Source: Seongchinamella unica (GTDB lineage: Bacteria > Pseudomonadota > Gammaproteobacteria > Pseudomonadales > Halieaceae). Taken from it: a DNA stretch of 64,000 nucleotides. This document shows, piece by piece, positions 1 to 64,000 of this stretch. Both the position numbers and the translations under genes were made by a program. The notes beneath the pieces were generated by a model. It had not been told where the DNA came from, ran no database searches, and saw only the letters and a program-made list of their open reading frames with translations. Position 1 is the first letter of the stretch. Every line of letters begins with the position of its first letter. The DNA lies in the NCBI RefSeq assembly GCF_004354085.1, contig NZ_SMSE01000003.1, positions 1 through 64,000 of the forward strand, written 5' to 3'.

Positions 1-172
1 CAATTCGAAATCAATGTTCCATAAAACTATGAATCAATGGTCACTTGTTGTGTCTGAATAGTCGTGATCAACTATCCCAACAAGTGCCCACACATCTGTC
101 TTCGTCTTCTTGTTAAGCAACACTCAAACCGCCAGGGTTTTGAGTTTTCGGTGAGGGGCTCCCCCAACCGAG
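1..172 (-). other. rRNA operon leader, 16S gene just outside window
   Basis: Read on the minus strand this looks like the antitermination and processing leader that precedes a 16S rRNA gene. It contains a boxA-like TTGCTTAACA (complement of 111-120) and the TGTGTGGGCACTTG block (complement of 81-94), which resembles the leader of proteobacterial rrn operons. A perfect 9-bp inverted repeat, CACTTGTTG at 42-50 and CAACAAGTG at 78-86, could form the base of an RNase III processing stem. Transcription runs toward position 1, so the 16S gene should begin a few bases outside the window. That placement is inferred; no rRNA gene sequence is present here. Confidence 0.75.
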
Positions 173-179
173 GATGCGC

Positions 180-207
180 ATTATACGGATCGTTTCCGCC
201 CCCGCAA
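180..207 (-). promoter_or_regulatory. rRNA-type sigma70 promoter
   Basis: On the minus strand a perfect TATAAT -10 (180-185) lies 16 bp from a TTGCGG -35 (202-207). A GCGC discriminator follows the -10, and an A/T-rich tract resembling an UP element (about 213-240) lies upstream of the -35. The 16-bp spacer, GC-rich discriminator and UP-like tract are typical of strong, growth-rate-controlled rrn P1 promoters. It points at the leader described for 1-172. Confidence 0.75.
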
Positions 208-282
208 GGGCTTTCGGAAAAATATTTCAGGTTTTTTACAGGGCCTGGAAAGCTGCCTGTTTTTCGACCTGAAACCGCCTGT

Positions 283-882
283 TCAGGCCCGTCTCCGCAT
301 TACATCAAAGCGGCGCGGACTATACACGCGCAGTCGCCACAGAAGCAACAGGAAAAGTAAAATACCGTAGGCCAGGGGCTCGCCCAGATCAGATCGCACC
401 TGCCAGGCCAGGTGCAGGCAGGCGAAAACGCCGGCGACGTATACCGCCCGGTGCAATTTGCGCCAGTTTCGGCCCAGTTTACGCTGCATGGCACGGGTAG
501 AGGTCACCGCCAGGGGCAGCATCAACAACCAGGCCAGCGACCCTGCGGCGATATAGGGTCGCTCGGCGAGTTCCTCCAGCAATATGGCCCCCGACCAGCC
601 CAGGTAAAAGTGGCTGAAAGTCACCAGGTGCAGGGTGGCGTAAAAGAACGCATAAAGACCCAGCATTCGGCGCAAGCTCAGCGGCCAGCGCCAACCCAGC
701 AATTCCCTTACCGGCGAGACCGCCAGAGCCAGCAGCAGCAAGCGCAGCGCCCACTCGCCGCTGGCATGCATAATCGCCTCTGCCGGGTCGGGTCCCAGGC
801 TGTTCCCAGCCGCCCCGAACACCAATCCGCCAAAGGGTAGCAGGCACGCCACAAACACCGCCGGCTTCAGCAGGCTACTCAT
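283..882 (-). CDS. msrQ: MsrQ, haem-binding membrane subunit of the MsrPQ methionine sulfoxide reductase
   Basis: MsrQ (YedZ) is the inner-membrane cytochrome b-type partner that passes electrons from the quinone pool or flavin to periplasmic MsrP, which repairs oxidised methionines in envelope proteins. The 199-residue product has about six hydrophobic segments and histidines placed as haem ligands (H85, H91, H144, H157). Its length matches the family. The start codon overlaps the msrP stop by one base (TGATG), so the two are translationally coupled. The downstream 282 bases hold the rRNA promoter region. Confidence 0.93.
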   Translation of the reverse strand: MSSLLKPAVFVACLLPFGGLVFGAAGNSLGPDPAEAIMHASGEWALRLLLLALAVSPVRELLGWRWPLSLRRMLGLYAFFYATLHLVTFSHFYLGWSGAILLEELAERPYIAAGSLAWLLMLPLAVTSTRAMQRKLGRNWRKLHRAVYVAGVFACLHLAWQVRSDLGEPLAYGILLFLLLLWRLRVYSPRRFDVMRRRA

Positions 883-1865
883 CAGTAATACTTGCGCAGG
901 TCCATGCCGGCATAGAGGTCTGCTACCTGCTCCTCATAGCCATTGAACATGCGGGTCTTGATTCGGTTGGGCTGCAGCAGCGTCGAGGGCAACCTGCGCT
1001 CATACTGCTGGCTCCAGCGAGGGTGATCCACCTGCGGATTCACGTTGGAGTAAAAACCATACTCACGGGGATTGGTCATCTGCCAGGAGGTTTGCGGTTG
1101 CTGTTCACTAAGGCGGATCCGCACCACGGACTTGATGCTCTTGAAACCGTACTTCCAGGGCACCACCAGGCGAACAGGCGCGCCATTCTGGTTGGGCAGC
1201 GTCTTGCCGTACATGCCAACCGCCATGATGGTCAGCGGGTGCATGGCCTCATCGATGCGCAAGCCTTCCCGGTAGGGCCAGTCGATGGTACTGGTAAAAG
1301 AGCGGGTGCCGCGCATTTCTGCGGGCCGGTGCAGGGTTTCGAAGGCCACGTAGCGGGCCTTGCTGGTGGGCTCGAAATCATCCAGCAAGGCCGCCAGCGG
1401 AAAACCGACCCAGGGTACCACCATGGACCAGGCTTCCACACAGCGTAAACGGTACACTCGTTCCTCCAGCGGGTAACGCTTGTACAAATCCTCCAGATAA
1501 AGCTTCCCTGGCCTGGCGACTTCTCCCTCGACGTCGATGCTCCACGGATCCACGCTCATTTCGTGGGCATACCGGGCGGGGTCGCCCTTGCCGGTGCCGA
1601 ACTCATAGAAGTTGCAGTAAGACGCCACGTCATCAAAGGGCGCGCGGTCTTCGTCGGTGCTGAAGGCAGGCCGCCCCTGCTCTGCCGGACGGTATTCGAG
1701 GGGTTTACCTCCCGTTGTCACAGCGGCACTGAGGCTGGCGCTGAATGTCCCCAGCGCCGGCGCCGCCAGCAGTCCGGCGGCCTTGATAAACTGCCGGCGG
1801 CGCAGGTAGACCGACTCCGGGGTTATCTCCGAGGAGGGAACAGAGGGAACCTTGAATCTTGCCAT
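882..1865 (-). CDS. msrP: MsrP, periplasmic molybdopterin methionine sulfoxide reductase catalytic subunit
   Basis: MsrP (YedY) is a Tat-exported molybdenum enzyme that reduces methionine sulfoxide in periplasmic proteins. The N-terminus carries a twin-arginine motif, LRRRQFIKAAG at residues 21-31, followed by a hydrophobic stretch. The molybdenum-ligand cysteine lies in RLRCVEAWSM (C142), and the 327-residue length is normal for the family. It is the first gene of the msrPQ pair. No convincing promoter or strong Shine-Dalgarno was seen in the 92 bp between it and pssA. Confidence 0.95.
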   Translation of the reverse strand: MARFKVPSVPSSEITPESVYLRRRQFIKAAGLLAAPALGTFSASLSAAVTTGGKPLEYRPAEQGRPAFSTDEDRAPFDDVASYCNFYEFGTGKGDPARYAHEMSVDPWSIDVEGEVARPGKLYLEDLYKRYPLEERVYRLRCVEAWSMVVPWVGFPLAALLDDFEPTSKARYVAFETLHRPAEMRGTRSFTSTIDWPYREGLRIDEAMHPLTIMAVGMYGKTLPNQNGAPVRLVVPWKYGFKSIKSVVRIRLSEQQPQTSWQMTNPREYGFYSNVNPQVDHPRWSQQYERRLPSTLLQPNRIKTRMFNGYEEQVADLYAGMDLRKYY

Positions 1866-1957
1866 CGGACTGAAAGCCTGTATTTCTCACCTGTTACTGA
1901 GAGCACAGCGCTGTCGAATGGTTCCCGCCTGGAGCAACAGGGCCGGCCCCAATCGTG

Positions 1958-2806
1958 TCAGGGTGAATGCTTTCTGCGCCGGCCCAGTGCCATATTGACC
2001 GGCCCGGAAATGGCGTAGGCCAGTGAGGCCAGGAGCAGGATCAGCGGCGGATCGAGAGTGACCAGACCGAATACCAGCACCATGATGATCATTACCACGA
2101 AGGGCACCCTTCCGTGGAGATCAATGCCCTTGAAACTGTTGTAGGGGAAATTGGCAATCATCAGGATACCGATGATGGCGGTAAGGCAGGCCAGGAGCAC
2201 CGCCACTTCTACCGGCAGATCCGTGCCAACCAGGCCCATGTCACTGCAGACCCAGACCGCGCTGACAATAACACAGGCCGCGGACGGGCTCGCCAGGCCG
2301 GTAAAGAAATTCCTGTCGGCGATGTCGATCTGGGTATTGAAACGGGCCAGGCGCAGGGCGGCACAGGCAACATAGATAAACGCAGCACTCCAGCCAAACT
2401 TGCCCAGGTCGCCCAGGGCGAAGCTGAACATCACCAGCGCCGGGGCTACACCGAAGGACACCATATCGGCAAGGCTGTCGTACTCTGCGCCAAACTTGCT
2501 CTGGGTATTGGTCAGGCGAGCGATGCGTCCGTCCAGGCCGTCGAGCACCAGAGCGGCAAGGATGGCGATGGGAGCAGATTCAAAGTCGCCGCGCAGGGCG
2601 GCTATCACCGCATAAAAGCCGGCGAAAAGTCCACCGGTAGTGAACAGGTTGGGTAACAGGAAAATACCCTGGCGGCGCACCGGCTTGCCATTTTCGGACA
2701 CCTCCTCCTCGTGTTCGTCCACCAGTATTTCCAGCGGCGCGGACACTCCCGGAGCCACGGAAGGCCTGTCTGTCTCTTGCTTGTTCGCTTCCTGCTCGTC
2801 CATCAT
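1958..2806 (-). CDS. pssA: CDP-diacylglycerol--serine O-phosphatidyltransferase
   Basis: This integral membrane enzyme makes phosphatidylserine from CDP-diacylglycerol and serine, the step leading to phosphatidylethanolamine. The 282-residue protein has the complete CDP-alcohol phosphotransferase motif DGxxARx8Gx3Dx3D, with D92, G93, A96, R97, G106, D110 and D114. Several hydrophobic segments follow. An acidic, hydrophilic tail of about 45 residues precedes the first membrane segment. This is the PssA type II membrane form, not the soluble E. coli-type enzyme. It is transcribed in the same direction as ilvY, 33 bp upstream. Confidence 0.93.
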   Translation of the reverse strand: MMDEQEANKQETDRPSVAPGVSAPLEILVDEHEEEVSENGKPVRRQGIFLLPNLFTTGGLFAGFYAVIAALRGDFESAPIAILAALVLDGLDGRIARLTNTQSKFGAEYDSLADMVSFGVAPALVMFSFALGDLGKFGWSAAFIYVACAALRLARFNTQIDIADRNFFTGLASPSAACVIVSAVWVCSDMGLVGTDLPVEVAVLLACLTAIIGILMIANFPYNSFKGIDLHGRVPFVVMIIMVLVFGLVTLDPPLILLLASLAYAISGPVNMALGRRRKHSP

Positions 2807-2839
2807 TGTCGTTCCGGTCCGAATTTGCTGCCTATTGTA

Positions 2840-3745
2840 TCAAACCGGGTCAGGGTAGGTCTGCCCGGCCACTTCCCAGAGCGCACGCACCAGCGGGCTG
2901 GCGAGTCGCTGGCGCAGGGCGGCAAGACCGATGGAAAGTGAGGGCAGCCCCTGCTCCAGCGAAATGGTATCGACACCGCTGCCCAGGCCACTGGATTCGA
3001 TCACCAGTTGCGGGGCGATGCCGATCCCCAACCCCAGGCTGACCATGGCGACAATGGCCTCGTGGCCCGCGACCTGGGCATAGATTTGCGGACGCACATC
3101 ACGCTCGCGCAGCCAATCATCCAGCAGCTCCTTGGTCGTTCCCCGCTCCGGCACAATCAGCGGCAGGGCCTCCCAGTCGATACGACCGTCATCCTGGCTG
3201 GCAAGTACCCGCTCCCGCACCTGGCAATTGGAAGCGGGCATACAAAACTGCAGGGGAGACTCCACCAGAGGAAGGTACTCAAGCCGCGGAGGTACATTGA
3301 GCGGGCAAATGGTTACCGCGAGGTCGTCCTGCCCTTCCAGCACCCTGCCGATACCGTCCGCCTGATCGCCCGTATGCATCATGATTTCCAGCGAGGGGTG
3401 GGTACCGCGCAGGGCAGCCAGTATCGGCGCCAGCAGGGTGTAGGTGGCGGTCACCGAACAGTACAGACTGACCTCGCCAGCCAGCTCTCCGCCACTGCCC
3501 AGTTTACGCTGCAACTGCTGCCAGTCGGCCAGGGAGCGCCGGGCATATTCCCGGAACTCGTTCCCGGCCCGGGTCAGGGTCACCCGGCGCCGGTCCCGCT
3601 CGAACAGGGGCTGGCCCACCTCCTGTTCCAGTCGCGCTACGGTGCGACTTACCGCCGACACGCTCATATGGAGGGCTTGCCCGCTACGGCTGAAATTCAG
3701 GGTCTCGGCAACGGAGAGAAAAACGGAGAGTGCTCGCGTGTCCAT
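2840..3745 (-). CDS. ilvY: IlvY, LysR-type regulator of ilvC
   Basis: The 301-residue protein has an N-terminal LysR winged helix-turn-helix (about residues 1-60) and a C-terminal substrate-binding-like effector domain. It is divergent from ilvC with 115 bp between them, the classical arrangement for IlvY, which activates ilvC when acetolactate or acetohydroxybutyrate accumulates. Assignment rests on LysR features plus this context. Inverted repeats in the intergenic region are described separately. Confidence 0.9.
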   Translation of the reverse strand: MDTRALSVFLSVAETLNFSRSGQALHMSVSAVSRTVARLEQEVGQPLFERDRRRVTLTRAGNEFREYARRSLADWQQLQRKLGSGGELAGEVSLYCSVTATYTLLAPILAALRGTHPSLEIMMHTGDQADGIGRVLEGQDDLAVTICPLNVPPRLEYLPLVESPLQFCMPASNCQVRERVLASQDDGRIDWEALPLIVPERGTTKELLDDWLRERDVRPQIYAQVAGHEAIVAMVSLGLGIGIAPQLVIESSGLGSGVDTISLEQGLPSLSIGLAALRQRLASPLVRALWEVAGQTYPDPV

Positions 3746-3757
3746 GGCTGATCTTCA

Positions 3758-3823
3758 TTGCTATTATCGCAACACAGTATCTCTTTAATAGCGTTTTACG
3801 CAAGCGAAGTATTGCCGTATTGT
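3758..3823 (+). promoter_or_regulatory. ilvY-ilvC operator region and likely ilvC promoter
   Basis: Two LysR-type palindromes lie between the divergent genes: TTGC-N7-GCAA at 3758-3772 and GCAA-N8-TTGC at 3800-3815. A possible sigma70 promoter for ilvC, TTTACG (3795-3800), 17 bp, TATTGT (3818-3823), overlaps the second palindrome, as expected for an activator-bound promoter. A strong Shine-Dalgarno, GGAGGA, ends six bases before the ilvC ATG. The binding protein is inferred to be IlvY. Confidence 0.6.
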
Positions 3824-3860
3824 TCCCTCCCTGAATCATCAAACCCCGGAGGAACATCAC

Positions 3861-5333
3861 ATGGGCCAGAATTACTTCAACACCCTTCCCCTGCGCCTGC
3901 AGCTGGAAGAACTGGGCAAGTGCCGCTTTATGGACCGCAGCGAATTCGCCGATGGCTGCAACTACCTAAAGGGCAAGAAAATCGTCATCGTCGGCTGTGG
4001 CGCCCAGGGCCTGAACCAGGGCCTGAACCTGCGGGATTCCGGCCTTGACGTCTCCTACGCCCTGCGCGAGAGCGCCATCGTTGAACAACGCCAGTCCTGG
4101 AAAAACGCCACCGAGAATGGCTTTACGGTTGGCACTTATGAAGAGCTGATCCCCACGGCCGACGTGGTCATGAACCTCACCCCGGACAAGCAGCACACCA
4201 GTGTGGTCAACGCGATTATGCCGCTGATGAAGGAAGGCGCCTGCCTGGACTACGCCCACGGTTTCAATCTGGTAGAAGAAGGGATGCAGATCCGCAAAGA
4301 CATCACCGTGGTGATGATGTGCCCCAAGTGCCCCGGTACCGAGGTACGGGAAGAGTACAAGCGCGGCTTCGGCGTGCCCACCCTGATTGCCGTACACCGT
4401 GAGAACGACCCCAAAGGCGAAGGCATGGATATCGCCAAGGCCCTGGCCTCTGGTACCGGCGGCGACCGCGCCGGGGTACTGGAATCCTCCCCGATTGCGG
4501 AAGTGAAGTCCGACCTGATGGGCGAGCAGACGATCCTCTGCGGCATGCTGCAAACCGGCGCCATTCTGTCCTTCGACAAAATGGTCGAAAAAGGCATCGA
4601 TCCCGGTTATGCCTCCAAGCTGATCCAGTACGGCTGGGAAACCGTGACCGAGGGCCTCAAGCACGGCGGCATCACCAACATGATGGATCGCCTGTCCAAT
4701 CCCGCCAAGGTACGCGCTTTCCACCTGGCAGAGGAACTGAAGGACATCATGCGCCCCCTGTACGAGAAGCACCAGGACGACATCATGTCCGGCGAATTCT
4801 CCAGCACCATGATGGCAGACTGGGCCAATGATGACGCCAACCTGCTGAAGTGGCGCGCCGCCACCCAGGAAACCGCGTTCGAGAATGCCGAGAACACCGA
4901 CCAGGATATTTCCGAGCAGGAATACTACGACCACGGCATTCTACTGATCGCCATGTGCAAGGCCGGCGTTGAACTGGCATTCGAGGTCATGGTTCAGGCA
5001 GGCATCAAGGAAGAATCTGCCTACTATGAGTCACTGCACGAGACGCCGCTGATCGCCAACACCATCGCCCGCAAAAAGCTGTACGAAATGAACGTGGTGA
5101 TCTCCGATACCGCCGAGTATGGCTGCTACCTGTTCGACCACGCCTGCCGTCCGCTGCTCAAGGACTTTATGGAGAAGGTCGACACCGACGTCATCGGCAA
5201 GGGTATCGGCGGTGACAACGGGGTCGATAACATGGAACTGATTGCCGTAAACCGCGCTATTCGCAACCACCCGGTTGAGATCATTGGTGAGGAACTGCGG
5301 GGTTACATGACGGCGATGAAGAAGATTGTGTGA
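3861..5333 (+). CDS. ilvC: Ketol-acid reductoisomerase, class II
   Basis: IlvC converts acetolactate or acetohydroxybutyrate to the dihydroxy acid using NADPH and Mg2+, the second common step of valine and isoleucine synthesis. The 490-residue length identifies the long class II form found in E. coli (about 491 residues) with a duplicated C-terminal knotted domain. The nucleotide-binding glycine motif is [12 protein letters not shown] near residue 49. The start is fixed by a GGAGGA ribosome site. It is divergent from ilvY and followed at once by a strong intrinsic terminator, so it is probably monocistronic. Confidence 0.97.
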
Positions 5334-5355
5334 TCTTCACTCGCTGGAATGAGAC

Positions 5356-5379
5356 GGGGGCCTGACGGCCCCTTTTTTG
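5356..5379 (+). terminator. Intrinsic terminator of ilvC
   Basis: A GGGGCC/GGCCCC stem (5357-5362 with 5367-5372) and a TGAC loop are followed directly by six T residues. It begins 23 bp after the ilvC stop codon. Confidence 0.85.
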
Positions 5380-5390
5380 TCTGTCTCGAT

Positions 5391-5520
5391 CCGTCTTCCC
5401 CGCTTGGCCTACCCCGTCTTCCCCGCTTGGCCTACCCCGTCATCCCCGCTTGTCCTGCCCCGTCTTCCCCGCTTGTCCTGCCCCGTCTTCCCCGCTTGTC
5501 CTGCCCCGTCTTCCCCGCGC
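5391..5520. repeat. Tandem array of 23-bp units
   Basis: Five consecutive 23-bp units start at 5391, 5414, 5437, 5460 and 5483, and a sixth partial unit starts at 5506. Each begins CCGTC(T/A)TCCCCGCTTG and ends CCTACC or CCTGCC. The first two carry GGCCTACC endings and the last three TGTCCTGCC, so duplication seems stepwise. The unit start resembles half of the dispersed GTCATCCCCGC-type palindrome. Chance in-frame ORFs across it encode only repetitive proline-rich peptides. No protein-coding function is proposed. Confidence 0.9.
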
Positions 5521-5600
5521 AGGCGGGGATCCAGCTGCCCCGGTGACGGTGCTAGTGCTGAACGTCTCTGGATTCCCGCCTGCGCGGGAATGACGGGACT
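5506..5600. repeat. Inverted pair of palindromic CCCCGC/GCGGGG repeats
   Basis: Two copies of a short palindromic repeat face each other. The first has CCCCGC-GCAG-GCGGGG followed by ATCCAG; the second has GGATT followed by CCCGC-CTGC-GCGGG and AATGACGGG. Such paired palindromes (BIME-like) are common in gammaproteobacterial intergenic regions. They sit between the 23-bp and 34-bp arrays and look like the source of both. Confidence 0.7.
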
Positions 5601-5823
5601 GGTGGATTGCTGCGCAAGCGGGAATGACGGGACTGGTGGATTGCTGCGCAAGCGGGAATGACGGGACTGGTGGATTTCTGCACAAGCGGGAATGAGGGGA
5701 CTGGTGGATTTCTGCACAAGCGGGAATGACGGGACTGGTGGATTTCTGCACAAGCGGAAATGACGGGACTGATGGGTTTTTGCGCAAGCGGGGATGACGG
5801 GAGTGGGGGATTCCTGGAGCGTC
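5586..5823. repeat. Tandem array of 34-bp units
   Basis: Units of 34 bp start at 5586, 5620, 5654, 5688, 5722 and 5756, with a degenerate seventh at 5790. Each begins GGGAATGACGGGACTGGTGG and ends in GCGCAAGC or CACAAGC. The first two share GCTGCGCAAGC; the next three share TTCTGCACAAGC; the last two diverge. The units abut with no spacers, so this is a minisatellite and not a CRISPR. Together with 5334-5941 it fills the gap between convergent ilvC and ilvH, which holds no gene. Confidence 0.9.
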
Positions 5824-5845
5824 AGCCAGTGCGTTTACGGGAATG

Positions 5846-5914
5846 TATCCCGGCCTTCGCCGGGATGACATATCGGGGCCGGGATGACATATTGGGCCGG
5901 AATGACATCAGACT
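5846..5914. repeat. Degenerate palindromic repeats downstream of ilvH
   Basis: A palindrome, ATCCCGGCcttcGCCGGGAT, is followed by further copies of CGGGATGACATAT or CGGAATGACAT spaced about 20 bp. It belongs to the same dispersed GTCATCCC family as the neighbouring arrays and ends about 28 bp before the ilvH stop. It could act as a 3' mRNA stabiliser for ilvBH, which is an inference. Confidence 0.6.
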
Positions 5915-5941
5915 GTCGGCGGCCGGGATGGACGACGTCGA

Positions 5942-6436
5942 CTACAGGCTCAGCACCTTCTCGCCACGGGAAATCCCCGCCACACCGGAGCGCACCACTT
6001 CCAGAATATCCACGTCGGTCATGGCGGCGACAAAGGAGTCGAGTTTGTCAGAGGTACCCACCAGTTGGATGGTGTAAACGTTGGGTCCCACGTCGACAAT
6101 CTGCCCACGGAAAATATCCGTGGTGCGTTTCACCTCATCCCTGGCGATGCCGCTGGCGCGAACCTTGATGAGCATGAGGTCGCGCTCCACGTGGGCGCCC
6201 TCGGACAAATCCACCACCTTGACCACATCCACCAGCTTGTTGAGCTGCTTGGTCACCTGTTCGATATGCAGGTCGTCGCCTTTGGTAGTCAGCGTCAGGC
6301 GAGACAGGGTCGGGTCGTCTGTTGCCGCCACGTTGAGGGTTTCGATGTTGTAGCCACGCTGGGAAAACAGGCCGACGACCCGTGACAGCGCACCCGGCTC
6401 GTTTTCCATGAGCATCGATAATATGCGTCTCATCAT
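5942..6436 (-). CDS. ilvH: Acetolactate synthase small (regulatory) subunit
   Basis: The small subunit binds valine through an N-terminal ACT domain (about residues 1-80, starting [20 protein letters not shown]) and activates the catalytic subunit. The product from this start is 164 residues, matching IlvH. The start was placed at the ATG overlapping the ilvB stop (TGATG, with GAGAGGA upstream) and not at an in-frame ATG 27 bases earlier, because of the ribosome site and homologue length. It is co-transcribed with ilvB. Confidence 0.93.
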   Translation of the reverse strand: MMRRILSMLMENEPGALSRVVGLFSQRGYNIETLNVAATDDPTLSRLTLTTKGDDLHIEQVTKQLNKLVDVVKVVDLSEGAHVERDLMLIKVRASGIARDEVKRTTDIFRGQIVDVGPNVYTIQLVGTSDKLDSFVAAMTDVDILEVVRSGVAGISRGEKVLSL

Positions 6437-8181
6437 CAGGTCCTCTCGTTCTTGGAAAGCCACATGTCTTTCATGGAGCCATTGGGGGCAATGTGCATGG
6501 GATACACGTGTTCCATCCGGTCGATGAGGACATCCACAAACACCGTGCGGTCCTTGAGGGCGAAGGCCTCATCCATCGCAGCGTCCAGGTCTTCCAGCTT
6601 GTCCACCTGGATACCCACGTGCCCGTAGGCCTCCATGAGCTTGACGAAGTCCGGCAGGGAATCGGCATAGGTCACCTGGGAGTAACGGCTCTCGTACTGC
6701 ATGTCCTGCCACTGTTTCACCATGCCCAGGTAGTTGTTGCGCAGGTTGATCACCTTGACCGGTGTCTTGTAGTGGGTTGCGGTGGATAGCTCCTGAATAT
6801 TCATCTGGATGCTTCCTTCGCCGGTGACACAGGCCACATCGGCGTCGGGGAAGGCCAGCTTCACACCGATGGCGGCGGGCAGGCCGAAACCCATGGTGCC
6901 CAGACCGCCGGAGTTGATCCAGCGGCGCGGCTTGTCGAAGCGGTAGTACTGGGCGGCAAACATCTGGTGCTGGCCCACGTCGGAGGTAACGTAGGCGTCA
7001 CCATCCGTTGCCCGGTAAAGGCTCTCGATGACCTGTTGCGGCATGATCATATCGCTCTCGCGATAACGGCGACCGGTGAGCAGGCCGTGGGAGGCGCGCC
7101 ATTCGTCGATCTGCTTCCACCAGCGTTCCAGAGCAGCCGAGTCCGGCAAGTCGCCGTCTTTTTGCTGGATCTGCTCGATCTGGGAGAGCATTTCAGTGAG
7201 CACCGACTGCACCGGGCCAACGATTGGAATGTCAGCCTGCACCGTCTTGGAAATGGAGGCCGGGTCCACATCGATATGGATAATCTTGGCACCGGGGCAG
7301 AACTTGCTAACGGTGTTGGTCACCCGGTCATCAAAGCGGGCACCGACAGCCAGGATGACATCGGCATGGTGCATGGCCATGTTGGCCTCATAGAAACCGT
7401 GCATACCCAGCATACCGAGGAACTGGCGGTCGGAGCCGGGATACGCGCCCAGTCCCATCAGTGTATTGGTCACCGGGTAATTGAGATCCTGGGCCAGGCG
7501 GGTGAGCAGGTCACTACCCTCCCCCTGGATCACACCGCCGCCGGCATATATCACCGGGCGCTTGGCGGCCAGCAGCATGCGCGCCGCTTTCTTGATCTGC
7601 CCGGTATGGCCGCGCTGGGCCGGTGCGTAGGAGCGCAGCTTTACCGACTCCGGGTAATGGTACTCGAACTTTTCATCCGGGCGGGTAATATCCTTGGGGA
7701 TATCGATCACCACCGGGCCGGGGCGTCCGGTGGCGGCAATATGAAACGCCTTCTTGATGGTCGCCGGAATCTCTTCGGCGTTCTTCACCATAAAGCTGTG
7801 CTTCACAATGGGCCGGGAGATACCGATCATATCGGTCTCCTGGAAGGCGTCCTCGCCAATCAGGTGGCTCTGTACCTGGCCGGAGAACACCACCAGGGGA
7901 ATCGAATCCATGTAGGCGGTGGCTATACCGGTAATGGCATTGGTGGCGCCGGGTCCCGAGGTCACCAGCACCACGCCGGGCTTACCGGTGGCACGGGCGT
8001 AGGCATCCGCCGCATGGGTAGCCGCCTGTTCATGGCGCACCAGGATGTGCGGCACCTTACAGTCCTTGAACAGTGCGTCGTATATATGTAGTACCGCGCC
8101 CCCCGGGTAGCCGAAAACGTATTCAACGCCTTCGTCTTCCAGTGCGCGAGCGATCATTTCACCGCCGGATAACAATTCCAC
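6436..8181 (-). CDS. ilvB: Acetolactate synthase large (catalytic) subunit
   Basis: This thiamine diphosphate enzyme joins two pyruvates, or pyruvate and 2-oxobutyrate, in the first common step of valine, leucine and isoleucine synthesis. The start is the GTG at 8181, reading [20 protein letters not shown], preceded by AGGAG seven bases upstream; this gives 581 residues, close to IlvI/IlvB. The reading frame stays open for 47 more codons upstream without family similarity. The TPP-binding region reads [11 protein letters not shown], with Glu in the GDG position, a variant I believe also occurs in pseudomonads. It forms an operon with ilvH. Confidence 0.95.
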
Positions 8182-8540
8182 AGCAAATCTCCTAAAGCGC
8201 CCGACGCGTAACCCTCGCCGGTGCGAATCTTCAGATTGTGTGGTCGTTGCGAGAACGAATACCTGAGACCGGTATTCGGCAGGCCACGCCACCCCCTTTG
8301 TCGAGCTCGATACACTTCGCAATCCGTCCCCGGGAGGGACGCTCCTTCAGGGAAAAATCGATCACGAACCCGTGTATCGGTCGCCCTGCGGGGTAGCGCA
8401 GTGTCTGGCCCTCAACCTGGCCAGTGCGGCCCAGATTGAATACGGGACTCACAAACAGCTGGAATGAATAATCGGATCAAGCCAGTAGACCAGAGGCCGA
8501 GGGTACTCGACGTTAGCCGTTGCCATTTGCAAGACGGGGC
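8182..8540 (-). other. Long untranslated leader of ilvBH
   Basis: About 360 bp lie between the proposed ilvB promoter and its GTG start. A short open frame (73 codons, 8231-8452) occurs, but it has no family resemblance, no run of branched-chain codons and no good ribosome site. A small stem, CGTCCC-TCCC-GGGGACG, lies near 8325-8341. No U-rich terminator typical of an amino acid attenuator was seen. Nothing recognisable is encoded. Confidence 0.4.
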
Positions 8541-8569
8541 AATCTTGGCAGAAAGTAGGCCAAAGTCAA
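8541..8569 (-). promoter_or_regulatory. Candidate ilvB promoter
   Basis: On the minus strand TTGACT (8564-8569) is separated by 17 bp from AAGATT (8541-8546), a good sigma70 match directed at ilvB. It implies the long leader described above. Confidence 0.5.
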
Positions 8570-8678
8570 CCGTGGCGGGGGGGCATGTGACTTTCACCAC
8601 ATTTTGCAACATTGCCGTATTGCCAGCTGTGGTTTACTTTTATACTGATGATTCCTATAAAAATTAGGGAGTTAGGTC

Positions 8679-9113
8679 TTGAGCAAGCGCATATCAGGGG
8701 CAGCGGCAATAATCGCGGCTCTCATACTGACCAGCATGAATGTGGCAGCAGACACCACGTTCTACCGCTGGAAGGACAGCGAAGGAAACATGGTAATGAG
8801 TGACCGGCCGCCACCTGCGGGGACGGACTATGAAGCGGTGGGAACGGAATCCAGTGTGGTCAGGCGGGTTGACGGGGCGGACCCGGTGGAACCCAGGCCT
8901 CGCCCGCAAGCTCCAGAAAAGATCAAACCAAAAAAGACTATCATTAAGAAAAACCCGGAATACTGTAAAAACGCACGAACGAATCTGCAGCTTCTGGAGA
9001 GGCCACGAATTCGGATCATAGACGACACCGGCGAGAACCGCTTCATGACAGAAGAGGAAAAGGCAGAGGAGCGTCAGAAAGCCATGGAAATCGTTGAAAT
9101 ACATTGCGAGTGA
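8679..9113 (+). CDS. DUF4124 domain exported protein (first of a tandem pair)
   Basis: The 144-residue product starts at a TTG with GGGAG eight to nine bases upstream. It has a signal peptide (about residues 1-22, ending MNVAAD) and then the DUF4124 signature: a Tyr-Arg-Trp core, YRWKDSEGNMVMSDRPPP, at about 28-45. The second half is charged and ends in a conserved block shared with the next gene (KKNPEYC, TNLQLLE, FMTEEE). DUF4124 proteins are small periplasmic proteins of unknown function, common in marine gammaproteobacteria. The neighbour 20 bp downstream is a paralogue, so a duplication is likely. Confidence 0.85.
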   Translation: MSKRISGAAAIIAALILTSMNVAADTTFYRWKDSEGNMVMSDRPPPAGTDYEAVGTESSVVRRVDGADPVEPRPRPQAPEKIKPKKTIIKKNPEYCKNARTNLQLLERPRIRIIDDTGENRFMTEEEKAEERQKAMEIVEIHCE

Positions 9114-9133
9114 GCTATTCACGGAGACCATAT

Positions 9134-9589
9134 ATGACCCGTTCAAAAAGAACTTTCATACTGGCGACTATTTTCGCCAGTACTTTAGTTTCAAGCGTTG
9201 CTGTTTGCGGGACGGTTCACTATCGATGGATAGATGATCGCGGCAACCCGGTTCACAGCGACCGCCCGCCGCCCAAGGGAATTGACTACGAGGTTATCAC
9301 CACCGGTTCCGGCCTCAAGCGAGTAGTATCCGGCGACCAGGGCGCCGTGCCGCCGGAGGTCAAGCCCCGGGTGGGAAACGAGTTCACTCAAGTGGATGAA
9401 GAAGAGGCCCGGCGCTCAAAGAAAAACCCGGAACTTTGTAGCCGGGCCAAAACCAACCTGGAAGCCCTGACCGGCAACGCCAAGGTGAGGATTCGTGACG
9501 ACCAGGGAGAGGAACGCTTCCTGACGGAAGAAGAAGTAATTGTCGAGCGAGAAAAGGCGAAGGCCCAGGTTAGCGTTTATTGCCCTTGA
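9134..9589 (+). CDS. DUF4124 domain exported protein (second of a tandem pair)
   Basis: This is a paralogue of the preceding gene. The start at 9134 was chosen over an in-frame ATG 30 bases earlier because of the ACGGAG ribosome site and because it begins directly with a signal peptide (MTRSKRTFILATIFASTLVS). The product is 151 residues. The DUF4124 core reads YRWIDDRGNPVHSDRPPPKG, and the C-terminal KKNPELC / TNLEAL / FLTEEE block matches the neighbour. Paired conserved cysteines in the C-terminal part of both proteins could form a disulfide in the periplasm. Function is unknown. Confidence 0.85.
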   Translation: MTRSKRTFILATIFASTLVSSVAVCGTVHYRWIDDRGNPVHSDRPPPKGIDYEVITTGSGLKRVVSGDQGAVPPEVKPRVGNEFTQVDEEEARRSKKNPELCSRAKTNLEALTGNAKVRIRDDQGEERFLTEEEVIVEREKAKAQVSVYCP

Positions 9590-9604
9590 ATTACAGCATT
9601 ACCG

Positions 9605-10144
9605 TCAGGGACAGGAACTCGGCGTGGTGCGTGTGACATTACTTCGCCCGGTGATACTGATTGAAACCTGCCGACCCTGATAGCCGAGAGATGGGGTATG
9701 GCGACAGAGATTGAAAGTTGTCGAAACCCCAGCATAGCCTGTGGAGTCAAAGGTCAAAGTATGCGCGCCACCACTCTCCGTCATGGAAAAGCCGGTTTCT
9801 AAACCGGGATATTCCCTGATCACAACATTGTTCGGGTCGGTAACGATCCAACCCTGCGCCCACCCACCGCTGGTGGCGCAAGTAAGCCAATCCGCTGAAG
9901 CGCACAGGCGTACATTGGTATTTCGCTTGATGGCCTCCCCCCGGGCAGTGTATATACCGGCCACGAACTCATTGACGTAATTGGTCAGCCGTGTGGCGAG
10001 GGTCAGGTTACGAAAACCCGGCAAAGCCACCCCGAGAATTACCCCGAGGATGACCAGCACGATCATTAATTCCATCAATGTGAAGCCCCGGACTCGCTCC
10101 CGGGACCTGGTTACCTCAGGGCATCTGGACATAGCTCGCATCAT
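9605..10144 (-). CDS. GspH/FimT-family minor pseudopilin, last gene of the pil operon
   Basis: The 179-residue protein has a type III signal, RVRGFTLMELMIVLVILG at about residues 18-35: cleavage after Gly and Glu at +5 of the mature pilin. A GspH-like globular domain follows. It is the last gene of pilE-pilV-pilW-pilX-pilY1 and its ATG overlaps the pilY1 stop (ATGA). By position it probably acts as FimU or FimT, a priming minor pilin of the type IV pilus. The two names cannot be separated from sequence alone. Confidence 0.88.
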   Translation of the reverse strand: MMRAMSRCPEVTRSRERVRGFTLMELMIVLVILGVILGVALPGFRNLTLATRLTNYVNEFVAGIYTARGEAIKRNTNVRLCASADWLTCATSGGWAQGWIVTDPNNVVIREYPGLETGFSMTESGGAHTLTFDSTGYAGVSTTFNLCRHTPSLGYQGRQVSISITGRSNVTRTTPSSCP

Positions 10145-13100
10145 TTATCTATTTTCCAATACACACGACTCTTGCCCTGGGTCCAGTTAATACCACTGGT
10201 CACCTCGCTGCCGCCAATGGCCGAGTTCTCACCACCGCAGCCGATACAAAAAGGCACCGTGGTGCCGTCATCCAGGATTACATTGCCGGCCACTGGTGTA
10301 GGCACCAGACCACCACCAACTATGTTTATAAGGTCGCCTTCTCCATCGGTGTAATCCACGTTGTAAGTGGTCGCCGTACCCAAGTCAGAATCACACTGTA
10401 AAGAGTTTGGGTCCTCTGGAATATGGGTGCTGAAGTTGATTACATCGGCCACGGTCAGCGCGGCTGATACTACCTGTTCGTCGTCGCGCAGAGCCATTTT
10501 CCAGCCCTTGTCGCTGACGGTCATACCCGTAGCGAGCGGCGTATTGGGATCGACCGAGGTCAGGGAATCCGCACAGATGGATGACTCGTTACAGGTGGCG
10601 CTCTCACTAGTGAGCCATGTGGGATCATTCGGGTCATCGAATAAGGCGTAGAAGTAGTTGGATACTGAACGAGCGGCGCCGTAATCGTAAATTGGCTTCT
10701 CCCGATCACCGGAACCGACGAATACGCCAAACCTGCCGCTGGTGGGCATGCGTATCACATCCGGCCCGTAAAGAAACTTCCTGTTGGCACTGCAGGTATC
10801 ATCAGATTTGTCTCCGCAGCCCAGGTCGGCAATCTTTGTCAATTCCCAGCTTGCCGGCAGGGTAGTGCCGATCGCGGCACCGGCGGGACCGGAAAGACGA
10901 TAGATATTGCCGCCAGTATCGGCAGCATAGGCGAACTGGATGTTTGGGTCGCTATCGCTAACCGTTACCACTGTAACCGCCCCCGGCACCGCCCGGTCGG
11001 TCTGGAACGAGTTGGCGATCGCGCCTGTAGTCGCATGCAGCACGTAAACCCTGTCACCCTCGGTACCCGCACTGCAATCGTGGTTCGCCGGGGTGTTGGG
11101 GTCATCTTCATCCTCGCAGGGATCGTACCCGCCACCCATGATCAGGTAGGTATTCCCGCTCTCGTGTTCGGCAACCTGCATCGGCGACCAGGTCTGTCCG
11201 ACCTCGTCCCAGCCGCTGGCACAGCCCGAGTCATCGCCTATCGGCGTAGTGCAGCCAAGGCGAAACAGCAGCGTGGGGCTGCCGATGGTGGTGATATCGA
11301 ATCCGTATATGGTACGCCCGCCACGACGCATTGCCGAATAGAGGTAGCGATGATTGCTGACGTCTTTCCAGGCGGTTATGGGACCGTCGGGACCGTAGGG
11401 CTTGGCCGCACCGCCGGTACCGGCAGTGGCGCCAGAGGCTGGAAAATTAATCACTGTGGTGTTGTCGTACAGTCGATCCACGTGGGGATAGAATTCAGGC
11501 GGCATAAAGGCCCAGTACTCCTCCCCGGCGCTAGTAAAACTCGAAGACGCACTCCGGTTGCCATTGATGGCGCGTAACATACCGTCGTTGGCGCCATAGA
11601 ACACCACCACGTTCGGATCAGCAGGGTTATTGGCGTAGTCCACGGCGATGGGTTGGGAGTGCACCACATCCAGGTGCAATGAGGGGCGATAATCGCCCGT
11701 ATTCCCATCACTATCATTGTCCTCATTCTGTATGTCCTCTCCGCGCGCCCAGTTGATCTGGTCATTGGTAAGTACGGCAGTTACAGAGCCATTGTTGGTA
11801 TCAAAGTTGGTGAGATCAGCTGTTGTACAGGGGCCACCAGTATCCCCGCCACAGAAACTGGAGGGCGTGGTTTTCACCGTGCGGGATACGCTGGCCGTAG
11901 CCCAGTTCAGCCCGCCGCGACCAACATAGGCCTGGCCGCCCTTTTCCACCACCGGCCCATCCGGGTAGTTGGACTGGTCAGAACTGGGCACTAACAGGCA
12001 CTCACCGCGTCGATCCCCCGGGGCCAGATAGGACCAGTAGCTGTCGGTACCGCCGGGCGTCCAGAAACTGCGCGCACATTCGTCGACAAAGCCGGTACCG
12101 GAGTCGATTGCGACATCATCATTGGCGTCCAACAGGCGCAGGACATTGGATCCGCTGCCGCTATCGAAGCCCAACTTGTACTGCTTCAGATTACCGAACC
12201 AGCGGGGATTACCATTCTCATCGGGGCGGAACTGACCGATGTAGACCTGGTTAACAAAGGTGCTCTGGGCGTTGGAACTGGCGGGTAACGCTACCGAAGC
12301 AAACACGGAATTTACAGCCAGTATCTTGCTCAGTGCTGCGTTAACGCATTCGGTGATGTCCGATATTCCGCTGGTGGCATCACAATAGGTACCCCCGGAT
12401 TCATCCGCCATGCTCTGCAACAGGGCGCTCCAACCCGGCCCCTGCCCGGTCGTTACCTTGTCGACATCAATGGTAAAGGTGGTAATGTCCTCGGGGCTGT
12501 TTGCCATAAACCGGGCCCACTCGTCAGCCGGGTTTTTCGCACTGCCGCTAGGGGTAATGGATATTTGCGAGATATCGCCGCCCAGGCTACTGAGTATGCC
12601 CTCGCCGCGGCTGATATCCGCGTTATTGTCCTGCGCTGCGCCATTACTGATGAAGATTATGTAGTTTTTGCCACAGTAACCATCTGCTATCGGGCTATTG
12701 TAGGGTGACCCTCCCTTGCTGTTGAGAGCATTGCCTGGGAGCGTCCAAACCGCGTTGTCTTCGGTCGTTCCATTGTTGTTCGTCAAATAGTCTGTCTTGA
12801 CCTTATTGTTACCCGACTGCGGGCCAAGCCCCGCAAAATACAGGTAGGCCTCCATCATGGCCAGGCCGGCCTTGCCCCCGTTGGACCGGTCGTCAAGTAT
12901 GTCAAAGGACTCTATCAGATCGATGTACTTATCTGTGGTTGTGCCGCTCATATTCCGTATCGCGGCGCGAATATAACCGCCATCGACATTATCGTCATCG
13001 CCTCCGGTTTCGGTATACATGAGGATGCCAATATTGATGATGCCATCATCAAGGCTATCGAATATATCCGCCAGCGCAGTTTGTTCCGAATCCCAGATCG

Positions 13101-13290
13101 CATTGCCGGTAACACTGCTGGTTTGTGCCCAATTCGCCGTGTTGTCGATCACGAACAACACATTGGGAGCGTCAGTTGAGCTGGCAGGCAAGCCCAGGAA
13201 CAGGTCGATATCCTCGGCCACCGCGATGCCTGCACTCAGCGACAGCATGCCGCCAATAAGGCCCCCGATAATTGATTTCACGATGTTCAT
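10141..13290 (-). CDS. pilY1: PilY1-like type IV pilus tip adhesin and biogenesis factor
   Basis: The 1049-residue secreted protein has a signal peptide (about residues 1-25, ending GIAVAED), a von Willebrand A-like N-terminal region starting NVLFVIDNTANW, and a C-terminal beta-propeller typical of the PilC/PilY1 family. The metal-site motif is DNTAN, not the canonical DxSxS, so the MIDAS is modified. An aspartate-rich loop, NEDNDSDGNTGD, just before the propeller looks like a calcium site. PilY1 caps the pilus with the minor pilins, opposes retraction and mediates adhesion and surface sensing. It lies between pilX and the last pseudopilin. Confidence 0.93.
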   Translation of the reverse strand: MNIVKSIIGGLIGGMLSLSAGIAVAEDIDLFLGLPASSTDAPNVLFVIDNTANWAQTSSVTGNAIWDSEQTALADIFDSLDDGIINIGILMYTETGGDDDNVDGGYIRAAIRNMSGTTTDKYIDLIESFDILDDRSNGGKAGLAMMEAYLYFAGLGPQSGNNKVKTDYLTNNNGTTEDNAVWTLPGNALNSKGGSPYNSPIADGYCGKNYIIFISNGAAQDNNADISRGEGILSSLGGDISQISITPSGSAKNPADEWARFMANSPEDITTFTIDVDKVTTGQGPGWSALLQSMADESGGTYCDATSGISDITECVNAALSKILAVNSVFASVALPASSNAQSTFVNQVYIGQFRPDENGNPRWFGNLKQYKLGFDSGSGSNVLRLLDANDDVAIDSGTGFVDECARSFWTPGGTDSYWSYLAPGDRRGECLLVPSSDQSNYPDGPVVEKGGQAYVGRGGLNWATASVSRTVKTTPSSFCGGDTGGPCTTADLTNFDTNNGSVTAVLTNDQINWARGEDIQNEDNDSDGNTGDYRPSLHLDVVHSQPIAVDYANNPADPNVVVFYGANDGMLRAINGNRSASSSFTSAGEEYWAFMPPEFYPHVDRLYDNTTVINFPASGATAGTGGAAKPYGPDGPITAWKDVSNHRYLYSAMRRGGRTIYGFDITTIGSPTLLFRLGCTTPIGDDSGCASGWDEVGQTWSPMQVAEHESGNTYLIMGGGYDPCEDEDDPNTPANHDCSAGTEGDRVYVLHATTGAIANSFQTDRAVPGAVTVVTVSDSDPNIQFAYAADTGGNIYRLSGPAGAAIGTTLPASWELTKIADLGCGDKSDDTCSANRKFLYGPDVIRMPTSGRFGVFVGSGDREKPIYDYGAARSVSNYFYALFDDPNDPTWLTSESATCNESSICADSLTSVDPNTPLATGMTVSDKGWKMALRDDEQVVSAALTVADVINFSTHIPEDPNSLQCDSDLGTATTYNVDYTDGEGDLINIVGGGLVPTPVAGNVILDDGTTVPFCIGCGGENSAIGGSEVTSGINWTQGKSRVYWKIDK

Positions 13291-13330
13291 AGTACTCTCC
13301 TTGCTCTCACGTCGGCTCTTGCAATGCCGA

Positions 13331-13831
13331 TCACGCGGGGCATACCTGATCCTTTTCGATGTCGGTCAGCAGATAGCGCACTCCGTGCACCACACTGACC
13401 CTGGTGCCGGACTTCACGTCCGTTGCTACCGCTGTGATTTCCCAAACCGTATTCCAGGCACCGCCCGCGCTGAATCCGGGCAAAGTCACACTGCTGGTAG
13501 TGAGCGTATTTGCCAGCGTAGCGCGCACACAGACCGGCACAGCAACATTCACCGCGTAGTCGTTGGTGCCGTCCTGATCTATATCAACGTCCTGTGCCAG
13601 TGCCGCCTGGAACGCGAGCAGACCCGCATCCTCGAGAATTTTCTGTTCGATAAGCTTTTCCGCCGCGGCAATCGCTTCGGCGCGAGACTGCACGTTGCCC
13701 ACGGCTCTCAAGTTGGTGGTACTCATGCGGAACGCCGTCGCAACCAGGATCGTGATCAGCAGCAGCATTATCATGGAAATAAAAATAGTGATTACGCCGC
13801 GCTGACGGGCTGGAGATGCATGGTGAATCAC
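13331..13831 (-). CDS. pilX: PilX, type IV pilus assembly minor pilin
   Basis: The 166-residue protein begins at a GTG that overlaps the pilW stop (GTGA). Its N-terminus, RQRGVITIFISMIMLLLI, is a pilin-like hydrophobic helix after Gly but lacks Glu at +5, as is usual for the PilX_N family. Segments such as STTNLRAVGNVQSRAEAIAAAEKLIEQ resemble PilX. It is thought to join the PilV-PilW-PilY1 priming complex in the inner membrane. Confidence 0.85.
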   Translation of the reverse strand: MIHHASPARQRGVITIFISMIMLLLITILVATAFRMSTTNLRAVGNVQSRAEAIAAAEKLIEQKILEDAGLLAFQAALAQDVDIDQDGTNDYAVNVAVPVCVRATLANTLTTSSVTLPGFSAGGAWNTVWEITAVATDVKSGTRVSVVHGVRYLLTDIEKDQVCPA

Positions 13832-14994
13832 GGTGTCTCCCTCCTGGCGGCCACGTTATTGATGCGGACGGTGGTACTGAACACGTGGCGCTTGTAGTTG
13901 TCGTTGAACGGACCGACGTTAGTCAGCGTACCCAGGTTGTAGGTTTTGCTGTCGATGTAGCCGGGGCTGGGCTGGTCCGCCCGGACCAGGACGTAGATCT
14001 TGGCCGCCACCGTGTTGGTTAGCTGGAATACGGTGCATGGCGTGCCGCTATTACAATGAACGAAAGCGCCATCGGGAATGCCGTCACCACGGTTGGTAGC
14101 CACATCCCAGACATCAGGATCCTGCCAGGCGACGGCAGCGTCGTAGTCGAGGGAGTTGAGGGTGGCGCCGCTTTCGGAGACGGTATCGAAACCCAGTTCG
14201 ACACGGAAGCGGTCGACACCGGGTATTAGTTCCTGGGCGTTCAACTGCCCCGGAGTACCGCCCGACAGGCCATACTCAGAGCGATACAGGCTCGGGATGC
14301 CTTGAGCGTTGTTCTTGATAAAATAAATATTCTGCACGAAGCGCAGCTTGGGTGCAATGGTTGAGCAGTCGCGCTCGTAGGTGCTGGTAAACCCCGTGTC
14401 ACTCAACTGGTAGTAAGGAGGAGCCGATAACTGCGATAAGCAGTTGGACACCTGGAAGTAAACGGGCCCACTGGCATCTGCCGCACAATTGGTACCATCG
14501 GCGACGCAGGTATCCGCATGGCGGACTACCAGTACGTCAGTACCGGCCGTGGTCAATTCCCCGGTGAGCAGCGTGTTGCAGTTAGCGCTGGGCGATCCCT
14601 CGTAGGCCTGCACCGGGATGCCAATCATGGAGTAGATGATGGGGCCGGTGAGGCTGCCCCAGGAGGCATACGCCAGGCAGGGGTCCGGCACGATGGTCGG
14701 CTTGTCAGTTGGCGCTCCCGGCACCATCAAATTATCGAAATCAGGGACATGCGCACCCCAGTACCCGGCGTGGACGATGTCGTTACGCAATTGCTGTATG
14801 GCAAAGCGGGCATTCTCTATCTGGCTATTGGTTTTGGCCATCTCCCGGTTGGCGCCCACCACGTCGCCATAAAGTTGGGTCATGGCAGCAACGATAATCA
14901 GGCCCAGCGTAGTGGCGATCATCAACTCGATCAGGCTGAGGCCCCGCTGCCGGTTGCTCATCAATCCGCTGTTTGAGCTCACTCGCTTGTTCAT
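13828..14994 (-). CDS. pilW: PilW, type IV pilus assembly minor pilin
   Basis: The start at 14994 lies two bases after the pilV stop. A longer in-frame extension would run back into pilV and was rejected. The 388-residue product has the prepilin motif NRQRGLSLIELMIATTLGL (Glu at +5) and a large globular domain with several cysteines, consistent with the big minor pilin PilW. It works with PilV, PilX and PilY1 at the pilus tip. Confidence 0.9.
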   Translation of the reverse strand: MNKRVSSNSGLMSNRQRGLSLIELMIATTLGLIIVAAMTQLYGDVVGANREMAKTNSQIENARFAIQQLRNDIVHAGYWGAHVPDFDNLMVPGAPTDKPTIVPDPCLAYASWGSLTGPIIYSMIGIPVQAYEGSPSANCNTLLTGELTTAGTDVLVVRHADTCVADGTNCAADASGPVYFQVSNCLSQLSAPPYYQLSDTGFTSTYERDCSTIAPKLRFVQNIYFIKNNAQGIPSLYRSEYGLSGGTPGQLNAQELIPGVDRFRVELGFDTVSESGATLNSLDYDAAVAWQDPDVWDVATNRGDGIPDGAFVHCNSGTPCTVFQLTNTVAAKIYVLVRADQPSPGYIDSKTYNLGTLTNVGPFNDNYKRHVFSTTVRINNVAARRETP

Positions 14995-14996
14995 GA

Positions 14997-15596
14997 TTAC
15001 AGGTCCGTCAGGTCCGCGATACGGACGATGGTAGAAACATAGCGGCGGCAGAAATCGGCTTTGGTCGCGCATTCAGAGCCGGCTGGCAAGTTGTACTTGT
15101 TCAATCCGCACTTGATCCCTGCCGGGGGTTGCGCGACTGGCGTCAAGCCCTGCCAGGCTACGGTCACCAGGTACTCCTGTACTCCGCCTGTACCAATCAA
15201 CTCCACACAGCCGCGGCCACCCACCATTGCACCCACCTTGGTGGTGCCTGTCTCTTCTGCTGCGCCCTTCAGGGCCTCGCACCATTCCGCCTTATCGCGA
15301 ACGTCCAATGCAACTGCCGTTGTGCTGCCACAATTGGTGGTATCTACACCCACTCCGTCAGTAGGATCGGTAGTGTAACTAGCCGCATTAAACCGGTTGG
15401 TCATAATACGGTGCGCCATATCATCCAGCAGCATAAGCGCCTGGGTTCGCTGGTAGGACTCCATCTCCGACACCTGCAGTCGGGTTTGCAAATTCAGCAA
15501 ACCGAGCAGCCCGATAACCACTATTGCAATGGTCACCAGGACTTCGATCATCAGGGCGCCAGACTGCCGGGAGATATTTCGCATACGACCGTCCAT
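14997..15596 (-). CDS. pilV: PilV, type IV pilus modification/minor pilin
   Basis: The 199-residue product carries the prepilin motif RQSGALMIEVLVTIAIVVIG, with Glu at +5. The start at 15596 is the ATG overlapping the pilE stop (TGATG); another in-frame ATG lies 12 bases upstream. The sequence following the helix (LQTRLQVSEMESYQRTQA) is typical of PilV. It is a minor pilin encoded second in the pilE-V-W-X-Y1 operon. Confidence 0.88.
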   Translation of the reverse strand: MDGRMRNISRQSGALMIEVLVTIAIVVIGLLGLLNLQTRLQVSEMESYQRTQALMLLDDMAHRIMTNRFNAASYTTDPTDGVGVDTTNCGSTTAVALDVRDKAEWCEALKGAAEETGTTKVGAMVGGRGCVELIGTGGVQEYLVTVAWQGLTPVAQPPAGIKCGLNKYNLPAGSECATKADFCRRYVSTIVRIADLTDL

Positions 15597-16021
15597 CAAC
15601 GATCCCATTTGTCCGGGAACTCAGACGTGTAATCGCCTTCGCTGTTTAGCTCCAACCAGCCGTCTACACTCTGCTGCCCCTTGGGAACGAACCTGAGAGT
15701 GTAGGAAGGCACAGTCCCTCCGCCCAAGGTAATCGTCGGAGGGTTGACATAGTTCCTTTCGACATCAGGGTCCATCACATAACCAGACGCATTTAGCTCA
15801 GTCAGACCCATGTAGGTGCGGTTCGACAAAAGATACTGTTGCTGTAAGTTGGCGATACCGAGCATTTCTGCCTGCGCCGCTGCCCGGTTCCCACGACGAA
15901 CCTGGTTCTGATAAGCCGGAAGAGCTATGGCCAACAACACCGCCACAATAATCACCACCACCATCAACTCAATCAGGGTGAATCCGCGTTGTTTTGTCTG
16001 TAATCGTGGTTGCCCGCCCAT
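15596..16021 (-). CDS. pilE: PilE-type minor pilin, first gene of the operon
   Basis: The 141-residue product has a textbook prepilin signal, KQRGFTLIELMVVVIIV, and a short globular domain ending near WLELNSEGDYTSEFPDKW. The ATG at 16021 was preferred to the in-frame ATG at 16030 because GGGGA lies about nine bases before it but only one base before the earlier one. In Pseudomonas, PilE is a minor pilin encoded next to pilVWXY1. A role as the major pilin cannot be excluded from sequence alone. Confidence 0.87.
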   Translation of the reverse strand: MGGQPRLQTKQRGFTLIELMVVVIIVAVLLAIALPAYQNQVRRGNRAAAQAEMLGIANLQQQYLLSNRTYMGLTELNASGYVMDPDVERNYVNPPTITLGGGTVPSYTLRFVPKGQQSVDGWLELNSEGDYTSEFPDKWDR

Positions 16022-16030
16022 GGCGTACAT

Positions 16031-16068
16031 TCCCCTAGTATCCCCATTACAAGGTATCAGTATGGGGA
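16031..16068 (-). promoter_or_regulatory. Hairpin in the pilE 5' leader overlapping the ribosome site region
   Basis: On the minus strand TCCCCAT (complement of 16062-16068) can pair with ATGGGGA (complement of 16041-16047) across a 14-base loop. A second GGGGA (complement of 16031-16035) is the pilE ribosome-binding site. The same C-rich segment could pair with either G-rich box. Any regulatory effect is inference. Confidence 0.35.
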
Positions 16069-16167
16069 AAATGAGAAAGAAATCACGGATAAAAGGCGGG
16101 AATGTGGGGATAAGCGGTTGTTTTTAGATGGGGGATTCTATTGTTTCTCGCCATGGGCACGAAAGTC

Positions 16168-16197
16168 GCTGGATCCCCGCCTTCGCGGGGATGACGA
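16168..16197. repeat. Dispersed GTCATCCCCGC-type palindromic repeat
   Basis: A single palindromic copy, GGATCCCCGCcttcGCGGGGATGAC, lies between convergently read ends in the pilE-clpB gap. It matches the family seen in the ilvC downstream region, the clpB upstream region, the pyrB upstream region and the cysZ-rhlB gap. Confidence 0.75.
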
Positions 16198-16251
16198 GTT
16201 TTTGAGGCTTGCCGGAGCGTTCCGGCTTTACACCAGGCTATCCCGTCGGAA

Positions 16252-18822
16252 TCACGCGGCAGTAAACACTGCCGCGTCGTCCTTGAGATCGACCTTGATG
16301 GTCTGGCCAGGCTTGAATTCCCCAGCCAGAATACGCTGGGCCAGGGGGTTCTCCAGCTCCTGCTGGATCGCCCGCTTGAGCGGCCTTGCGCCGTAGACCG
16401 GGTCGAAGCCTGCCTCGGTGAGGTGCTCCATGAACGGCTCCGACAGCTCCAGGCTCAGCTCGCGCTCCGCCAGGCGGGCCTGCAGGCCGCGCAGCTGGAT
16501 ATCGGCAATGCCGCGAATCTGGCTCTTCTGCAGCGGGTGGAATACCACCGACTCGTCCACACGGTTGATGAACTCCGGGCGGAAGTGGGTACCGACCACT
16601 TCCATCACTGCGGCCTTCATCTTGTCGTAGTTCTCCTCGCCGGCCATCTCCTGAATCAGGTGTGAGCCCAGGTTGGAGGTCATGACGATCACCGTATTGC
16701 GGAAATCCACGGTGCGGCCCTGGCCATCGGTCAGACGGCCGTCTTCCAGCACCTGCAAGAGGATGTTGAATACGTCAGGATGGGCCTTTTCAACCTCGTC
16801 CAGCAACAGCAGTGAGTAGGGACGACGGCGCACCGCCTCGGTCAGGTAACCACCCTCTTCGTAGCCCACGTAGCCGGGAGGCGCACCAATCAGCCTTGCC
16901 ACGGAGTGCTTCTCCATGAACTCGGACATGTCGACGCGCACCATGGCCTGCTCGGAATCGAACAAAAACTCCGCCAGTGCCTTGCACAGCTCGGTCTTAC
17001 CCACACCGGTGGGACCCAGGAACAGGAAGGAACCGTTGGGTCGGTTGGGATCGGAAAGTCCCGCCCGCGAGCGGCGTACCGCGTTGGATACGGCCACTAC
17101 CGCCTCGTCCTGGCCGACCACCCTGGCGTGCAGGGCATCTTCCATGCGCAGCAGTTTTTCCCGATCACCTTCCAGCATCTTGGAGACGGGAATACCGGTC
17201 CAGCGTGCTACCACCTCGGCCACCTCTTCCTCGGTAACCTTGTTGCGCAGCAAGGTGCGCTCCGCGGTTTCTGCCTCCTGGGCTTCTTCCAGCTGCTTCT
17301 CCAGCTCCGGCAGACGGCCATACTGCAGTTCCGACATCAGGGTCAGGTCCCCGGCGCGGCGGGCCGCTTCCATCTCCAGTTTGACCTGCTCCAGCTCACT
17401 CTTGACCTGGGCGCTGCCCTGCAGGGACGCCTTCTCCGCCTTCCAGATTTCCTCCAGGTCGGAGAACTCGCGCTCCACCTCCTCGATCTGCTGGTCCAGC
17501 AGTTTCACCTGCTCTTTCGCGGAATCGTCTTTCTTCACCGCCTCGCGCTCGATCTTGAGCTGTATCAGGCGGCGCTCCAGCTTGTCCATGGCTTCGGGCT
17601 TGGAATCGATTTCCATGCGGATGCGGCTGGCCGCCTCATCCACCAGGTCGATGGCCTTGTCCGGCAGCTGCCGATCAGTGATATAGCGCTGGGATAACTT
17701 GGCAGCGGCAATAATCGCACTGTCGGTAATATCCACGCCGTGGTGCACCTCGTAGCGCTCTTTCAGGCCACGAAGAATGGCAATGGTGTCTTCCTCGTTG
17801 GGCTCATCCACCAAAACTTTCTGGAAGCGACGCTCCAGGGCCGCGTCCTTCTCCACATACTGGCGATACTCGTCCAGGGTGGTGGCACCCACACAGTGCA
17901 GTTCGCCGCGGGCCAGGGCGGGCTTGAGCATATTGCCCGCGTCCATGGAACCCTCGGCCTTGCCGGCGCCCACCATGGTATGCAGCTCGTCGATAAACAG
18001 GATGACCCTGCCCTCTTCCTTGGACAGCTCATTCAACACCGATTTCAGGCGCTCCTCGAACTCGCCACGGAATTTGGCACCGGCCAGCAGTGAACCCAGG
18101 TCCAGGGACAGAATGCGCTTGTCCTTGAGGCCTTCCGGTACCTCGCCGTTGATCACCCGCTGGGCCAGGCCCTCGATGATGGCGGTTTTACCCACCCCCG
18201 GCTCACCGATCAGCACAGGATTGTTCTTGGTGCGGCGCTGCAGCACCTGGATGGTGCGGCGGATCTCGTCGTCACGACCGATCACCGGATCCAGCTTGCC
18301 CTGTTCGGCGCGCTCGGTGAGGTCGATAGTGAATTTTTCCAGAGCCTGGCGGGATTCTTCCGCCTGGGGATTATTGACCGCCTCGCCACCGCGCACCTCG
18401 TCGATGGCGGTTTTCAGAGAAGCGGGGGTTACGCCGCACTGTTTCAGCAGTTCGCCAGCCCTGGTCTTGCTCTCCAGCATGGCCAGCAGCACCAACTCGC
18501 TGGAGATGTAGGTATCCCCACCTTGCTGGGCAAGCTTGTCAGTGACATTGAGGATGCGTCCCAGATTTTGGGACACATGCACGTCGCCCTCCGCGCCGCT
18601 GACAGTAGGCAGGGCGTCAATTGCCCCCTGTACCTCGGCGCGCAGGGTGTTCAGGTTCGCCCCGGCCTTTTGCAGCAGGGGACGGGCGGATCCGCCCTGT
18701 TGTTCCAGCAGGGCACCCAACAGGTGCACCGGCTCGATAAAATTGTGGTCCTTGCCCAGCGCCAGTGACTGGGCGTCAGCCAATGCGGATTGCAGCTGGT
18801 TGGTCAGTTTGTCCATTCTCAT
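16252..18822 (-). CDS. clpB: ClpB, ATP-dependent protein disaggregase
   Basis: ClpB works with DnaK to pull polypeptides out of aggregates after heat stress. From the ATG at 18822 (GGAGA eight bases upstream) the product is 856 residues, almost identical in length to E. coli ClpB. It has an N-terminal Clp domain, a first AAA+ module with [13 protein letters not shown], a coiled-coil middle domain (about 410-520) and a second AAA+ module with [14 protein letters not shown]. An upstream in-frame ATG 45 bases earlier has no family support. A heat-shock-like promoter is listed separately. Confidence 0.97.
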
Positions 18823-18886
18823 CGTAAATGTCTCCTCGCCTTCCAGAGTCTGCTCCGGTTTGGCCATATTTCACTCGATGGGGGTT

Positions 18887-18914
18887 ATATAAGGCCAAAA
18901 CCTGGAATTTCAAG
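18887..18914 (-). promoter_or_regulatory. Candidate sigma32 promoter of clpB
   Basis: On the minus strand CTTGAAA (18908-18914) is followed after 13 bp by CCTTATAT (18887-18894). This fits the heat-shock pattern CTTGAAA-N11..16-CCCCATnT at most positions. The same bases also give TTGAAA-16-TATATA, an acceptable sigma70 promoter. The heat-shock role of clpB favours the first reading. Confidence 0.6.
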
Positions 18915-18923
18915 ACCACGTCC

Positions 18924-19004
18924 TGTCATCCCCCCGCACAAGGTGAATTGCGAAGCAAGAGAGGGGGCCCTGGGGCAGGCGGGGATGATGGGTTTTCGCA
19001 GCGC
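18924..19004. repeat. Remnant of palindromic and 34-bp-type repeats upstream of clpB
   Basis: TGTCATCCCCCCGCAC (18924-18939) and GCAGGCGGGGATGATGGG (18975-18992, continuing GTTTTCGCAGCGCC) are diverged halves of the dispersed palindrome. The second half resembles units of the 34-bp array near 5.7 kb. They lie between pgeF and the clpB promoter; no gene is seen in 18915-19055. Confidence 0.5.
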
Positions 19005-19055
19005 CAACAACCTAATGGCTACGCTGGACACCATGCTGCGCGGAAATGACGGCAG

Positions 19056-19787
19056 TTAGGGATTGATCACAATCACCGAGGCCATGCGCCCGGTCCTGCC
19101 GTCCCGCCGGTAGGAAAAAAACTGGTCCGACTCGGTGTAGCTGCAACGATTCCCGCCCTGGATGCGGTTTACCCCCGACTGGGCGAGGCGATAGCGGGCG
19201 AGTTGGTAGATATTGGCCAGGTATTTTCCCGGTTGCGCACCGGGGACGAAGGCACTGCCAACCGGGGCAGAGTCGATAAAGGCCGCCCTGACTTCCGGCC
19301 CGACTTCGAAAGCATCGGGGCCTATGGCAGGCCCCATCCACGCCATCAGCCGCATGGGGTCGACATCCATGGCGGCTACGGTCGCCTCCAGCACGCCGGC
19401 GAGCAGCCCACGCCAGCCGGCGTGGGCTGCGGCCACCACCTTGCCGTCTTCCGAGGCGAGCAGCACCGGCAGACAATCCGCCGTGAGTACCGCGCAGGCT
19501 ATCCCGGGCTGGTCGCTCCAGCAGGCGTCGGCCTCCGGGTACAGCTTCTCCCCGGCCCTGACCGCATTGCTGCCGTGAACCTGTTGCAACCACTGGATTT
19601 GCGTATCGGCGGGCAATGCTGACAGCAGGCGGTTGCGATTGACAGTCACCGCCCCTGGTTCGTCATCGACATGGTGTCCGAGATTAAAACTGGCAAAAGG
19701 CGCGGCACTGACGCCGCCGACGCGCGTGGTTGACAGGGCCGTCACCCCCGGCAGGTGCCAGCCCGGCTCAATAAAGGGTGGCGTCAT
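19056..19787 (-). CDS. pgeF: Purine nucleoside phosphorylase-like laccase-domain protein (YfiH/PgeF)
   Basis: The 243-residue product belongs to the YfiH/DUF152 family, with the conserved HAGWRG motif in VVAAAHAGWRGLLAGVLEA and the LTADCLPVLLA motif. E. coli YfiH (PgeF) is a purine nucleoside phosphorylase or peptidoglycan-editing factor acting in the cytoplasm. Its start overlaps the rluD stop region by 20 bases, and the rluD-yfiH(-clpB) order is conserved in many gammaproteobacteria. Confidence 0.9.
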   Translation of the reverse strand: MTPPFIEPGWHLPGVTALSTTRVGGVSAAPFASFNLGHHVDDEPGAVTVNRNRLLSALPADTQIQWLQQVHGSNAVRAGEKLYPEADACWSDQPGIACAVLTADCLPVLLASEDGKVVAAAHAGWRGLLAGVLEATVAAMDVDPMRLMAWMGPAIGPDAFEVGPEVRAAFIDSAPVGSAFVPGAQPGKYLANIYQLARYRLAQSGVNRIQGGNRCSYTESDQFFSYRRDGRTGRMASVIVINP

Positions 19788-20748
19788 TGTTTATCACGGG
19801 GTCTTCGCGCTCGAGTACACTCAGCAGCGCCTGCATGTCCTCCGGCAGGGGGCATTCAAAATGCACCGGCTCCCCGGATTCCGGATGAAACAACCCCAGG
19901 GCCCGGGCGTGCAGCGCCTGGCGCGGGAAACCGCGCAGCGCCGCGATCAACTCATCGGACGCCCCCTTGGGAATTTTCGGCCGGCCGCCATAGGTGGGAT
20001 CGCCAACCAGGGGGTAGTGTTTATGGGCCATATGCACCCGTATCTGGTGGGTGCGTCCGGTTTCCAGGTTCACCGCAACCTGGGTGTGGTGACCAAAGCG
20101 CCGGGTCACCCGGTAGTGGGTAATGGCCGGCTTGCCGCCCACCGCCAGCACTGCCATCTTCTTGCGCTGCTTGGGGTGGCGACCAATGGGCTCGTCCACC
20201 GTCCCCCCGCCGGTCATCACCCCGATGCACACCGCCACATACTCGCGTTTGACGGTGCGCTCCTGCAGCTGGGCGACCAGGTCCTGGTGAGCCAGCAGGC
20301 TCTTGGCCGCCACCATGATGCCCGAGGTCTCCATATCCAGCCTGTGGACAATGCCGCCCCGGGGTAGCTGGGCCATTTCCGGGGCATGGGCCAACAGGGC
20401 GTTAACCAGGGTCCCATCGGCGTGCCCGGCGGCTGGATGCACGACCAGCCCCGCGGGCTTGTTGAGCACCAGGATGTGCTCGTCCTCATACAAAATATCC
20501 AGGTCAATATCCTGGGGCTGCCAGCCGACCGCCTGTTCGGGCTCGGTATCGATGCTGAGTTCGGCGCCCCCGTGCACCTTGTCCCTTGGGCGCAACTGCT
20601 TGCCATCCACCAACAGGTCGCCCTTTTTGATCCAGCCCTGCAATCGGGAGCGGGAGTAATCCGGGAACAGCCGGGCCGCCACCTGATCAAGGCGGTCGTT
20701 ATCCAGCTCTGGAGGCACGGTGGCCTGCAGTTGTATCCGTTCGGTCAT
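19768..20748 (-). CDS. rluD: 23S rRNA pseudouridine synthase RluD
   Basis: RluD modifies uridines in helix 69 of 23S rRNA (1911, 1915 and 1917 in E. coli). The 326-residue protein has an N-terminal S4 RNA-binding domain (about 15-75) and a catalytic domain with the RluA-family motif GGIVHRLDMETSG, D138 being the expected nucleophile. It is divergent from bamD, as in E. coli and Pseudomonas, and overlaps pgeF downstream. Confidence 0.95.
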   Translation of the reverse strand: MTERIQLQATVPPELDNDRLDQVAARLFPDYSRSRLQGWIKKGDLLVDGKQLRPRDKVHGGAELSIDTEPEQAVGWQPQDIDLDILYEDEHILVLNKPAGLVVHPAAGHADGTLVNALLAHAPEMAQLPRGGIVHRLDMETSGIMVAAKSLLAHQDLVAQLQERTVKREYVAVCIGVMTGGGTVDEPIGRHPKQRKKMAVLAVGGKPAITHYRVTRRFGHHTQVAVNLETGRTHQIRVHMAHKHYPLVGDPTYGGRPKIPKGASDELIAALRGFPRQALHARALGLFHPESGEPVHFECPLPEDMQALLSVLEREDPVINNDATLY

Positions 20749-20851
20749 TATTTTTCCTGTTTATGCGCCCTGCCGGCTGTGGTTAAATACCCGCCTCAAA
20801 CGCTGGTGTGCATGTTAGCACGCCGGGCTGGTCAACACTGGTGAGATAATT

Positions 20852-21721
20852 TTGAAGTACATCCTGGTTTTCCTGTTCAGCCTCGCTATCGTCGGCTGCG
20901 CCGGCAATGATGAATTGCCCGACATCGCCGCAGATACCGGCGAACAACAAATCTACGAGGAGGCCCAGCGCTACCTGCGGTCCAGTAACTGGGACCTGGC
21001 GGTGCGCAGCCTGCAGCTGCTGGAGTCCCGTTACCCCTTTGGCAAGTATGCGGAGCAGGCGCAGCTGGAAATCATTTACGCCCACTACAACGGCTACGAA
21101 CATGAAGCGGCGGTTGAGGCCGCGGACCGCTTTATCCGCCTGCATCCGGCCCACCCCAATGTGGACTACGCCTACTACATGAAGGGACTGGCAGCTTACA
21201 CCGGTAATGACGATATCTTTTCCCGTTTCCTGCCCACGGACGAATCGGAGCGGGATGTCACCCAGGCGAAAGAGGCTTTTGCAGAATTCAACCAGTTGGT
21301 GTCGCGCTATCCCGCCAGTCCCTATGCCCCCGATGCCCGGGCGCGTATGGTGCACCTGCGCAATCTGCTGGCCCGCCACGAGATCCTGGTGGCCAACTAC
21401 TACTTCCGCCGCGGCGCCTACATGGCGGCGACCAATCGCGGTCGCTACGTGGTGGAAAACTTTCAACGCTCGCCCGCTGTGGCCGATGGCCTGGCGGTGA
21501 TGGCCCAGGGCTATATCCTGCTCGGACTGGACGACCTGGCAAAAGATACGATCGAGGTATTGGCACTGAATTACCCGAACCACCCGAACATTGACAAAAA
21601 CGGGAACTTCAAGAGTGTCTATACGCTGGATGGCCTGCAGCGCAACTGGATCAACAAGGCCACCTTCGGCCTGTTCTTCCCGCCTACTCCGCCGCAGTTT
21701 GATACCCGGCCTAAGCTCTGA
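20852..21721 (+). CDS. bamD: BamD outer-membrane assembly lipoprotein
   Basis: BamD is the essential TPR lipoprotein of the BAM complex that inserts beta-barrel proteins in the outer membrane. The 289-residue product starts at TTG, has a lipobox AIVGC with the lipidated cysteine at residue 16, and contains tetratricopeptide repeats (for example the WDLAVRSLQLLESRYPFGKY segment). Family length is usually about 245-340 residues. The weak start (TTG with GTGAG upstream) is the only plausible one before the signal peptide. Confidence 0.93.
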   Translation: MKYILVFLFSLAIVGCAGNDELPDIAADTGEQQIYEEAQRYLRSSNWDLAVRSLQLLESRYPFGKYAEQAQLEIIYAHYNGYEHEAAVEAADRFIRLHPAHPNVDYAYYMKGLAAYTGNDDIFSRFLPTDESERDVTQAKEAFAEFNQLVSRYPASPYAPDARARMVHLRNLLARHEILVANYYFRRGAYMAATNRGRYVVENFQRSPAVADGLAVMAQGYILLGLDDLAKDTIEVLALNYPNHPNIDKNGNFKSVYTLDGLQRNWINKATFGLFFPPTPPQFDTRPKL

Positions 21722-21748
21722 CTCTGTCGTTTGGTCTTTTGGCTAACC

Positions 21749-21866
21749 GGTCTTCGGGGGAATTATGCCTTCCCGTGACCGCCAAAAAGCATACATCCAT
21801 GTATAGGCTCGGCCTCGCACGTCCTGTGCTCGGACGTCCCGGTAAGGCACAATTCCCCCGCAGACC
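21749..21866 (+). repeat. Hairpin-core repeat element, copy A
   Basis: Arms at 21749-21771 and 21844-21866 are inverted repeats (21 of 23 positions). They enclose a 72-bp centre that starts with a diverged form of the shared core (GCCAAAAAGCATACATCC, ATGTATAGGCTC). It begins 28 bp after the bamD stop. The arms do not resemble those of copies B, C or D. No coding potential is proposed. With copy B it fills the 350-bp gap between convergent bamD and nadE. Confidence 0.8.
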
Positions 21867-21937
21867 TCGAATTTTTCAAGACTGAGGCGCCGGTACTATC
21901 CCCACGATACGCTGATTAGTTCGAGCTCGATGAAGGA

Positions 21938-22049
21938 CTGGGGGGCAGAGACTTCCTCACGAAGATGTCTGAGCACATGGAGGTGCGAAGCCAAGCAGCC
22001 AGGGATGGCGCGCTTTTGCGGTCTTCGTGAGGAAGTCTCTGCCGCCCAG
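21938..22049 (-). repeat. Hairpin-core repeat element, copy B
   Basis: Arms at 21938-21965 and 22022-22049 match at 27 of 28 positions as inverted repeats. The 56-bp centre is the shared core in reverse orientation and is the most diverged copy (TGTCTGAGC, CGAAGCCAAGC, GCGCTTTT). It ends about 22 bp from the nadE stop and could terminate transcription from either side, which is inference. Confidence 0.8.
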
Positions 22050-22071
22050 GCCGGGCGCGTATTGCGAAGGT

Positions 22072-23703
22072 CTACTCCCCGATCCGCCATCCAGAAGTAA
22101 TCGGATAACGCCGGTCCCGCCCAAAGCCACGGCGGGTAATGCGCACCCCAATGGGGGCCTGGCGGCGCTTGTATTCGTTCAAATCCACCAGCCGCAACAC
22201 CCGCTGCACGTCCTCGCGATCCATACCCGTGGCGATAATGGCCTCGGCCGACATATCCTGCTCAACGTACATTTCCAGGATCTGGTCCAGCACATCGTAA
22301 GGCGGCAGGCTGTCTTCGTCTTTCTGGTCGGGGGCCAGTTCCGCCGACGGGGGACGATCGATCACCCGCTGGGGTATACAGGGGCCGAGAGTATTGCGGT
22401 AGCGGCACAAATCGAACACCAGGGTTTTGGGGCAGTCCTTGAGTACGTCAAAACCGCCCGCCATGTCACCGTAAAGGGTCGAGTACCCCACGGCCATTTC
22501 GCTCTTGTTACCCGTGGTTAATACCAGATAGCCCTTCTTGTTGGAGATTGACATCAACAGTACCCCCCGACAGCGGGCCTGAAGATTCTCCTCGGTGGTG
22601 TCGACGCTGGTGCCGGCAAATTCTTCCGCCAGGCTGGCCATGAAGGCCTCGTAGAGGGGCTCTATCGAGATCACCTTGTGACTCACACCCAGGATATCAG
22701 ACTGCTCAGCGGCGTCTTCCACGCTCATTTGCGAGGTGTAGCGGAACGGCATCATCACCGCCTCCACCCGCTCCGGTCCCAGGGCATCCACCGCCACTGC
22801 CAGGGTCAGCGCCGAATCCACACCACCGGAAAGACCCAGCACCACGCCCTTGAAGCGGTTTTTGTTGACATAGTCGCGAACCCCCAGCACCAGGGCCTTC
22901 CAGGTGGCCTCTATTTCGTCCGGCGGCTCACTGAGCGCGAGCCCGCTGAATGGCTGGTTCTCCCTGTCGCCGTCGTAGTCCAGCCAGTACTCACCTTCCT
23001 CGAAACCGGGTGCGGCGGCGACGACCTCGCCCTCAGCGGTAACGGCGAAAGAACCACCGTCGAATACCAGTTCGTCCTGGCCGCCGACCTGGTTCACATA
23101 AACAATGGGAAACGCCGCCTGGCGGGCACGCTCGGCCACCAGCTTCCAGCGTTCATCGCGCTTGCCGCGATGATAGGGAGAGGAGTTGAGATTGAGGAGT
23201 AGCTCGGCGCCCGCTTCAGCGGCATCGGCGGTAGGCTCAATCTCCCAGATGTCCTCGCAGATGCTGAGGCCAACCTGCACACCCTCGATATCGAGCACAC
23301 AGGGTTCTGTTCCCGGGGCGAAGTAGCGCTTTTCATCAAAAACCTGGTAGTTGGGCAGACTCTGCTTGCGATATTCGGCGACCAATTCATTGCCATGGAT
23401 GACCCCGGCCACGTTGTACAGGGCATTGCCGTCCCGGCGCGGATACCCCAGCACCACCCAGGCGGAAGGCGGCAATTCGGCGCAGAGCTTGTCCAGTGAC
23501 TGGCTCACCCGCAGGGCGATGCTGGGTCGCAGTAACAGGTCTTCCGGCGGATAACCGCTGAGCGTGAGTTCGGGGAATACCACCACCGCTTTCTCATGGC
23601 GGGTCACCGCCCGGGCGACGGTGTCCAGAACGCGCTGGGTATTGCCGTCGAAGTCCCCCACGAGGGTATTCATCTGGGCCATGAGAATATTCAGGCTTGC
23701 CAT
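22072..23703 (-). CDS. nadE: Glutamine-dependent NAD+ synthetase
   Basis: The enzyme amidates nicotinic acid adenine dinucleotide to NAD+. From the ATG at 23703 (MASLNILMAQMNTLVGDF) it is 543 residues and has two domains. An N-terminal nitrilase-type glutaminase carries VFPELTLSGYPPED, EKRYFAPGTEP and SICEDIWE, giving the Glu-Lys-Cys triad. A C-terminal synthetase carries GLSGGVDSALTLA. It therefore uses glutamine, unlike the single-domain ammonia enzyme of E. coli. A 35-codon upstream extension has no family support. It is divergent from pilS. Confidence 0.94.
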   Translation of the reverse strand: MASLNILMAQMNTLVGDFDGNTQRVLDTVARAVTRHEKAVVVFPELTLSGYPPEDLLLRPSIALRVSQSLDKLCAELPPSAWVVLGYPRRDGNALYNVAGVIHGNELVAEYRKQSLPNYQVFDEKRYFAPGTEPCVLDIEGVQVGLSICEDIWEIEPTADAAEAGAELLLNLNSSPYHRGKRDERWKLVAERARQAAFPIVYVNQVGGQDELVFDGGSFAVTAEGEVVAAAPGFEEGEYWLDYDGDRENQPFSGLALSEPPDEIEATWKALVLGVRDYVNKNRFKGVVLGLSGGVDSALTLAVAVDALGPERVEAVMMPFRYTSQMSVEDAAEQSDILGVSHKVISIEPLYEAFMASLAEEFAGTSVDTTEENLQARCRGVLLMSISNKKGYLVLTTGNKSEMAVGYSTLYGDMAGGFDVLKDCPKTLVFDLCRYRNTLGPCIPQRVIDRPPSAELAPDQKDEDSLPPYDVLDQILEMYVEQDMSAEAIIATGMDREDVQRVLRLVDLNEYKRRQAPIGVRITRRGFGRDRRYPITSGWRIGE

Positions 23704-23838
23704 ATCACTGCTCAACAAAGGAAGGAATTGCCGGGACGCTATTTTCCGTAAAACCGGCACTTTAAGCCAGTCCGATTTGTCCCATGCCTGATACACTAGA
23801 GTGATCACAGGGGAAGAGATAACAGGCTAAGCGCCAGC

Positions 23839-25455
23839 GTGAACCGTCCAGCGATCTTGACCAGGCCCGCCGCCACCACCGGCCAGCAGAACCAGGCCCT
23901 GTTCCGCATTTACGTGGCCTACCGTTCCCTGCTGTCACTGGTACTGCTGATCATGCTGGTCAGTCCCAATACCCGCCAGCTGGTGGGCGTACTGCATCCC
24001 ACCCTGTATGCCTCTGTGGCGCTGCTGCATCTTGCCACCAGCGTGCCTCTTGTGGGTTTCCTGTCTAAGCGGCTGAATCAGCGCATGATGCTGGTTGTTT
24101 TCACGCTCGACATTATCAGCATTATCCTCATGTCCCACGCCAGTGGCGGCGTCATCAGTGGCCTGCCGGTGCTACTGATCATCACGGTGGCAGCCAGTGC
24201 GGTGCTGGTGACCAACCGCACCCTGGCTACCCTGATAGCGGCACTGAGCGCACTGGCGCTGCTGGGAGACACCGTCTGGCTGATCTGGGCCGGTGTGCGC
24301 GAATTCCCCGATCTGTTCCCTGCAGGCCTGCTCGGCGCCCTGATTTTTGTCGTCTCGCTGATGGTGCAAATCGTCGCCCAGCGCCTGGGGCGGGCAGAGG
24401 AGCTTGCCCGCAATCGCGCCAGTGACCTCTACGACCTGCAACGGCTCAACGAACAGATCGTCCAGCATATGGATACCGGCATTCTGCTGGTGGATGGCGA
24501 GGGCATGGTGCGGGTCATGAACAAATCCGCGTCCACCCTGCTGGTACCCGAGCGTCCCGTGATCATGGAACAGGGCCGGCAACTGGCAGATTACTGCCCG
24601 GAGCTGGCCTACCAGTACCAGCACTGGAAGGACAGCGGCCAGCACAAGGCCAGGCCATTCAAGGTGACGGAAGATGCGCCCCCGGTCATAGCGCGCTTCC
24701 GCGAACTGCAACCCAGCAGCGCCCGCGACGCCCTGATTTTTGTCGAGGATTATACGCCGGTCACCCAGTACGCCCAGTCGCTGAAACTGACCTCGCTGGG
24801 GCGACTGACCGCATCGATCGCCCATGAAATCCGCAACCCGCTGGGCGCCATCAGCCACGCGGCACAACTGCTGCAGGAGTCGGACACGCTGGCCGCGAGT
24901 GACAAGCGCATGGCCGAAATCATCGAAAGCCACTGCGGCCGGGTCAACCAGATCGTCGAGAGTGTCATGCGGATTTCACGGCGCGAACCACCCAAACCGG
25001 AATACATCAAACTGCAGGACTGGCTGACGAACCATGTCCGGAACTACCTGCAGGGCCTGAGCCAGCCAGCCGATATTACCGTGGATTGCCAGTACCAGGA
25101 CCTGCTGATCGAGTTCGACCCGGAAAATCTTGAGCGGGTGATGACCAACCTGCTGGACAACGCCCTGCGCCACAGTGGCAAGGCGACCGGCCGGGAAAGC
25201 GCACGCATTGAGGTCGAGCTGGATTTTATCGCGCACCAGGCGCTGATCGATATCATCGACCACGGCACCGGCGTACCCCGTGCGGATCAACCAAAACTGT
25301 TCGAGCCCTTTTTCACTACGGTGGCCCAGGGCAGCGGCATGGGCTTGTACCTGTGCAAGGAATTGTGTGAAATCAACAACGCGAGTCTCAGCTACCGCCC
25401 GACTGACAAGGGTGAGAGCTGTTTCCGAATTTCCGTTACCCAGCGAGCCCTGTAA
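23839..25455 (+). CDS. pilS: PilS, sensor histidine kinase for type IV pilus expression
   Basis: The 538-residue protein starts at GTG, has about six N-terminal membrane segments (residues 28-185), a PAS-like region (about 205-310) and a HisKA/HATPase kinase core. The phosphorylated histidine is H329 in SIAHEIRNPLG. The ATP-binding N box is NLLDNALRHS and a G-box is GMGLYLCKE. PilS senses pilin levels in the membrane and phosphorylates PilR, encoded immediately downstream with no gap. Confidence 0.94.
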   Translation: MNRPAILTRPAATTGQQNQALFRIYVAYRSLLSLVLLIMLVSPNTRQLVGVLHPTLYASVALLHLATSVPLVGFLSKRLNQRMMLVVFTLDIISIILMSHASGGVISGLPVLLIITVAASAVLVTNRTLATLIAALSALALLGDTVWLIWAGVREFPDLFPAGLLGALIFVVSLMVQIVAQRLGRAEELARNRASDLYDLQRLNEQIVQHMDTGILLVDGEGMVRVMNKSASTLLVPERPVIMEQGRQLADYCPELAYQYQHWKDSGQHKARPFKVTEDAPPVIARFRELQPSSARDALIFVEDYTPVTQYAQSLKLTSLGRLTASIAHEIRNPLGAISHAAQLLQESDTLAASDKRMAEIIESHCGRVNQIVESVMRISRREPPKPEYIKLQDWLTNHVRNYLQGLSQPADITVDCQYQDLLIEFDPENLERVMTNLLDNALRHSGKATGRESARIEVELDFIAHQALIDIIDHGTGVPRADQPKLFEPFFTTVAQGSGMGLYLCKELCEINNASLSYRPTDKGESCFRISVTQRAL

Positions 25456-26835
25456 ATGACCGCACAGCGCGTACTGATTGTCGACGACGAGCCAGATATC
25501 CGGGAACTGCTGGACATCACCCTCAGCCGAATGGGGCTGGACACCTTCAGCGCAGCAACCCTCGGTGAAGCACGCGAGCTGGTAACCGAGGTTTCTCCCG
25601 ACCTGTGCCTGACCGACATGAAGCTGCCCGATGGCAATGGCATCAGCCTGGTGGAGTTTATCCAGCAGGACCATGCCCACATCCCGGTGGCCATGATCAC
25701 CGCCCATGGCAGTGTGGAAACGGCCATCACCGCACTGAAAGCGGGAGCCTTCGATTTCATCAGCAAGCCCATAGAGCTGGAGACCCTGCGTACGCTGGTC
25801 AGCAGCGCCCTGCAACTGGGAGGGGATACCGCTACCCTGAGCCAAGCCGTTGGCCAGGACCTGATCGGTAACGCCCCTTCTATCCAACTGTTGCGCAAAC
25901 AGATAACCAAGCTCGCCCGCAGCCAGGCGCCGGTACATATTCGCGGTGAGTCAGGCAGCGGCAAGGAAGTAGTGGCGCGACTGATCCACAACAACGGGCC
26001 AAGGTCCAGAGGTAACTTCATCGCCGTGAACTGTGGCGCCATCCCTCCCGACCTGATGGAAAGCGAACTGTTCGGTCACGTGAAGGGCAGCTTCACCGGC
26101 GCCGCCGCCGATAAGCCGGGCTTGTTCCAGGCCGCCGCAGGGGGCACTTTGTTCCTGGACGAAGTGGCCGATCTGCCTCTGGCAATGCAGGTGAAACTAC
26201 TGCGCGCGATTCAGGAAAAAGCGGTGCGCCCGGTTGGAGGGAGTGCCGAAATCCCGACCGATGTGCGCCTGTTGAGCGCCACCCACAAGGACCTTGCAGC
26301 AGAAGTTGACGCCGGGCGGTTCCGCAACGACCTGTACTACCGGATCAATGTGATCGACGTCAAGGTACCCAGCCTGCGGGAACGGTCAGAGGACCTGCCC
26401 CTGCTGGCAGCGGCCATCACTGAGCGGATTGCCCGAGAGCACGGTGAAGGTGGCGTGAAGCTGGACGACACCGCGCTCAGGGCGCTGGCAAACTACACCT
26501 TTCCCGGCAACGTGCGCGAGCTGGAGAATATCCTGGAACGGTCACTGGCCCTGTTGGACGGCGACACCATCACCGCCGACGATCTGCAGTTCTCGCAAAT
26601 GACGCCGCGCAGTCCGCAAACGCGAACCCGCAAGTCAGACAGGGAGGGCACCCAGACCTGGTCAGTGGAAGAAGCCTACGGCGACCTCGAGGGCTATCTG
26701 GAGGAAATTGAAAAGCAGATTTTGAGCAAGGCACTGGAAGAATCGCGCTGGAACAAGACCGCGACAGCCAGGTTGCTCGGCATCAGCTTCAGGAGCCTGC
26801 GCTACCGGCTGAAAAAACTGGGGCTGGACGAGTGA
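25456..26835 (+). CDS. pilR: PilR, sigma54-dependent response regulator
   Basis: PilR is an NtrC-family activator of pilin genes at sigma54 promoters. The 459-residue protein has a receiver domain (phospho-acceptor D54 in CLTDMKLPDG), an AAA+ domain with Walker A GESGSGKE (164-171) and the sigma54-contact loop GSFTGA (211-216), and a C-terminal Fis-type helix-turn-helix (KTATARLLGISFRSLRYRL). Its stop is one base from the stop of the convergent pseudopilin gene. No clear sigma54 site was found upstream of the local pilin operon. Confidence 0.95.
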   Translation: MTAQRVLIVDDEPDIRELLDITLSRMGLDTFSAATLGEARELVTEVSPDLCLTDMKLPDGNGISLVEFIQQDHAHIPVAMITAHGSVETAITALKAGAFDFISKPIELETLRTLVSSALQLGGDTATLSQAVGQDLIGNAPSIQLLRKQITKLARSQAPVHIRGESGSGKEVVARLIHNNGPRSRGNFIAVNCGAIPPDLMESELFGHVKGSFTGAAADKPGLFQAAAGGTLFLDEVADLPLAMQVKLLRAIQEKAVRPVGGSAEIPTDVRLLSATHKDLAAEVDAGRFRNDLYYRINVIDVKVPSLRERSEDLPLLAAAITERIAREHGEGGVKLDDTALRALANYTFPGNVRELENILERSLALLDGDTITADDLQFSQMTPRSPQTRTRKSDREGTQTWSVEEAYGDLEGYLEEIEKQILSKALEESRWNKTATARLLGISFRSLRYRLKKLGLDE

Positions 26836-26836
26836 A

Positions 26837-27418
26837 TCATCCGGCCTGACTGGGCACCGGCGTCGTGGGGCATTCGCCCCAGTCCCTGGCCATTCGAGGC
26901 CGGCCGATAATGTTCATGACGACACTCCACGACGGGATATCCGGCCGTGCACGGGAACAGATCATCAGGGTTCGATTGCGGCCGGAAGTGCCGTCCGGCC
27001 GAAACAATATCAACTCCTTGGCATGACGGTTGGCAGCCCGGTTGGTCAGGGTCAGTCCATCCGGCAGTCCGTCGGCAGTCCTGATAACTTCCTCGCCGCT
27101 GTCGAGACGCCGATCCCGATCCCGATCCTCGAAAATCAACCAGCCTTCGGCGAAAATGCCGGAGCATTCGGGTTTGGTCCCCGGGTTACTGGCAGAGGGA
27201 CACATCACCACCTGGACATTCCGCTTGATTGCCTCACTGCGGGTCAGAATAATGTCCGCCATCAGCTGGCGGACCTGTGCCTGGATGCGGGTAGATTCCT
27301 GCAAATGCTGGAACCCCGGCACACCCAAACCCAGCAGCAGGCCCAGCACCGCCAGCACCACCATCAACTCGACCAGGGTAAAGCCCCTGCGATAGCCCTT
27401 CGCCCAATTTCCGTCCAT
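26837..27418 (-). CDS. fimT: FimT/GspH-like pseudopilin beside pilSR
   Basis: The 193-residue protein has a prepilin signal, YRRGFTLVELMVVLAVLG, with Glu at +5, and a GspH-like domain. It lies 11 kb from the pilE-Y1 operon and convergent with pilR, separated from its stop by a single base. FimT in Pseudomonas and FimT-like DNA-binding pilins in naturally competent species are the closest role models, but the assignment of the symbol is tentative. Confidence 0.8.
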   Translation of the reverse strand: MDGNWAKGYRRGFTLVELMVVLAVLGLLLGLGVPGFQHLQESTRIQAQVRQLMADIILTRSEAIKRNVQVVMCPSASNPGTKPECSGIFAEGWLIFEDRDRDRRLDSGEEVIRTADGLPDGLTLTNRAANRHAKELILFRPDGTSGRNRTLMICSRARPDIPSWSVVMNIIGRPRMARDWGECPTTPVPSQAG

Positions 27419-27526
27419 GGAAACGCCCTCCGGATTTGAGGGTAAGCTCCGCAGGGAAATTCGCCAGCCAATGGCGCTGAAAGATGAGTTTTAGCCGACT
27501 TTGAAGACGAACGCGGGAATGGAGAC

Positions 27527-28477
27527 CTAGAGGTTTTTCACCGGCACCCGCAATTCCCGGGGCAGGGAAAAGGTCACGTTCTCGGGACGACCGGCCGTCT
27601 CCACCGGGGCCTCGGCTCCCAGCTGGCGCAAGCCTTCGATGACCTCCTGCACCAGTACCTCGGGTGCAGAGGCACCGGCGGTGACACCGATGCGTTGCTT
27701 GCCCTCGACCCAGGCCGGATCGATGTCCGCGGCGCCATCCAGCAGGTGCGCCTCGGCGCCCATGCGTTCGGCCAGCTCGCGCAGGCGATTGGAATTGGAT
27801 GAATTCGGTGATCCCACTACCAGCATCAGGTCGCACTTCGAGGCGAGCTGCTTTACCGCGTCCTGGCGGTTCTGGGTGGCGTAACAGATATCATCCTTGC
27901 GCGGTCCCTCGATCTGCGGAAAGCGGGCCCGCAGGGCGTCGATCACCAGCGCGGTGTCATCCATTGAGAGTGTGGTCTGGGTCACGTAGGACAGCTTGTC
28001 CGGATGCGCCACCTCGAGACTGGCAGCCTGGGACTCGTCTTCCACCAGGTAGATCTCACCGCCGGCAGAGTGATCGTACTGCCCCATGGTGCCTTCCACT
28101 TCCGGGTGCCCGGCATGGCCGATCAAAACACACTCCCTGCCCTCGGCGCTGAATTTGGCAACCTCCATGTGAACCTTGGTTACCAGCGGGCAGGTGGCAT
28201 CGAAGACCTTGAGCTTGCGCCGGTCCGCCTCCTGGCGCACCGCCTGAGATACACCGTGGGCACTGAATATCACAATGCAGTCGTCGGGCACCTCTTCCAG
28301 CTCGTCGACAAAGATAGCGCCGCGCGCACGCAGGTCCTCCACCACAAACTTGTTGTGCACCACCTCGTGACGCACGTAAATGGGAGAGCCGAATACTTCC
28401 AGGGCGCGATTGACGATATCAATCGCCCGGTCGACCCCGGCACAGAAGCCCCTGGGATTGGCAAGCTGGATGTCCAT
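27527..28477 (-). CDS. ispH: IspH, 4-hydroxy-3-methylbut-2-enyl diphosphate reductase
   Basis: IspH is the final iron-sulfur enzyme of the MEP isoprenoid pathway, yielding IPP and DMAPP. From [19 protein letters not shown] the product is 316 residues, matching E. coli IspH. The three conserved cluster cysteines appear in [17 protein letters not shown] and [10 protein letters not shown]. An upstream in-frame extension of 30 codons lies entirely in a repeat element and is not coding. The only ribosome-like sequence (AGGG, about five bases before the ATG) falls inside that element's outer arm. Confidence 0.95.
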
Positions 28478-28480
28478 CAG

Positions 28481-28794
28481 GGCCTGTTCACACCAACTGA
28501 GCTGCCCCTGCTGCGACTGGTTTTGTGGCCTGCAAGGCAGAATTTGTGCTGTGTGGTAACTCCACATAAGCTATTTCTAACGCCGCAGGCCGCAAAACCA
28601 GTGACAGCCCTTTGGGTTGCGGCAGAAAAAGCGCCACTCTTCGTTACTCGCGCCCAAAGCACTCGCTTCGCTCGCGGGGCGGACCCTTGTTCATTTGGAA
28701 TAACCAAACTTCTCTCCTCCCGTCGGTTTGCCGCACCACTCGATTGGCGCTTTTCCTGCCACAACAGGGCCAACTCAGTTGGTGTGCACAGGCC
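28481..28794 (-). repeat. Nested inverted-repeat element between fkpB and ispH
   Basis: Outer arms of about 33 nt (28481-28513 and 28762-28794) share GGCC, ACACCAACTGAG and CCCTG blocks as imperfect inverted repeats. Inside are two further inverted pairs: 28516-28533 with 28585-28602 (17 of 18 positions) and 28616-28636 with 28745-28765. The right outer arm ends exactly where the fkpB stop codon begins, and the left arm starts three bases before the ispH ATG. The whole intercistronic gap is therefore the element. A 98-codon open frame runs through it but looks non-coding. Confidence 0.8.
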
Positions 28795-29250
28795 CTAGTG
28801 CAGCTCCGCCGGTTCCACCCGGTGAATCATCACATCAAACAGAATCGTCCGACCGGCCAGCGGGTGATTGAAATCGACGGTCACCTCTTGGTCGTCAAAA
28901 GAGATGATCATCCCCGGCAGTTCGCCGCCGCCGGCGTCGGCAAACGAAAAGACCAGACCGATCTCCAGATCGATATCATCGTCGAACTGGTCGCGTGGCA
29001 GCTGCTGTACATTGTTTTCATTGGGCTGGCCGAAGGCGTCCTCCGGCGGTACCTTGAACATGTGCCGCTCGCCGGCGCTCATGCCAAAGATACAGCGTTC
29101 AAACCCGGGCAGCAAAGAACCGTCGCCAATGGCAAAATCCACCGGGTCACCGCCGAAGTTGCTGTCAACCTCGGAACCATCCTCAAGGCTGACAGAAAAA
29201 TTGAGGTAGACACGGGTGCCTTCACTCACGGGAACGTCGATACTGCTCAT
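28795..29250 (-). CDS. fkpB: FKBP-type peptidyl-prolyl isomerase FkpB (SlpA)
   Basis: The 151-residue protein is an SlyD-like FKBP with an inserted chaperone flap. It includes the motifs VDFAIGDGSLLPGFE and DFNHPLAGRTILFDV, typical of the SlpA/FkpB group encoded between lspA and ispH. It acts in the cytoplasm as a prolyl isomerase and chaperone. Its ATG follows the lspA stop directly (TGAATG). Downstream, the repeat element begins at its stop codon. Confidence 0.93.
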   Translation of the reverse strand: MSSIDVPVSEGTRVYLNFSVSLEDGSEVDSNFGGDPVDFAIGDGSLLPGFERCIFGMSAGERHMFKVPPEDAFGQPNENNVQQLPRDQFDDDIDLEIGLVFSFADAGGGELPGMIISFDDQEVTVDFNHPLAGRTILFDVMIHRVEPAELH

Positions 29251-29802
29251 TCAATCGGCCTGCTCGGGTTTCGGGTCATTAGCGTCCGGGTGGCTATGAC
29301 GGGAAGATAAAAAACTGTCCAACAACATACACCCTGCCCCCACGGTAATCGCAGAGTCGGCGATATTAAAGGCGGGAAAGTACCACCCCCGGTAGTGTAC
29401 CGAAATAAAATCCACTACATAACCGAGAACAACCCGATCCCACAAATTGCCAATGGCGCCGCCGAGAATCAGGGCAAGACTCAGGCCCAGGAGCCATTGG
29501 CCACGCTCGGCCACTGCCAGCCACACAACCAGCCCGACGCTGATCACTACGGCGATAGCCGTGAAAAACCAACGCTGCCAGCCGCCGGCATCGCTGAGAA
29601 AACTGAACGCCGCGCCGGTATTGTGCTGCAGGGTCAGGTTGAACCAGGAGAACACCTCCAGCGGCCTTGCGTATGCCAGCTCGCTACTGGCCAGACCCTT
29701 GGTGTACTGGTCCAGCAACACCACCAGGCCGGCCAGCAGGAACCACGGCCAGGCACCAACACCGTTACGCAAAACGGCGTCGCTCACCTGCACCGTCCAC
29801 AT
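29251..29802 (-). CDS. lspA: Lipoprotein signal peptidase LspA
   Basis: LspA (signal peptidase II) cleaves prolipoprotein signal peptides in the inner membrane after lipidation. Four hydrophobic segments are present. The catalytic aspartates lie in [15 protein letters not shown] and AFNIADSAI. The start is uncertain: the ATG at 29802 gives 183 residues and the GTG at 29787 gives 178. Both overlap the end of ileS, which stops at 29765. The frame is open much further upstream, but that part is antisense-free read-through of ileS sequence. Confidence 0.92.
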
Positions 29803-32569
29803 TTTCCACACAACGGCCGCACAGCGTGGGATGTGCCTCGAACTGGCCCACATCCTCCCGGCGGTGCCAGCAGCGCTCGCACTTCGCTGCGCTGGCAGCG
29901 GCAACCTGGACCTTGAGACCATCGATGTCGGTGACCGCGGCAGCATCCCCCGCGTCCGCCAGCGGGGCAATGGTGGCGCCGGAAGTGATCAGCACGAAGC
30001 GCAATTCATCGCCCAACGCCGCCAGCATCTCGGCCAACTCACCGGAGGCGTACAGGGTCACCGTGGCGTCGAGGGAACCGCGCAGGCCACTCTCGCTGCG
30101 CTGCACTTCCATTTCCTTGTTGACCGCCGCGCGGACCCCCATCAGCTGCTGCCAGTAGCCACGCCCCATCGGGTCATCGTCGGCAATAAACTGCAGGCCG
30201 GTGTACCACTGTTCGAGAAATACGGATTCACCTCGCTCACCGGGCAGGTTCTCCCAGATTTCCTCGGCAGTGTAGCTGAGGATGGGCGCAATCCAGCGCA
30301 CCAGCGCCTCGCCGATGTGATACATGGCGGTCTGGGCGCTGCGGCGAGCGACCGAGTCCGCCTTGGTGGTGTACTGGCGGTCCTTGATCACGTCCAGGTA
30401 GAAACCGCCCAGATCGCCGGCACAAAAGTTGTGGAGTTTCTGGTAGATCAGGTGGAACTGGTAGCTGGCGTAATCCGCAGCCAGTTCCGCCTGCAGGCTG
30501 GCGGCGCGATCCACCACCCAGCGGTCCAGTGACAGCATGTCCTCAAATGCCAGGGCATCCTGCGCCGGGTCGAAGCCGTTCAGGTTCGAAAGCAGGAAAC
30601 GGGCGGTATTGCGAATACGGCGGTAGGAATCACCGGTGCGCTTGAATATCTCGTCGGAGACGGCTATCTCGCCGCGAAAATCAGCCGCCGCCACCCACAG
30701 GCGCAGGATGTCGGCGCCAAGGTCATTCATCGCTTTTTTCGCCGGGATGATGTTACCCAGTGACTTGGACATCTTGCGCCCTTCCCCGTCGACGGTGAAG
30801 CCGTGAGTCAGCACGGTTTTGTAGGGCGCTTCGTCGTAGGCGCCGATACCCGTCAACAGCGAGGACTGGAACCAGCCCCGGTGCTGGTCCGAACCTTCAA
30901 GGTACAGATCCGCCGGCGACTGCAGGCCCGTCCGCTGGCGCAACACACAGGCGTGGGTGACGCCGGAGTCAAACCACACATCCAGGGTATCGGTAATTTT
31001 CTCGTACTGGTCCGCCTCCTCGCCCAGCAGCTCTGCGGGGTCCAGATCGAACCAGGCATCGATACCGGCCTCCTCGATACGCAGCGCCACCGCCTCGATC
31101 AGCTCCCTCGTGCGCGGGTGCAGCGCCCCGCTTTCGCGGTGAACGAACAGGGTGATGGGTGAACCCCAGGTTCGCTGTCGTGAGATACACCAGTCGGGGC
31201 GGTTGTCGAGCATGGCATCAATCCTGGCCTTACCCCAGTCCGGTAACCACTGCACCTGCTCCACCGCCGCCTTGGCCGCGGGCAGCAGGCCGTTCTGCTG
31301 CATGCTGACAAACCACTGGGGCGTGGCGCGGAAAATAATGGGGGTCTTGTGACGCCAGCAGTGCGGGTAGGAATGCTCGTACTGCTCATCATGGAGCAAT
31401 ACGCCCTTTTCCCGCAGCAGGTCGATAATGGCCGGATTGGCCTTCATGACGTGCTGGCCGGCAAAAAACTCGGTGTCCGGCAGGTACACACCGTTACCGC
31501 CCACCGGGTTATAGACCTCAAGGGCATACTTTTCGCCCATCACAAAGTCATCCTGGCCGTGGGCCGGGGCGGTGTGAACCGCGCCGGTGCCAGCCTCGGT
31601 CGTGACATGCTCACCCAGGACTACCGGCACCTGGCGATCGAGGAAAGGGTGCTGGAGTAACAGGCCTTCCAGCGCCGCACCCCGGCAGCGGCCAAGTATG
31701 GTCAATTGCGGCAAGCCATAGCGAGTGGCACAGGTCCCGGCCAGTTCCTCGGCAACCAGGAGCGCTCGCCCGTCAGCTTCGATCAGCACATACTCCAGCT
31801 GCGAATGCAGGCTGACAGCCATGCTTGCCGGCAGGGTCCAGGGAGTCGTCGTCCAGATGGGAATGGCTATTTCACCGCTGTAGTCACTGTCGCAGGCGGC
31901 CCTGATCACAGCGGGGTCGACGGCGGTGTAGGCCACGTCGATGGCGGGCGAGTGCTTGTCCTTGTACTCCACTTCCGCTTCCGCCAGCGCGGACCCGCAG
32001 TCGGTGCACCAGTGTACCGGCTTGAATCCCTTGTGCAGATGGCCATTGTCGACGATTCGCCCCAGGGTCCGCACGATATTTGCCTCGAAGCGGAAGTTCA
32101 TGGTCAGGTAGGGGTCAAACCAGTCCCCGAGCACGCCCATGCGCATGAAATCCTCGCGCTGGCCGTCCACCTGGCGAGCGGCGTATTCGCGACACTTCTG
32201 GCGGAACTCGGCAGCGCTGACCTTCACCCCCGGCTTGCCGACTTTTTTCTCGACATTCAGTTCGATGGGCAGGCCGTGACAATCCCAGCCCGGTACATAG
32301 GGCGCGTCAAAGCCATCCAGCGTGCGTGCCTTGACGATAATGTCCTTGAGGATCTTGTTGACCGCGTGTCCCACGTGCAGGTCGCCATTGGCGTAGGGAG
32401 GACCATCGTGGAGAATGAATTTGGGCTTGCCGGCGCCGGCGGCGCGAATCTTGCCGTACAGGTCCATGTCCTGCCACTGCTTTAACCGTTGCGGCTCTCG
32501 CTGGGAAAGGTTGGCCTTCATCGGGAAGGCCGTCTGGGGCAGGTTTAAAGTGTCTTTGTAGTCGCTCAT
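29765..32569 (-). CDS. ileS: Isoleucyl-tRNA synthetase
   Basis: The 934-residue class I enzyme charges tRNA-Ile in the cytoplasm. The HIGH-type motif is in [16 protein letters not shown] and the KMSKS motif in [14 protein letters not shown]-terminal zinc ribbon, [12 protein letters not shown] and CGRCVENV, completes it. Its length is that of the bacterial type I enzyme. It lies between ribF and lspA, the standard gammaproteobacterial order. Confidence 0.97.
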
Positions 32570-32577
32570 ATCGCTCG

Positions 32578-33516
32578 TTATGCCCGTCGCTGTGCAAACC
32601 AGGCTCGTGTATTTTCAATGTCACGTGCAATGTTCGACTTCAGTTCATCGACCGAGTCGAACTTCCTTTCGTCCCGCAATTTGTGCCGGAAGCAAACTTC
32701 GATGTGCTGGCCGTAAAGCCCTATATCGCGATCCAGCAGATGGACTTCAAGATTGGCCTTGATACTGTCATCCACGGTGGGCCGGACACCGACATTTGCC
32801 ACCCCCAGCGCCCTGTGCAGGCCACCGCCGCTGACTTCTACCGCGTAAACACCCGCCAGTGGCGCGCGCAAGCGACGCAACTGGAGATTGGCGGTGGGCG
32901 TCCCAATGGTCTGGCCAAGCTGTCTGCCGTAGATCACCTTGCCGGAAATGCTGTAGGGCCGGCCCAGCATTTGCTGTGCCCGGTCGAAATCGGCAGCCTC
33001 CAGCGCTTCCCGGATACGGGTACTGCTCACCCGTTCACCCTGCCACTCCTTGGTGGGCGTGGGTCCGGCTTCATACCCATACAACTGACCGCGCTGCTGG
33101 ATAAAGCGGACATCGCCCTGGCGATCGTTGCCAAACCGGAAATCATCCCCCAGCACGATGTAGCGCACGCCCAGTCCGGCTACGAACACATCCTCGACGA
33201 AGCGCTCTGCGGACATTTCCTGCAGCGTCTCGTTGAACCGGATACGCAGCAGCCGATCAACCCCCAGCTGTTCCATGGCCCGAAATTTTTCCCGAAAGCT
33301 CATGATCCTGGCCGGCGCCTTGACGGGAGAAAAATACTCCCTGGGCAGCGGCTCGAAAACGATAACCGTGCTGGGGAGATTCAACTCGGCCGCCTTGGCT
33401 CTCAGGTGGCGGATCACCGCCTGGTGCCCCAGATGCACGCCGTCAAAGGCCCCGATAGTGGCTACGCAGCCGCGGTGTCTGGGCCGCAAATTATGCAGGC
33501 CACGTATCAACTCCAT
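32578..33516 (-). CDS. ribF: Bifunctional riboflavin kinase / FAD synthetase
   Basis: RibF phosphorylates riboflavin to FMN and adenylates FMN to FAD. The 312-residue protein begins with the FAD synthetase domain containing [17 protein letters not shown] and ends with the flavokinase domain, including GTPTANLQL. It lies eight bases before ileS and belongs to the murJ-ribF-ileS-lspA-fkpB cluster. Confidence 0.95.
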
Positions 33517-33607
33517 GGGATGAATGGGTGCCCGATCGAATCAAACGACGGATTATAGCGAATGCGCGCAGTGGCCGAAACGTGCAATTTGCAAGGTTTG
33601 CCCGCGA

Positions 33608-35191
33608 TCACACCGCGCCGGGCGCACGCAAGTGCCGCATCCGGGTGCCAGCAAGCCACTGGGTCAGCAGGTAGGCGACGATGCCCGCCCCACAAACCTG
33701 CAGAATTTCCAGGCCGCGCCGCTGCCAGCCCCACTCCAGCCAGACAGCGACATCGCGATCCAGCAGCAGGACGATCAGCGCCATCGCAACCGTGCTGGCC
33801 AGCAGCCGGGCCCCGTAAGCGCCCCAGCCAGCTTGCCAGCTGAAGACGCCCTGTCGCAGCAGGCCCCGCAACAACAGGCCCGCATTCAGCCAGGCAGAGA
33901 GACTGGTCGCCAGTGCCAGGCCCAGGTGGCCAATATTGAAGTACCACAGCAGCGGCAGTACCAGCACCAGGTTCATCAACATATTGGCCGCCATGGCGAT
34001 AATGCCAATTTTTACCGGCGTCGCCGTATCCTGCCGGGCGTAATAACCGGGGGCCAGGATTTTTATCAGCATGAATGCCACCAGCCCCAGGCTGTAGGCG
34101 CGCAGGCTCAGCGCCGCCATTTCCACATCCACGGCAGTCAACTCGCCATACTGGAACAGGGTAATGAGAATGGGCTCTGCCAGCAGGATAAGCGCGATAG
34201 CCGCCGGCACCCCGATCAACAGTACCGAACGCATGGCCCAATCGAGGGTTGAGGCAAATTGCTCCTCGCGGGCGGCGGCGCGATGGGCCGACAGGTTGGG
34301 CAGGATAACGGTGGCGATCGCAATACCGAACACCCCCAGGGGCAATTCCGCCAGGCGGTCGGAATAATACAGCCAGGATACGCTGCCGGTGGGCAGAAAT
34401 GAGGCCAGCACCGTGTCCAGCAACAGGTTGATCTGGCTCACCGACACCCCGAACAGGGCCGGCACCATCAACTTGAGTATCCGCCGAACCCCCTCATGGC
34501 GGATATCAAACACCGGCCTCGGCACCAGATCTAGGCGATAAAGCGACGGCAACTGGAACAACAGCTGGATCACACCGGCGAAGAACACGCCCCAGGCCAG
34601 GGCGAAAACCGGCTCTTCGAACCACGGCGAGGCGACGGTGGCGGCAAAGATGAGCGACAGATTGAGAAATACAGGGGTAAACGCGGGGACGGCAAAGCGG
34701 CCGTAACTATTGAGGATGGCGCCGCAAAAACCGGTCATCGATATCAGCAGCAGATAGGGGAAGGTGATGCGGATCATTTCGGCGGTGAGCTGAAACTTCT
34801 CCGGCTGGCTGACAAACCCGGGCGCGAACAGGGCAGCCACCAGCGGTGAGGCCGCCACCGTGACCAGGGTGAGCACCAGCAGGGTACCCCCCAGCACCCC
34901 CGCCACCCGGGCCACCAAAGCCCTGACCGCCTCCTGGGCCCCCGCCTCCTTGTAATCCGCCAACACGGGCACGAAGGCCTGGGAAAAGGCGCCCTCGGCG
35001 AACAGCCGGCGCAGGAAATTGGGAATCTTGAACGCCACGAAGAAGGCGTCGGCGTTGGCGCTGGCACCGACAAAGGCGGCTATCACCACATCCCGCAGCA
35101 GCCCCAGCACTCGGGAAATCATGGTCATGCTGCCGACCAGTGCACTGGAACGCAACAGGCCGGCTCTGGGAGTCTCCGCGGTATCGGTCAC
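33608..35191 (-). CDS. murJ: MurJ lipid II flippase
   Basis: MurJ (MviN) moves the peptidoglycan precursor lipid II across the inner membrane. From the GTG at 35191 it is 527 residues with about 14 hydrophobic segments, starting SMTMISRVLGLLRDVVIAAF, the family's opening motif. The upstream open frame was rejected because it runs into nudF coding sequence. The ribosome site is weak, suggesting coupling to nudF, which stops 16 bases earlier. Confidence 0.93.
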   Translation of the reverse strand: MTDTAETPRAGLLRSSALVGSMTMISRVLGLLRDVVIAAFVGASANADAFFVAFKIPNFLRRLFAEGAFSQAFVPVLADYKEAGAQEAVRALVARVAGVLGGTLLVLTLVTVAASPLVAALFAPGFVSQPEKFQLTAEMIRITFPYLLLISMTGFCGAILNSYGRFAVPAFTPVFLNLSLIFAATVASPWFEEPVFALAWGVFFAGVIQLLFQLPSLYRLDLVPRPVFDIRHEGVRRILKLMVPALFGVSVSQINLLLDTVLASFLPTGSVSWLYYSDRLAELPLGVFGIAIATVILPNLSAHRAAAREEQFASTLDWAMRSVLLIGVPAAIALILLAEPILITLFQYGELTAVDVEMAALSLRAYSLGLVAFMLIKILAPGYYARQDTATPVKIGIIAMAANMLMNLVLVLPLLWYFNIGHLGLALATSLSAWLNAGLLLRGLLRQGVFSWQAGWGAYGARLLASTVAMALIVLLLDRDVAVWLEWGWQRRGLEILQVCGAGIVAYLLTQWLAGTRMRHLRAPGAV

Positions 35192-35207
35192 GTGGTCAGC
35201 CCGGGCT

Positions 35208-35825
35208 TCAGCCCCAGCGCTCCCGCAGGGTGTGGATATTGTTCTGCAGCCAGAGCAGGGCAATCAGGGTGTGGCCGTTGGGAATGCGGTTCTGCGCCAG
35301 CATCTCAAACGCCTCCGCAACCGGCACGGCGTGCACCAGAATATTTTCCCCCTCCTCGGCCACGCCGTGTACGCCCGGGACAACGGGACCATCGAGGCGG
35401 CCGCAGTAGAGCTGGACCTGTTCGCTGCAGGCACCGGCACTGGGCAGTACAGTGGCGATGGGCTGCAATTCGCCCAGCGTACAGCCGGCCTCCTCCATGG
35501 CTTCGCGGTGGGCAACATCGGCGTCGCTTTCACCCGGTTCGACAATGCCGGCTATCAGTTCCAGCATCCACGGGTTGTTATCGCCACGCATGGCGCCGGG
35601 GCGGAATTGCTCGATCAGTACCAGCGAATCGGAGTCGACGTGATAGGGCAAAACACCGACTGCATCACCCCGTTCAAACACCTCGCGCACCTGGGGCTCC
35701 ATCCAGCCACCTTCAAAGGCCCGGTATTGCAGGGTGAGTTTGCGGATGCTGAAGTAACCGTCATAGGCGGTTTCCTCCTCCAGCACCCTGACATCATCGG
35801 CACCGAACCTGAGCTCAAGCGTCAT
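35208..35825 (-). CDS. nudF: NUDIX hydrolase, ADP-ribose pyrophosphatase type
   Basis: The 205-residue protein has a complete Nudix box, GX5EX7REUXEEXGU, at residues 93-115 (GIVEPGES ... REAMEEAGC). Length and flanking sequence match the NudF ADP-ribose pyrophosphatase group, which cleaves ADP-ribose to AMP and ribose 5-phosphate. Substrate preference is inferred. Its ATG overlaps the pyrB stop (ATGA), so translation is coupled. Confidence 0.87.
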   Translation of the reverse strand: MTLELRFGADDVRVLEEETAYDGYFSIRKLTLQYRAFEGGWMEPQVREVFERGDAVGVLPYHVDSDSLVLIEQFRPGAMRGDNNPWMLELIAGIVEPGESDADVAHREAMEEAGCTLGELQPIATVLPSAGACSEQVQLYCGRLDGPVVPGVHGVAEEGENILVHAVPVAEAFEMLAQNRIPNGHTLIALLWLQNNIHTLRERWG

Positions 35826-36838
35826 TGAAAACGACCCGCCGTATACCAGTTCACCTCACGGGAATGCTGCGCCACCTGATCGACGACATCGAGCGTCAGG
35901 GCGAACAGCGCCATTCGCACGAGCACACCATTGTCGGTCTGGCGGAAAATGGCGAGATTGGGATTATCATTGAGGTCGTCATCCAGCTCCCTGGCATTGT
36001 CACGGGAATCCCTGGGCAGCGGATGCATGATGACCGTATTGGGCTCGCAATGGGCGGTATAGACGCTCTGGTTGAGGCGGAATCGACCGCGGTACAGGTC
36101 CGCCTCTTCCTGGGAATTGAAACGCTCTTCCTGAATACGGGTGGAGTACACAATGTCGACGTGAGCGATGCTTTCCTCGAGTGCCTCGGATTCCTCCACC
36201 TGCAGCCCGGCATTGCGCATCTGTTCGACGATCTCTCCGGGCATACGCAGCTCTTGCGGACTGACCAGCCTGACCTGTACCTCTCGATACAGGGACAACA
36301 ACTTGCACAGCGAATGCACGGTGCGTCCATAGCGCAGGTCACCGACCATGGCGATTCGCAACCTGTCGATTTCCCGGCCCTGGCCGGCGAGTTCCTTCTT
36401 GATAGTGTACAGGTCCAACAAGGCCTGACTGGGGTGCTCGTTGCTGCCGTCACCGCCGTTCAGGACCGGCACCCGACTGGCTGCGGCAAACTCAGCCACC
36501 GAGCCGGCTTGCGGGTGGCGCATGACAATGGCATCGGAATAGCCGCTGAGAACACGGGCAGTGTCGTACAGCGATTCGCCCTTGGCGATGGCGGAGGACT
36601 CAAAGCCGGTAGTCTCCCGCACCTCGCCGCCAAGCAGGTTGAAGGCACTGCCGAAACTGACCCGGGTTCGGGTGCTGGGTTCGAAGAACATATTGCCCAG
36701 AATAGCGCCGTCGAGCACCTTGGTGACCCGTTTGCGCTGGGCGTAGGGCTCCATCTGATCGGCAACGGAGAAAACGCGCTCCACGTCGTTGCGCTCAAAC
36801 TGCTGGATTGACAGGATATGGCTTCCGGCAAATTCCAC
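35822..36838 (-). CDS. pyrB: Aspartate carbamoyltransferase
   Basis: PyrB makes N-carbamoylaspartate, the committed step of pyrimidine synthesis. The GTG at 36838 (GGAG nine bases upstream) gives 338 residues. The carbamoyl phosphate motif is FFEPSTRTRVSFG and the aspartate-side motif NEHPSQALLDLYT. No pyrI regulatory gene and no pyrC-like pseudo-dihydroorotase gene is adjacent. The frame is open another 128 codons upstream through intergenic repeat sequence, which was rejected. It heads the nudF-murJ-ribF-ileS block. Confidence 0.93.
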   Translation of the reverse strand: MEFAGSHILSIQQFERNDVERVFSVADQMEPYAQRKRVTKVLDGAILGNMFFEPSTRTRVSFGSAFNLLGGEVRETTGFESSAIAKGESLYDTARVLSGYSDAIVMRHPQAGSVAEFAAASRVPVLNGGDGSNEHPSQALLDLYTIKKELAGQGREIDRLRIAMVGDLRYGRTVHSLCKLLSLYREVQVRLVSPQELRMPGEIVEQMRNAGLQVEESEALEESIAHVDIVYSTRIQEERFNSQEEADLYRGRFRLNQSVYTAHCEPNTVIMHPLPRDSRDNARELDDDLNDNPNLAIFRQTDNGVLVRMALFALTLDVVDQVAQHSREVNWYTAGRFQ

Positions 36839-36943
36839 GCTTGGTGACTCCAGGCTCTGATGAACTTCGGGGATTATACGGTCAGGGGTGACGGGGGGCC
36901 ATGTGCTTAATACCGAATCACCGCCACCCGACCCAAGCCGAGT

Positions 36944-36968
36944 GATTCCGGCGAAGTCCGGGATCCAC
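36944..36968. repeat. Dispersed palindromic repeat upstream of pyrB
   Basis: A copy of the GATTCCGGCGAA...CCGGGATCCA palindrome lies between the sbcB stop and pyrB start. It belongs to the same family as the other palindromic repeats in this window. A chance ORF through it gives the peptide WIPDFAGIT, a familiar sign of this repeat in translated databases. Confidence 0.65.
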
Positions 36969-37050
36969 CTGTGACGGGCCCGGCCCGCTGAACCGGGTCG
37001 GCGCGGTAATGACGAATTCCGCCGGGTGCAGAACGCCCCGGAGTGGAAGC

Positions 37051-38505
37051 CTAAACCAGCAAACTGTCGCTGTACTCCAGCAACCGTTCCATCAGTTCGC
37101 ACTGGGGCAGGCTCAGCTCCCCGGATTCCACCAGGGCCTGGATAAGTTCCTGGTATTCCTCCATGCAGATACTGGCGCCCGCATCGGGTTCGGTCAGACG
37201 GTGGAAACGAAATTCCTCCCACCGCTTCCGCTCCTCCGGGCTGAGGCTGTCCGGGTAATTGCGCGCCCGGTAACGGAACAGCATCTCCGGAAGGCGATCG
37301 TCAGCGAAGGGAAACGTGGCAGTCGCCAGTTCTTCGGGGGTGCACTGGCGCACCTCGTCCATCAAGCGCTTATCGGCGTCAGAAAAGAAACCGCCGCTGT
37401 AAAGCATGCGATCCGGGTCGCTGACCTGAGCAAAGTTTCGCCCGGCATAAACGGCCTGCAACTTGCCGGTGAACGCCGCGGGATCGCGCTGCCGATACTC
37501 TCGCAGGGCGGCCAGGTGAGCGCGACACTGGTCGCCGGAAATACCAAGGCGAGCTGCTGTGTCCGGGTCTGCCATCCTGGCGGTTACCAGGATCGGGCAT
37601 TTATTGATGTGTACGGACTTCAGCCCGGGGCGTTCAACCCCCTCGGGCAACTCCTCTGTGCGGGTGTAGAGCAAATCACGTAGCTGCTCGGGGGAGGACT
37701 GCACCAACACCGCGGGGTCTGCCATCAGGTCGTAGCAGATGACCTCATTTTTGTTCTTCGGGTGCATCGCCAGCGGCACGATGAGTGCAATGTTATGCCG
37801 CAGGGCACCGAACATGCCGGACACGTGCAGCACCGGCTTCATGCTGTCCAGGTCCAGCAGTGATGACACCGAGTGCTTGTCACGGTGGCGCAGGACGTAA
37901 TCGTAGAGCCGTGGCTGCCTGTCCTTTATCAGTCGGGCCATGGCAATGGTGGCATGCACGTCCGACAGCGCATCGTGGGCCGCCTCGTGGGCTATGCCAT
38001 TGGCCGCGGTGAGATCTTCCAGGCGGAAACTCGGAAGTCCGTCTTCCCGCAGTGGCCATTCAATCCCTTCAGGCCGAAGCGCGTAACAGGCCCGCACCAT
38101 GTCGATAATGTCCCAGCGGGAATTGCCGTTCTGCCACTCGCGGGCATAGGGATCGCAAAAATTGCGGTATAGCGTGTAGCGGGTAACTTCATCATCGAAG
38201 CGCAGAGAGTTGTAACCGACGCCACAGGTTCCCGGGGCGGCCAGCTCCTGGTGGATCTGGCGAATAAACTCAGCCTCCGGCACACCCTGCTCCAGCGCCA
38301 GCTGGGGCGTGATACCGGTGACGAGGCAGGCCTGCGGCTGGGGTAGAAAATCTCCCGCGGGGCGGGAGAATATCACCAGTGGCTCACCCACGGGGTTCAG
38401 CTCGGCATCGGTGCGCAACCCGGCAAACTGCACCGGGCGGTCACGGGACGGGTCGGCGCCGAAAGTCTCGTAGTCGTGCCAGTAAAACGTCGCGTCCCTA
38501 GACAA
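37051..38505 (-). CDS. sbcB: Exodeoxyribonuclease I
   Basis: ExoI degrades single-stranded DNA 3' to 5' in mismatch repair and recombination. The product from the TTG at 38505 is 484 residues (E. coli 475). It begins with the DEDDh exonuclease motif FYWHDYETFGADP; the second conserved acidic block is in YNSLRFDDEV and the third around EAAHDALSDVHATI. The start is uncertain: it is a TTG overlapping the fumA stop by eight bases, with a weak ribosome site. It is co-directional with and downstream of fumA. Confidence 0.92.
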   Translation of the reverse strand: MSRDATFYWHDYETFGADPSRDRPVQFAGLRTDAELNPVGEPLVIFSRPAGDFLPQPQACLVTGITPQLALEQGVPEAEFIRQIHQELAAPGTCGVGYNSLRFDDEVTRYTLYRNFCDPYAREWQNGNSRWDIIDMVRACYALRPEGIEWPLREDGLPSFRLEDLTAANGIAHEAAHDALSDVHATIAMARLIKDRQPRLYDYVLRHRDKHSVSSLLDLDSMKPVLHVSGMFGALRHNIALIVPLAMHPKNKNEVICYDLMADPAVLVQSSPEQLRDLLYTRTEELPEGVERPGLKSVHINKCPILVTARMADPDTAARLGISGDQCRAHLAALREYRQRDPAAFTGKLQAVYAGRNFAQVSDPDRMLYSGGFFSDADKRLMDEVRQCTPEELATATFPFADDRLPEMLFRYRARNYPDSLSPEERKRWEEFRFHRLTEPDAGASICMEEYQELIQALVESGELSLPQCELMERLLEYSDSLLV

Positions 38506-40021
38506 CGTCCAGGGCCTGCTCTTCGATCTTCGCCTGCCAGATTTTCGGACCGACCTCGTGCACGGAAACACCCTCGGCATCCACCGCCACACTCACCGGC
38601 ATATCTTTCACCTCGAACTCATAGATGGCCTCCATGCCCAACTCCGGGAAAGCGACAACTTTTGCCGACGTAATGGCCTTTGACACCAGGTACGCGGCCC
38701 CGCCCACGGCCATGAGGTACACCGCCTTGTGCTTCTTGATCGCCTCTATGCCCGCCGGACCGCGTTCGGCCTTGCCGATCATGCCCAGCAGGCCGGTTTT
38801 CTCGACAATAAAGTCGGTGAACTTGTCCATTCGCGTGGAGGTGGTGGGGCCAGCTGGTCCGACCACCTCATCGCGCACCGGATCCACGGGACCCACGTAG
38901 TAAATAAACCGGCCCTTGAGGTCGACTTCCGGGGGCAGTCCCTCGCCGGACTCAATCAATTCCTTCATTTTCTTGTGGGCCGCGTCCCGCCCGGTCAGCA
39001 TCTTGCCCGACAGCAGCAGGGTGTCGCCCGGCTTCCACTGGGCTGCCTCTTCCGGGGTGACGGTGTCGAGGTTCACCCGGCGAACCCCCTCCCCCACTTC
39101 CCAGGTAATATCCGGCCAGTCGTCCAGGCTGGGGGGTGTCTGCAGCGCGGGGCCGGATCCATCCAGCACAAAGTGGGCGTGACGGGTGGCGGCACAGTTG
39201 GGAATCATGCACACCGGCAGGGATGCCGCATGGGTCGGATAGTCATGGATCTTGACGTCCATTACGGTGGTCAACCCACCCAGGCCCTGGGCGCCAATAC
39301 CCAGTTTGTTGACCTTCTCCATGATCTCCAGGCGCAGTTCTTCCACCCGGTTGGAGGGGCCCCGCTCGCGCAGCTCGTGAATATCGATCGGCTCCATCAG
39401 GGATTCCTTGGCCATGACCGCCGCCTTTTCAGCGGTACCGCCAATGCCTATGCCCAGCATCCCCGGGGGACACCAGCCGGCGCCCATGGTGGGCACGGTC
39501 TTGACCACCCAGTCGACGATACTGTCGGAGGGATTGAGCATTGCCATCTTGGATTTGTTTTCTGAACCGCCGCCCTTGGCGGCGACCTGCACATCCACAG
39601 TATCGCCCTCCACGACCTCCATATGGATCACCGCAGGGGTGTTGTCCTTGGTGTTTTTCCGGGCACCGGCGGGATCTTCAAGGATGGAAGCGCGCAATAC
39701 GTTGTCGGGGTGCAGGTAGGCCCGGCGCACGCCTTCATTGACCATATCCGCAACCGACATCTCGGCCTCCCACTGCACCTCCATACCGATTTTCAGGAAG
39801 ACGGTAACAATACCGGTGTCCTGGCAAATGGGCCGCTTGCCCTCGGCACACATGCGCGAATTGATCAGGATCTGTGCCATGGCATCTTTGGCGGCGGGAT
39901 TTTGCTCCTTTTGCCAGGCCTCATGCACCGCGTCGACAAAGTCCTTGGGGTGGTAATAGGAGATGAATTGCAGGGCGTCGGCGACGCTATCGATGAAATC
40001 GTCCTGACGAATGACGGTCAT
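38498..40021 (-). CDS. fumA: Class I fumarate hydratase (iron-sulfur)
   Basis: The enzyme interconverts fumarate and malate in the TCA cycle using an oxygen-sensitive [4Fe-4S] cluster. The 507-residue single chain fuses the alpha (about 1-300) and beta (about 320-507) domains. Candidate cluster cysteines lie in RPICQDTGIV, MIPNCAATRH and the GAGWCPPGML motif. A promoter is proposed upstream. The tail overlaps the start of sbcB. Confidence 0.94.
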   Translation of the reverse strand: MTVIRQDDFIDSVADALQFISYYHPKDFVDAVHEAWQKEQNPAAKDAMAQILINSRMCAEGKRPICQDTGIVTVFLKIGMEVQWEAEMSVADMVNEGVRRAYLHPDNVLRASILEDPAGARKNTKDNTPAVIHMEVVEGDTVDVQVAAKGGGSENKSKMAMLNPSDSIVDWVVKTVPTMGAGWCPPGMLGIGIGGTAEKAAVMAKESLMEPIDIHELRERGPSNRVEELRLEIMEKVNKLGIGAQGLGGLTTVMDVKIHDYPTHAASLPVCMIPNCAATRHAHFVLDGSGPALQTPPSLDDWPDITWEVGEGVRRVNLDTVTPEEAAQWKPGDTLLLSGKMLTGRDAAHKKMKELIESGEGLPPEVDLKGRFIYYVGPVDPVRDEVVGPAGPTTSTRMDKFTDFIVEKTGLLGMIGKAERGPAGIEAIKKHKAVYLMAVGGAAYLVSKAITSAKVVAFPELGMEAIYEFEVKDMPVSVAVDAEGVSVHEVGPKIWQAKIEEQALDVV

Positions 40022-40063
40022 GGCGGGTGTCCTTCACTATGGCGGGGTTAAAACGCGGCCAGT

Positions 40064-40091
40064 ATTGTACACCGCTGGTTCGGTGGTGAAA
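40064..40091 (-). promoter_or_regulatory. Candidate fumA promoter
   Basis: On the minus strand TACAAT (40064-40069) lies 16 bp from TTTCAC (40086-40091). The -10 is good and the -35 weak. It is about 45 bp before the fumA ATG. Confidence 0.4.
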
Positions 40092-40131
40092 GCCCTTCTG
40101 GCACTGGGTATGGATTCGGTTTGGACAGGCC

Positions 40132-40252
40132 GGCGCCAGCGGCTGTGTGTCCCCCCAGAAAAACGCCAAAAAGCGTACATCCCTGTACAGGCTTGGCTTC
40201 GGCCATCCATGGCCTCAGACATTTTCTGTGGGGACACACAGCCCCTGACGCC
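40132..40252 (+). repeat. Hairpin-core repeat element, copy C
   Basis: Arms of 31 nt at 40132-40162 and 40222-40252 match at 28 positions as inverted repeats, including GGCTGTGTGTCCCC and GGGGACACACAGCC. The 59-bp centre is the best copy of the core. It holds two perfect small hairpins, GTACA-TCCC-TGTAC and GGCCAT-CC-ATGGCC, separated by AGGCTTGGCTTC. It lies between fumA and the coiled-coil gene; no gene is seen in 40022-40389. Short ORFs through the core are likely spurious. Confidence 0.85.
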
Positions 40253-40389
40253 TGGATCGTCATCGGATACAAAAATCGGCTTTTTATTTGATGGAGCGCC
40301 ACTTCTAAGTCACGACTGAGAGAGGCGCTGGGAGTGGACATCTCCTGCACGGGGCTTCGGCTGCCAGGGCCGCCGGGTCAAAAAAGAAT

Positions 40390-41169
40390 CTACGGGCTGC
40401 TAATCTGCAAAACCCGAACAGCCGCCTCCAGGTCATTGATGCTGGCCAGCACCTGACGACGGAAAGCGTCGGTGGCCCGCAGGCCCTCTTCGTTCGATTT
40501 CACCTGGCGGTTGAGCTTGGCCAGGTCGAGATTAATGCGGTTGAGGGTGTCAGCAACGCGCTCGACCTCGGCCTGGTTGGATTTGGCACTGGACATCAGG
40601 CGCGACAGGTCACCGGACACGTTCTTCAGCTTGGCCAGGTCCCCTGCGGCACTATCCACCCTGGACTTCAGCGAGCCAAGCGCTTTCTCGTTAGCGGCAA
40701 TCTTGCTGCCATGGGATTTGCTGGCCGCTTCCAGCGTACCCAGGCGCTCCTTGGACTTTTTCCAGACATTGTCCCAAAGTTTGCGCACTTCTGAATCCAG
40801 CTCGCGGATCTTGGCCGCCTGGACCGCCGCGTTCTGGCTCATGCCTTCATCGGTGTCCGACAGGCGCGCTTCCAGATCGGCAATACGGGTCTCATAGGCC
40901 TCCAGCTCAGCACCGGTTTGCTTCATCTGCTCCTGCAGTTGCCAGGCCCAGGCGCAGGCCACCGCCGCAACCACCAGGGAAACGGTAATCAACAGGCGAC
41001 TGAGCACGCCGGCACCGCCTTTGGGGGCCGGGCCCCGGGGGCCGCCGTTACTCCCGCCTCTTTTGCCCTTGCCCCGTGAGGCACCAGCGCTCGGCGTCTG
41101 TACCAGGGTGTAATCGCGATCGCGCGAGGGAACGATAGAGGGAATACTGTCTAAATCGTCTTTTGACAT
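40390..41169 (-). CDS. Uncharacterised single-pass membrane protein with coiled coil
   Basis: The family was not recognised. The 259-residue product has a Gly/Lys/Arg/Pro-rich cytoplasmic N-terminus (about 1-53), one membrane segment, VLSRLLITVSLVVAAVACAW (about 54-73), and a long periplasmic alpha-helical region (about 75-255) full of heptad-like repeats (for example LEAYETRIADLEARLSDTD and LKSRVDSAAGDLAKLKNV). There are no cysteines in the predicted periplasmic part. The architecture resembles envelope or division-associated coiled-coil proteins. It is downstream of tsf on the same strand, beyond a terminator. Confidence 0.8.
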   Translation of the reverse strand: MSKDDLDSIPSIVPSRDRDYTLVQTPSAGASRGKGKRGGSNGGPRGPAPKGGAGVLSRLLITVSLVVAAVACAWAWQLQEQMKQTGAELEAYETRIADLEARLSDTDEGMSQNAAVQAAKIRELDSEVRKLWDNVWKKSKERLGTLEAASKSHGSKIAANEKALGSLKSRVDSAAGDLAKLKNVSGDLSRLMSSAKSNQAEVERVADTLNRINLDLAKLNRQVKSNEEGLRATDAFRRQVLASINDLEAAVRVLQISSP

Positions 41170-41257
41170 GGAAATACTAATGATCCGCAGAAGTGAGGCA
41201 ATTATACATAGGACGCCGGCCAGCCCAATAGATTCAACCTGAAAAGCAGGGTTTTCG

Positions 41258-41287
41258 GAAAAACAAAACGGGGCCGAAGCCCCGTTT
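41258..41287 (-). terminator. Intrinsic terminator after tsf
   Basis: On the minus strand AAACGGGGC (complement of 41279-41287) pairs with GCCCCGTTT (complement of 41266-41274) around a TTCG tetraloop, followed by TGTTTTTCC. It starts about 24 bp after the tsf stop and ends the rpsB-tsf unit. Confidence 0.85.
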
Positions 41288-41311
41288 CAGTCACCATGCA
41301 ATGGTTCAGTC

Positions 41312-42169
41312 CTAGCCGTTCAGCTGGGCTGCCACCTCGTCGGCAAAATCGATCTTCTCGACCTCAATGCCTTCGCCCACTTCAAAACGGACGAATGAAG
41401 CAACTTCGGCACCGGCAGCAGACACCAGTTTGCCCACAGTCACGTCCGGATCCTTGACAAATGCCTGCTCTACCAGTGAGTTCTCGGACAGGAACTTCTT
41501 CACCCGGCCGCCGATCATCTTCTCGATGATTTCCGGGGGCTTGCCTGACTCGGCCGCCTGGGCGGTGTAGATCTCCTTCTCCTTGGCAACCACGTCTTCG
41601 GGCATATCAGCCGGAGACACCACCTGCGGGTTAACCGCAGCAACGTGCATGGCGACGTCCTTGGCCAGGTCCTGGTCACCGCCCTTGAGCTCTACCAGTA
41701 CCGCGATGCGGTTATTGCCGTGAACATAGGCGCCAACAACACCGGCGTCTGCGTTCACCAGCTCGATGCGGCGTACGCCGATGTTCTCGCCGATCTTCTG
41801 GACCAGGGCTTCGCGGGCAGACTCCAGCTCACCCTCCATCAGGGCGGCGACATCGGTCTGCTTGTCGGCGAAAGCCGCGTCAGCAACCTTGCTGGTGAAG
41901 GCCAGGAAATTGTCGTCGCGGGCCACGAAATCGGTCTCGGAGTTTACCTCGACCACAATACCGTAGCTGCCATCTTCGGCGAGGCGAGTCACGACCACGC
42001 CATCGGCGGCGGTGCGACCGGCCTTCTTGGCGGCCTTCATGCCGCTGGACTTACGCAGCTCTTCAATCGCCTTCTCGACATCGCCTTCGGCGGCGGCAAG
42101 CGCTTTTTTGCACTCCAGCAGGCCCAGGCCGGTGCGCTCTCGTAATTCTTTAACCAGTTTTGCTGACAT
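41312..42169 (-). CDS. tsf: Translation elongation factor Ts
   Basis: EF-Ts recycles EF-Tu from GDP to GTP. From [20 protein letters not shown] it is 285 residues. The conserved [10 protein letters not shown] motif is near residue 80. The start at 42169 has AGGAGGA about seven bases upstream. An upstream in-frame ATG 75 bases earlier lies in the intercistronic hairpin region and was rejected. It is downstream of rpsB, the universal order. Confidence 0.97.
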
Positions 42170-42231
42170 TACTGTCCTCCTGTGCAATCCCGGACCTTGG
42201 CTTCCGGGAAGGCGGCTCTTGAATATAGAAA

Positions 42232-42254
42232 CCCCGGTCGCCATGGCGCCGGGG
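42232..42254 (-). terminator. Intercistronic hairpin between rpsB and tsf
   Basis: CCCCGG and CCGGGG (six-base arms) enclose an 11-base centre that itself holds CGCCATGGCG. On the minus strand TTTCTATATT follows. It could be a partial attenuator lowering tsf expression relative to rpsB, or an RNA-processing stem. The 134-bp gap holds no gene. Confidence 0.5.
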
Positions 42255-42303
42255 ATCGATTGGGGTCCTGGTGCCGCAAAGAATGGGGCACCGGGAAAGT
42301 TAC

Positions 42304-43065
42304 TTACTCGGCAGCAGCTTCTTCAGCAGCAGGCTCGGCAGCTTCCTCGACGAACTCGTCCTTGGCTGCGGCGACCTCGCCTGCTTCCGCCTTGCCCGCC
42401 AGGCAAGCGTCGGCAACGGCGGTCACGTACAGCTTGATGGCGCGAATGGCGTCATCGTTACCGGGGATAACGTAGTCTACGCCGTCGGGATCGGAGTTGG
42501 TGTCAACGACACCAATCACGGGAATGCCCAGCTTGTTCGCCTCAGTGATCGCGATACGCTCATGGTCAACGTCAACCACGAACAAGGCGTCGGGCAGACC
42601 GCCCATGTCCTTGATACCGCCGATTGAACGCTCCAGCTTCTCCATGTCGCGAGTACGCATCAGCGCCTCTTTCTTGGTCAGCTTCTCAAACGTGCCGTCG
42701 GCCTGCTGGGCTTCCAGCTCGCGGTAGCGCTTGATGGAGGCGCGGATGGTCTTGTAGTTGGTGAGCATGCCGCCCAGCCAGCGGTGGCTGACGTAGGGCA
42801 TTCCGGCGCGCTCGGCCTGCTCCTTGACGATCTTGCTCGCTGCGCGCTTGGTGCCTACGAACAGGATCTTGTTCTTGTTGGCGGCCAGGCGCTTCACCAT
42901 TTCCAGCGCATCGTTGAACGCGGGAACGGTGTACTCGAGGTTGATGATGTGAATCTTGTTACGGGCACCGAAGATGTACTGGTCCATCTTGGGGTTCCAG
43001 TATCGGGTCTGGTGACCGAAGTGGGCGCCTGCCTGCAGCAGGTCGCGCATGCTTACTTGCGACAT
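42304..43065 (-). CDS. rpsB: 30S ribosomal protein S2
   Basis: S2 binds late to the 30S body and bridges to S1. From [20 protein letters not shown] it is 253 residues, with a C-terminal Ala/Glu-rich tail ([14 protein letters not shown]). The ATG at 43065 was chosen because AAAGG lies seven bases upstream; an ATG at 43071 is only one base from it. It is first in the rpsB-tsf operon and divergent from map. Confidence 0.97.
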
Positions 43066-43102
43066 AGTCATACCTTTGTATTGGGTTAATCCTCCACATA
43101 TC

Positions 43103-43139
43103 CCTGTTCCAAACCTCCGTGGAGGCACCCTGGAACAGG
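43103..43139 (-). promoter_or_regulatory. Leader stem-loop upstream of rpsB (candidate S2 autoregulatory element)
   Basis: A perfect 9-bp inverted repeat, CCTGTTCCA (43103-43111) with TGGAACAGG (43131-43139), encloses a second hairpin, CCTCC-GT-GGAGG (43114-43125). It ends about 37 bases before the rpsB ATG. Gammaproteobacterial rpsB leaders are known to carry a conserved structure that S2 binds to repress rpsB-tsf. Identity with that element is inferred from position and structure. Confidence 0.6.
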
Positions 43140-43217
43140 TGTCGACATGTGTGTGTCATTTAATCTCACTCTCCGCCCAGCCGCCCGAATGGCTTCTGCC
43201 CGGAAAATGAGGCGCGC

Positions 43218-43246
43218 TTTATACCATAAGCGGGCAGTCTGATAAA
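43218..43246 (-). promoter_or_regulatory. Candidate rpsB promoter
   Basis: On the minus strand TATAAA (43218-43223) is 17 bp from TTTATC (43241-43246) and is followed by GCGCGCC. The GC-rich discriminator is typical of stringently controlled ribosomal promoters. A leader of about 145 nt follows. With the leader hairpin this accounts for most of the 309-bp rpsB-map gap. Confidence 0.6.
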
Positions 43247-43374
43247 GGAGAAAATGCCCCCAGTAACGATGGGTGTTACCCGATGCGCGACCATATAAGG
43301 TAGAATGTGCCTCCCCCGGCGCTGCCAGAAACCGCAACATCGGGATTTTTTTATTTAAATTCAATGAGTTGGAC

Positions 43375-44145
43375 ATGGCCGTAACGATTAAGACAGCAGA
43401 TGAAATAGAGAAAATGCGAGCGGCGGGTGCCCTCGCAGCCGAAGTGCTGGAAATGATCGAACCCCATGTCCAGGTGGGCGTAACCACCGGGGAACTGGAC
43501 AGGATCTGCCACGACTACATCACCGCCAAGGGCGCCATTCCGGCCCCACTGAACTACCACGGTTTCCCGCGCTCTATCTGCACTTCCGTCAATGACGTGG
43601 TCTGCCACGGCATTCCGTCAGATACCAAGAAGCTGAAAAGCGGTGACATCATCAACATCGACGTCACGGTCATCAAGGATGGCTATCACGGTGACACCAG
43701 CATCATGGTAGCGGTCGGCGACGTGGCCCCCCACGCCCGGCGACTGGTCCAGGTGACCCAGGAGTGCCTGTACAAGGCTCTGGAGATTGTCCGGCCGGGC
43801 GCGACACTCGGCGACATAGGCGCGGTCATCCAGGCCCACGCAGAAAAGAACTATTACTCAGTGGTGCGGGAATACTGCGGCCACGGCATTGGCAAGGTAT
43901 TTCACGAGGACCCCCAGGTCCTGCACTACGGCAAGAAAGGCGCCGGGCTGGTACTGGAGGAAGGCATGACCTTCACCATCGAGCCAATGATCAACGCCGG
44001 GAAACGCCAGACCAAACTCAATCAGAAGGACGGCTGGACCGTGACCACCCGCGACGGACGCCTGTCGGCCCAGTGGGAGCACACCCTGGGAATCACGGCG
44101 GACGGCTGCGAGATATTTACCCAACGCTCAAGCGAATCTTTCTAG
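43375..44145 (+). CDS. map: Methionine aminopeptidase, type I
   Basis: Map removes the initiator methionine from nascent proteins. The 256-residue product begins MAVTIKTADEIEKMRAAG. Metal ligands are visible in INIDVTVIKDGYHGDTSIM, REYCGHGIG and FTIEPMIN. The start was set at 43375 by homologue length; the frame is open 34 codons upstream. It is divergent from rpsB, and its TAG stop overlaps the GTG of glnD (TAGTG). Confidence 0.96.
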   Translation: MAVTIKTADEIEKMRAAGALAAEVLEMIEPHVQVGVTTGELDRICHDYITAKGAIPAPLNYHGFPRSICTSVNDVVCHGIPSDTKKLKSGDIINIDVTVIKDGYHGDTSIMVAVGDVAPHARRLVQVTQECLYKALEIVRPGATLGDIGAVIQAHAEKNYYSVVREYCGHGIGKVFHEDPQVLHYGKKGAGLVLEEGMTFTIEPMINAGKRQTKLNQKDGWTVTTRDGRLSAQWEHTLGITADGCEIFTQRSSESF

Positions 44146-46829
44146 TGCCGGCTGTAGACCGACCCCTGAGCAATCTCCCCCGGGACCTGTTCGACCAGCA
44201 GGCATTCCTGGACGGCCTGGCACGGGGCGAAACCCTCGGAGCCAGCAAGCGGGCCATCGCACAAACCACAGAATCCCTGCACCAGGGTTTTCGCGACGGA
44301 GAAGAGACCGGGGTACTCTTGCGCCAACGGGCAGCATTTATCGACACATTGCTCGGCGCCCTCTGGGACCAGCAGGACTGGCCTTCCAGCGATATCGCGC
44401 TGGTGGCGGTGGGAGGCTACGGCCGGGGCGAACTGCATCCCCACTCGGATGTGGACCTGCTCCTGCTCCTGGGTGACGACGGCGACAGTGTCAACAGCCA
44501 GCTGGAAAACTTCCTCACCCTGCTATGGGACATCGGCCTGGAAATCGGCCACAGCGTTCGCACGGTGGCCCAATGCGTGGAGAGCGCCAGGGACGATATC
44601 ACCGTGCTGACCAACTTGATGGAGGCCCGCGTACTGCGCGGCCCGGAGCAGTTGATGGCCCAGGTACAGGAGCAGACCGGGCCGAAGGAAATGTGGCCAA
44701 GCCCGGAATTCTTCCGCGCCAAGCTGCAGGAGCAGCGAGACCGGCACAACAAGTTCGCCGACACTGAATACAATCTCGAACCCAATGTAAAGAGTTCTCC
44801 CGGTGGCCTGCGCGACCTGCAGATCATCGCCTGGATCGCCGAGCGCCACTTCGGCGTGGAATCACTGGACAGGTTGGCCGCAGAGGAATTCCTCAACCAG
44901 GAGGAAATGGACATCCTCAAGCGCGAACGAGAGTTCATGTGGCGGGTGCGCTATGCCCTGCACATGATTACCGACCGGGAAGAGGACCGCTTACTGTTCG
45001 ATCACCAGCGATCGCTGGCTTCGCTGTGGGGCTTTGAAGATGGTGACAAGCTGGCAGTGGAGCAGTTCATGCAACTCTACTACCGCTCTGCCCAGGCCCT
45101 GAGCATGCTCAACGAGGTACTCATACAGAACTTCAACCAGGTCATCCTCTCGGCGGAAGGTGATGATGATGTGCTCGAGCTCAACGGCCGGTTCCAGATG
45201 CGCAACGGCTACATTGAAGCGAGAAACGACAATGTCTTCAGCGTGGATCCCTCCGCCATACTCGAGATTTTCCTGCTCAGCGCCCGCAACGACGCGATTG
45301 ACGGTATCGCTGCCCCCACCATCCGCCTGCTGCGTAACAGCCTGCACCTGATTGACGACAACTTCCGGGCCAGTGAAATCAACAAAAAGATGTTTATCGA
45401 TTTGTTGCGTTCCCCCTACAAGCTGACACGACAACTCAAGCGTATGGTTCGATACGGTGTGCTGGGGCGCTACATCCCGGCCTTCGGCCAGATTATCGGC
45501 CAGATGCAGCACGACCTGTTCCACACCTACACCGTGGACGCACATACCCTGGAAGTGATCGAGAACATGCGCCGCTTCCAGATCCCGGAGTTTGCCGAGC
45601 GCTTCCCGGTCACCAGCAGGGTCACCAGCCGCCTGCCCAAGATTGAGCTGCTCTACCTGGCCGGCCTGTTCCACGATATCGGCAAGGGTCGCGGTGGCGA
45701 CCACTCGGAGCTGGGGGCCGCTGATGCCGAGGTATTTTGCCGCGAGCACGGTTTATCCAAGCGTGACACCCATATGGTGGTATGGCTGGTAAAAAATCAC
45801 CTGACCATGTCAGCCGTGTCCCAGCGCCGGGATATATCCGACCCGGACGTCATCCTTCAGTTTGCCCAACACGTGGGCGACGAGGATCGTCTCGACTACC
45901 TGTTTTCGCTGACGGTGGCGGATATCAACGGCACCAACCCCACGCTCTGGAACGCCTGGCGCGGCAGCCTCCTGCGCCAGTTGTACACCGAGACCAAGCG
46001 GGCACTGCGCCGGGGGCTGGAAAATCCCGTGGAGAAGCAGGACTGGATTGACGAGACCCGCGAAACCGCCATCGATACGCTGGAATACCGTGGCTTCACG
46101 GTCGAGGAGATCGAGGAATTATGGCGGGAGCGCGGCGAGGACTACTTCCTGCGCGAACGGGCTGAAGACATTGCCTGGCATACTGAGGCGATCGCCGGGC
46201 ACGTCGACAAGAGCAAGCCTTTGGTGCTGGTTCGTTCCAGCATTGACTCATCGGTGGCCAATACCACGCAGATTTTTATTCACGCCCGCTCCAGCGCACT
46301 ACTGTTTTCGCGGATATGCTCGCTGTTGGAACAACTGGACCTGTCTGTCCACGATGCGCGTATTTACAATGCCAACGGCGGCATGACCCTGGACACTTTC
46401 TTCGTGCTGGACTCAAACGGCCAGTCCATCGCGGAAGATGGCGCACGGCTGAATCATATCCGCAACCACCTGGCCAGGGCGTTGGAGCAGGAGTCCTACG
46501 ACCGTCATCCGATACAGAAACGCACGCCCAGAGTGATGAAATCGTTTTCGATACCCACCGAAACCAGCATGGACGTAGACAAGGTGAAGAATTACTCCGT
46601 GCTGGAGGTCGCCAGCCCGGACCGCCCGGGACTGTTGGCGCGCATCGGCCAGATTTTCATGGACTACAACATTGAGCTGCAGGCGGCGAAAATCCAGACC
46701 CTCGGTGAACGGGTAGAGGACGTGTTCTTTATCACCGATACCAACCAGCAACCCATTACTGACCCTGAACTCTGCGCTAACATCCAGAAAGCCATCAGGG
46801 ACGCCCTCGACGAACAGGCCGTTGCCTGA
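44145..46829 (+). CDS. glnD: Bifunctional uridylyltransferase / uridylyl-removing enzyme GlnD
   Basis: GlnD senses glutamine and uridylylates or deuridylylates PII proteins to set nitrogen assimilation. The GTG at 44145 gives 894 residues (E. coli 890). Domains in order are a nucleotidyltransferase with GGYGRGELHPHSDVDLLLL (about 88-106), an HD phosphohydrolase with GLFHDIGKGRGGDHSELG, and two C-terminal ACT domains (about 705-890) that bind glutamine. The open frame extends 127 codons upstream but overlaps map and was rejected. The tight overlap with map implies coupling. Confidence 0.95.
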   Translation: MPAVDRPLSNLPRDLFDQQAFLDGLARGETLGASKRAIAQTTESLHQGFRDGEETGVLLRQRAAFIDTLLGALWDQQDWPSSDIALVAVGGYGRGELHPHSDVDLLLLLGDDGDSVNSQLENFLTLLWDIGLEIGHSVRTVAQCVESARDDITVLTNLMEARVLRGPEQLMAQVQEQTGPKEMWPSPEFFRAKLQEQRDRHNKFADTEYNLEPNVKSSPGGLRDLQIIAWIAERHFGVESLDRLAAEEFLNQEEMDILKREREFMWRVRYALHMITDREEDRLLFDHQRSLASLWGFEDGDKLAVEQFMQLYYRSAQALSMLNEVLIQNFNQVILSAEGDDDVLELNGRFQMRNGYIEARNDNVFSVDPSAILEIFLLSARNDAIDGIAAPTIRLLRNSLHLIDDNFRASEINKKMFIDLLRSPYKLTRQLKRMVRYGVLGRYIPAFGQIIGQMQHDLFHTYTVDAHTLEVIENMRRFQIPEFAERFPVTSRVTSRLPKIELLYLAGLFHDIGKGRGGDHSELGAADAEVFCREHGLSKRDTHMVVWLVKNHLTMSAVSQRRDISDPDVILQFAQHVGDEDRLDYLFSLTVADINGTNPTLWNAWRGSLLRQLYTETKRALRRGLENPVEKQDWIDETRETAIDTLEYRGFTVEEIEELWRERGEDYFLRERAEDIAWHTEAIAGHVDKSKPLVLVRSSIDSSVANTTQIFIHARSSALLFSRICSLLEQLDLSVHDARIYNANGGMTLDTFFVLDSNGQSIAEDGARLNHIRNHLARALEQESYDRHPIQKRTPRVMKSFSIPTETSMDVDKVKNYSVLEVASPDRPGLLARIGQIFMDYNIELQAAKIQTLGERVEDVFFITDTNQQPITDPELCANIQKAIRDALDEQAVA

Positions 46830-46844
46830 ACCCAGTAACCGTCA

Positions 46845-48035
46845 ATGAACCCAGATCTGAACAGGCTACAGCCCTACCCCTTTGAGAAATTGAGGCAGCT
46901 GTTTGCTGACCTTGAACCCCCTGTCGACAGAAGCCCGATCGCACTGTCTATTGGCGAACCCAAGCATCCATCGCCGAAATTCGTGGTTCAGGTGCTGGCT
47001 GAGAACCTGGACAAGCTTGCCAGTTACCCCCTCACCAGGGGCATAGCCGAGTTGCGCCAGAGCATCGCCGACTGGCTGACCCGGCGTTTCCAGTTGCAGG
47101 GAGTCGATGTCGAGCAGCAGATACTGCCGGTCAACGGTACCCGTGAGGGGCTTTTCGCCTTTGCCCAGGCAGTGATCAGCCGCAGCCCCGACGCGCTGGT
47201 GATCAGCCCCAACCCGTTTTACCAGATTTACGAGGGTGCGACGCTGCTGGCCGGGGCACAGCCGATGTTCATCAATTGCAGCGAGGAAAACCGCTTCCTG
47301 CCCGATTTTGACCGCATCACCGAAACACAATGGCAGCAATGCCAGCTATTGTTCCTGTGCAGTCCCGGCAACCCTACCGGCGCGGTGATACCGATCGAGC
47401 AACTACAGTACTTGATCGGTCTGGCCAGGGAGCACGATTTCATCATCGCCTCGGACGAGTGCTACTCGGAAATCTATTTCGATGAAAGCGCTCCACCGCC
47501 AGGCCTGTTGCAGGCCTGTGCCGCGATGGGGAATCACGATTATCACAACTGCGTGGTGTTCCATTCATTATCCAAACGGTCCAACCTGCCCGGGCTGCGC
47601 TCGGGTTTTGTTGCCGGCGACGCCGACGTGCTCGCGAAGTTTCTGCAATACCGCACTTATCACGGCTGCGCGATGCCGCCTCATCACCAGTTGGCCAGTG
47701 TGGCCGCCTGGGAGGACGAATCCCACGTGGTGCAGAACCGGCTGCGCTACCGGGAAAAATTCGAGGCGGTTATCGATATCCTCTCGGGCCACCTCGACGT
47801 CGGCATGCCCGACGCCAGTTTTTACCTGTGGCCGAAAACGCCGGTTAGCGAAACCGAGTTTGCCCGCCAGTTGTTTGCAGGCGAGCATGTCACGGTATTG
47901 CCGGGAAGTTTCCTCGGACGGGAGGCCCAGGGCATCAACCCCGGGGCCAACCGGATTCGTATGGCTCTGGTGGCCGAACTGGCCCAGTGTGTGGAAGCTG
48001 CCGAGCGCATTGTCCATCGACTGGGCAAACTCTGA
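46845..48035 (+). CDS. dapC: Succinyldiaminopimelate transaminase
   Basis: This PLP enzyme forms N-succinyl-L,L-diaminopimelate in lysine and peptidoglycan synthesis. The 396-residue fold-type I aminotransferase opens MNPDLNRLQPYPFEKLRQL, very like Pseudomonas DapC. The PLP lysine is in HSLSKRSNLPGLRSG. Its place directly after glnD is as in Pseudomonas. A general aspartate-family aminotransferase is the less likely alternative. Confidence 0.92.
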   Translation: MNPDLNRLQPYPFEKLRQLFADLEPPVDRSPIALSIGEPKHPSPKFVVQVLAENLDKLASYPLTRGIAELRQSIADWLTRRFQLQGVDVEQQILPVNGTREGLFAFAQAVISRSPDALVISPNPFYQIYEGATLLAGAQPMFINCSEENRFLPDFDRITETQWQQCQLLFLCSPGNPTGAVIPIEQLQYLIGLAREHDFIIASDECYSEIYFDESAPPPGLLQACAAMGNHDYHNCVVFHSLSKRSNLPGLRSGFVAGDADVLAKFLQYRTYHGCAMPPHHQLASVAAWEDESHVVQNRLRYREKFEAVIDILSGHLDVGMPDASFYLWPKTPVSETEFARQLFAGEHVTVLPGSFLGREAQGINPGANRIRMALVAELAQCVEAAERIVHRLGKL

Positions 48036-48045
48036 GGAGTAACCG

Positions 48046-48699
48046 GTGCGCAAAGCAGAACGGGTCGACTACATCCTCCAGCGCCTGCAGGAACTCTATC
48101 CAGAGCCCCCGATTCCCCTGGACCATAGCGACCCCTTTACCCTGCTGGTGGCGGTACTGCTGAGCGCACAGTGCACCGATGAGCGGGTCAACCAGGTCAC
48201 CCCCGCCCTGTTTGCGCTCGCTGACAATCCCCGGGACATGGCCGCCCTCAGTGTCGAGCAGATCCGTGAGATCATCCGTCCCTGCGGCCTGTCGCCGCAG
48301 AAGTCAAAGGCGATCAAGCGACTCAGCGAAATACTGCTGGAGGAGCACGGCGGTGTGGTACCCGCTGACATGGAAGCGCTGGAGCGGCTCCCGGGAGTCG
48401 GCCACAAGACCGCCAGCGTGGTCATGGCACAGGCTTTTGGCGTACCCGCCTTCCCGGTTGACACCCACATTCATCGCCTCGCCCAGCGCTGGGGCCTGAG
48501 CTCTGGCAAGAGCGTGGTGCAGACCGAGCGCGATCTCAAGCGGCTGTTCCCGGTGGAGTCCTGGAACCGGCTGCACCTGCAGATTATTTTTTACGGGCGG
48601 GAATTCTGCACTGCCCGGGGCTGTGATGGCAGGGTATGTGAGATTTGCACTACTTGTTATCCGAATCGGAAGCATCCGAAGGAAACCCTCAAAGCCTGA
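48046..48699 (+). CDS. nth: Endonuclease III (Nth) with altered iron-sulfur cysteine spacing
   Basis: Nth removes oxidised pyrimidines and nicks abasic sites in base-excision repair. The 217-residue product (GTG start) has the helix-hairpin-helix LPGVGHKTAS with catalytic K121 and the catalytic aspartate D139 in PVDTHIHR. The C-terminal [4Fe-4S] region normally reads C-X6-C-X2-C-X5-C. Here cysteines lie at 188, 193, 198, 201 and 204, and the expected ligand at 195 is glycine. The cluster may use a shifted cysteine, or be changed or lost. Ten bases separate it from dapC. Confidence 0.92.
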   Translation: MRKAERVDYILQRLQELYPEPPIPLDHSDPFTLLVAVLLSAQCTDERVNQVTPALFALADNPRDMAALSVEQIREIIRPCGLSPQKSKAIKRLSEILLEEHGGVVPADMEALERLPGVGHKTASVVMAQAFGVPAFPVDTHIHRLAQRWGLSSGKSVVQTERDLKRLFPVESWNRLHLQIIFYGREFCTARGCDGRVCEICTTCYPNRKHPKETLKA

Positions 48700-48797
48700 T
48701 CGTGTGCAGGATTGTTTCGCAAGGTAAAACCCACCTCCTGGCCTACATTGGAAATATAGGCCGCATTCGAGCAAAAGCTGTTTCAGATGATGCAGGA

Positions 48798-48918
48798 GGA
48801 TTCGGTGCGTGGAGTAGCCTCTCGAAAATGTCTGAGGCCATGGATGGCCGAAGCCAAGCCTGTACAAGGATGTACGCTTTTTGGCGATTTTCGATAGGCT
48901 ACACCACGCACCGAAGCC
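48798..48918 (-). repeat. Hairpin-core repeat element, copy D
   Basis: Arms of 32 nt at 48798-48829 and 48887-48918 match at 29 positions as inverted repeats (GGTGCGTGG, GTAGCCT and TCGAAAAT blocks). The 57-bp centre is the core in reverse orientation, nearly identical to copy C, with both small hairpins preserved except for one changed loop base. It lies between the convergent ends of nth and the Smr gene; 48700-48942 has no gene. Confidence 0.85.
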
Positions 48919-48942
48919 AGTGGGCGCTGTCCTCGCAGTGCG

Positions 48943-49560
48943 CTATGGGCCAGAATCATAGGGTATCCGTCCCTTCATAAACTTCTCCCGGTTTTCCCGC
49001 TTCTTCTCTTCGCTCTTGCGCAGCAACACGTATACCGCGCCGGTACCGCCGTGTCGCGGCTGGGCACTGTGGAAGGCCTGCACCATGTCCAGTTCGCGCA
49101 GCCAGTGGTCGGTGCAGCCCTTGAGAATGGAACTGCGCTCACGTTCCGCCTTGCTCTCGCCCTTGCCATGGATGACCATTACGCTGCGAATACCGAGGTG
49201 ATAGGATTCCTGGATGAATCCGTACAGTTCCTTGCGGGCGATGGCCGCAGTCATGCGGTGCAGGTCGAGGCGGGCCTCGGCCTCGTAGCGGCCCTGCCTG
49301 AGCTTGCGGAAGACGCCATTCTGGACGCCCGGACGCTTGAACTCGAGCACGTACCAGGGGTCCAATGGGGTGATGGCCAGGCCGTCCTCGGTGAGAATAT
49401 TGCCGTCGTTGTTGCTGTCTAGCACCGCGGCCTCCCGGCGAGCCTGCAGCGAGGAGTCGCGATGTGAGTTCTGCGGTGACACCCGTACCCGCGCCTCCCG
49501 TTTCAGGGGGACAACGTCAGTCATTTCGTCGAGGAACAGGCTCTCTTCGTCGTCGCTCAT
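48943..49560 (-). CDS. Smr domain protein
   Basis: The 205-residue product has a C-terminal Smr domain with the LDLHRMTAAIARKELYGFI and VMVIHGKGE motifs, followed by GTGAVYVLLRK. Stand-alone Smr proteins of this type (SmrA/SmrB-like) are endonuclease-related, and some cleave mRNA at collided ribosomes. The N-terminal segment is charged. The ATG at 49560 and a GTG at 49572 are both possible starts. It is divergent from the CWC gene. Confidence 0.85.
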   Translation of the reverse strand: MSDDEESLFLDEMTDVVPLKREARVRVSPQNSHRDSSLQARREAAVLDSNNDGNILTEDGLAITPLDPWYVLEFKRPGVQNGVFRKLRQGRYEAEARLDLHRMTAAIARKELYGFIQESYHLGIRSVMVIHGKGESKAERERSSILKGCTDHWLRELDMVQAFHSAQPRHGGTGAVYVLLRKSEEKKRENREKFMKGRIPYDSGP

Positions 49561-49622
49561 GGATACACTCACTCAACCGTGGGCTATTATAGCGCCCACG
49601 ACGTCGGCATAGGCACACAAAC

Positions 49623-49823
49623 ATGGACAACAAAGGCACGGATAAGTGCCCCCTGTGTGGGCAGGACAACCAGTGCGCCATGGCGGCCGGCGAACCGCCA
49701 GACAATTGCTGGTGCATGACTGTGGAAATTTCGGCCGCGGCACTTGCGGCGCTGCCTGAGGCAGAGCGCGGTGTGCGCTGCATTTGCCCGGCCTGCGGCA
49801 CAGACAGGAGGAAAAAGCATTGA
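49623..49823 (+). CDS. Cysteine-rich CWC family protein
   Basis: This 66-residue protein has paired cysteines in CPLCGQDNQC, NCWC and CICPACGTDRRKKH, matching the small Cys-rich CWC family, probably a zinc-binding module. The stop codon overlaps the TTG start of cysZ (ATTGA), so the pair is translated together. The cellular role of the family is not established. An Smr-CWC-CysZ neighbourhood may be conserved in this lineage. Confidence 0.85.
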   Translation: MDNKGTDKCPLCGQDNQCAMAAGEPPDNCWCMTVEISAAALAALPEAERGVRCICPACGTDRRKKH

Positions 49824-50551
49824 AAGGCAACATCGTTGGCGGCATCGGTTACCTGGTGGAAGGGGCGAAAATGCTGGGGCACCCCGCCCTGCGCCTGTTT
49901 GTCATTGTGCCGCTGGTGATCAACATCATCATTTTCGCCACCCTGATCGGTTATGGCCTCAGCTTTATCACCGAATTTATGGAGCGCTGGACCGCCGCCC
50001 TGCCGGACTGGCTCGGTTTTATCGAGTGGATACTGTGGCCGCTGATCTGGCTGACTTTCAGCCTGATTTCGGGCTACCTGTTTACCGCCGTGGCACTGAT
50101 CATCGCCTCGCCATTCAATGGCCTGCTGGCCGAAAAGACAGAAGAGCTGGTTACCGGCCAGCCGGTAAGTGGCCCGGAGGGCCTGGCCGGGGCGCTGATG
50201 ATGGTCCCCAGGGGCATTGTTCGAGAGCTGGCAAAGTTGATCTACTACGTGCCTATGGCGGTCTTTGTACTGCTCATCACCTTTATCCCGGTACTCAATG
50301 CGGTGGCACCCGTGCTGTGGTTCCTGCTGGGAGCCTGGATGATGTCTATCCAGTTTGTCGACTACCCGGTGGATAACCACCAGCTGGGCTTTGCCGATGT
50401 CAAAGAGGCGGTGCGCAGCCGCAGGCTGAGCAGCATGGGTTTCGGCGGGGCCGTGGCGCTCTGCACCGGAATTCCGATTGTGAACTTCTTTGTGGTGCCC
50501 GCGGCGGTCGTGGGGGCAACCCTGTTGTGGTGTAAGGAGCTGGATCGGTAG
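49820..50551 (+). CDS. cysZ: CysZ/EI24-family membrane protein
   Basis: The family includes CysZ, a sulfate permease of the inner membrane feeding cysteine synthesis. From the TTG at 49820 the product is 243 residues. A near-perfect AGGAGG lies eight bases upstream, inside the CWC gene. Hydrophobic segments and the motif LIIASPFNGLLAEKTEELVTG match CysZ. A longer in-frame start at 49784 was rejected because it lacks a ribosome site. No cys pathway genes are nearby, so sulfate transport is inferred from family only. Confidence 0.85.
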   Translation: MKGNIVGGIGYLVEGAKMLGHPALRLFVIVPLVINIIIFATLIGYGLSFITEFMERWTAALPDWLGFIEWILWPLIWLTFSLISGYLFTAVALIIASPFNGLLAEKTEELVTGQPVSGPEGLAGALMMVPRGIVRELAKLIYYVPMAVFVLLITFIPVLNAVAPVLWFLLGAWMMSIQFVDYPVDNHQLGFADVKEAVRSRRLSSMGFGGAVALCTGIPIVNFFVVPAAVVGATLLWCKELDR

Positions 50552-50600
50552 TCGAGCGTCCCGAGGGAACAGTGAGGACGAACAGTGCGCCACAGAAACC

Positions 50601-50628
50601 CGTCGTCCCGGCGAACGCCGGGATCCAA
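50601..50628. repeat. Dispersed palindromic repeat between cysZ and rhlB
   Basis: A copy of CGTCGTCCCGGCgaacGCCGGGATCCA lies in the gap between the convergent cysZ and helicase ends. It is of the same family as the copies near 5.5, 16.2 and 36.9 kb and may serve as a bidirectional mRNA end. Confidence 0.65.
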
Positions 50629-50677
50629 GTGGCGGGGTAGGGAGCGCCTTCGGGCAATCGATTCCCGCCGGCAGCGT

Positions 50678-52081
50678 TTAGACCAAAAGTTCTTCCGGCG
50701 GGTGCGTACACTCCAGCGGCGAGCCCAACAGCACTTCCAGGTCGGGCAGCAGGAAGGCATCGTCCTCACTGGCAAAGCTGATCGAGGTCCCGGTGGCTCC
50801 CGCCCTGCCGGTGCGACCGATACGATGGACATAGTCCTCCGGGTCTTCCGGCAGGTTGTAGTTGACCACGTGACTGACGCCATCCACATGGATACCGCGA
50901 CCGGCCACATCCGTTGCGACCAGCACCTTGATCTCTCCGCTCTTGAACTGCTCCAGGGTCCGGGTGCGCTTACTCTGGGGAATCTCCCCGGAAAGGATAC
51001 CGCACTTGACCCCGTGTTTGCGCAGTCGCTCGTGCAGGCGGCGAACCTGGTCCCGGCGATTGGCGAACACGATCAGGCTCTTGCAATCATCGCTGCGAAT
51101 CAGGTTGTTGAGAATCCGGTAGCGCTGCTCTGAACTGACCAGGTAGATCTTCTGGTCGACGGTATCGGTGGCGACACTCTCGGGCTCGATCTCCACGCTG
51201 ACCGGCTCATAGGTCCACTGCTGGGAGAGATTGATAATGTCCTGGGTAAAGGTGGCGGAGAACAGCAGGGTCTGGCGGCTCTCCTTGCGCGGGCAGGCGC
51301 GGACAATGCGTTTCACCTGGGGAATGAAGCCCATATCCAGCATGCGGTCGGCTTCGTCCAGCACCAGCACTTCCACATGATCCAGGAACAGGTCACGGCG
51401 GCCCATAAAGTCCAGCAGCCGGCCCGGGGTAGCCACCACCAGGTCGATGACGTTGCGCTGCAGGCGATTGAGCTGCTTCTGGTAGTCCATGCCGCCAATG
51501 AGTGTGGCTACCTGCAGTCCGGTGTGCTTGCTCAGGTCTGCGGCGTCGGCGGCTATCTGCATAACCAGCTCCCGGGTCGGGGCGATAACCAGGGCACGGG
51601 GTTCGCCGACAAAACGCTCTTCCTCAATGGGGTGGCTGAGCAGATCATTGAAGATGGTAATCAGGAAAGCGGCCGTTTTCCCGGTGCCGGTCTGGGCCTT
51701 GCCGATGGCGTCGTGGCCCTGCAGGGTATGGGGCAGCACCTGGGCCTGAATCGGCGAACAGTACTGAAAGCCCAGGTCGGCGATACCGTGCATGATTTCA
51801 TCCCGCAGGCCGAGGTCATGAAAACGGGTTTCCCCGTCTTTCGGCTCTACCTGGAACTGATCGACAGACCAGGGGGGCGCTTCCTGAGCGGACTTGCCCT
51901 GGCGACGGCGCCGTTTTCCCGACTTCGCCTGGGTGGCAGTCTCCTGTGGATGACCTTTCTCGGTTTGGGGTTTGCGGGCCTGTTCCTTGCGCGCGGCCTT
52001 GGCCGGCGCCGGGGAGGACTGGGCTGCCTCGGGTGCCGGCTCTTTTTTGCCGGCCAGACGCCCAACTAAACTCTTGATCAC
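50678..52081 (-). CDS. rhlB: DEAD-box RNA helicase, RhlB-like
   Basis: The 467-residue protein starts at GTG with AAGGA nine bases upstream. A basic, low-complexity N-terminal tail (about 1-80, including [10 protein letters not shown]) precedes the helicase core. Motifs include [14 protein letters not shown] (Q motif), AQTGTGKT (129-136), DEAD in [13 protein letters not shown] and HRIGRTGR. RhlB works with the RNA degradosome; the placement in the RhlB rather than RhlE subgroup is by similarity of the core. Confidence 0.9.
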
Positions 52082-52193
52082 TACGCTATTTCCTTTCTGT
52101 GACTGCTTAAAAAACGCGCTAGTCTAGCATTTTTCCACACCCGGATGGGGATAGATATGAAATGCGCCACAGCAGCCAACACGGGTCATGAAA

Positions 52194-52787
52194 TCACCGG
52201 GCCGGATTGGGGTACAGCCGTGAGAGGTAGTAGTCCACGCTCACATAGCGGCCACCGCCGGTGCACAGCAGTGCCAGCAACATCACCAGGTAGGTCACGG
52301 CGAACTCAATACCGTTATTCAGAATAACCAGACTGCCCTTCTCGGTCAGCCAGCTGTAGTTGCTGTGCTCCCGCAGGATGTCCTTGGCGGTACCCAGCCG
52401 CACCGCCACTTCCCGGGAACCGGAATCGGCAATAGCCGCCCAGCCGTTATCCCAGTGCACCGCAAAGATCGCCACCAGCATGGTGATTATCAGCGGAATG
52501 GAAATCCAGCGGGTCGCCAGGCCCAGCAATAACAGCATTGCCCCAATAACCTCGGTATAGGCCGCCAGGTAGGCCAACAGTTCGGGGGCGGGCAGGCCCA
52601 GCCCCCACTCGGGGTTGCCAAACCACTCGATGGTACTGTCTATACCGGCGATCTTCTGGGTGCCTGCCATCCAGAATACGGGAACCAGGTAGAGACGCAG
52701 GGCCAGGGGGCCCAAGCCGTCGAAGTGCCGAAGTCGCGGAAAAATAACGTTATGTATGGTGTAATACAGCCCGGCAAGCGTGTTCAT
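52194..52787 (-). CDS. DoxX family membrane protein
   Basis: The 197-residue product from the ATG at 52787 (GGGAA upstream) has four or five hydrophobic segments and the DoxX-type motif LRLYLVPVFWMAGTQKIAG followed by a GxATR turn. The family contains subunits of oxidoreductases and many proteins of unknown function. A longer open frame upstream overlaps the intergenic region and was rejected. It is divergent from the MATE gene. Confidence 0.85.
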   Translation of the reverse strand: MNTLAGLYYTIHNVIFPRLRHFDGLGPLALRLYLVPVFWMAGTQKIAGIDSTIEWFGNPEWGLGLPAPELLAYLAAYTEVIGAMLLLLGLATRWISIPLIITMLVAIFAVHWDNGWAAIADSGSREVAVRLGTAKDILREHSNYSWLTEKGSLVILNNGIEFAVTYLVMLLALLCTGGGRYVSVDYYLSRLYPNPAR

Positions 52788-52890
52788 CCAAAATTCCCTA
52801 CAGGTTTGTTTTCTCTGTGACAGCCAAAACTGGCAAAAGGTTTCCCCCGCGGGGGCATTCACATCCCGCCATGCACGGATAATCGGTATT

Positions 52891-54300
52891 GTGACCAAGT
52901 TCAAGGCCTATCGCCAGGAGGCCCGGGCCATGGCCGTGATCGCCTGGCCGATCATGATCGCCCAGCTGGCGCAAATGGGAACCGGCGTGGTGGATACGAT
53001 CATGGCGGGGCGCTACAGCGCGGTTGACCTCGCCGCCATCGCCATCGGCTACAACATCTGGCTGCCCCTGTTTCTCCTCACCCTTGGCATTATGCTGGCC
53101 GGCTCGGTACTGGTGGCCCAGGATTTCGGCGCCGGGCAGCTGCAGAACATTCGCGACCTGCTACCCCAGAGTTTATGGCTCGCCCTGCTGCTGGGGGGCA
53201 TTGTGGGGCCACTCTGCTATTTCACCGAACCCCTGCTGACCCTGCTCGAGTTGGACAGCGTGACCCACCAGAAAAGCCTGGATTACCTGCAGGCGGTGGC
53301 CTGGGGACTGCCCGCGACGGCCCTGTTCCAGGCCTTGCGCTGCCACACCCAGGGATTGGGCATCCTGCGCCCCTTCGCGCTCGCCAGCGTGATGGGCTTC
53401 CTCGCCAATATTCCCCTCAATTACGCCCTGATCTACGGCAAGTGGGGATTACCGGAACTGGGGGCCGCCGGTTGCGGCTGGGCAACGGCGATCTCCATGT
53501 GGTTATCGGCCCTGTTGATCGCAGCCTACATGCTGAGCCAGCCGTCCATGGACAGATTCCTGCCGCCGCTGCGTTTCGTTGCCCCGGACCCGGCCAGAAT
53601 CCGGGAAATCCTGTTCCTCGGCTTTCCCATCGGCCTGAGTTTTTTCCTGGAAATCAGTGTCCTGTCCCTGATCGGCCTGATGATCGCCACCATGGGTAAC
53701 AGCGCCATGGCGGCACACCAGATTGCCTACAACGTGTGGGATGTTGTTTACATGCCCTTAATCAGCATGGGCTCCGCCATGGCCACCCGGGTGGGCCATG
53801 CTATCGGCAGTGGCGATGAACAACGGGCCAGGCTGGCAGTGCAAACCGGCATGGCCCTGACCCTGATGGTGGGACTGGTTTCCACCTTATTGTTGCTGCC
53901 CATGCCGGAGGCACTGATCGGGGTGTACACCAGCGAGCCTGGAATCCACAGCATCGCCGTCAGGCTGATTCACCTGGTGGCGTTGTTTATTGTGGTCGAC
54001 TCGCTACAGGTGGCCGCGTCCTATTGCCTGCGGGCCTTCAGGGACACCCGTTTCCCGTTCGCGGCCATGTGTGTCTCCTACTGGGTCGTCACCCTGCCGC
54101 TGGCCTGGTGGCTGGGCCTGCGGGTGGCTGAAACCCCCGCCGCTGGCACCGCAGCCATCTGGGCCTCATTGATTGCCGGCATCTGCCTGTGTGCGTTACT
54201 GGTCAGCTGGCGCCTGTGGCGCACCCTGCGACGACCGTGGACAGAACTCAGCCGCCAGTCTGCAGGGCGGAGCAGTCCGGGCATCCCGGCCGGGGGCTGA
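52891..54300 (+). CDS. MATE family multidrug efflux transporter
   Basis: The 469-residue protein has about 12 hydrophobic segments and typical MATE motifs (PIMIAQLAQMGTGVVDTIMAG near the N-terminus). It resembles NorM-type sodium- or proton-coupled exporters of cationic drugs. The GTG at 52891 was chosen over a longer frame that begins inside the DoxX start. Its 3' end overlaps the convergent moeB/thiF gene by 53 bases. Confidence 0.9.
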   Translation: MTKFKAYRQEARAMAVIAWPIMIAQLAQMGTGVVDTIMAGRYSAVDLAAIAIGYNIWLPLFLLTLGIMLAGSVLVAQDFGAGQLQNIRDLLPQSLWLALLLGGIVGPLCYFTEPLLTLLELDSVTHQKSLDYLQAVAWGLPATALFQALRCHTQGLGILRPFALASVMGFLANIPLNYALIYGKWGLPELGAAGCGWATAISMWLSALLIAAYMLSQPSMDRFLPPLRFVAPDPARIREILFLGFPIGLSFFLEISVLSLIGLMIATMGNSAMAAHQIAYNVWDVVYMPLISMGSAMATRVGHAIGSGDEQRARLAVQTGMALTLMVGLVSTLLLLPMPEALIGVYTSEPGIHSIAVRLIHLVALFIVVDSLQVAASYCLRAFRDTRFPFAAMCVSYWVVTLPLAWWLGLRVAETPAAGTAAIWASLIAGICLCALLVSWRLWRTLRRPWTELSRQSAGRSSPGIPAGG

Positions 54301-55009
54301 TCTTCAGTCGCTGGATCTGCATATTACGCAGGTCCAGCATGAGCAGGGTTCCGCGTAACACCTCGCCGTAATTCGCCAGCAGTTTGAGCGCTTCCATTGC
54401 CTGCAGTGAACCGAGTACCCCCACCACCGGCGCCAGCACGCCGCTCTCGCTGCAGCTCAGCGCCGTCGCCGATCCCTCCAGAGGATACAGGCAGCGATAG
54501 CAGGGACCTCCTCGATGGGGGTCGAACACCGCCAGCTGTCCCTCATCCCTGACCGCCGCCGCCGAGACCAGGGGAATCCCCGCGGCGATACAGGCCCGGT
54601 TGAGGGCGAACCGGGTGGGATAATTGTCACTGGCATCCACCACCAGCTGTACATCGGCGAGCAGGGGTGCCAGGTCATCGGCCCCCACCTGCGCCGAATG
54701 GACAATGACATCCACCTCCGGATTAAGCGCGGCGATGGTGCTGGCTACGGAAACAGCCTTGTTGCTGCCGATATCCGCATCGCCATGGGCCACCTGACGT
54801 TGCAGGTTGCTGAGCTCAACCTCGTCGCCGTCCACCAGCACCAGCCTGCCCACACCTGCCGCGGCCAGGTACAGGGCTGCAGGACAGCCCAGCCCTCCCA
54901 GCCCCAGTATGAGAACCGTGGCCTGCTGCAACTTTTCCTGCCCCGCGATATCAAAATCCGGCACCAGCAGCTGCCGGTTGTAGCGCATCAGCTGGTCATC
55001 ACTGAGCAC
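54248..55009 (-). CDS. moeB: MoeB/ThiF-type ubiquitin-like activating enzyme
   Basis: The 253-residue E1-like enzyme adenylates the C-terminus of a sulfur carrier (MoaD or ThiS). It opens VLSDDQLMRYNRQLLVPDF, has the nucleotide motif LILGLGGLGCP, a conserved RNRACI-like segment (LNRACIAAG), and zinc cysteine pairs CYRC and CPDC. A GTG at 55024 is another possible start. No moa or thi genes are adjacent; the prfA-prmC-moeB order is common in gammaproteobacteria. MoeB and ThiF cannot be separated from sequence alone. Confidence 0.87.
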   Translation of the reverse strand: MLSDDQLMRYNRQLLVPDFDIAGQEKLQQATVLILGLGGLGCPAALYLAAAGVGRLVLVDGDEVELSNLQRQVAHGDADIGSNKAVSVASTIAALNPEVDVIVHSAQVGADDLAPLLADVQLVVDASDNYPTRFALNRACIAAGIPLVSAAAVRDEGQLAVFDPHRGGPCYRCLYPLEGSATALSCSESGVLAPVVGVLGSLQAMEALKLLANYGEVLRGTLLMLDLRNMQIQRLKISPRPGCPDCSALQTGG

Positions 55010-55832
55010 GCCAGAGTCCCCCACTGACACGCTCCAGCCCCGCCAGGTCACAACGGGTTTGAACCCCGGAGAACCCCCTGTCCTGCAATAACTGTCGGAC
55101 CCGGGCGCCCTGCTCATGACCATGCTCGAGCAACAGCCAGCCATCCTCGGCCAGATGAGCTGGCGCCGCTGTCACAATATGGGCGAGGTCAGCCAGTCCA
55201 TCATCCTGCGCCACCAGGGCCGAGCGCGGCTCGTGCCGCACATCGCCGAGTGACAGGTGGGGATCGCCCGCTTCGATATAGGGGGGATTACTGACGATGA
55301 GCTGAAACCGCCGGCCCGGCAACTGCTGGAACCAGTCGGAACATTGCAACTCCACCGCCGGCAACCCGTTGGCGACGGCGTTGTGGCGAGCCAGCTCGAC
55401 CGCCGCATCGCAACGGTCAACGCCCGTTACCTGCCAGCGCGGGTTTTCCTGCGCCAGCGCCAGGGCGATGGCACCGGTACCCGTGCCCAGGTCCAGCACT
55501 GCAGCTTCCGCCGCCAGCGGCAGCTCCAGTGCCCAGGCAACCAGCGTTTCAGTTTCTGGCCGGGGAATCAGCGTACTCGGGTTTACCCGCAGATCCAGTG
55601 ACCAGAATTCCCGGCGACCGGTGAGATAGGCCACGGGCTCGCCCCGGGACCGTCTGGCGAGCAGGGCGTGGTACTTTTCCAGGTCAGCGCCTGAAATCTC
55701 CGCCTCCGGCCAGGTATATAGCCAGCTGCGGGGTTTACCCAGGCAGTGGCAGAGAAGTATTTCAGCATCGCGAATGGCACTCTCGCCGGGCAGGGTCCTG
55801 GCGTCGCGCAGCAGCTCCTGCACGCGGGTCAT
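54999..55832 (-). CDS. prmC: Release factor glutamine methyltransferase PrmC
   Basis: PrmC (HemK) methylates the glutamine of the GGQ motif in release factors RF1 and RF2. The 277-residue protein has the SAM motif VLDLGTGTGAIALAL and the catalytic NPPY (182-185). Its ATG touches the prfA stop and its end overlaps the moeB start by 11 bases, so hemA-prfA-prmC-moeB is one operon. Confidence 0.95.
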   Translation of the reverse strand: MTRVQELLRDARTLPGESAIRDAEILLCHCLGKPRSWLYTWPEAEISGADLEKYHALLARRSRGEPVAYLTGRREFWSLDLRVNPSTLIPRPETETLVAWALELPLAAEAAVLDLGTGTGAIALALAQENPRWQVTGVDRCDAAVELARHNAVANGLPAVELQCSDWFQQLPGRRFQLIVSNPPYIEAGDPHLSLGDVRHEPRSALVAQDDGLADLAHIVTAAPAHLAEDGWLLLEHGHEQGARVRQLLQDRGFSGVQTRCDLAGLERVSGGLWRAQ

Positions 55833-56917
55833 CAGCCGTCACCCAGCGCTGCCAACTGATCTGCCTGGTATTCCTGGCGCAGGGGTTCGATAACGGCACC
55901 CAGCTCGCCCTCCATCACTTCGGCGAGCTTGTACAGGGTCAGGTTGATGCGATGATCAGTCAGTCTGCCCTGGGGAAAATTGTAGGTGCGAATCCGGTCT
56001 GAGCGGTCGCCGGTACCCACCAGGTTGCGACGCTGTTCTGCCTGTTCCTCGGCAACCTTGTCCTGGGCACTGGTGAGCAGTTTGGCCTGCAGCAGCGACA
56101 TGGCCCGGGCCCGGTTCTTGTGCTGGGATCGCTCGTCCTGGCATTCCACCACGATACCCGAGGGCAGGTGGGTAATCCGCACCGCGGAATCGGTCTTGTT
56201 GACATGCTGGCCGCCCGCGCCGGAGGCCCGGTAGGTGTCGATGCGCAGGTCCGCCTTGTTGATCTCGATCTCGTCCACCGCCTCCGCCTCGGGCATGATC
56301 GCCACGGTGCAGGCTGAGGTGTGGATGCGGCCCTGGGATTCGGTTTCCGGCACCCGCTGGACCCGGTGAGCGCCAGACTCGAATTTCAGGTGGGCGTACA
56401 CATCGCGCCCCTCCACCCGGGTAATGATTTCCTTGAAGCCGCCGTGTTCGCCGGGGCGCTCAGACAGCACCTCCACTTTCCAGCCCATGTTTTCAGCATA
56501 GCGGGAGTACATGCGGAACAGGTCACCGGAAAATATCGCCGCTTCATCGCCGCCGGTACCGGCGCGAATTTCCAGGAACACGTTGTGTGAATCGTTGGGG
56601 TCACGCGGCAGCAGCAGGGCTTGCAACTCGGTCTCCAGCGTTGCCAGTCGCTCACTGCCGGATTCAATTTCATCCTGGGCCATTTCCCGCAGATCCGGGT
56701 CAGCGTCCTCCAGCATCAGCCGGGCTTCTTCAAGGTCCGCCCTGACCCGGCTGTAATCGGCATAGCATTTAACGACCGCCTCCAGTTCGGCGTATTCCCG
56801 GGACAGATCGCGAAACCTGTCCTGATCAGCGATAGTTTCGCTATCGCCGAGCAGGGCGGATACCTCCTCGTGCCGGTCAGTGAGCGTTTCCAGCTTGGTC
56901 AGCAAAGAGGCTTTCAT
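55832..56917 (-). CDS. prfA: Peptide chain release factor 1
   Basis: RF1 ends translation at UAA and UAG. The 361-residue protein has the stop-codon recognition motif P-x-T as PET (190-192) in [16 protein letters not shown] and the catalytic GGQ at 235-237 in GAGGQHVNK. Length equals E. coli RF1 closely. Its ATG overlaps the hemA stop (ATGA). Confidence 0.97.
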
Positions 56918-58272
56918 TGCAGCGTGTGTCTCGAGTGATCCGTATCGTCGACAGAAATTCCCAGGCTATCCCTGGTGTCATCATCTGCCGGCGCAGTTGG
57001 CGCGGTTTCGGCAATACCCAGCAGACGGCGGGCGCTGCGCAAATGATCTGCCCTGCCCTCGGCGCTGGCCTGCTTGAGACCGGCAGTGGGTGCATGTATC
57101 AGTTTATTGGTGAGGCCGCGGGAGAACTGACTGAGGACTTTCTCCGGGTCATCGCCCCTGGCAATGGCCCGCAAGGCCTTGTCCAGCTCCCCCTGGCGGA
57201 GTTCCTCGGCCATGGCCCGGTACTCCTTGACCGCATCTACCGCGGCCAGTTGCCTGACGTCCTCTACAAAGCTGCGCACACCCTCTTCAATCATGGTATC
57301 GGCCTTGCGCGCCTCGTTCTGCCGGCTGCGCATGTTCTGGTCCACGATTTCGCGCAGGTCATCGACGCTGTAGAGGTACACGTCCCGCAGCTCCCCCACC
57401 TGGGCCTCAATATCCCGGGGCACGGCGATGTCGACCATAAGCACCGGCCGGTGCTTGCGCACCTTGATGGCCTGCTCGACAGCTCCCTTACCGAGGATAG
57501 GCAGTTGGCTGGCAGTGGATGTGATGACGATATCTGAGGCGGGCAACTGCTCCGGTATCTCGGCCAGCAACACGGCCTCGGCGCCAAATTTCTGGGCCAG
57601 TTCCCGGGCACGTCCCAGGGTCCTGTTGGCAATCACGATTTTCTTTACGCCCGCTTCGATCAGGTGACGGGTGACCAGCTCGATGGTTTCACCAGCCCCC
57701 ACCAGCAGCGCCCGGCACTGGCTGAGGTCAGAAAAAATATGGCCGGCCAGGTCCACCGCCGCATAGGCCACAGACACCGGGTTTTCACCGATGGCGGTGT
57801 CGGTTCGAACCCGCTTGGCGATGCTGAACACGCGCTGGAACAGGCGGCTGAGCTCACTGCCAACCGTCCCTGACTCCACGGCAACCGCATAGGCCGACTT
57901 GAGCTGGCCAAATATCTGGGGTTCTCCGAGCACCATGGAATCCAGCCCGGCGGCGACCTGGGCAATGTGCTTCAAAGCGCTTTCACCTTCGTGGTGATAA
58001 GCCGACTGGCGCAACTCGTCCGAGGACAGGTGATGGTAATTGGCCATCCAGTCGATCAGTTGCACCGCCTTGTCGGCAAGGACGGTGCGGGCCGGGGCCA
58101 GGGCGTAAATCTCGGTGCGGTTACAGGTGGACAGAATGACCACTTCTTCCAGCTGGGCGGCGCTGCAGCAGTCGGCCAGCGCCTCATTGACCTGCTCCGG
58201 CGCAAAGGCCACACGCTCGCGCACCTCGACGGCGGCAGAGTTGTGATTTATCCCCAGGGCAATCAGGTTCAT
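56914..58272 (-). CDS. hemA: Glutamyl-tRNA reductase
   Basis: HemA reduces glutamyl-tRNA to glutamate-1-semialdehyde, the first step of C5-pathway haem synthesis. From [20 protein letters not shown] it is 452 residues. The catalytic cysteine is C50 in [11 protein letters not shown], and the NADPH site follows around GAGETIELV. The frame is open 33 codons further upstream without family support. It is divergent from the TPR lipoprotein gene with 183 bp between. Confidence 0.95.
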
Positions 58273-58455
58273 GGTGTCGGTCAATACTCCGCTGCGGGTG
58301 CGCTGGCCGCACCCGGTCATAAACCGGCGCACCTTAGCACATCCGGCTAAAATTGGCTGTGATTTTAACAAGTTAGCCCGAAAATAGCCCGTCGGCCGGC
58401 AGCCGGCACAGACCTTGGGTTTCGGACCCGGCCTGTGTCATCATAGGCGGCCCTG

Positions 58456-60237
58456 ATGTCACGGATTGTTCGCGGTAACCCCATGCGCCGTTTTGCCACC
58501 ATTGTCTTCGGCTCCTCGCTGTTGGCGGCCTGTGCCACGCACACCCCGCCGGAACCGGTGGCGGCGGTCACCGAGCCGCCCCCTGAGGAGGCGGCCGAAG
58601 TGCCTGAACGGGCCTTCCCCGCGGACAGCATTTACCCCCTGCTGGTGGCAGAATTCGCCATCCGTCGCCACGACTACCAGACGGCCCTGGATAACTACCT
58701 GCAGCAGGCAAACAAACTCCAGGATGCGGGCGTATCAAAGCATGCCACCCACCTGGCCCAGTTTATACAGGATAAGGAGCAGGCACTGGCGGCAGTGCAG
58801 CTGTGGCTTGCCGAGGACCCGGACGACCTGGAAGCCAACCACACCGCTGCGACCCTGCTGGCCGGTGCCCGACGGCCGGTTGAAGCTCTGCCCCATATGG
58901 CCTTTGTCGCCCGCGCCGGCAAACAGGCCAACTTCCCCCTGCTGCTGCAGGGCTTCGGGGAGATCACCGATGAGCAACAGTCGCAGCTGGTCCGGGGGCT
59001 CAACGAACTGCTGGCAGAATTCCCCCGGGACCCCGCGCTGTTACTGACCCTGGCACTGCTCAATACGGAATTTGAGCAGTACCAACAGGCCCTGGCCAGG
59101 CTGGATCGGTTGTTTGACGTTGAACCGGACCAGCACCAGGCCCTGCTGCTGGAAGCGAGAATACTGGCCCAGACCGGCGCAGCATCTCCCTTTGCCCGGA
59201 TCGACAGCGCATTGAAGGCCAACCCTGAGGATTCGCGGTTGCGCCTGGAGTATGCCCGCCTGCTCACCACCACCGATATCGAGGCTGCCCGCAGCCAGTT
59301 CGAGGTGCTGTCGGTGCAGTCCCCGGGCGATGCCGACCTGCTGCTGTCGCTGGCACTGATTAACCGGGAGATCGGCGATGACCTGGCAGCCAAGGCCTAC
59401 CTGAACAAGGTGCTGGCCACTGGCAAGCGCCAGGACGAAGCCTATTACTATCTGGGCCGCATCGCTGAAGACCAGCGACAACCGACGGAAGCGCTGGAGC
59501 ATTACATGAAAATTGGCGACTCCCGGCAATATCTCGCCGCCAGCCAGCGCATCGGCCAGATTCTGGTCGAGGGCGGCCAGATCGACGCCAGCTATGCCTG
59601 GTTTGCGCGACAGCGACGGGAGCTGCCTGCCCGCAGCGAACAACTCTACGGCATTGAAGCCGATATCCTCAGCACCGCAGGGGCAAAGCTGGCAGCCATG
59701 GCGGTGCTCAACGCCGGCATCGAGGACTATCCGGATTCAGCCTCGCTGCGCTACGCCCGCTCCATGCTTGGCCAGCAGCAGGATGACCTGACATTGATGG
59801 AAGCGGACCTGCGGGCCATTCTCGCCCGGGACCCCAACAACGCCACTGCCCTGAATGCACTGGGCTACACCCTGGCGGACCAGACGGACCGTTTCGATGA
59901 AGCCTACAGGCTGATTTCGCGGGCATTGGAACTGGACCCGGACGAGCCGGCAATACTCGACAGCATGGGCTGGGTACTTTACCGACAGGGCAAGTACGAG
60001 CAGGCCATCGAATACCTCACCCGCGCCTACGCCGCCTTCCCCGACCCGGAGGTGGCCGCCCACCTGGGAGAGGTCCTGTGGGTCAGTGGAGACACCGAAA
60101 AGGCCCGGCAGATCTGGCGTGGGGCCCTGCTCAAGAACCCGGACCACCCGATACTGAAGGACACCCTCCAGCGCCTCGGTATTGATAACCTGCTTACCGC
60201 GCCGGAACCTCCCGGGGCTTCTGCCCGGGCCCTGTGA
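58456..60237 (+). CDS. TPR repeat outer-membrane-type lipoprotein upstream of lolB
   Basis: The 593-residue protein has a lipoprotein signal with lipobox SLLAAC (Cys26 from the first ATG, or Cys17 if the ATG at 58483 is used). It is otherwise built of tetratricopeptide repeats, for example QRLGIDNLLT near the end and YEQAIEYLTRAYAAFP at about 515. A TPR protein stands in this position between hemA and lolB in Pseudomonas (PA4667-like). Its job is not known; envelope assembly is a guess from location. Its stop overlaps lolB. Confidence 0.85.
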   Translation: MSRIVRGNPMRRFATIVFGSSLLAACATHTPPEPVAAVTEPPPEEAAEVPERAFPADSIYPLLVAEFAIRRHDYQTALDNYLQQANKLQDAGVSKHATHLAQFIQDKEQALAAVQLWLAEDPDDLEANHTAATLLAGARRPVEALPHMAFVARAGKQANFPLLLQGFGEITDEQQSQLVRGLNELLAEFPRDPALLLTLALLNTEFEQYQQALARLDRLFDVEPDQHQALLLEARILAQTGAASPFARIDSALKANPEDSRLRLEYARLLTTTDIEAARSQFEVLSVQSPGDADLLLSLALINREIGDDLAAKAYLNKVLATGKRQDEAYYYLGRIAEDQRQPTEALEHYMKIGDSRQYLAASQRIGQILVEGGQIDASYAWFARQRRELPARSEQLYGIEADILSTAGAKLAAMAVLNAGIEDYPDSASLRYARSMLGQQQDDLTLMEADLRAILARDPNNATALNALGYTLADQTDRFDEAYRLISRALELDPDEPAILDSMGWVLYRQGKYEQAIEYLTRAYAAFPDPEVAAHLGEVLWVSGDTEKARQIWRGALLKNPDHPILKDTLQRLGIDNLLTAPEPPGASARAL

Positions 60238-60839
60238 GCACGCTGCTGCGCCCAATGGCCTGGCTCCTGCTGCTGGCAATGTCCGGTTGTGCCGGCCTGC
60301 CCGGGCCCGCACCCGGCGAACAGAGCTGGCAGCGCCACCGCGAACAGCTGCAACAGCTGAGTCACTGGACCGCCAGCGGCAAAATTGCCTTGCGCACTCC
60401 CGACCAGGCCGAATCCGCGAGCCTGCTGTGGCAGCAAATGGGCGAGTCCAGCCACCTGCGCCTGTCCGGCCCCATGGGCATCAGCGCCACGACCGTGGAC
60501 AGTGACGGCAGGCTCCTGGAGGTGCGCCAGGGCGAGGATTACAGCCGCTGGGACCTGGACGATCCGGGGCTGGGTGCTGAACATACCTGGGATCTGCCGG
60601 TGCGCTCCCTGCACCACTGGCTGAAGGGAATCCCGGCCCCGGAAGCGCCGGTTGAATCGCTGTTACTCGACGAGGCCGGGCAGCTGCCGCAGCAACTACA
60701 GCAGTCGGGCTGGACCATCGACTACCAGCAGTTCTCCAGCTTTGGCGACTACCTGTTACCGACCAGGCTCCAGCTGTCCCGGGGAGCGACAAAGGCACGG
60801 ATAATACTGCGGGAATGGGGTGACCTGTCAGCGCCATGA
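60234..60839 (+). CDS. lolB: Outer membrane lipoprotein insertion factor LolB
   Basis: LolB receives lipoproteins from LolA and inserts them in the outer membrane. The 201-residue product starts at a GTG overlapping the previous stop (GTGA). It has the lipobox AMSGC (lipid Cys19) and the family motif [18 protein letters not shown]. The stop overlaps the ispE ATG. The lolB-ispE-prs order is standard in gammaproteobacteria. Confidence 0.93.
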
Positions 60840-61684
60840 GTAGCTCCCTGACCCTGCTTTCCCCGGCCAAGCTCAACCTGTTCCTGCATATCACCGGGCG
60901 GCGCGCGGACGGCTACCACCAGTTGCAAACCCTGTTTCAACTGCTGGACTGGGGCGACACGCTGACCTTCATCTCCAACAACAGTGGTGAAATCACCCTC
61001 TCCGGCAGTGAGCTGGACATCCCGGCGGAGCAAAACCTGATTATTCGCGCCGCCCAGGCCTTGCCCCGTGCCCACCGGGACCAGGGGGTGCACATCATAC
61101 TGGACAAGCGGATTCCCGAGGGTGGCGGCCTGGGCGGTGGCAGCTCCAACGCCGCCACCACCCTGCTCGCCCTCAACCAGCTCTGGCAACTCGGACTGGC
61201 TACCGTTCCGCTGCAGCAGTTGGGGGTAAGGCTGGGGGCGGATGTCCCGGTGTTTACCGCCGGCCATACCGCCTGGGCGGAAGGGGTTGGCGACATATTG
61301 ACGCCCGTGGAATTAGCCGAAACCTGGTACCTGGTCGTCGTACCCCCGTGCCATGTTTCCACCGCGGAAATTTTTTCAAATGAGCGATTGACACGGAACA
61401 CGTCTCCCATCAAAATAGCCGCCTTTTTCGAGGGCCACTCCCGCAACGACTGCCAGAAAATCGTTAGAGAACTCTACCCGGAGATTGATAACGCTTTGAA
61501 TTTTCTGGAGAATTTTGGAGAGGCCAGATTGACCGGCACCGGCGCCTGCGTGTTCGCACGCTTCCCGGATGAAAGCCGGGCCAGGTCAGCCCTTGGCCAG
61601 TTACCAGACTCGATGACGGGTTTCGTAGCGAAGGGCATTAACGAGTCGCCAGTGTTAAGCGCACTGGCTGGTCCCAAAGATTGA
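60836..61684 (+). CDS. ispE: 4-diphosphocytidyl-2-C-methyl-D-erythritol kinase
   Basis: IspE phosphorylates CDP-methylerythritol in the MEP pathway. The 282-residue GHMP kinase begins [20 protein letters not shown] and has the ATP loop [15 protein letters not shown] (about 99-113). Family length is about 283. It runs directly into tRNA-Gln, which begins one base after its stop codon. Confidence 0.95.
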
Positions 61685-61685
61685 T

Positions 61686-61760
61686 TGGGGTGTCGCCAAG
61701 CGGCAAGGCACCAGGTTTTGATCCTGGCATTCGGAGGTTCGAATCCTCCCACCCCAGCCA
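61686..61760 (+). tRNA. tRNA-Gln (anticodon TTG)
   Basis: A 75-nt gene folds as a cloverleaf: acceptor stem TGGGGTG (61686-61692) with CACCCCA (61750-61756), discriminator G and encoded CCA (61758-61760). The anticodon stem is CCAGG/CCTGG with loop TTTTGAT, giving anticodon TTG at 61718-61720, and the T arm holds GGTTCGAATCC. It is encoded between ispE and prs, a position conserved in gammaproteobacteria. Confidence 0.97.
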
Positions 61761-61768
61761 TATTCAAG

Positions 61769-61805
61769 GTGCCATGCATCCTGTGGTGTATGGCACTATT
61801 TTTAT
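61769..61805 (+). terminator. Intrinsic terminator after tRNA-Gln
   Basis: GTGCCAT (61769-61775) pairs with ATGGCAC (61790-61796) over a 14-base loop and is followed by TATTTTTAT. It lies between the tRNA and the prs start, so it may separate tRNA-Gln transcription from prs. Confidence 0.65.
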
Positions 61806-61847
61806 GTGCGGCAGTTTTCTCGAACACACCATGAAAGGTAACGCTTA

Positions 61848-62795
61848 GTGTCCTCGAAAATGATGGTCTTCACAGGCAACGCCAACCCGGAGTTGGCGCA
61901 AAAAGTTGCCAGCCGGTTGTATTTGTCACTGGGTAACGCTGACGTGGGCAAGTTCAGCGACGGCGAAATCGCCGTTGAACTGAACGAGAACGTGCGGAGC
62001 AAGGATGTATTTGTCGTCCAGTCCACCTGCGCTCCCACCAACGACAACCTGATGGAATTGCTGGTGATGATCGACGCACTGCGTCGCGCCTCGGCCGACA
62101 GCATCACTGCGGTGGTGCCCTACTTCGGTTACGCCAGGCAGGACCGGCGAGTGCGCTCCGCCAGGGTACCCATTACCGCCAAGGTGGTAGCGGACATGAT
62201 GGTCAGCGTCGGCGTCGACCGCGTACTGACCATGGATCTGCACGCAGAGCAGATCCAGGGCTTCTTCAAATGCCCGGTAGACAATGTATACGGCTCACCG
62301 ATATTGAATGACGATATCGTGGCCCAGAATTATGAGAACCTGATTGTGGTATCGCCGGACATCGGCGGCGTGGTCAGGGCTCGCGCCATCGCCAAGCAGC
62401 TGAACGAAGCTGACCTGGCGATTATCGACAAGCGTCGCCCCAAGGCCAACGAGGCCCAGGTCATGAACCTGATCGGTGACGTTGAAGGCCGCACCTGCGT
62501 GCTGGTGGACGACATGGTCGACACCGCAGGCACCCTGTGCCAGGCGGCCAACGCGCTGAAAGAGCGCGGTGCAACAGCGGTTTACGCCTACTGTACCCAC
62601 GCGGTGCTGTCGGGTAAGGCGCTGGACAATATTCGGAACTCCCAGCTCGACCAGCTGGTAGTCACCGATACGATTCCCCTCAGTGAGGAAGCGAAATCCA
62701 TCAACAAGATTCGCGTACTCACTACCGCCGACCTGCTGGCCGAGTCCATGCGCAGGGTAGCAAACGGGGAATCTATCAGCGCGCTGTTCACCTAG
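61848..62795 (+). CDS. prs: Ribose-phosphate pyrophosphokinase
   Basis: Prs makes PRPP for nucleotide, histidine and NAD synthesis. The 315-residue product starts at GTG. It contains the ATP and ribose-phosphate motifs [23 protein letters not shown] and [14 protein letters not shown] (PRPP loop). It lies just after tRNA-Gln. Confidence 0.97.
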
Positions 62796-62866
62796 TAACA
62801 GCGTTTAATTGAACTCGCTGCCGCGCTGGTCGCAGGCGTTGCAGCGTCAATCAAAGGAGTCTGGCT

Positions 62867-63535
62867 ATGTCCGACCAATTTGAAGTACAAGCCGAACTGC
62901 GCGAGGACATGGGGAAAGGTGCGAGCCGCCGCCTGCGTCGTCACGCCGATAAAATCCCCGCCATCATCTACGGTGGTGACAAGGAGGCCCAGCCTCTGAC
63001 CCTGGTGCGCAAGGACATCGAAAAGTCCCTGGAAAACGAGGCCTTTTACTCTCACGTGCTGGCGATAAACGTCGGCGGCGATGTGCAGAAAGCGATCCTC
63101 AAGGACCTGCAGCGCCACCCCGCCAAGAACACCGTCATGCACGCCGACTTCATGCGCGTCGACGATAAGGTGGCGATCAAGGTACACGTGCCGATTCACT
63201 TCCTGAACGAAGAGAGCTGTCACGGCGTCAAGATGGAAGGCGGTATGATCCAGCATCAGGAAACCGATATCGAGGTCTCCTGCCTGCCCGGTGATATTCC
63301 CGAGTATATCGAGGTCGACATGCTCAACGTGGTAACCGGACAGATCGTTCACCTGTCCGAAATCCAGCTGCCTGAGGGCGTGACCTCTGTGGCCCTGGCC
63401 CTCGGTGAGGACCACGACCTGGCTATCGCCTCCGTCATCGCACCCAAGGGTTCTGCGGATGAAGATGAGGAAGAGCTGGAAGCCGCGCCTGAGGCTGACG
63501 AAGAAGACACTGAAGAAGGTGACAGCGAGGACTAA
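62867..63535 (+). CDS. rplY: 50S ribosomal protein L25 (CTC family)
   Basis: L25 binds 5S rRNA. The 222-residue long form has the N-terminal L25 domain (about 5-95) and a C-terminal TL5/CTC domain, ending in an acidic tail ([18 protein letters not shown]). AAAGGAG lies about nine bases before the ATG. It is followed by pth, the usual prs-rplY-pth order. Confidence 0.96.
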
Positions 63536-63558
63536 TCCCCTCGCCCGTTGGCCCCGCG

Positions 63559-64000
63559 TTGACAGCCATCAAGCTGATCGCAGGACTGGGTAACCCCGGT
63601 AGTGAATACCGGGGTACCCGTCATAACGCGGGTGCCGACTTTGTAGAGGAACTGGCGCGTCATTGCCACACCTCTCTCCAGCCGGACTCAAAGTTCTTTG
63701 GCCTGGCTGGCCGAATCAATTTTGCCGGCCACGATCTTAGGCTGCTGATCCCCACCACCTTCATGAACCGGTCAGGCAAGGCGGTCGCCGCCATGGCCAG
63801 CTTTTACAAAATTGCCCCGGAAGAAATCCTTGTTGCCCACGACGAGCTGGATATTCCCGCGGGTACTGCCCGGTTCAAGCGGGGTGGAGGTCACGGCGGC
63901 CACAACGGCCTCCGCGACATTGTGCCGGCTCTTGGCAACAACAGGAATTTTTATCGCCTGCGCATCGGCATTGACCATCCGGGTCACGCTTCCAGGGTTT
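63559..64000 (+). CDS. pth: Peptidyl-tRNA hydrolase, 3' end outside window
   Basis: Pth releases peptides from tRNAs that drop off ribosomes. The frame begins at a TTG ([20 protein letters not shown]); an in-frame stop lies just upstream. Catalytic and conserved residues are present in [10 protein letters not shown] (active-site His), PTTFMNRSG and [10 protein letters not shown]. About 147 codons are visible of a usual 190 or so; the end is cut by the window edge. Confidence 0.92.

Follow-up and report, generated by a model that had tools for sequence, protein, structure and literature searches.

What is the nested inverted repeat of 316 bp that parts fkpB from the essential gene ispH in Seongchinamella unica, and how did it come to lie there? 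In the window, by which we mean the whole stretch of 64,000 nucleotides that was analysed, it occupies positions 28480-28795 between two intact genes of the minus strand, fkpB (28795-29250, 151 codons, FKBP_C with E 3.2e-15) and ispH (27527-28477, 316 codons, LytB/IspH with E 4.5e-100). Its outer arms, 28481-28513 and 28762-28794, are 88% reverse-complementary, and each of the two inner inverted pairs (28510-28533/28585-28608 and 28616-28639/28742-28765) is likewise 88% complementary. The 346-nt strand 28475-28820 is predicted to fold with -167.9 kcal/mol as against -113.7 kcal/mol (sd 5.4) for 100 shuffles, none of which was as stable (z = -10), and the nested element that an earlier note had proposed at this junction is thus real. 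That note let it end at the fkpB stop codon and three bases before the ispH ATG. Both contacts stand, as the fkpB stop TAG (28797-28795) touches one arm and three bases separate the other from the ATG at 28477-28475, but element-free relatives and other copies show that the mobile unit extends one base further on either side.

Read on the ispH strand, the junctions are CAC-TA-GGGCC ... GGCCC-TG-ATG, and the unit is oriented with ispH. It begins with the 5' arm or terminal inverted repeat P1 (28762-28795, minus strand), which adjoins the fkpB stop codon, followed by a first core hairpin, P2 (28599-28766, minus strand), a second, P3 (28509-28625, plus strand), and the 3' arm P1' (28480-28513, minus strand); the inner pairs given above are the stems of P3 and P2, respectively. 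P2 matches its covariance model with E 2.2e-22, and P3 matches the same P2-built model. On the fkpB side the element is flanked by TA (28796-28797), which together with its first G makes the fkpB stop TAG, and on the ispH side by TG (28478-28479, ispH strand). One mechanical ORF of 98 aa (28773-28477, TTG start) lies almost entirely within the element and matched no Pfam family at E <= 0.01. One terminator-like site was found inside, on the plus strand, no better than the range of shuffles. Rfam gave no match to the element at gathering score, with two miRNA models at E 1.6-1.9 as the closest, well short of that score; elsewhere in the window it recognised an ilvB-OMG RNA (8318-8535, minus strand), a t44 RNA (43085-43173, minus strand) and a tRNA (61686-61757, plus strand). 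The likeness in layout to small core elements that had been remarked upon holds, but searching the window genome with either sequence missed the other. The window also carries another repeat family of ~120-bp hairpins (21749-21866, 21935-22052, 40132-40252 and 48798-48918), in which a conserved ~57-nt core containing two small hairpins is enclosed by ~31-nt arms that vary among copies; the core has 18 matches in the window genome. A separate 35-nt inverted repeat of the GCGCAGGCGGGAAT type, 86% complementary, stands at 5500-5602 beside further partial repeats.

The element at the fkpB–ispH junction is an insertion. Besides the window genome (G000), seven genomes of its genus were compared (G001-G007), six of which are readable at this junction, the ispH of G007 being cut by a contig end; in all six the fkpB stop overlaps the ispH start and the element is absent, the overlap reading TGATG in G002-G006 and TAATG in G001. 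In G005, whose IspH is 93% identical, the junction reads CACTGATG, and the junctions of the nearest named relatives, HTCC2148 and Pseudohalioglobus sediminis are those of G004 and G006. Many further Halieaceae genomes also have overlapping fkpB and ispH, and three (G012, G015 and G032) have longer junctions that are dissimilar to the element. The comparison with related genomes that the earlier note had proposed therefore yields the element-free allele, and not the unique leader conserved in all relatives that it had named as the alternative to a mobile unit.

Empty sites were also found for other copies. A second insertion at a stop/start junction is present in G007, between lptE-like and holA-like genes, which we take to be lptE and holA; the corresponding site in relatives is a bare CTGATG in five of seven and a different element-free junction in the other two. 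Furthermore, for four of ten tested solo arms of G005, a relative has a bare CTAG at the corresponding position (L146, L152 and L142 in G000; L149 in both G002 and G004, with TTAG in G000); for the other six, the site was bare but read differently, the flanks had diverged or the matches stopped short of the site. Two of the 31-bp solos, L146 and L152, occupy exactly the space that separates two convergent TAG stop codons, and such solos may have arisen from the long element by deletion between its GGCCCT repeats. As G000 holds no second full-length copy and the nearest full copy within the genus is only 73% identical to that of the window, the window insertion is not young.

The copies are numerous and dispersed. 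With up to three mismatches, the arm pattern had 8, 21, 3 and 1 matches, respectively, in four of the eight genus genomes; the remaining four had no match, and the reversed pattern matched in none of the eight. Further copies, whose existence the earlier note had suggested searching for, thus recur in the window genome and in its relatives; in the former, arms, one partial copy and one short form were all that was found besides the window element. With a 263-bp copy from G006 as query, matches were obtained in 11 of 140 Halieaceae genomes (5 of 28 genera; five or fewer candidates scored per genome), with long copies in four genera and only short arm or core matches in the fifth, and these kin of the window element sit beside other genes. 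Farther out, the P2 covariance model had matches in 72 of the 390 genomes searched in the order, representing 31 of 143 genera (E <= 0.001), and in 54 of the 369 searched in the class, representing 48 of 272 genera (E <= 1e-5); these counts include the window genome, score only 9-10 candidates per genome and depend on rough model E-values. No phage copies were found, exact end patterns had no match in viral contigs, and three plasmid records matched over 17-29% of the query. Searches of the open-licence literature by arm strings, core strings and topics turned up no published report of this family.

The ends of the element lead to a transposase. In genome G325, locus L284 has two arms 808 bp apart from outer end to outer end, with the same ends as the window element, flanked as C-TA...TA-G (CTAG) and enclosing two ORFs (135 and 132 aa) that overlap and match the domains DUF4096 (E 3.2e-20) and DDE_Tnp_1 (E 1.7e-11). 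L284 is thus an IS5-family, IS427-like element, and near-identical ends were also found at L325 and L326, so that candidate autonomous elements with these ends do exist. The second ORF of L284 is 71% and 64% identical to its counterparts in IS5-family elements on Cupriavidus and Polaromonas plasmids, which have near-identical ends, starting with CTAGGGCGTGTTCACACTAACTG and CTAGGGCGTGTTAACACTAATTG, respectively, and are flanked by CTAG. When this ORF served as query, the transposase was detected in one of the 12 genomes searched but not in any of the four that belong to the genus, the window genome included. Between one pair of inverted arms 2.6 kb apart in G005 (contig C45), inspection by eye showed ORFs resembling ordinary genes and no transposase.

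The target pattern is clearest in the copy-rich genome G341, which has 54 forward and 53 reverse arms and copies of 53, 239, 263, 278, 343 and 351 bp. TA flanks both sides in all 37 copies read, these being stretches chosen as paired arms from among the listed pairs. The mobile unit that had been suspected is therefore borne out by element-free alleles, dispersed copies, TA/TA flanks and an IS5-family element that shares its ends, although the target-site pattern fits the window copy only in part. Its ispH-side flank is TG and not TA, and the same TA/TG combination surrounds the G007 copy, where relatives have TGATG. A 2-bp TA duplication thus suits neither copy without later change; at both stop/start insertions, either a TA target has changed since or T^GA is usable as well.

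We therefore consider it very probable that the 316 bp are a non-autonomous MITE (short, and bounded by terminal inverted repeats) that was moved by an IS5-family, IS427-like transposase and inserted at the overlap of the fkpB stop with the ispH start. The event would have taken place in the lineage of the window genome, where the transposase would have recognised the terminal repeat GGGCCTGTTNACAC... and joined it to a TA-type target, usually CTAG or CTAA; that an enzyme of the IS5 type moved this particular copy is what its shared ends suggest. Because the element begins with G, the left junction TA-G would at once become a TAG stop, so that insertions into stop codons spare the upstream protein and are likely survivors. 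Among copies with long flanks, 23 of 30 end an ORF of at least 80 codons exactly at a stop formed by the element (26 of 60 boundaries), and adding the solos L148, L150, L151 and L159, two of which do so, raises these figures to 25 of 34 and 28 of 68, respectively; this count leaves out three unfetched G005 matches, L002, which is degenerate, and L188, of which the contig has just one end (40 codons). By a mechanical count with ORFs of at least 80 codons, the window outside the element has stops at 6 of 16 CTAG sites and 21 of 98 YTAR sites. Specific targeting of stop codons was considered and is needless, since CTAG is often a stop here and insertions within genes would be lost; the simplest reading is a TA target that often falls in stop codons, together with this loss.

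What the ends enclose is more unusual. In nine aligned copies the hairpin interiors are conserved, whereas the stems vary yet still pair; P3 is missing from two of the nine, and the P2 of the window copy bears a 15-nt insert common to the G007 copy and a 36-nt insert unique among the nine. Across 40 P2 matches from 41 loci, in an alignment fitted to the covariance model, pairing is kept in 98.2% of cells, and both sides have changed in 19 of the 30 pairs. The covariation score of 0.346, compared with 0.113 for shuffles and 0.04-0.07 for slid controls, can be inflated by relatedness and by template switching within palindromes. Covariation computed on all 79 model matches was set aside, because its rows include six P2 antisense matches as well as P3 sequences, and the count of paired changes is thereby inflated. 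In 32 of 41 loci the P2 model also has a match where P3 lies, without exception on the opposite strand from P2 and with 21-73 bits (window copy: L001 1529-1645, 58.7 bits, E 1.7e-12). By plain pairwise comparison P2 is closer to the reverse complement of P3 than to P3 itself in six of six elements, and beats the best of 200 shuffles in three of the six, the window copy not among them. Given this pairwise result, and given that a hairpin is in part similar to its reverse complement (P2 itself has six antisense matches of 25-41 bits), P3 is only probably an inverted homologue of P2. The stem of P2 is maintained by paired changes.

Could the core be more than the filler of one MITE? Five of eight class-level loci viewed have the GGGCCTGTTAAC-type end, while three (L331, L332 and L333) carry other ends, including GGGGGTGTTAACAATTAAT-like and GGTCGTGTCATCAATTA-like ones, around the same core; of L331 only the left end lies within its contig. 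Compared with L327, the P2 interiors of these three are 81-84% identical, whereas their 30-nt end stretches, 10 nt of flank included, reach 57-63% as against 70-85% for copies with the usual end. Rfam had no match at E <= 0.1 on four other loci. What is new here is thus a strongly covarying core hairpin, lacking an Rfam match, between at least three kinds of ends. The core hairpin, mostly as an inverted pair, might accordingly be a conserved functional module across Gammaproteobacteria, kept by selection on its structure, with several IS5-type ends as mere vehicles. The occurrence of the core in the class genomes counted above, the P2 covariation and the variety of ends speak for such a module, but the ends and their transposases may simply have diverged together, stems can also stay complementary through template switching within palindromes, and solos and short forms devoid of the core persist. 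We hold this idea tentatively and as rather unlikely, although it is compatible with a MITE moved by an IS5-type enzyme and both could hold. If true, the core could act as an RNA that signals processing, termination or stability at the ends of genes, or instead as a DNA hairpin needed for transposition. This broad and copy-rich family, many of whose insertions end genes exactly with TAG, offers a route to ask why some MITE interiors stay conserved across a bacterial class.

A second alternative takes the sequence for a native cis-regulatory leader, a structured 5' region controlling ispH translation in the genus. Its position immediately before an essential gene and its great stability would suit this role, as would the SD-like motif in the arm. 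The earlier note had placed an AGGG there, which is on the plus strand and hence wrong for ispH, but a CAGG/AGG does lie in the arm (CAGG at 28486-28483), 5 nt before the ATG, where the ispH-sense strand reads ACAGGCCCTG-ATG. With the element present, the predicted openness (SD region, 0.15; ATG, 0.38) would also be in keeping with a leader, but in element-free relatives these values vary with the relative and with the folded length (SD region/ATG: G005, 0.30/0.83 in a 120-nt and 0.13/0.01 in a 380-nt context; G006, 0.32/0.26; G004, 0.60/0.82). Since the relatives lack the element at ispH, its kin stand at other genes and no Rfam model matches it at gathering score, we reject the native leader as very improbable.

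As an inserted MITE, the element may nonetheless bear upon ispH. In G005 and G006 a GGAG lies eight bases before the ispH ATG, within the 3' end of fkpB (GGAA in G004), while the native purine stretch of the window genome is now more than 300 bases away from this ATG. We infer that ispH relies on the weak SD in the arm, which would replace both the native purine stretch and coupling through the overlap, so that expression may be uncoupled or lowered; regulation based on folding is possible. An in-frame ATG is also present 90 nt upstream of the ispH start (28565-28567, minus strand), within P3, which would extend IspH by 30 residues and has no clear SD. The locus thus amounts to a natural experiment, in which 316 bp of hairpin separate an essential gene with an overlapping stop/start junction from its native ribosome-binding region, and the gene persists nonetheless.

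Least probable of all is a REP/BIME-type element moved by a RAYT (Y1) transposase, which would account for the nesting of the hairpins, for the short palindromes that stand alone between convergent genes and for the lack of a clean duplication at two stop/start insertions, but which is at odds with a DDE IS5-family element having identical ends, with the uniform TA/TA flanks in G341 and with element ends that lack the GTAG or CGTC tag described for REPs (PMC3733652).

As an IS5-type MITE, the element can be compared with several known systems. According to the description of the IS427 group of the IS5 family, which includes IS1248 and ISPpa2, its members measure 832-865 bp and mostly have 2-bp direct repeats, and some contain two overlapping ORFs with a frameshift motif (PMC3281130). 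L284, with 808 bp, two overlapping ORFs and IS5-family domains, fits this description, whereas the window element, which has no transposase gene, shares the ends alone. MITEPsy1 of Pseudomonas syringae is also a MITE with a tentative link to IS5, but it is 100 bp long, has other terminal repeats and a 4-nt duplication, and its description mentions no paired core hairpins (PMC3189936). ERIC/IRU and RUP are, like the window element, small TA-flanked repeats with long stem-loops, and ERIC is reported to alter the stability of transcripts that contain it; by their description they are set apart by their sizes of 127 bp (ERIC/IRU) and 107 bp (RUP) and by the tie of RUP to IS630-Spn1 (PMC2229807). 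QMITE1 of Coxiella burnetii is, as described, likewise a MITE of 300-400 bp with short 2-3 nt repeats that is found at gene 3' ends and can supply a STOP, as in ubiB (PMC5896051), but it carries sigma-70 promoters, of which a simple scan found none inside the window element. Thus, the element belongs to a known kind, and it is the widespread, covarying hairpin core that makes it unusual.
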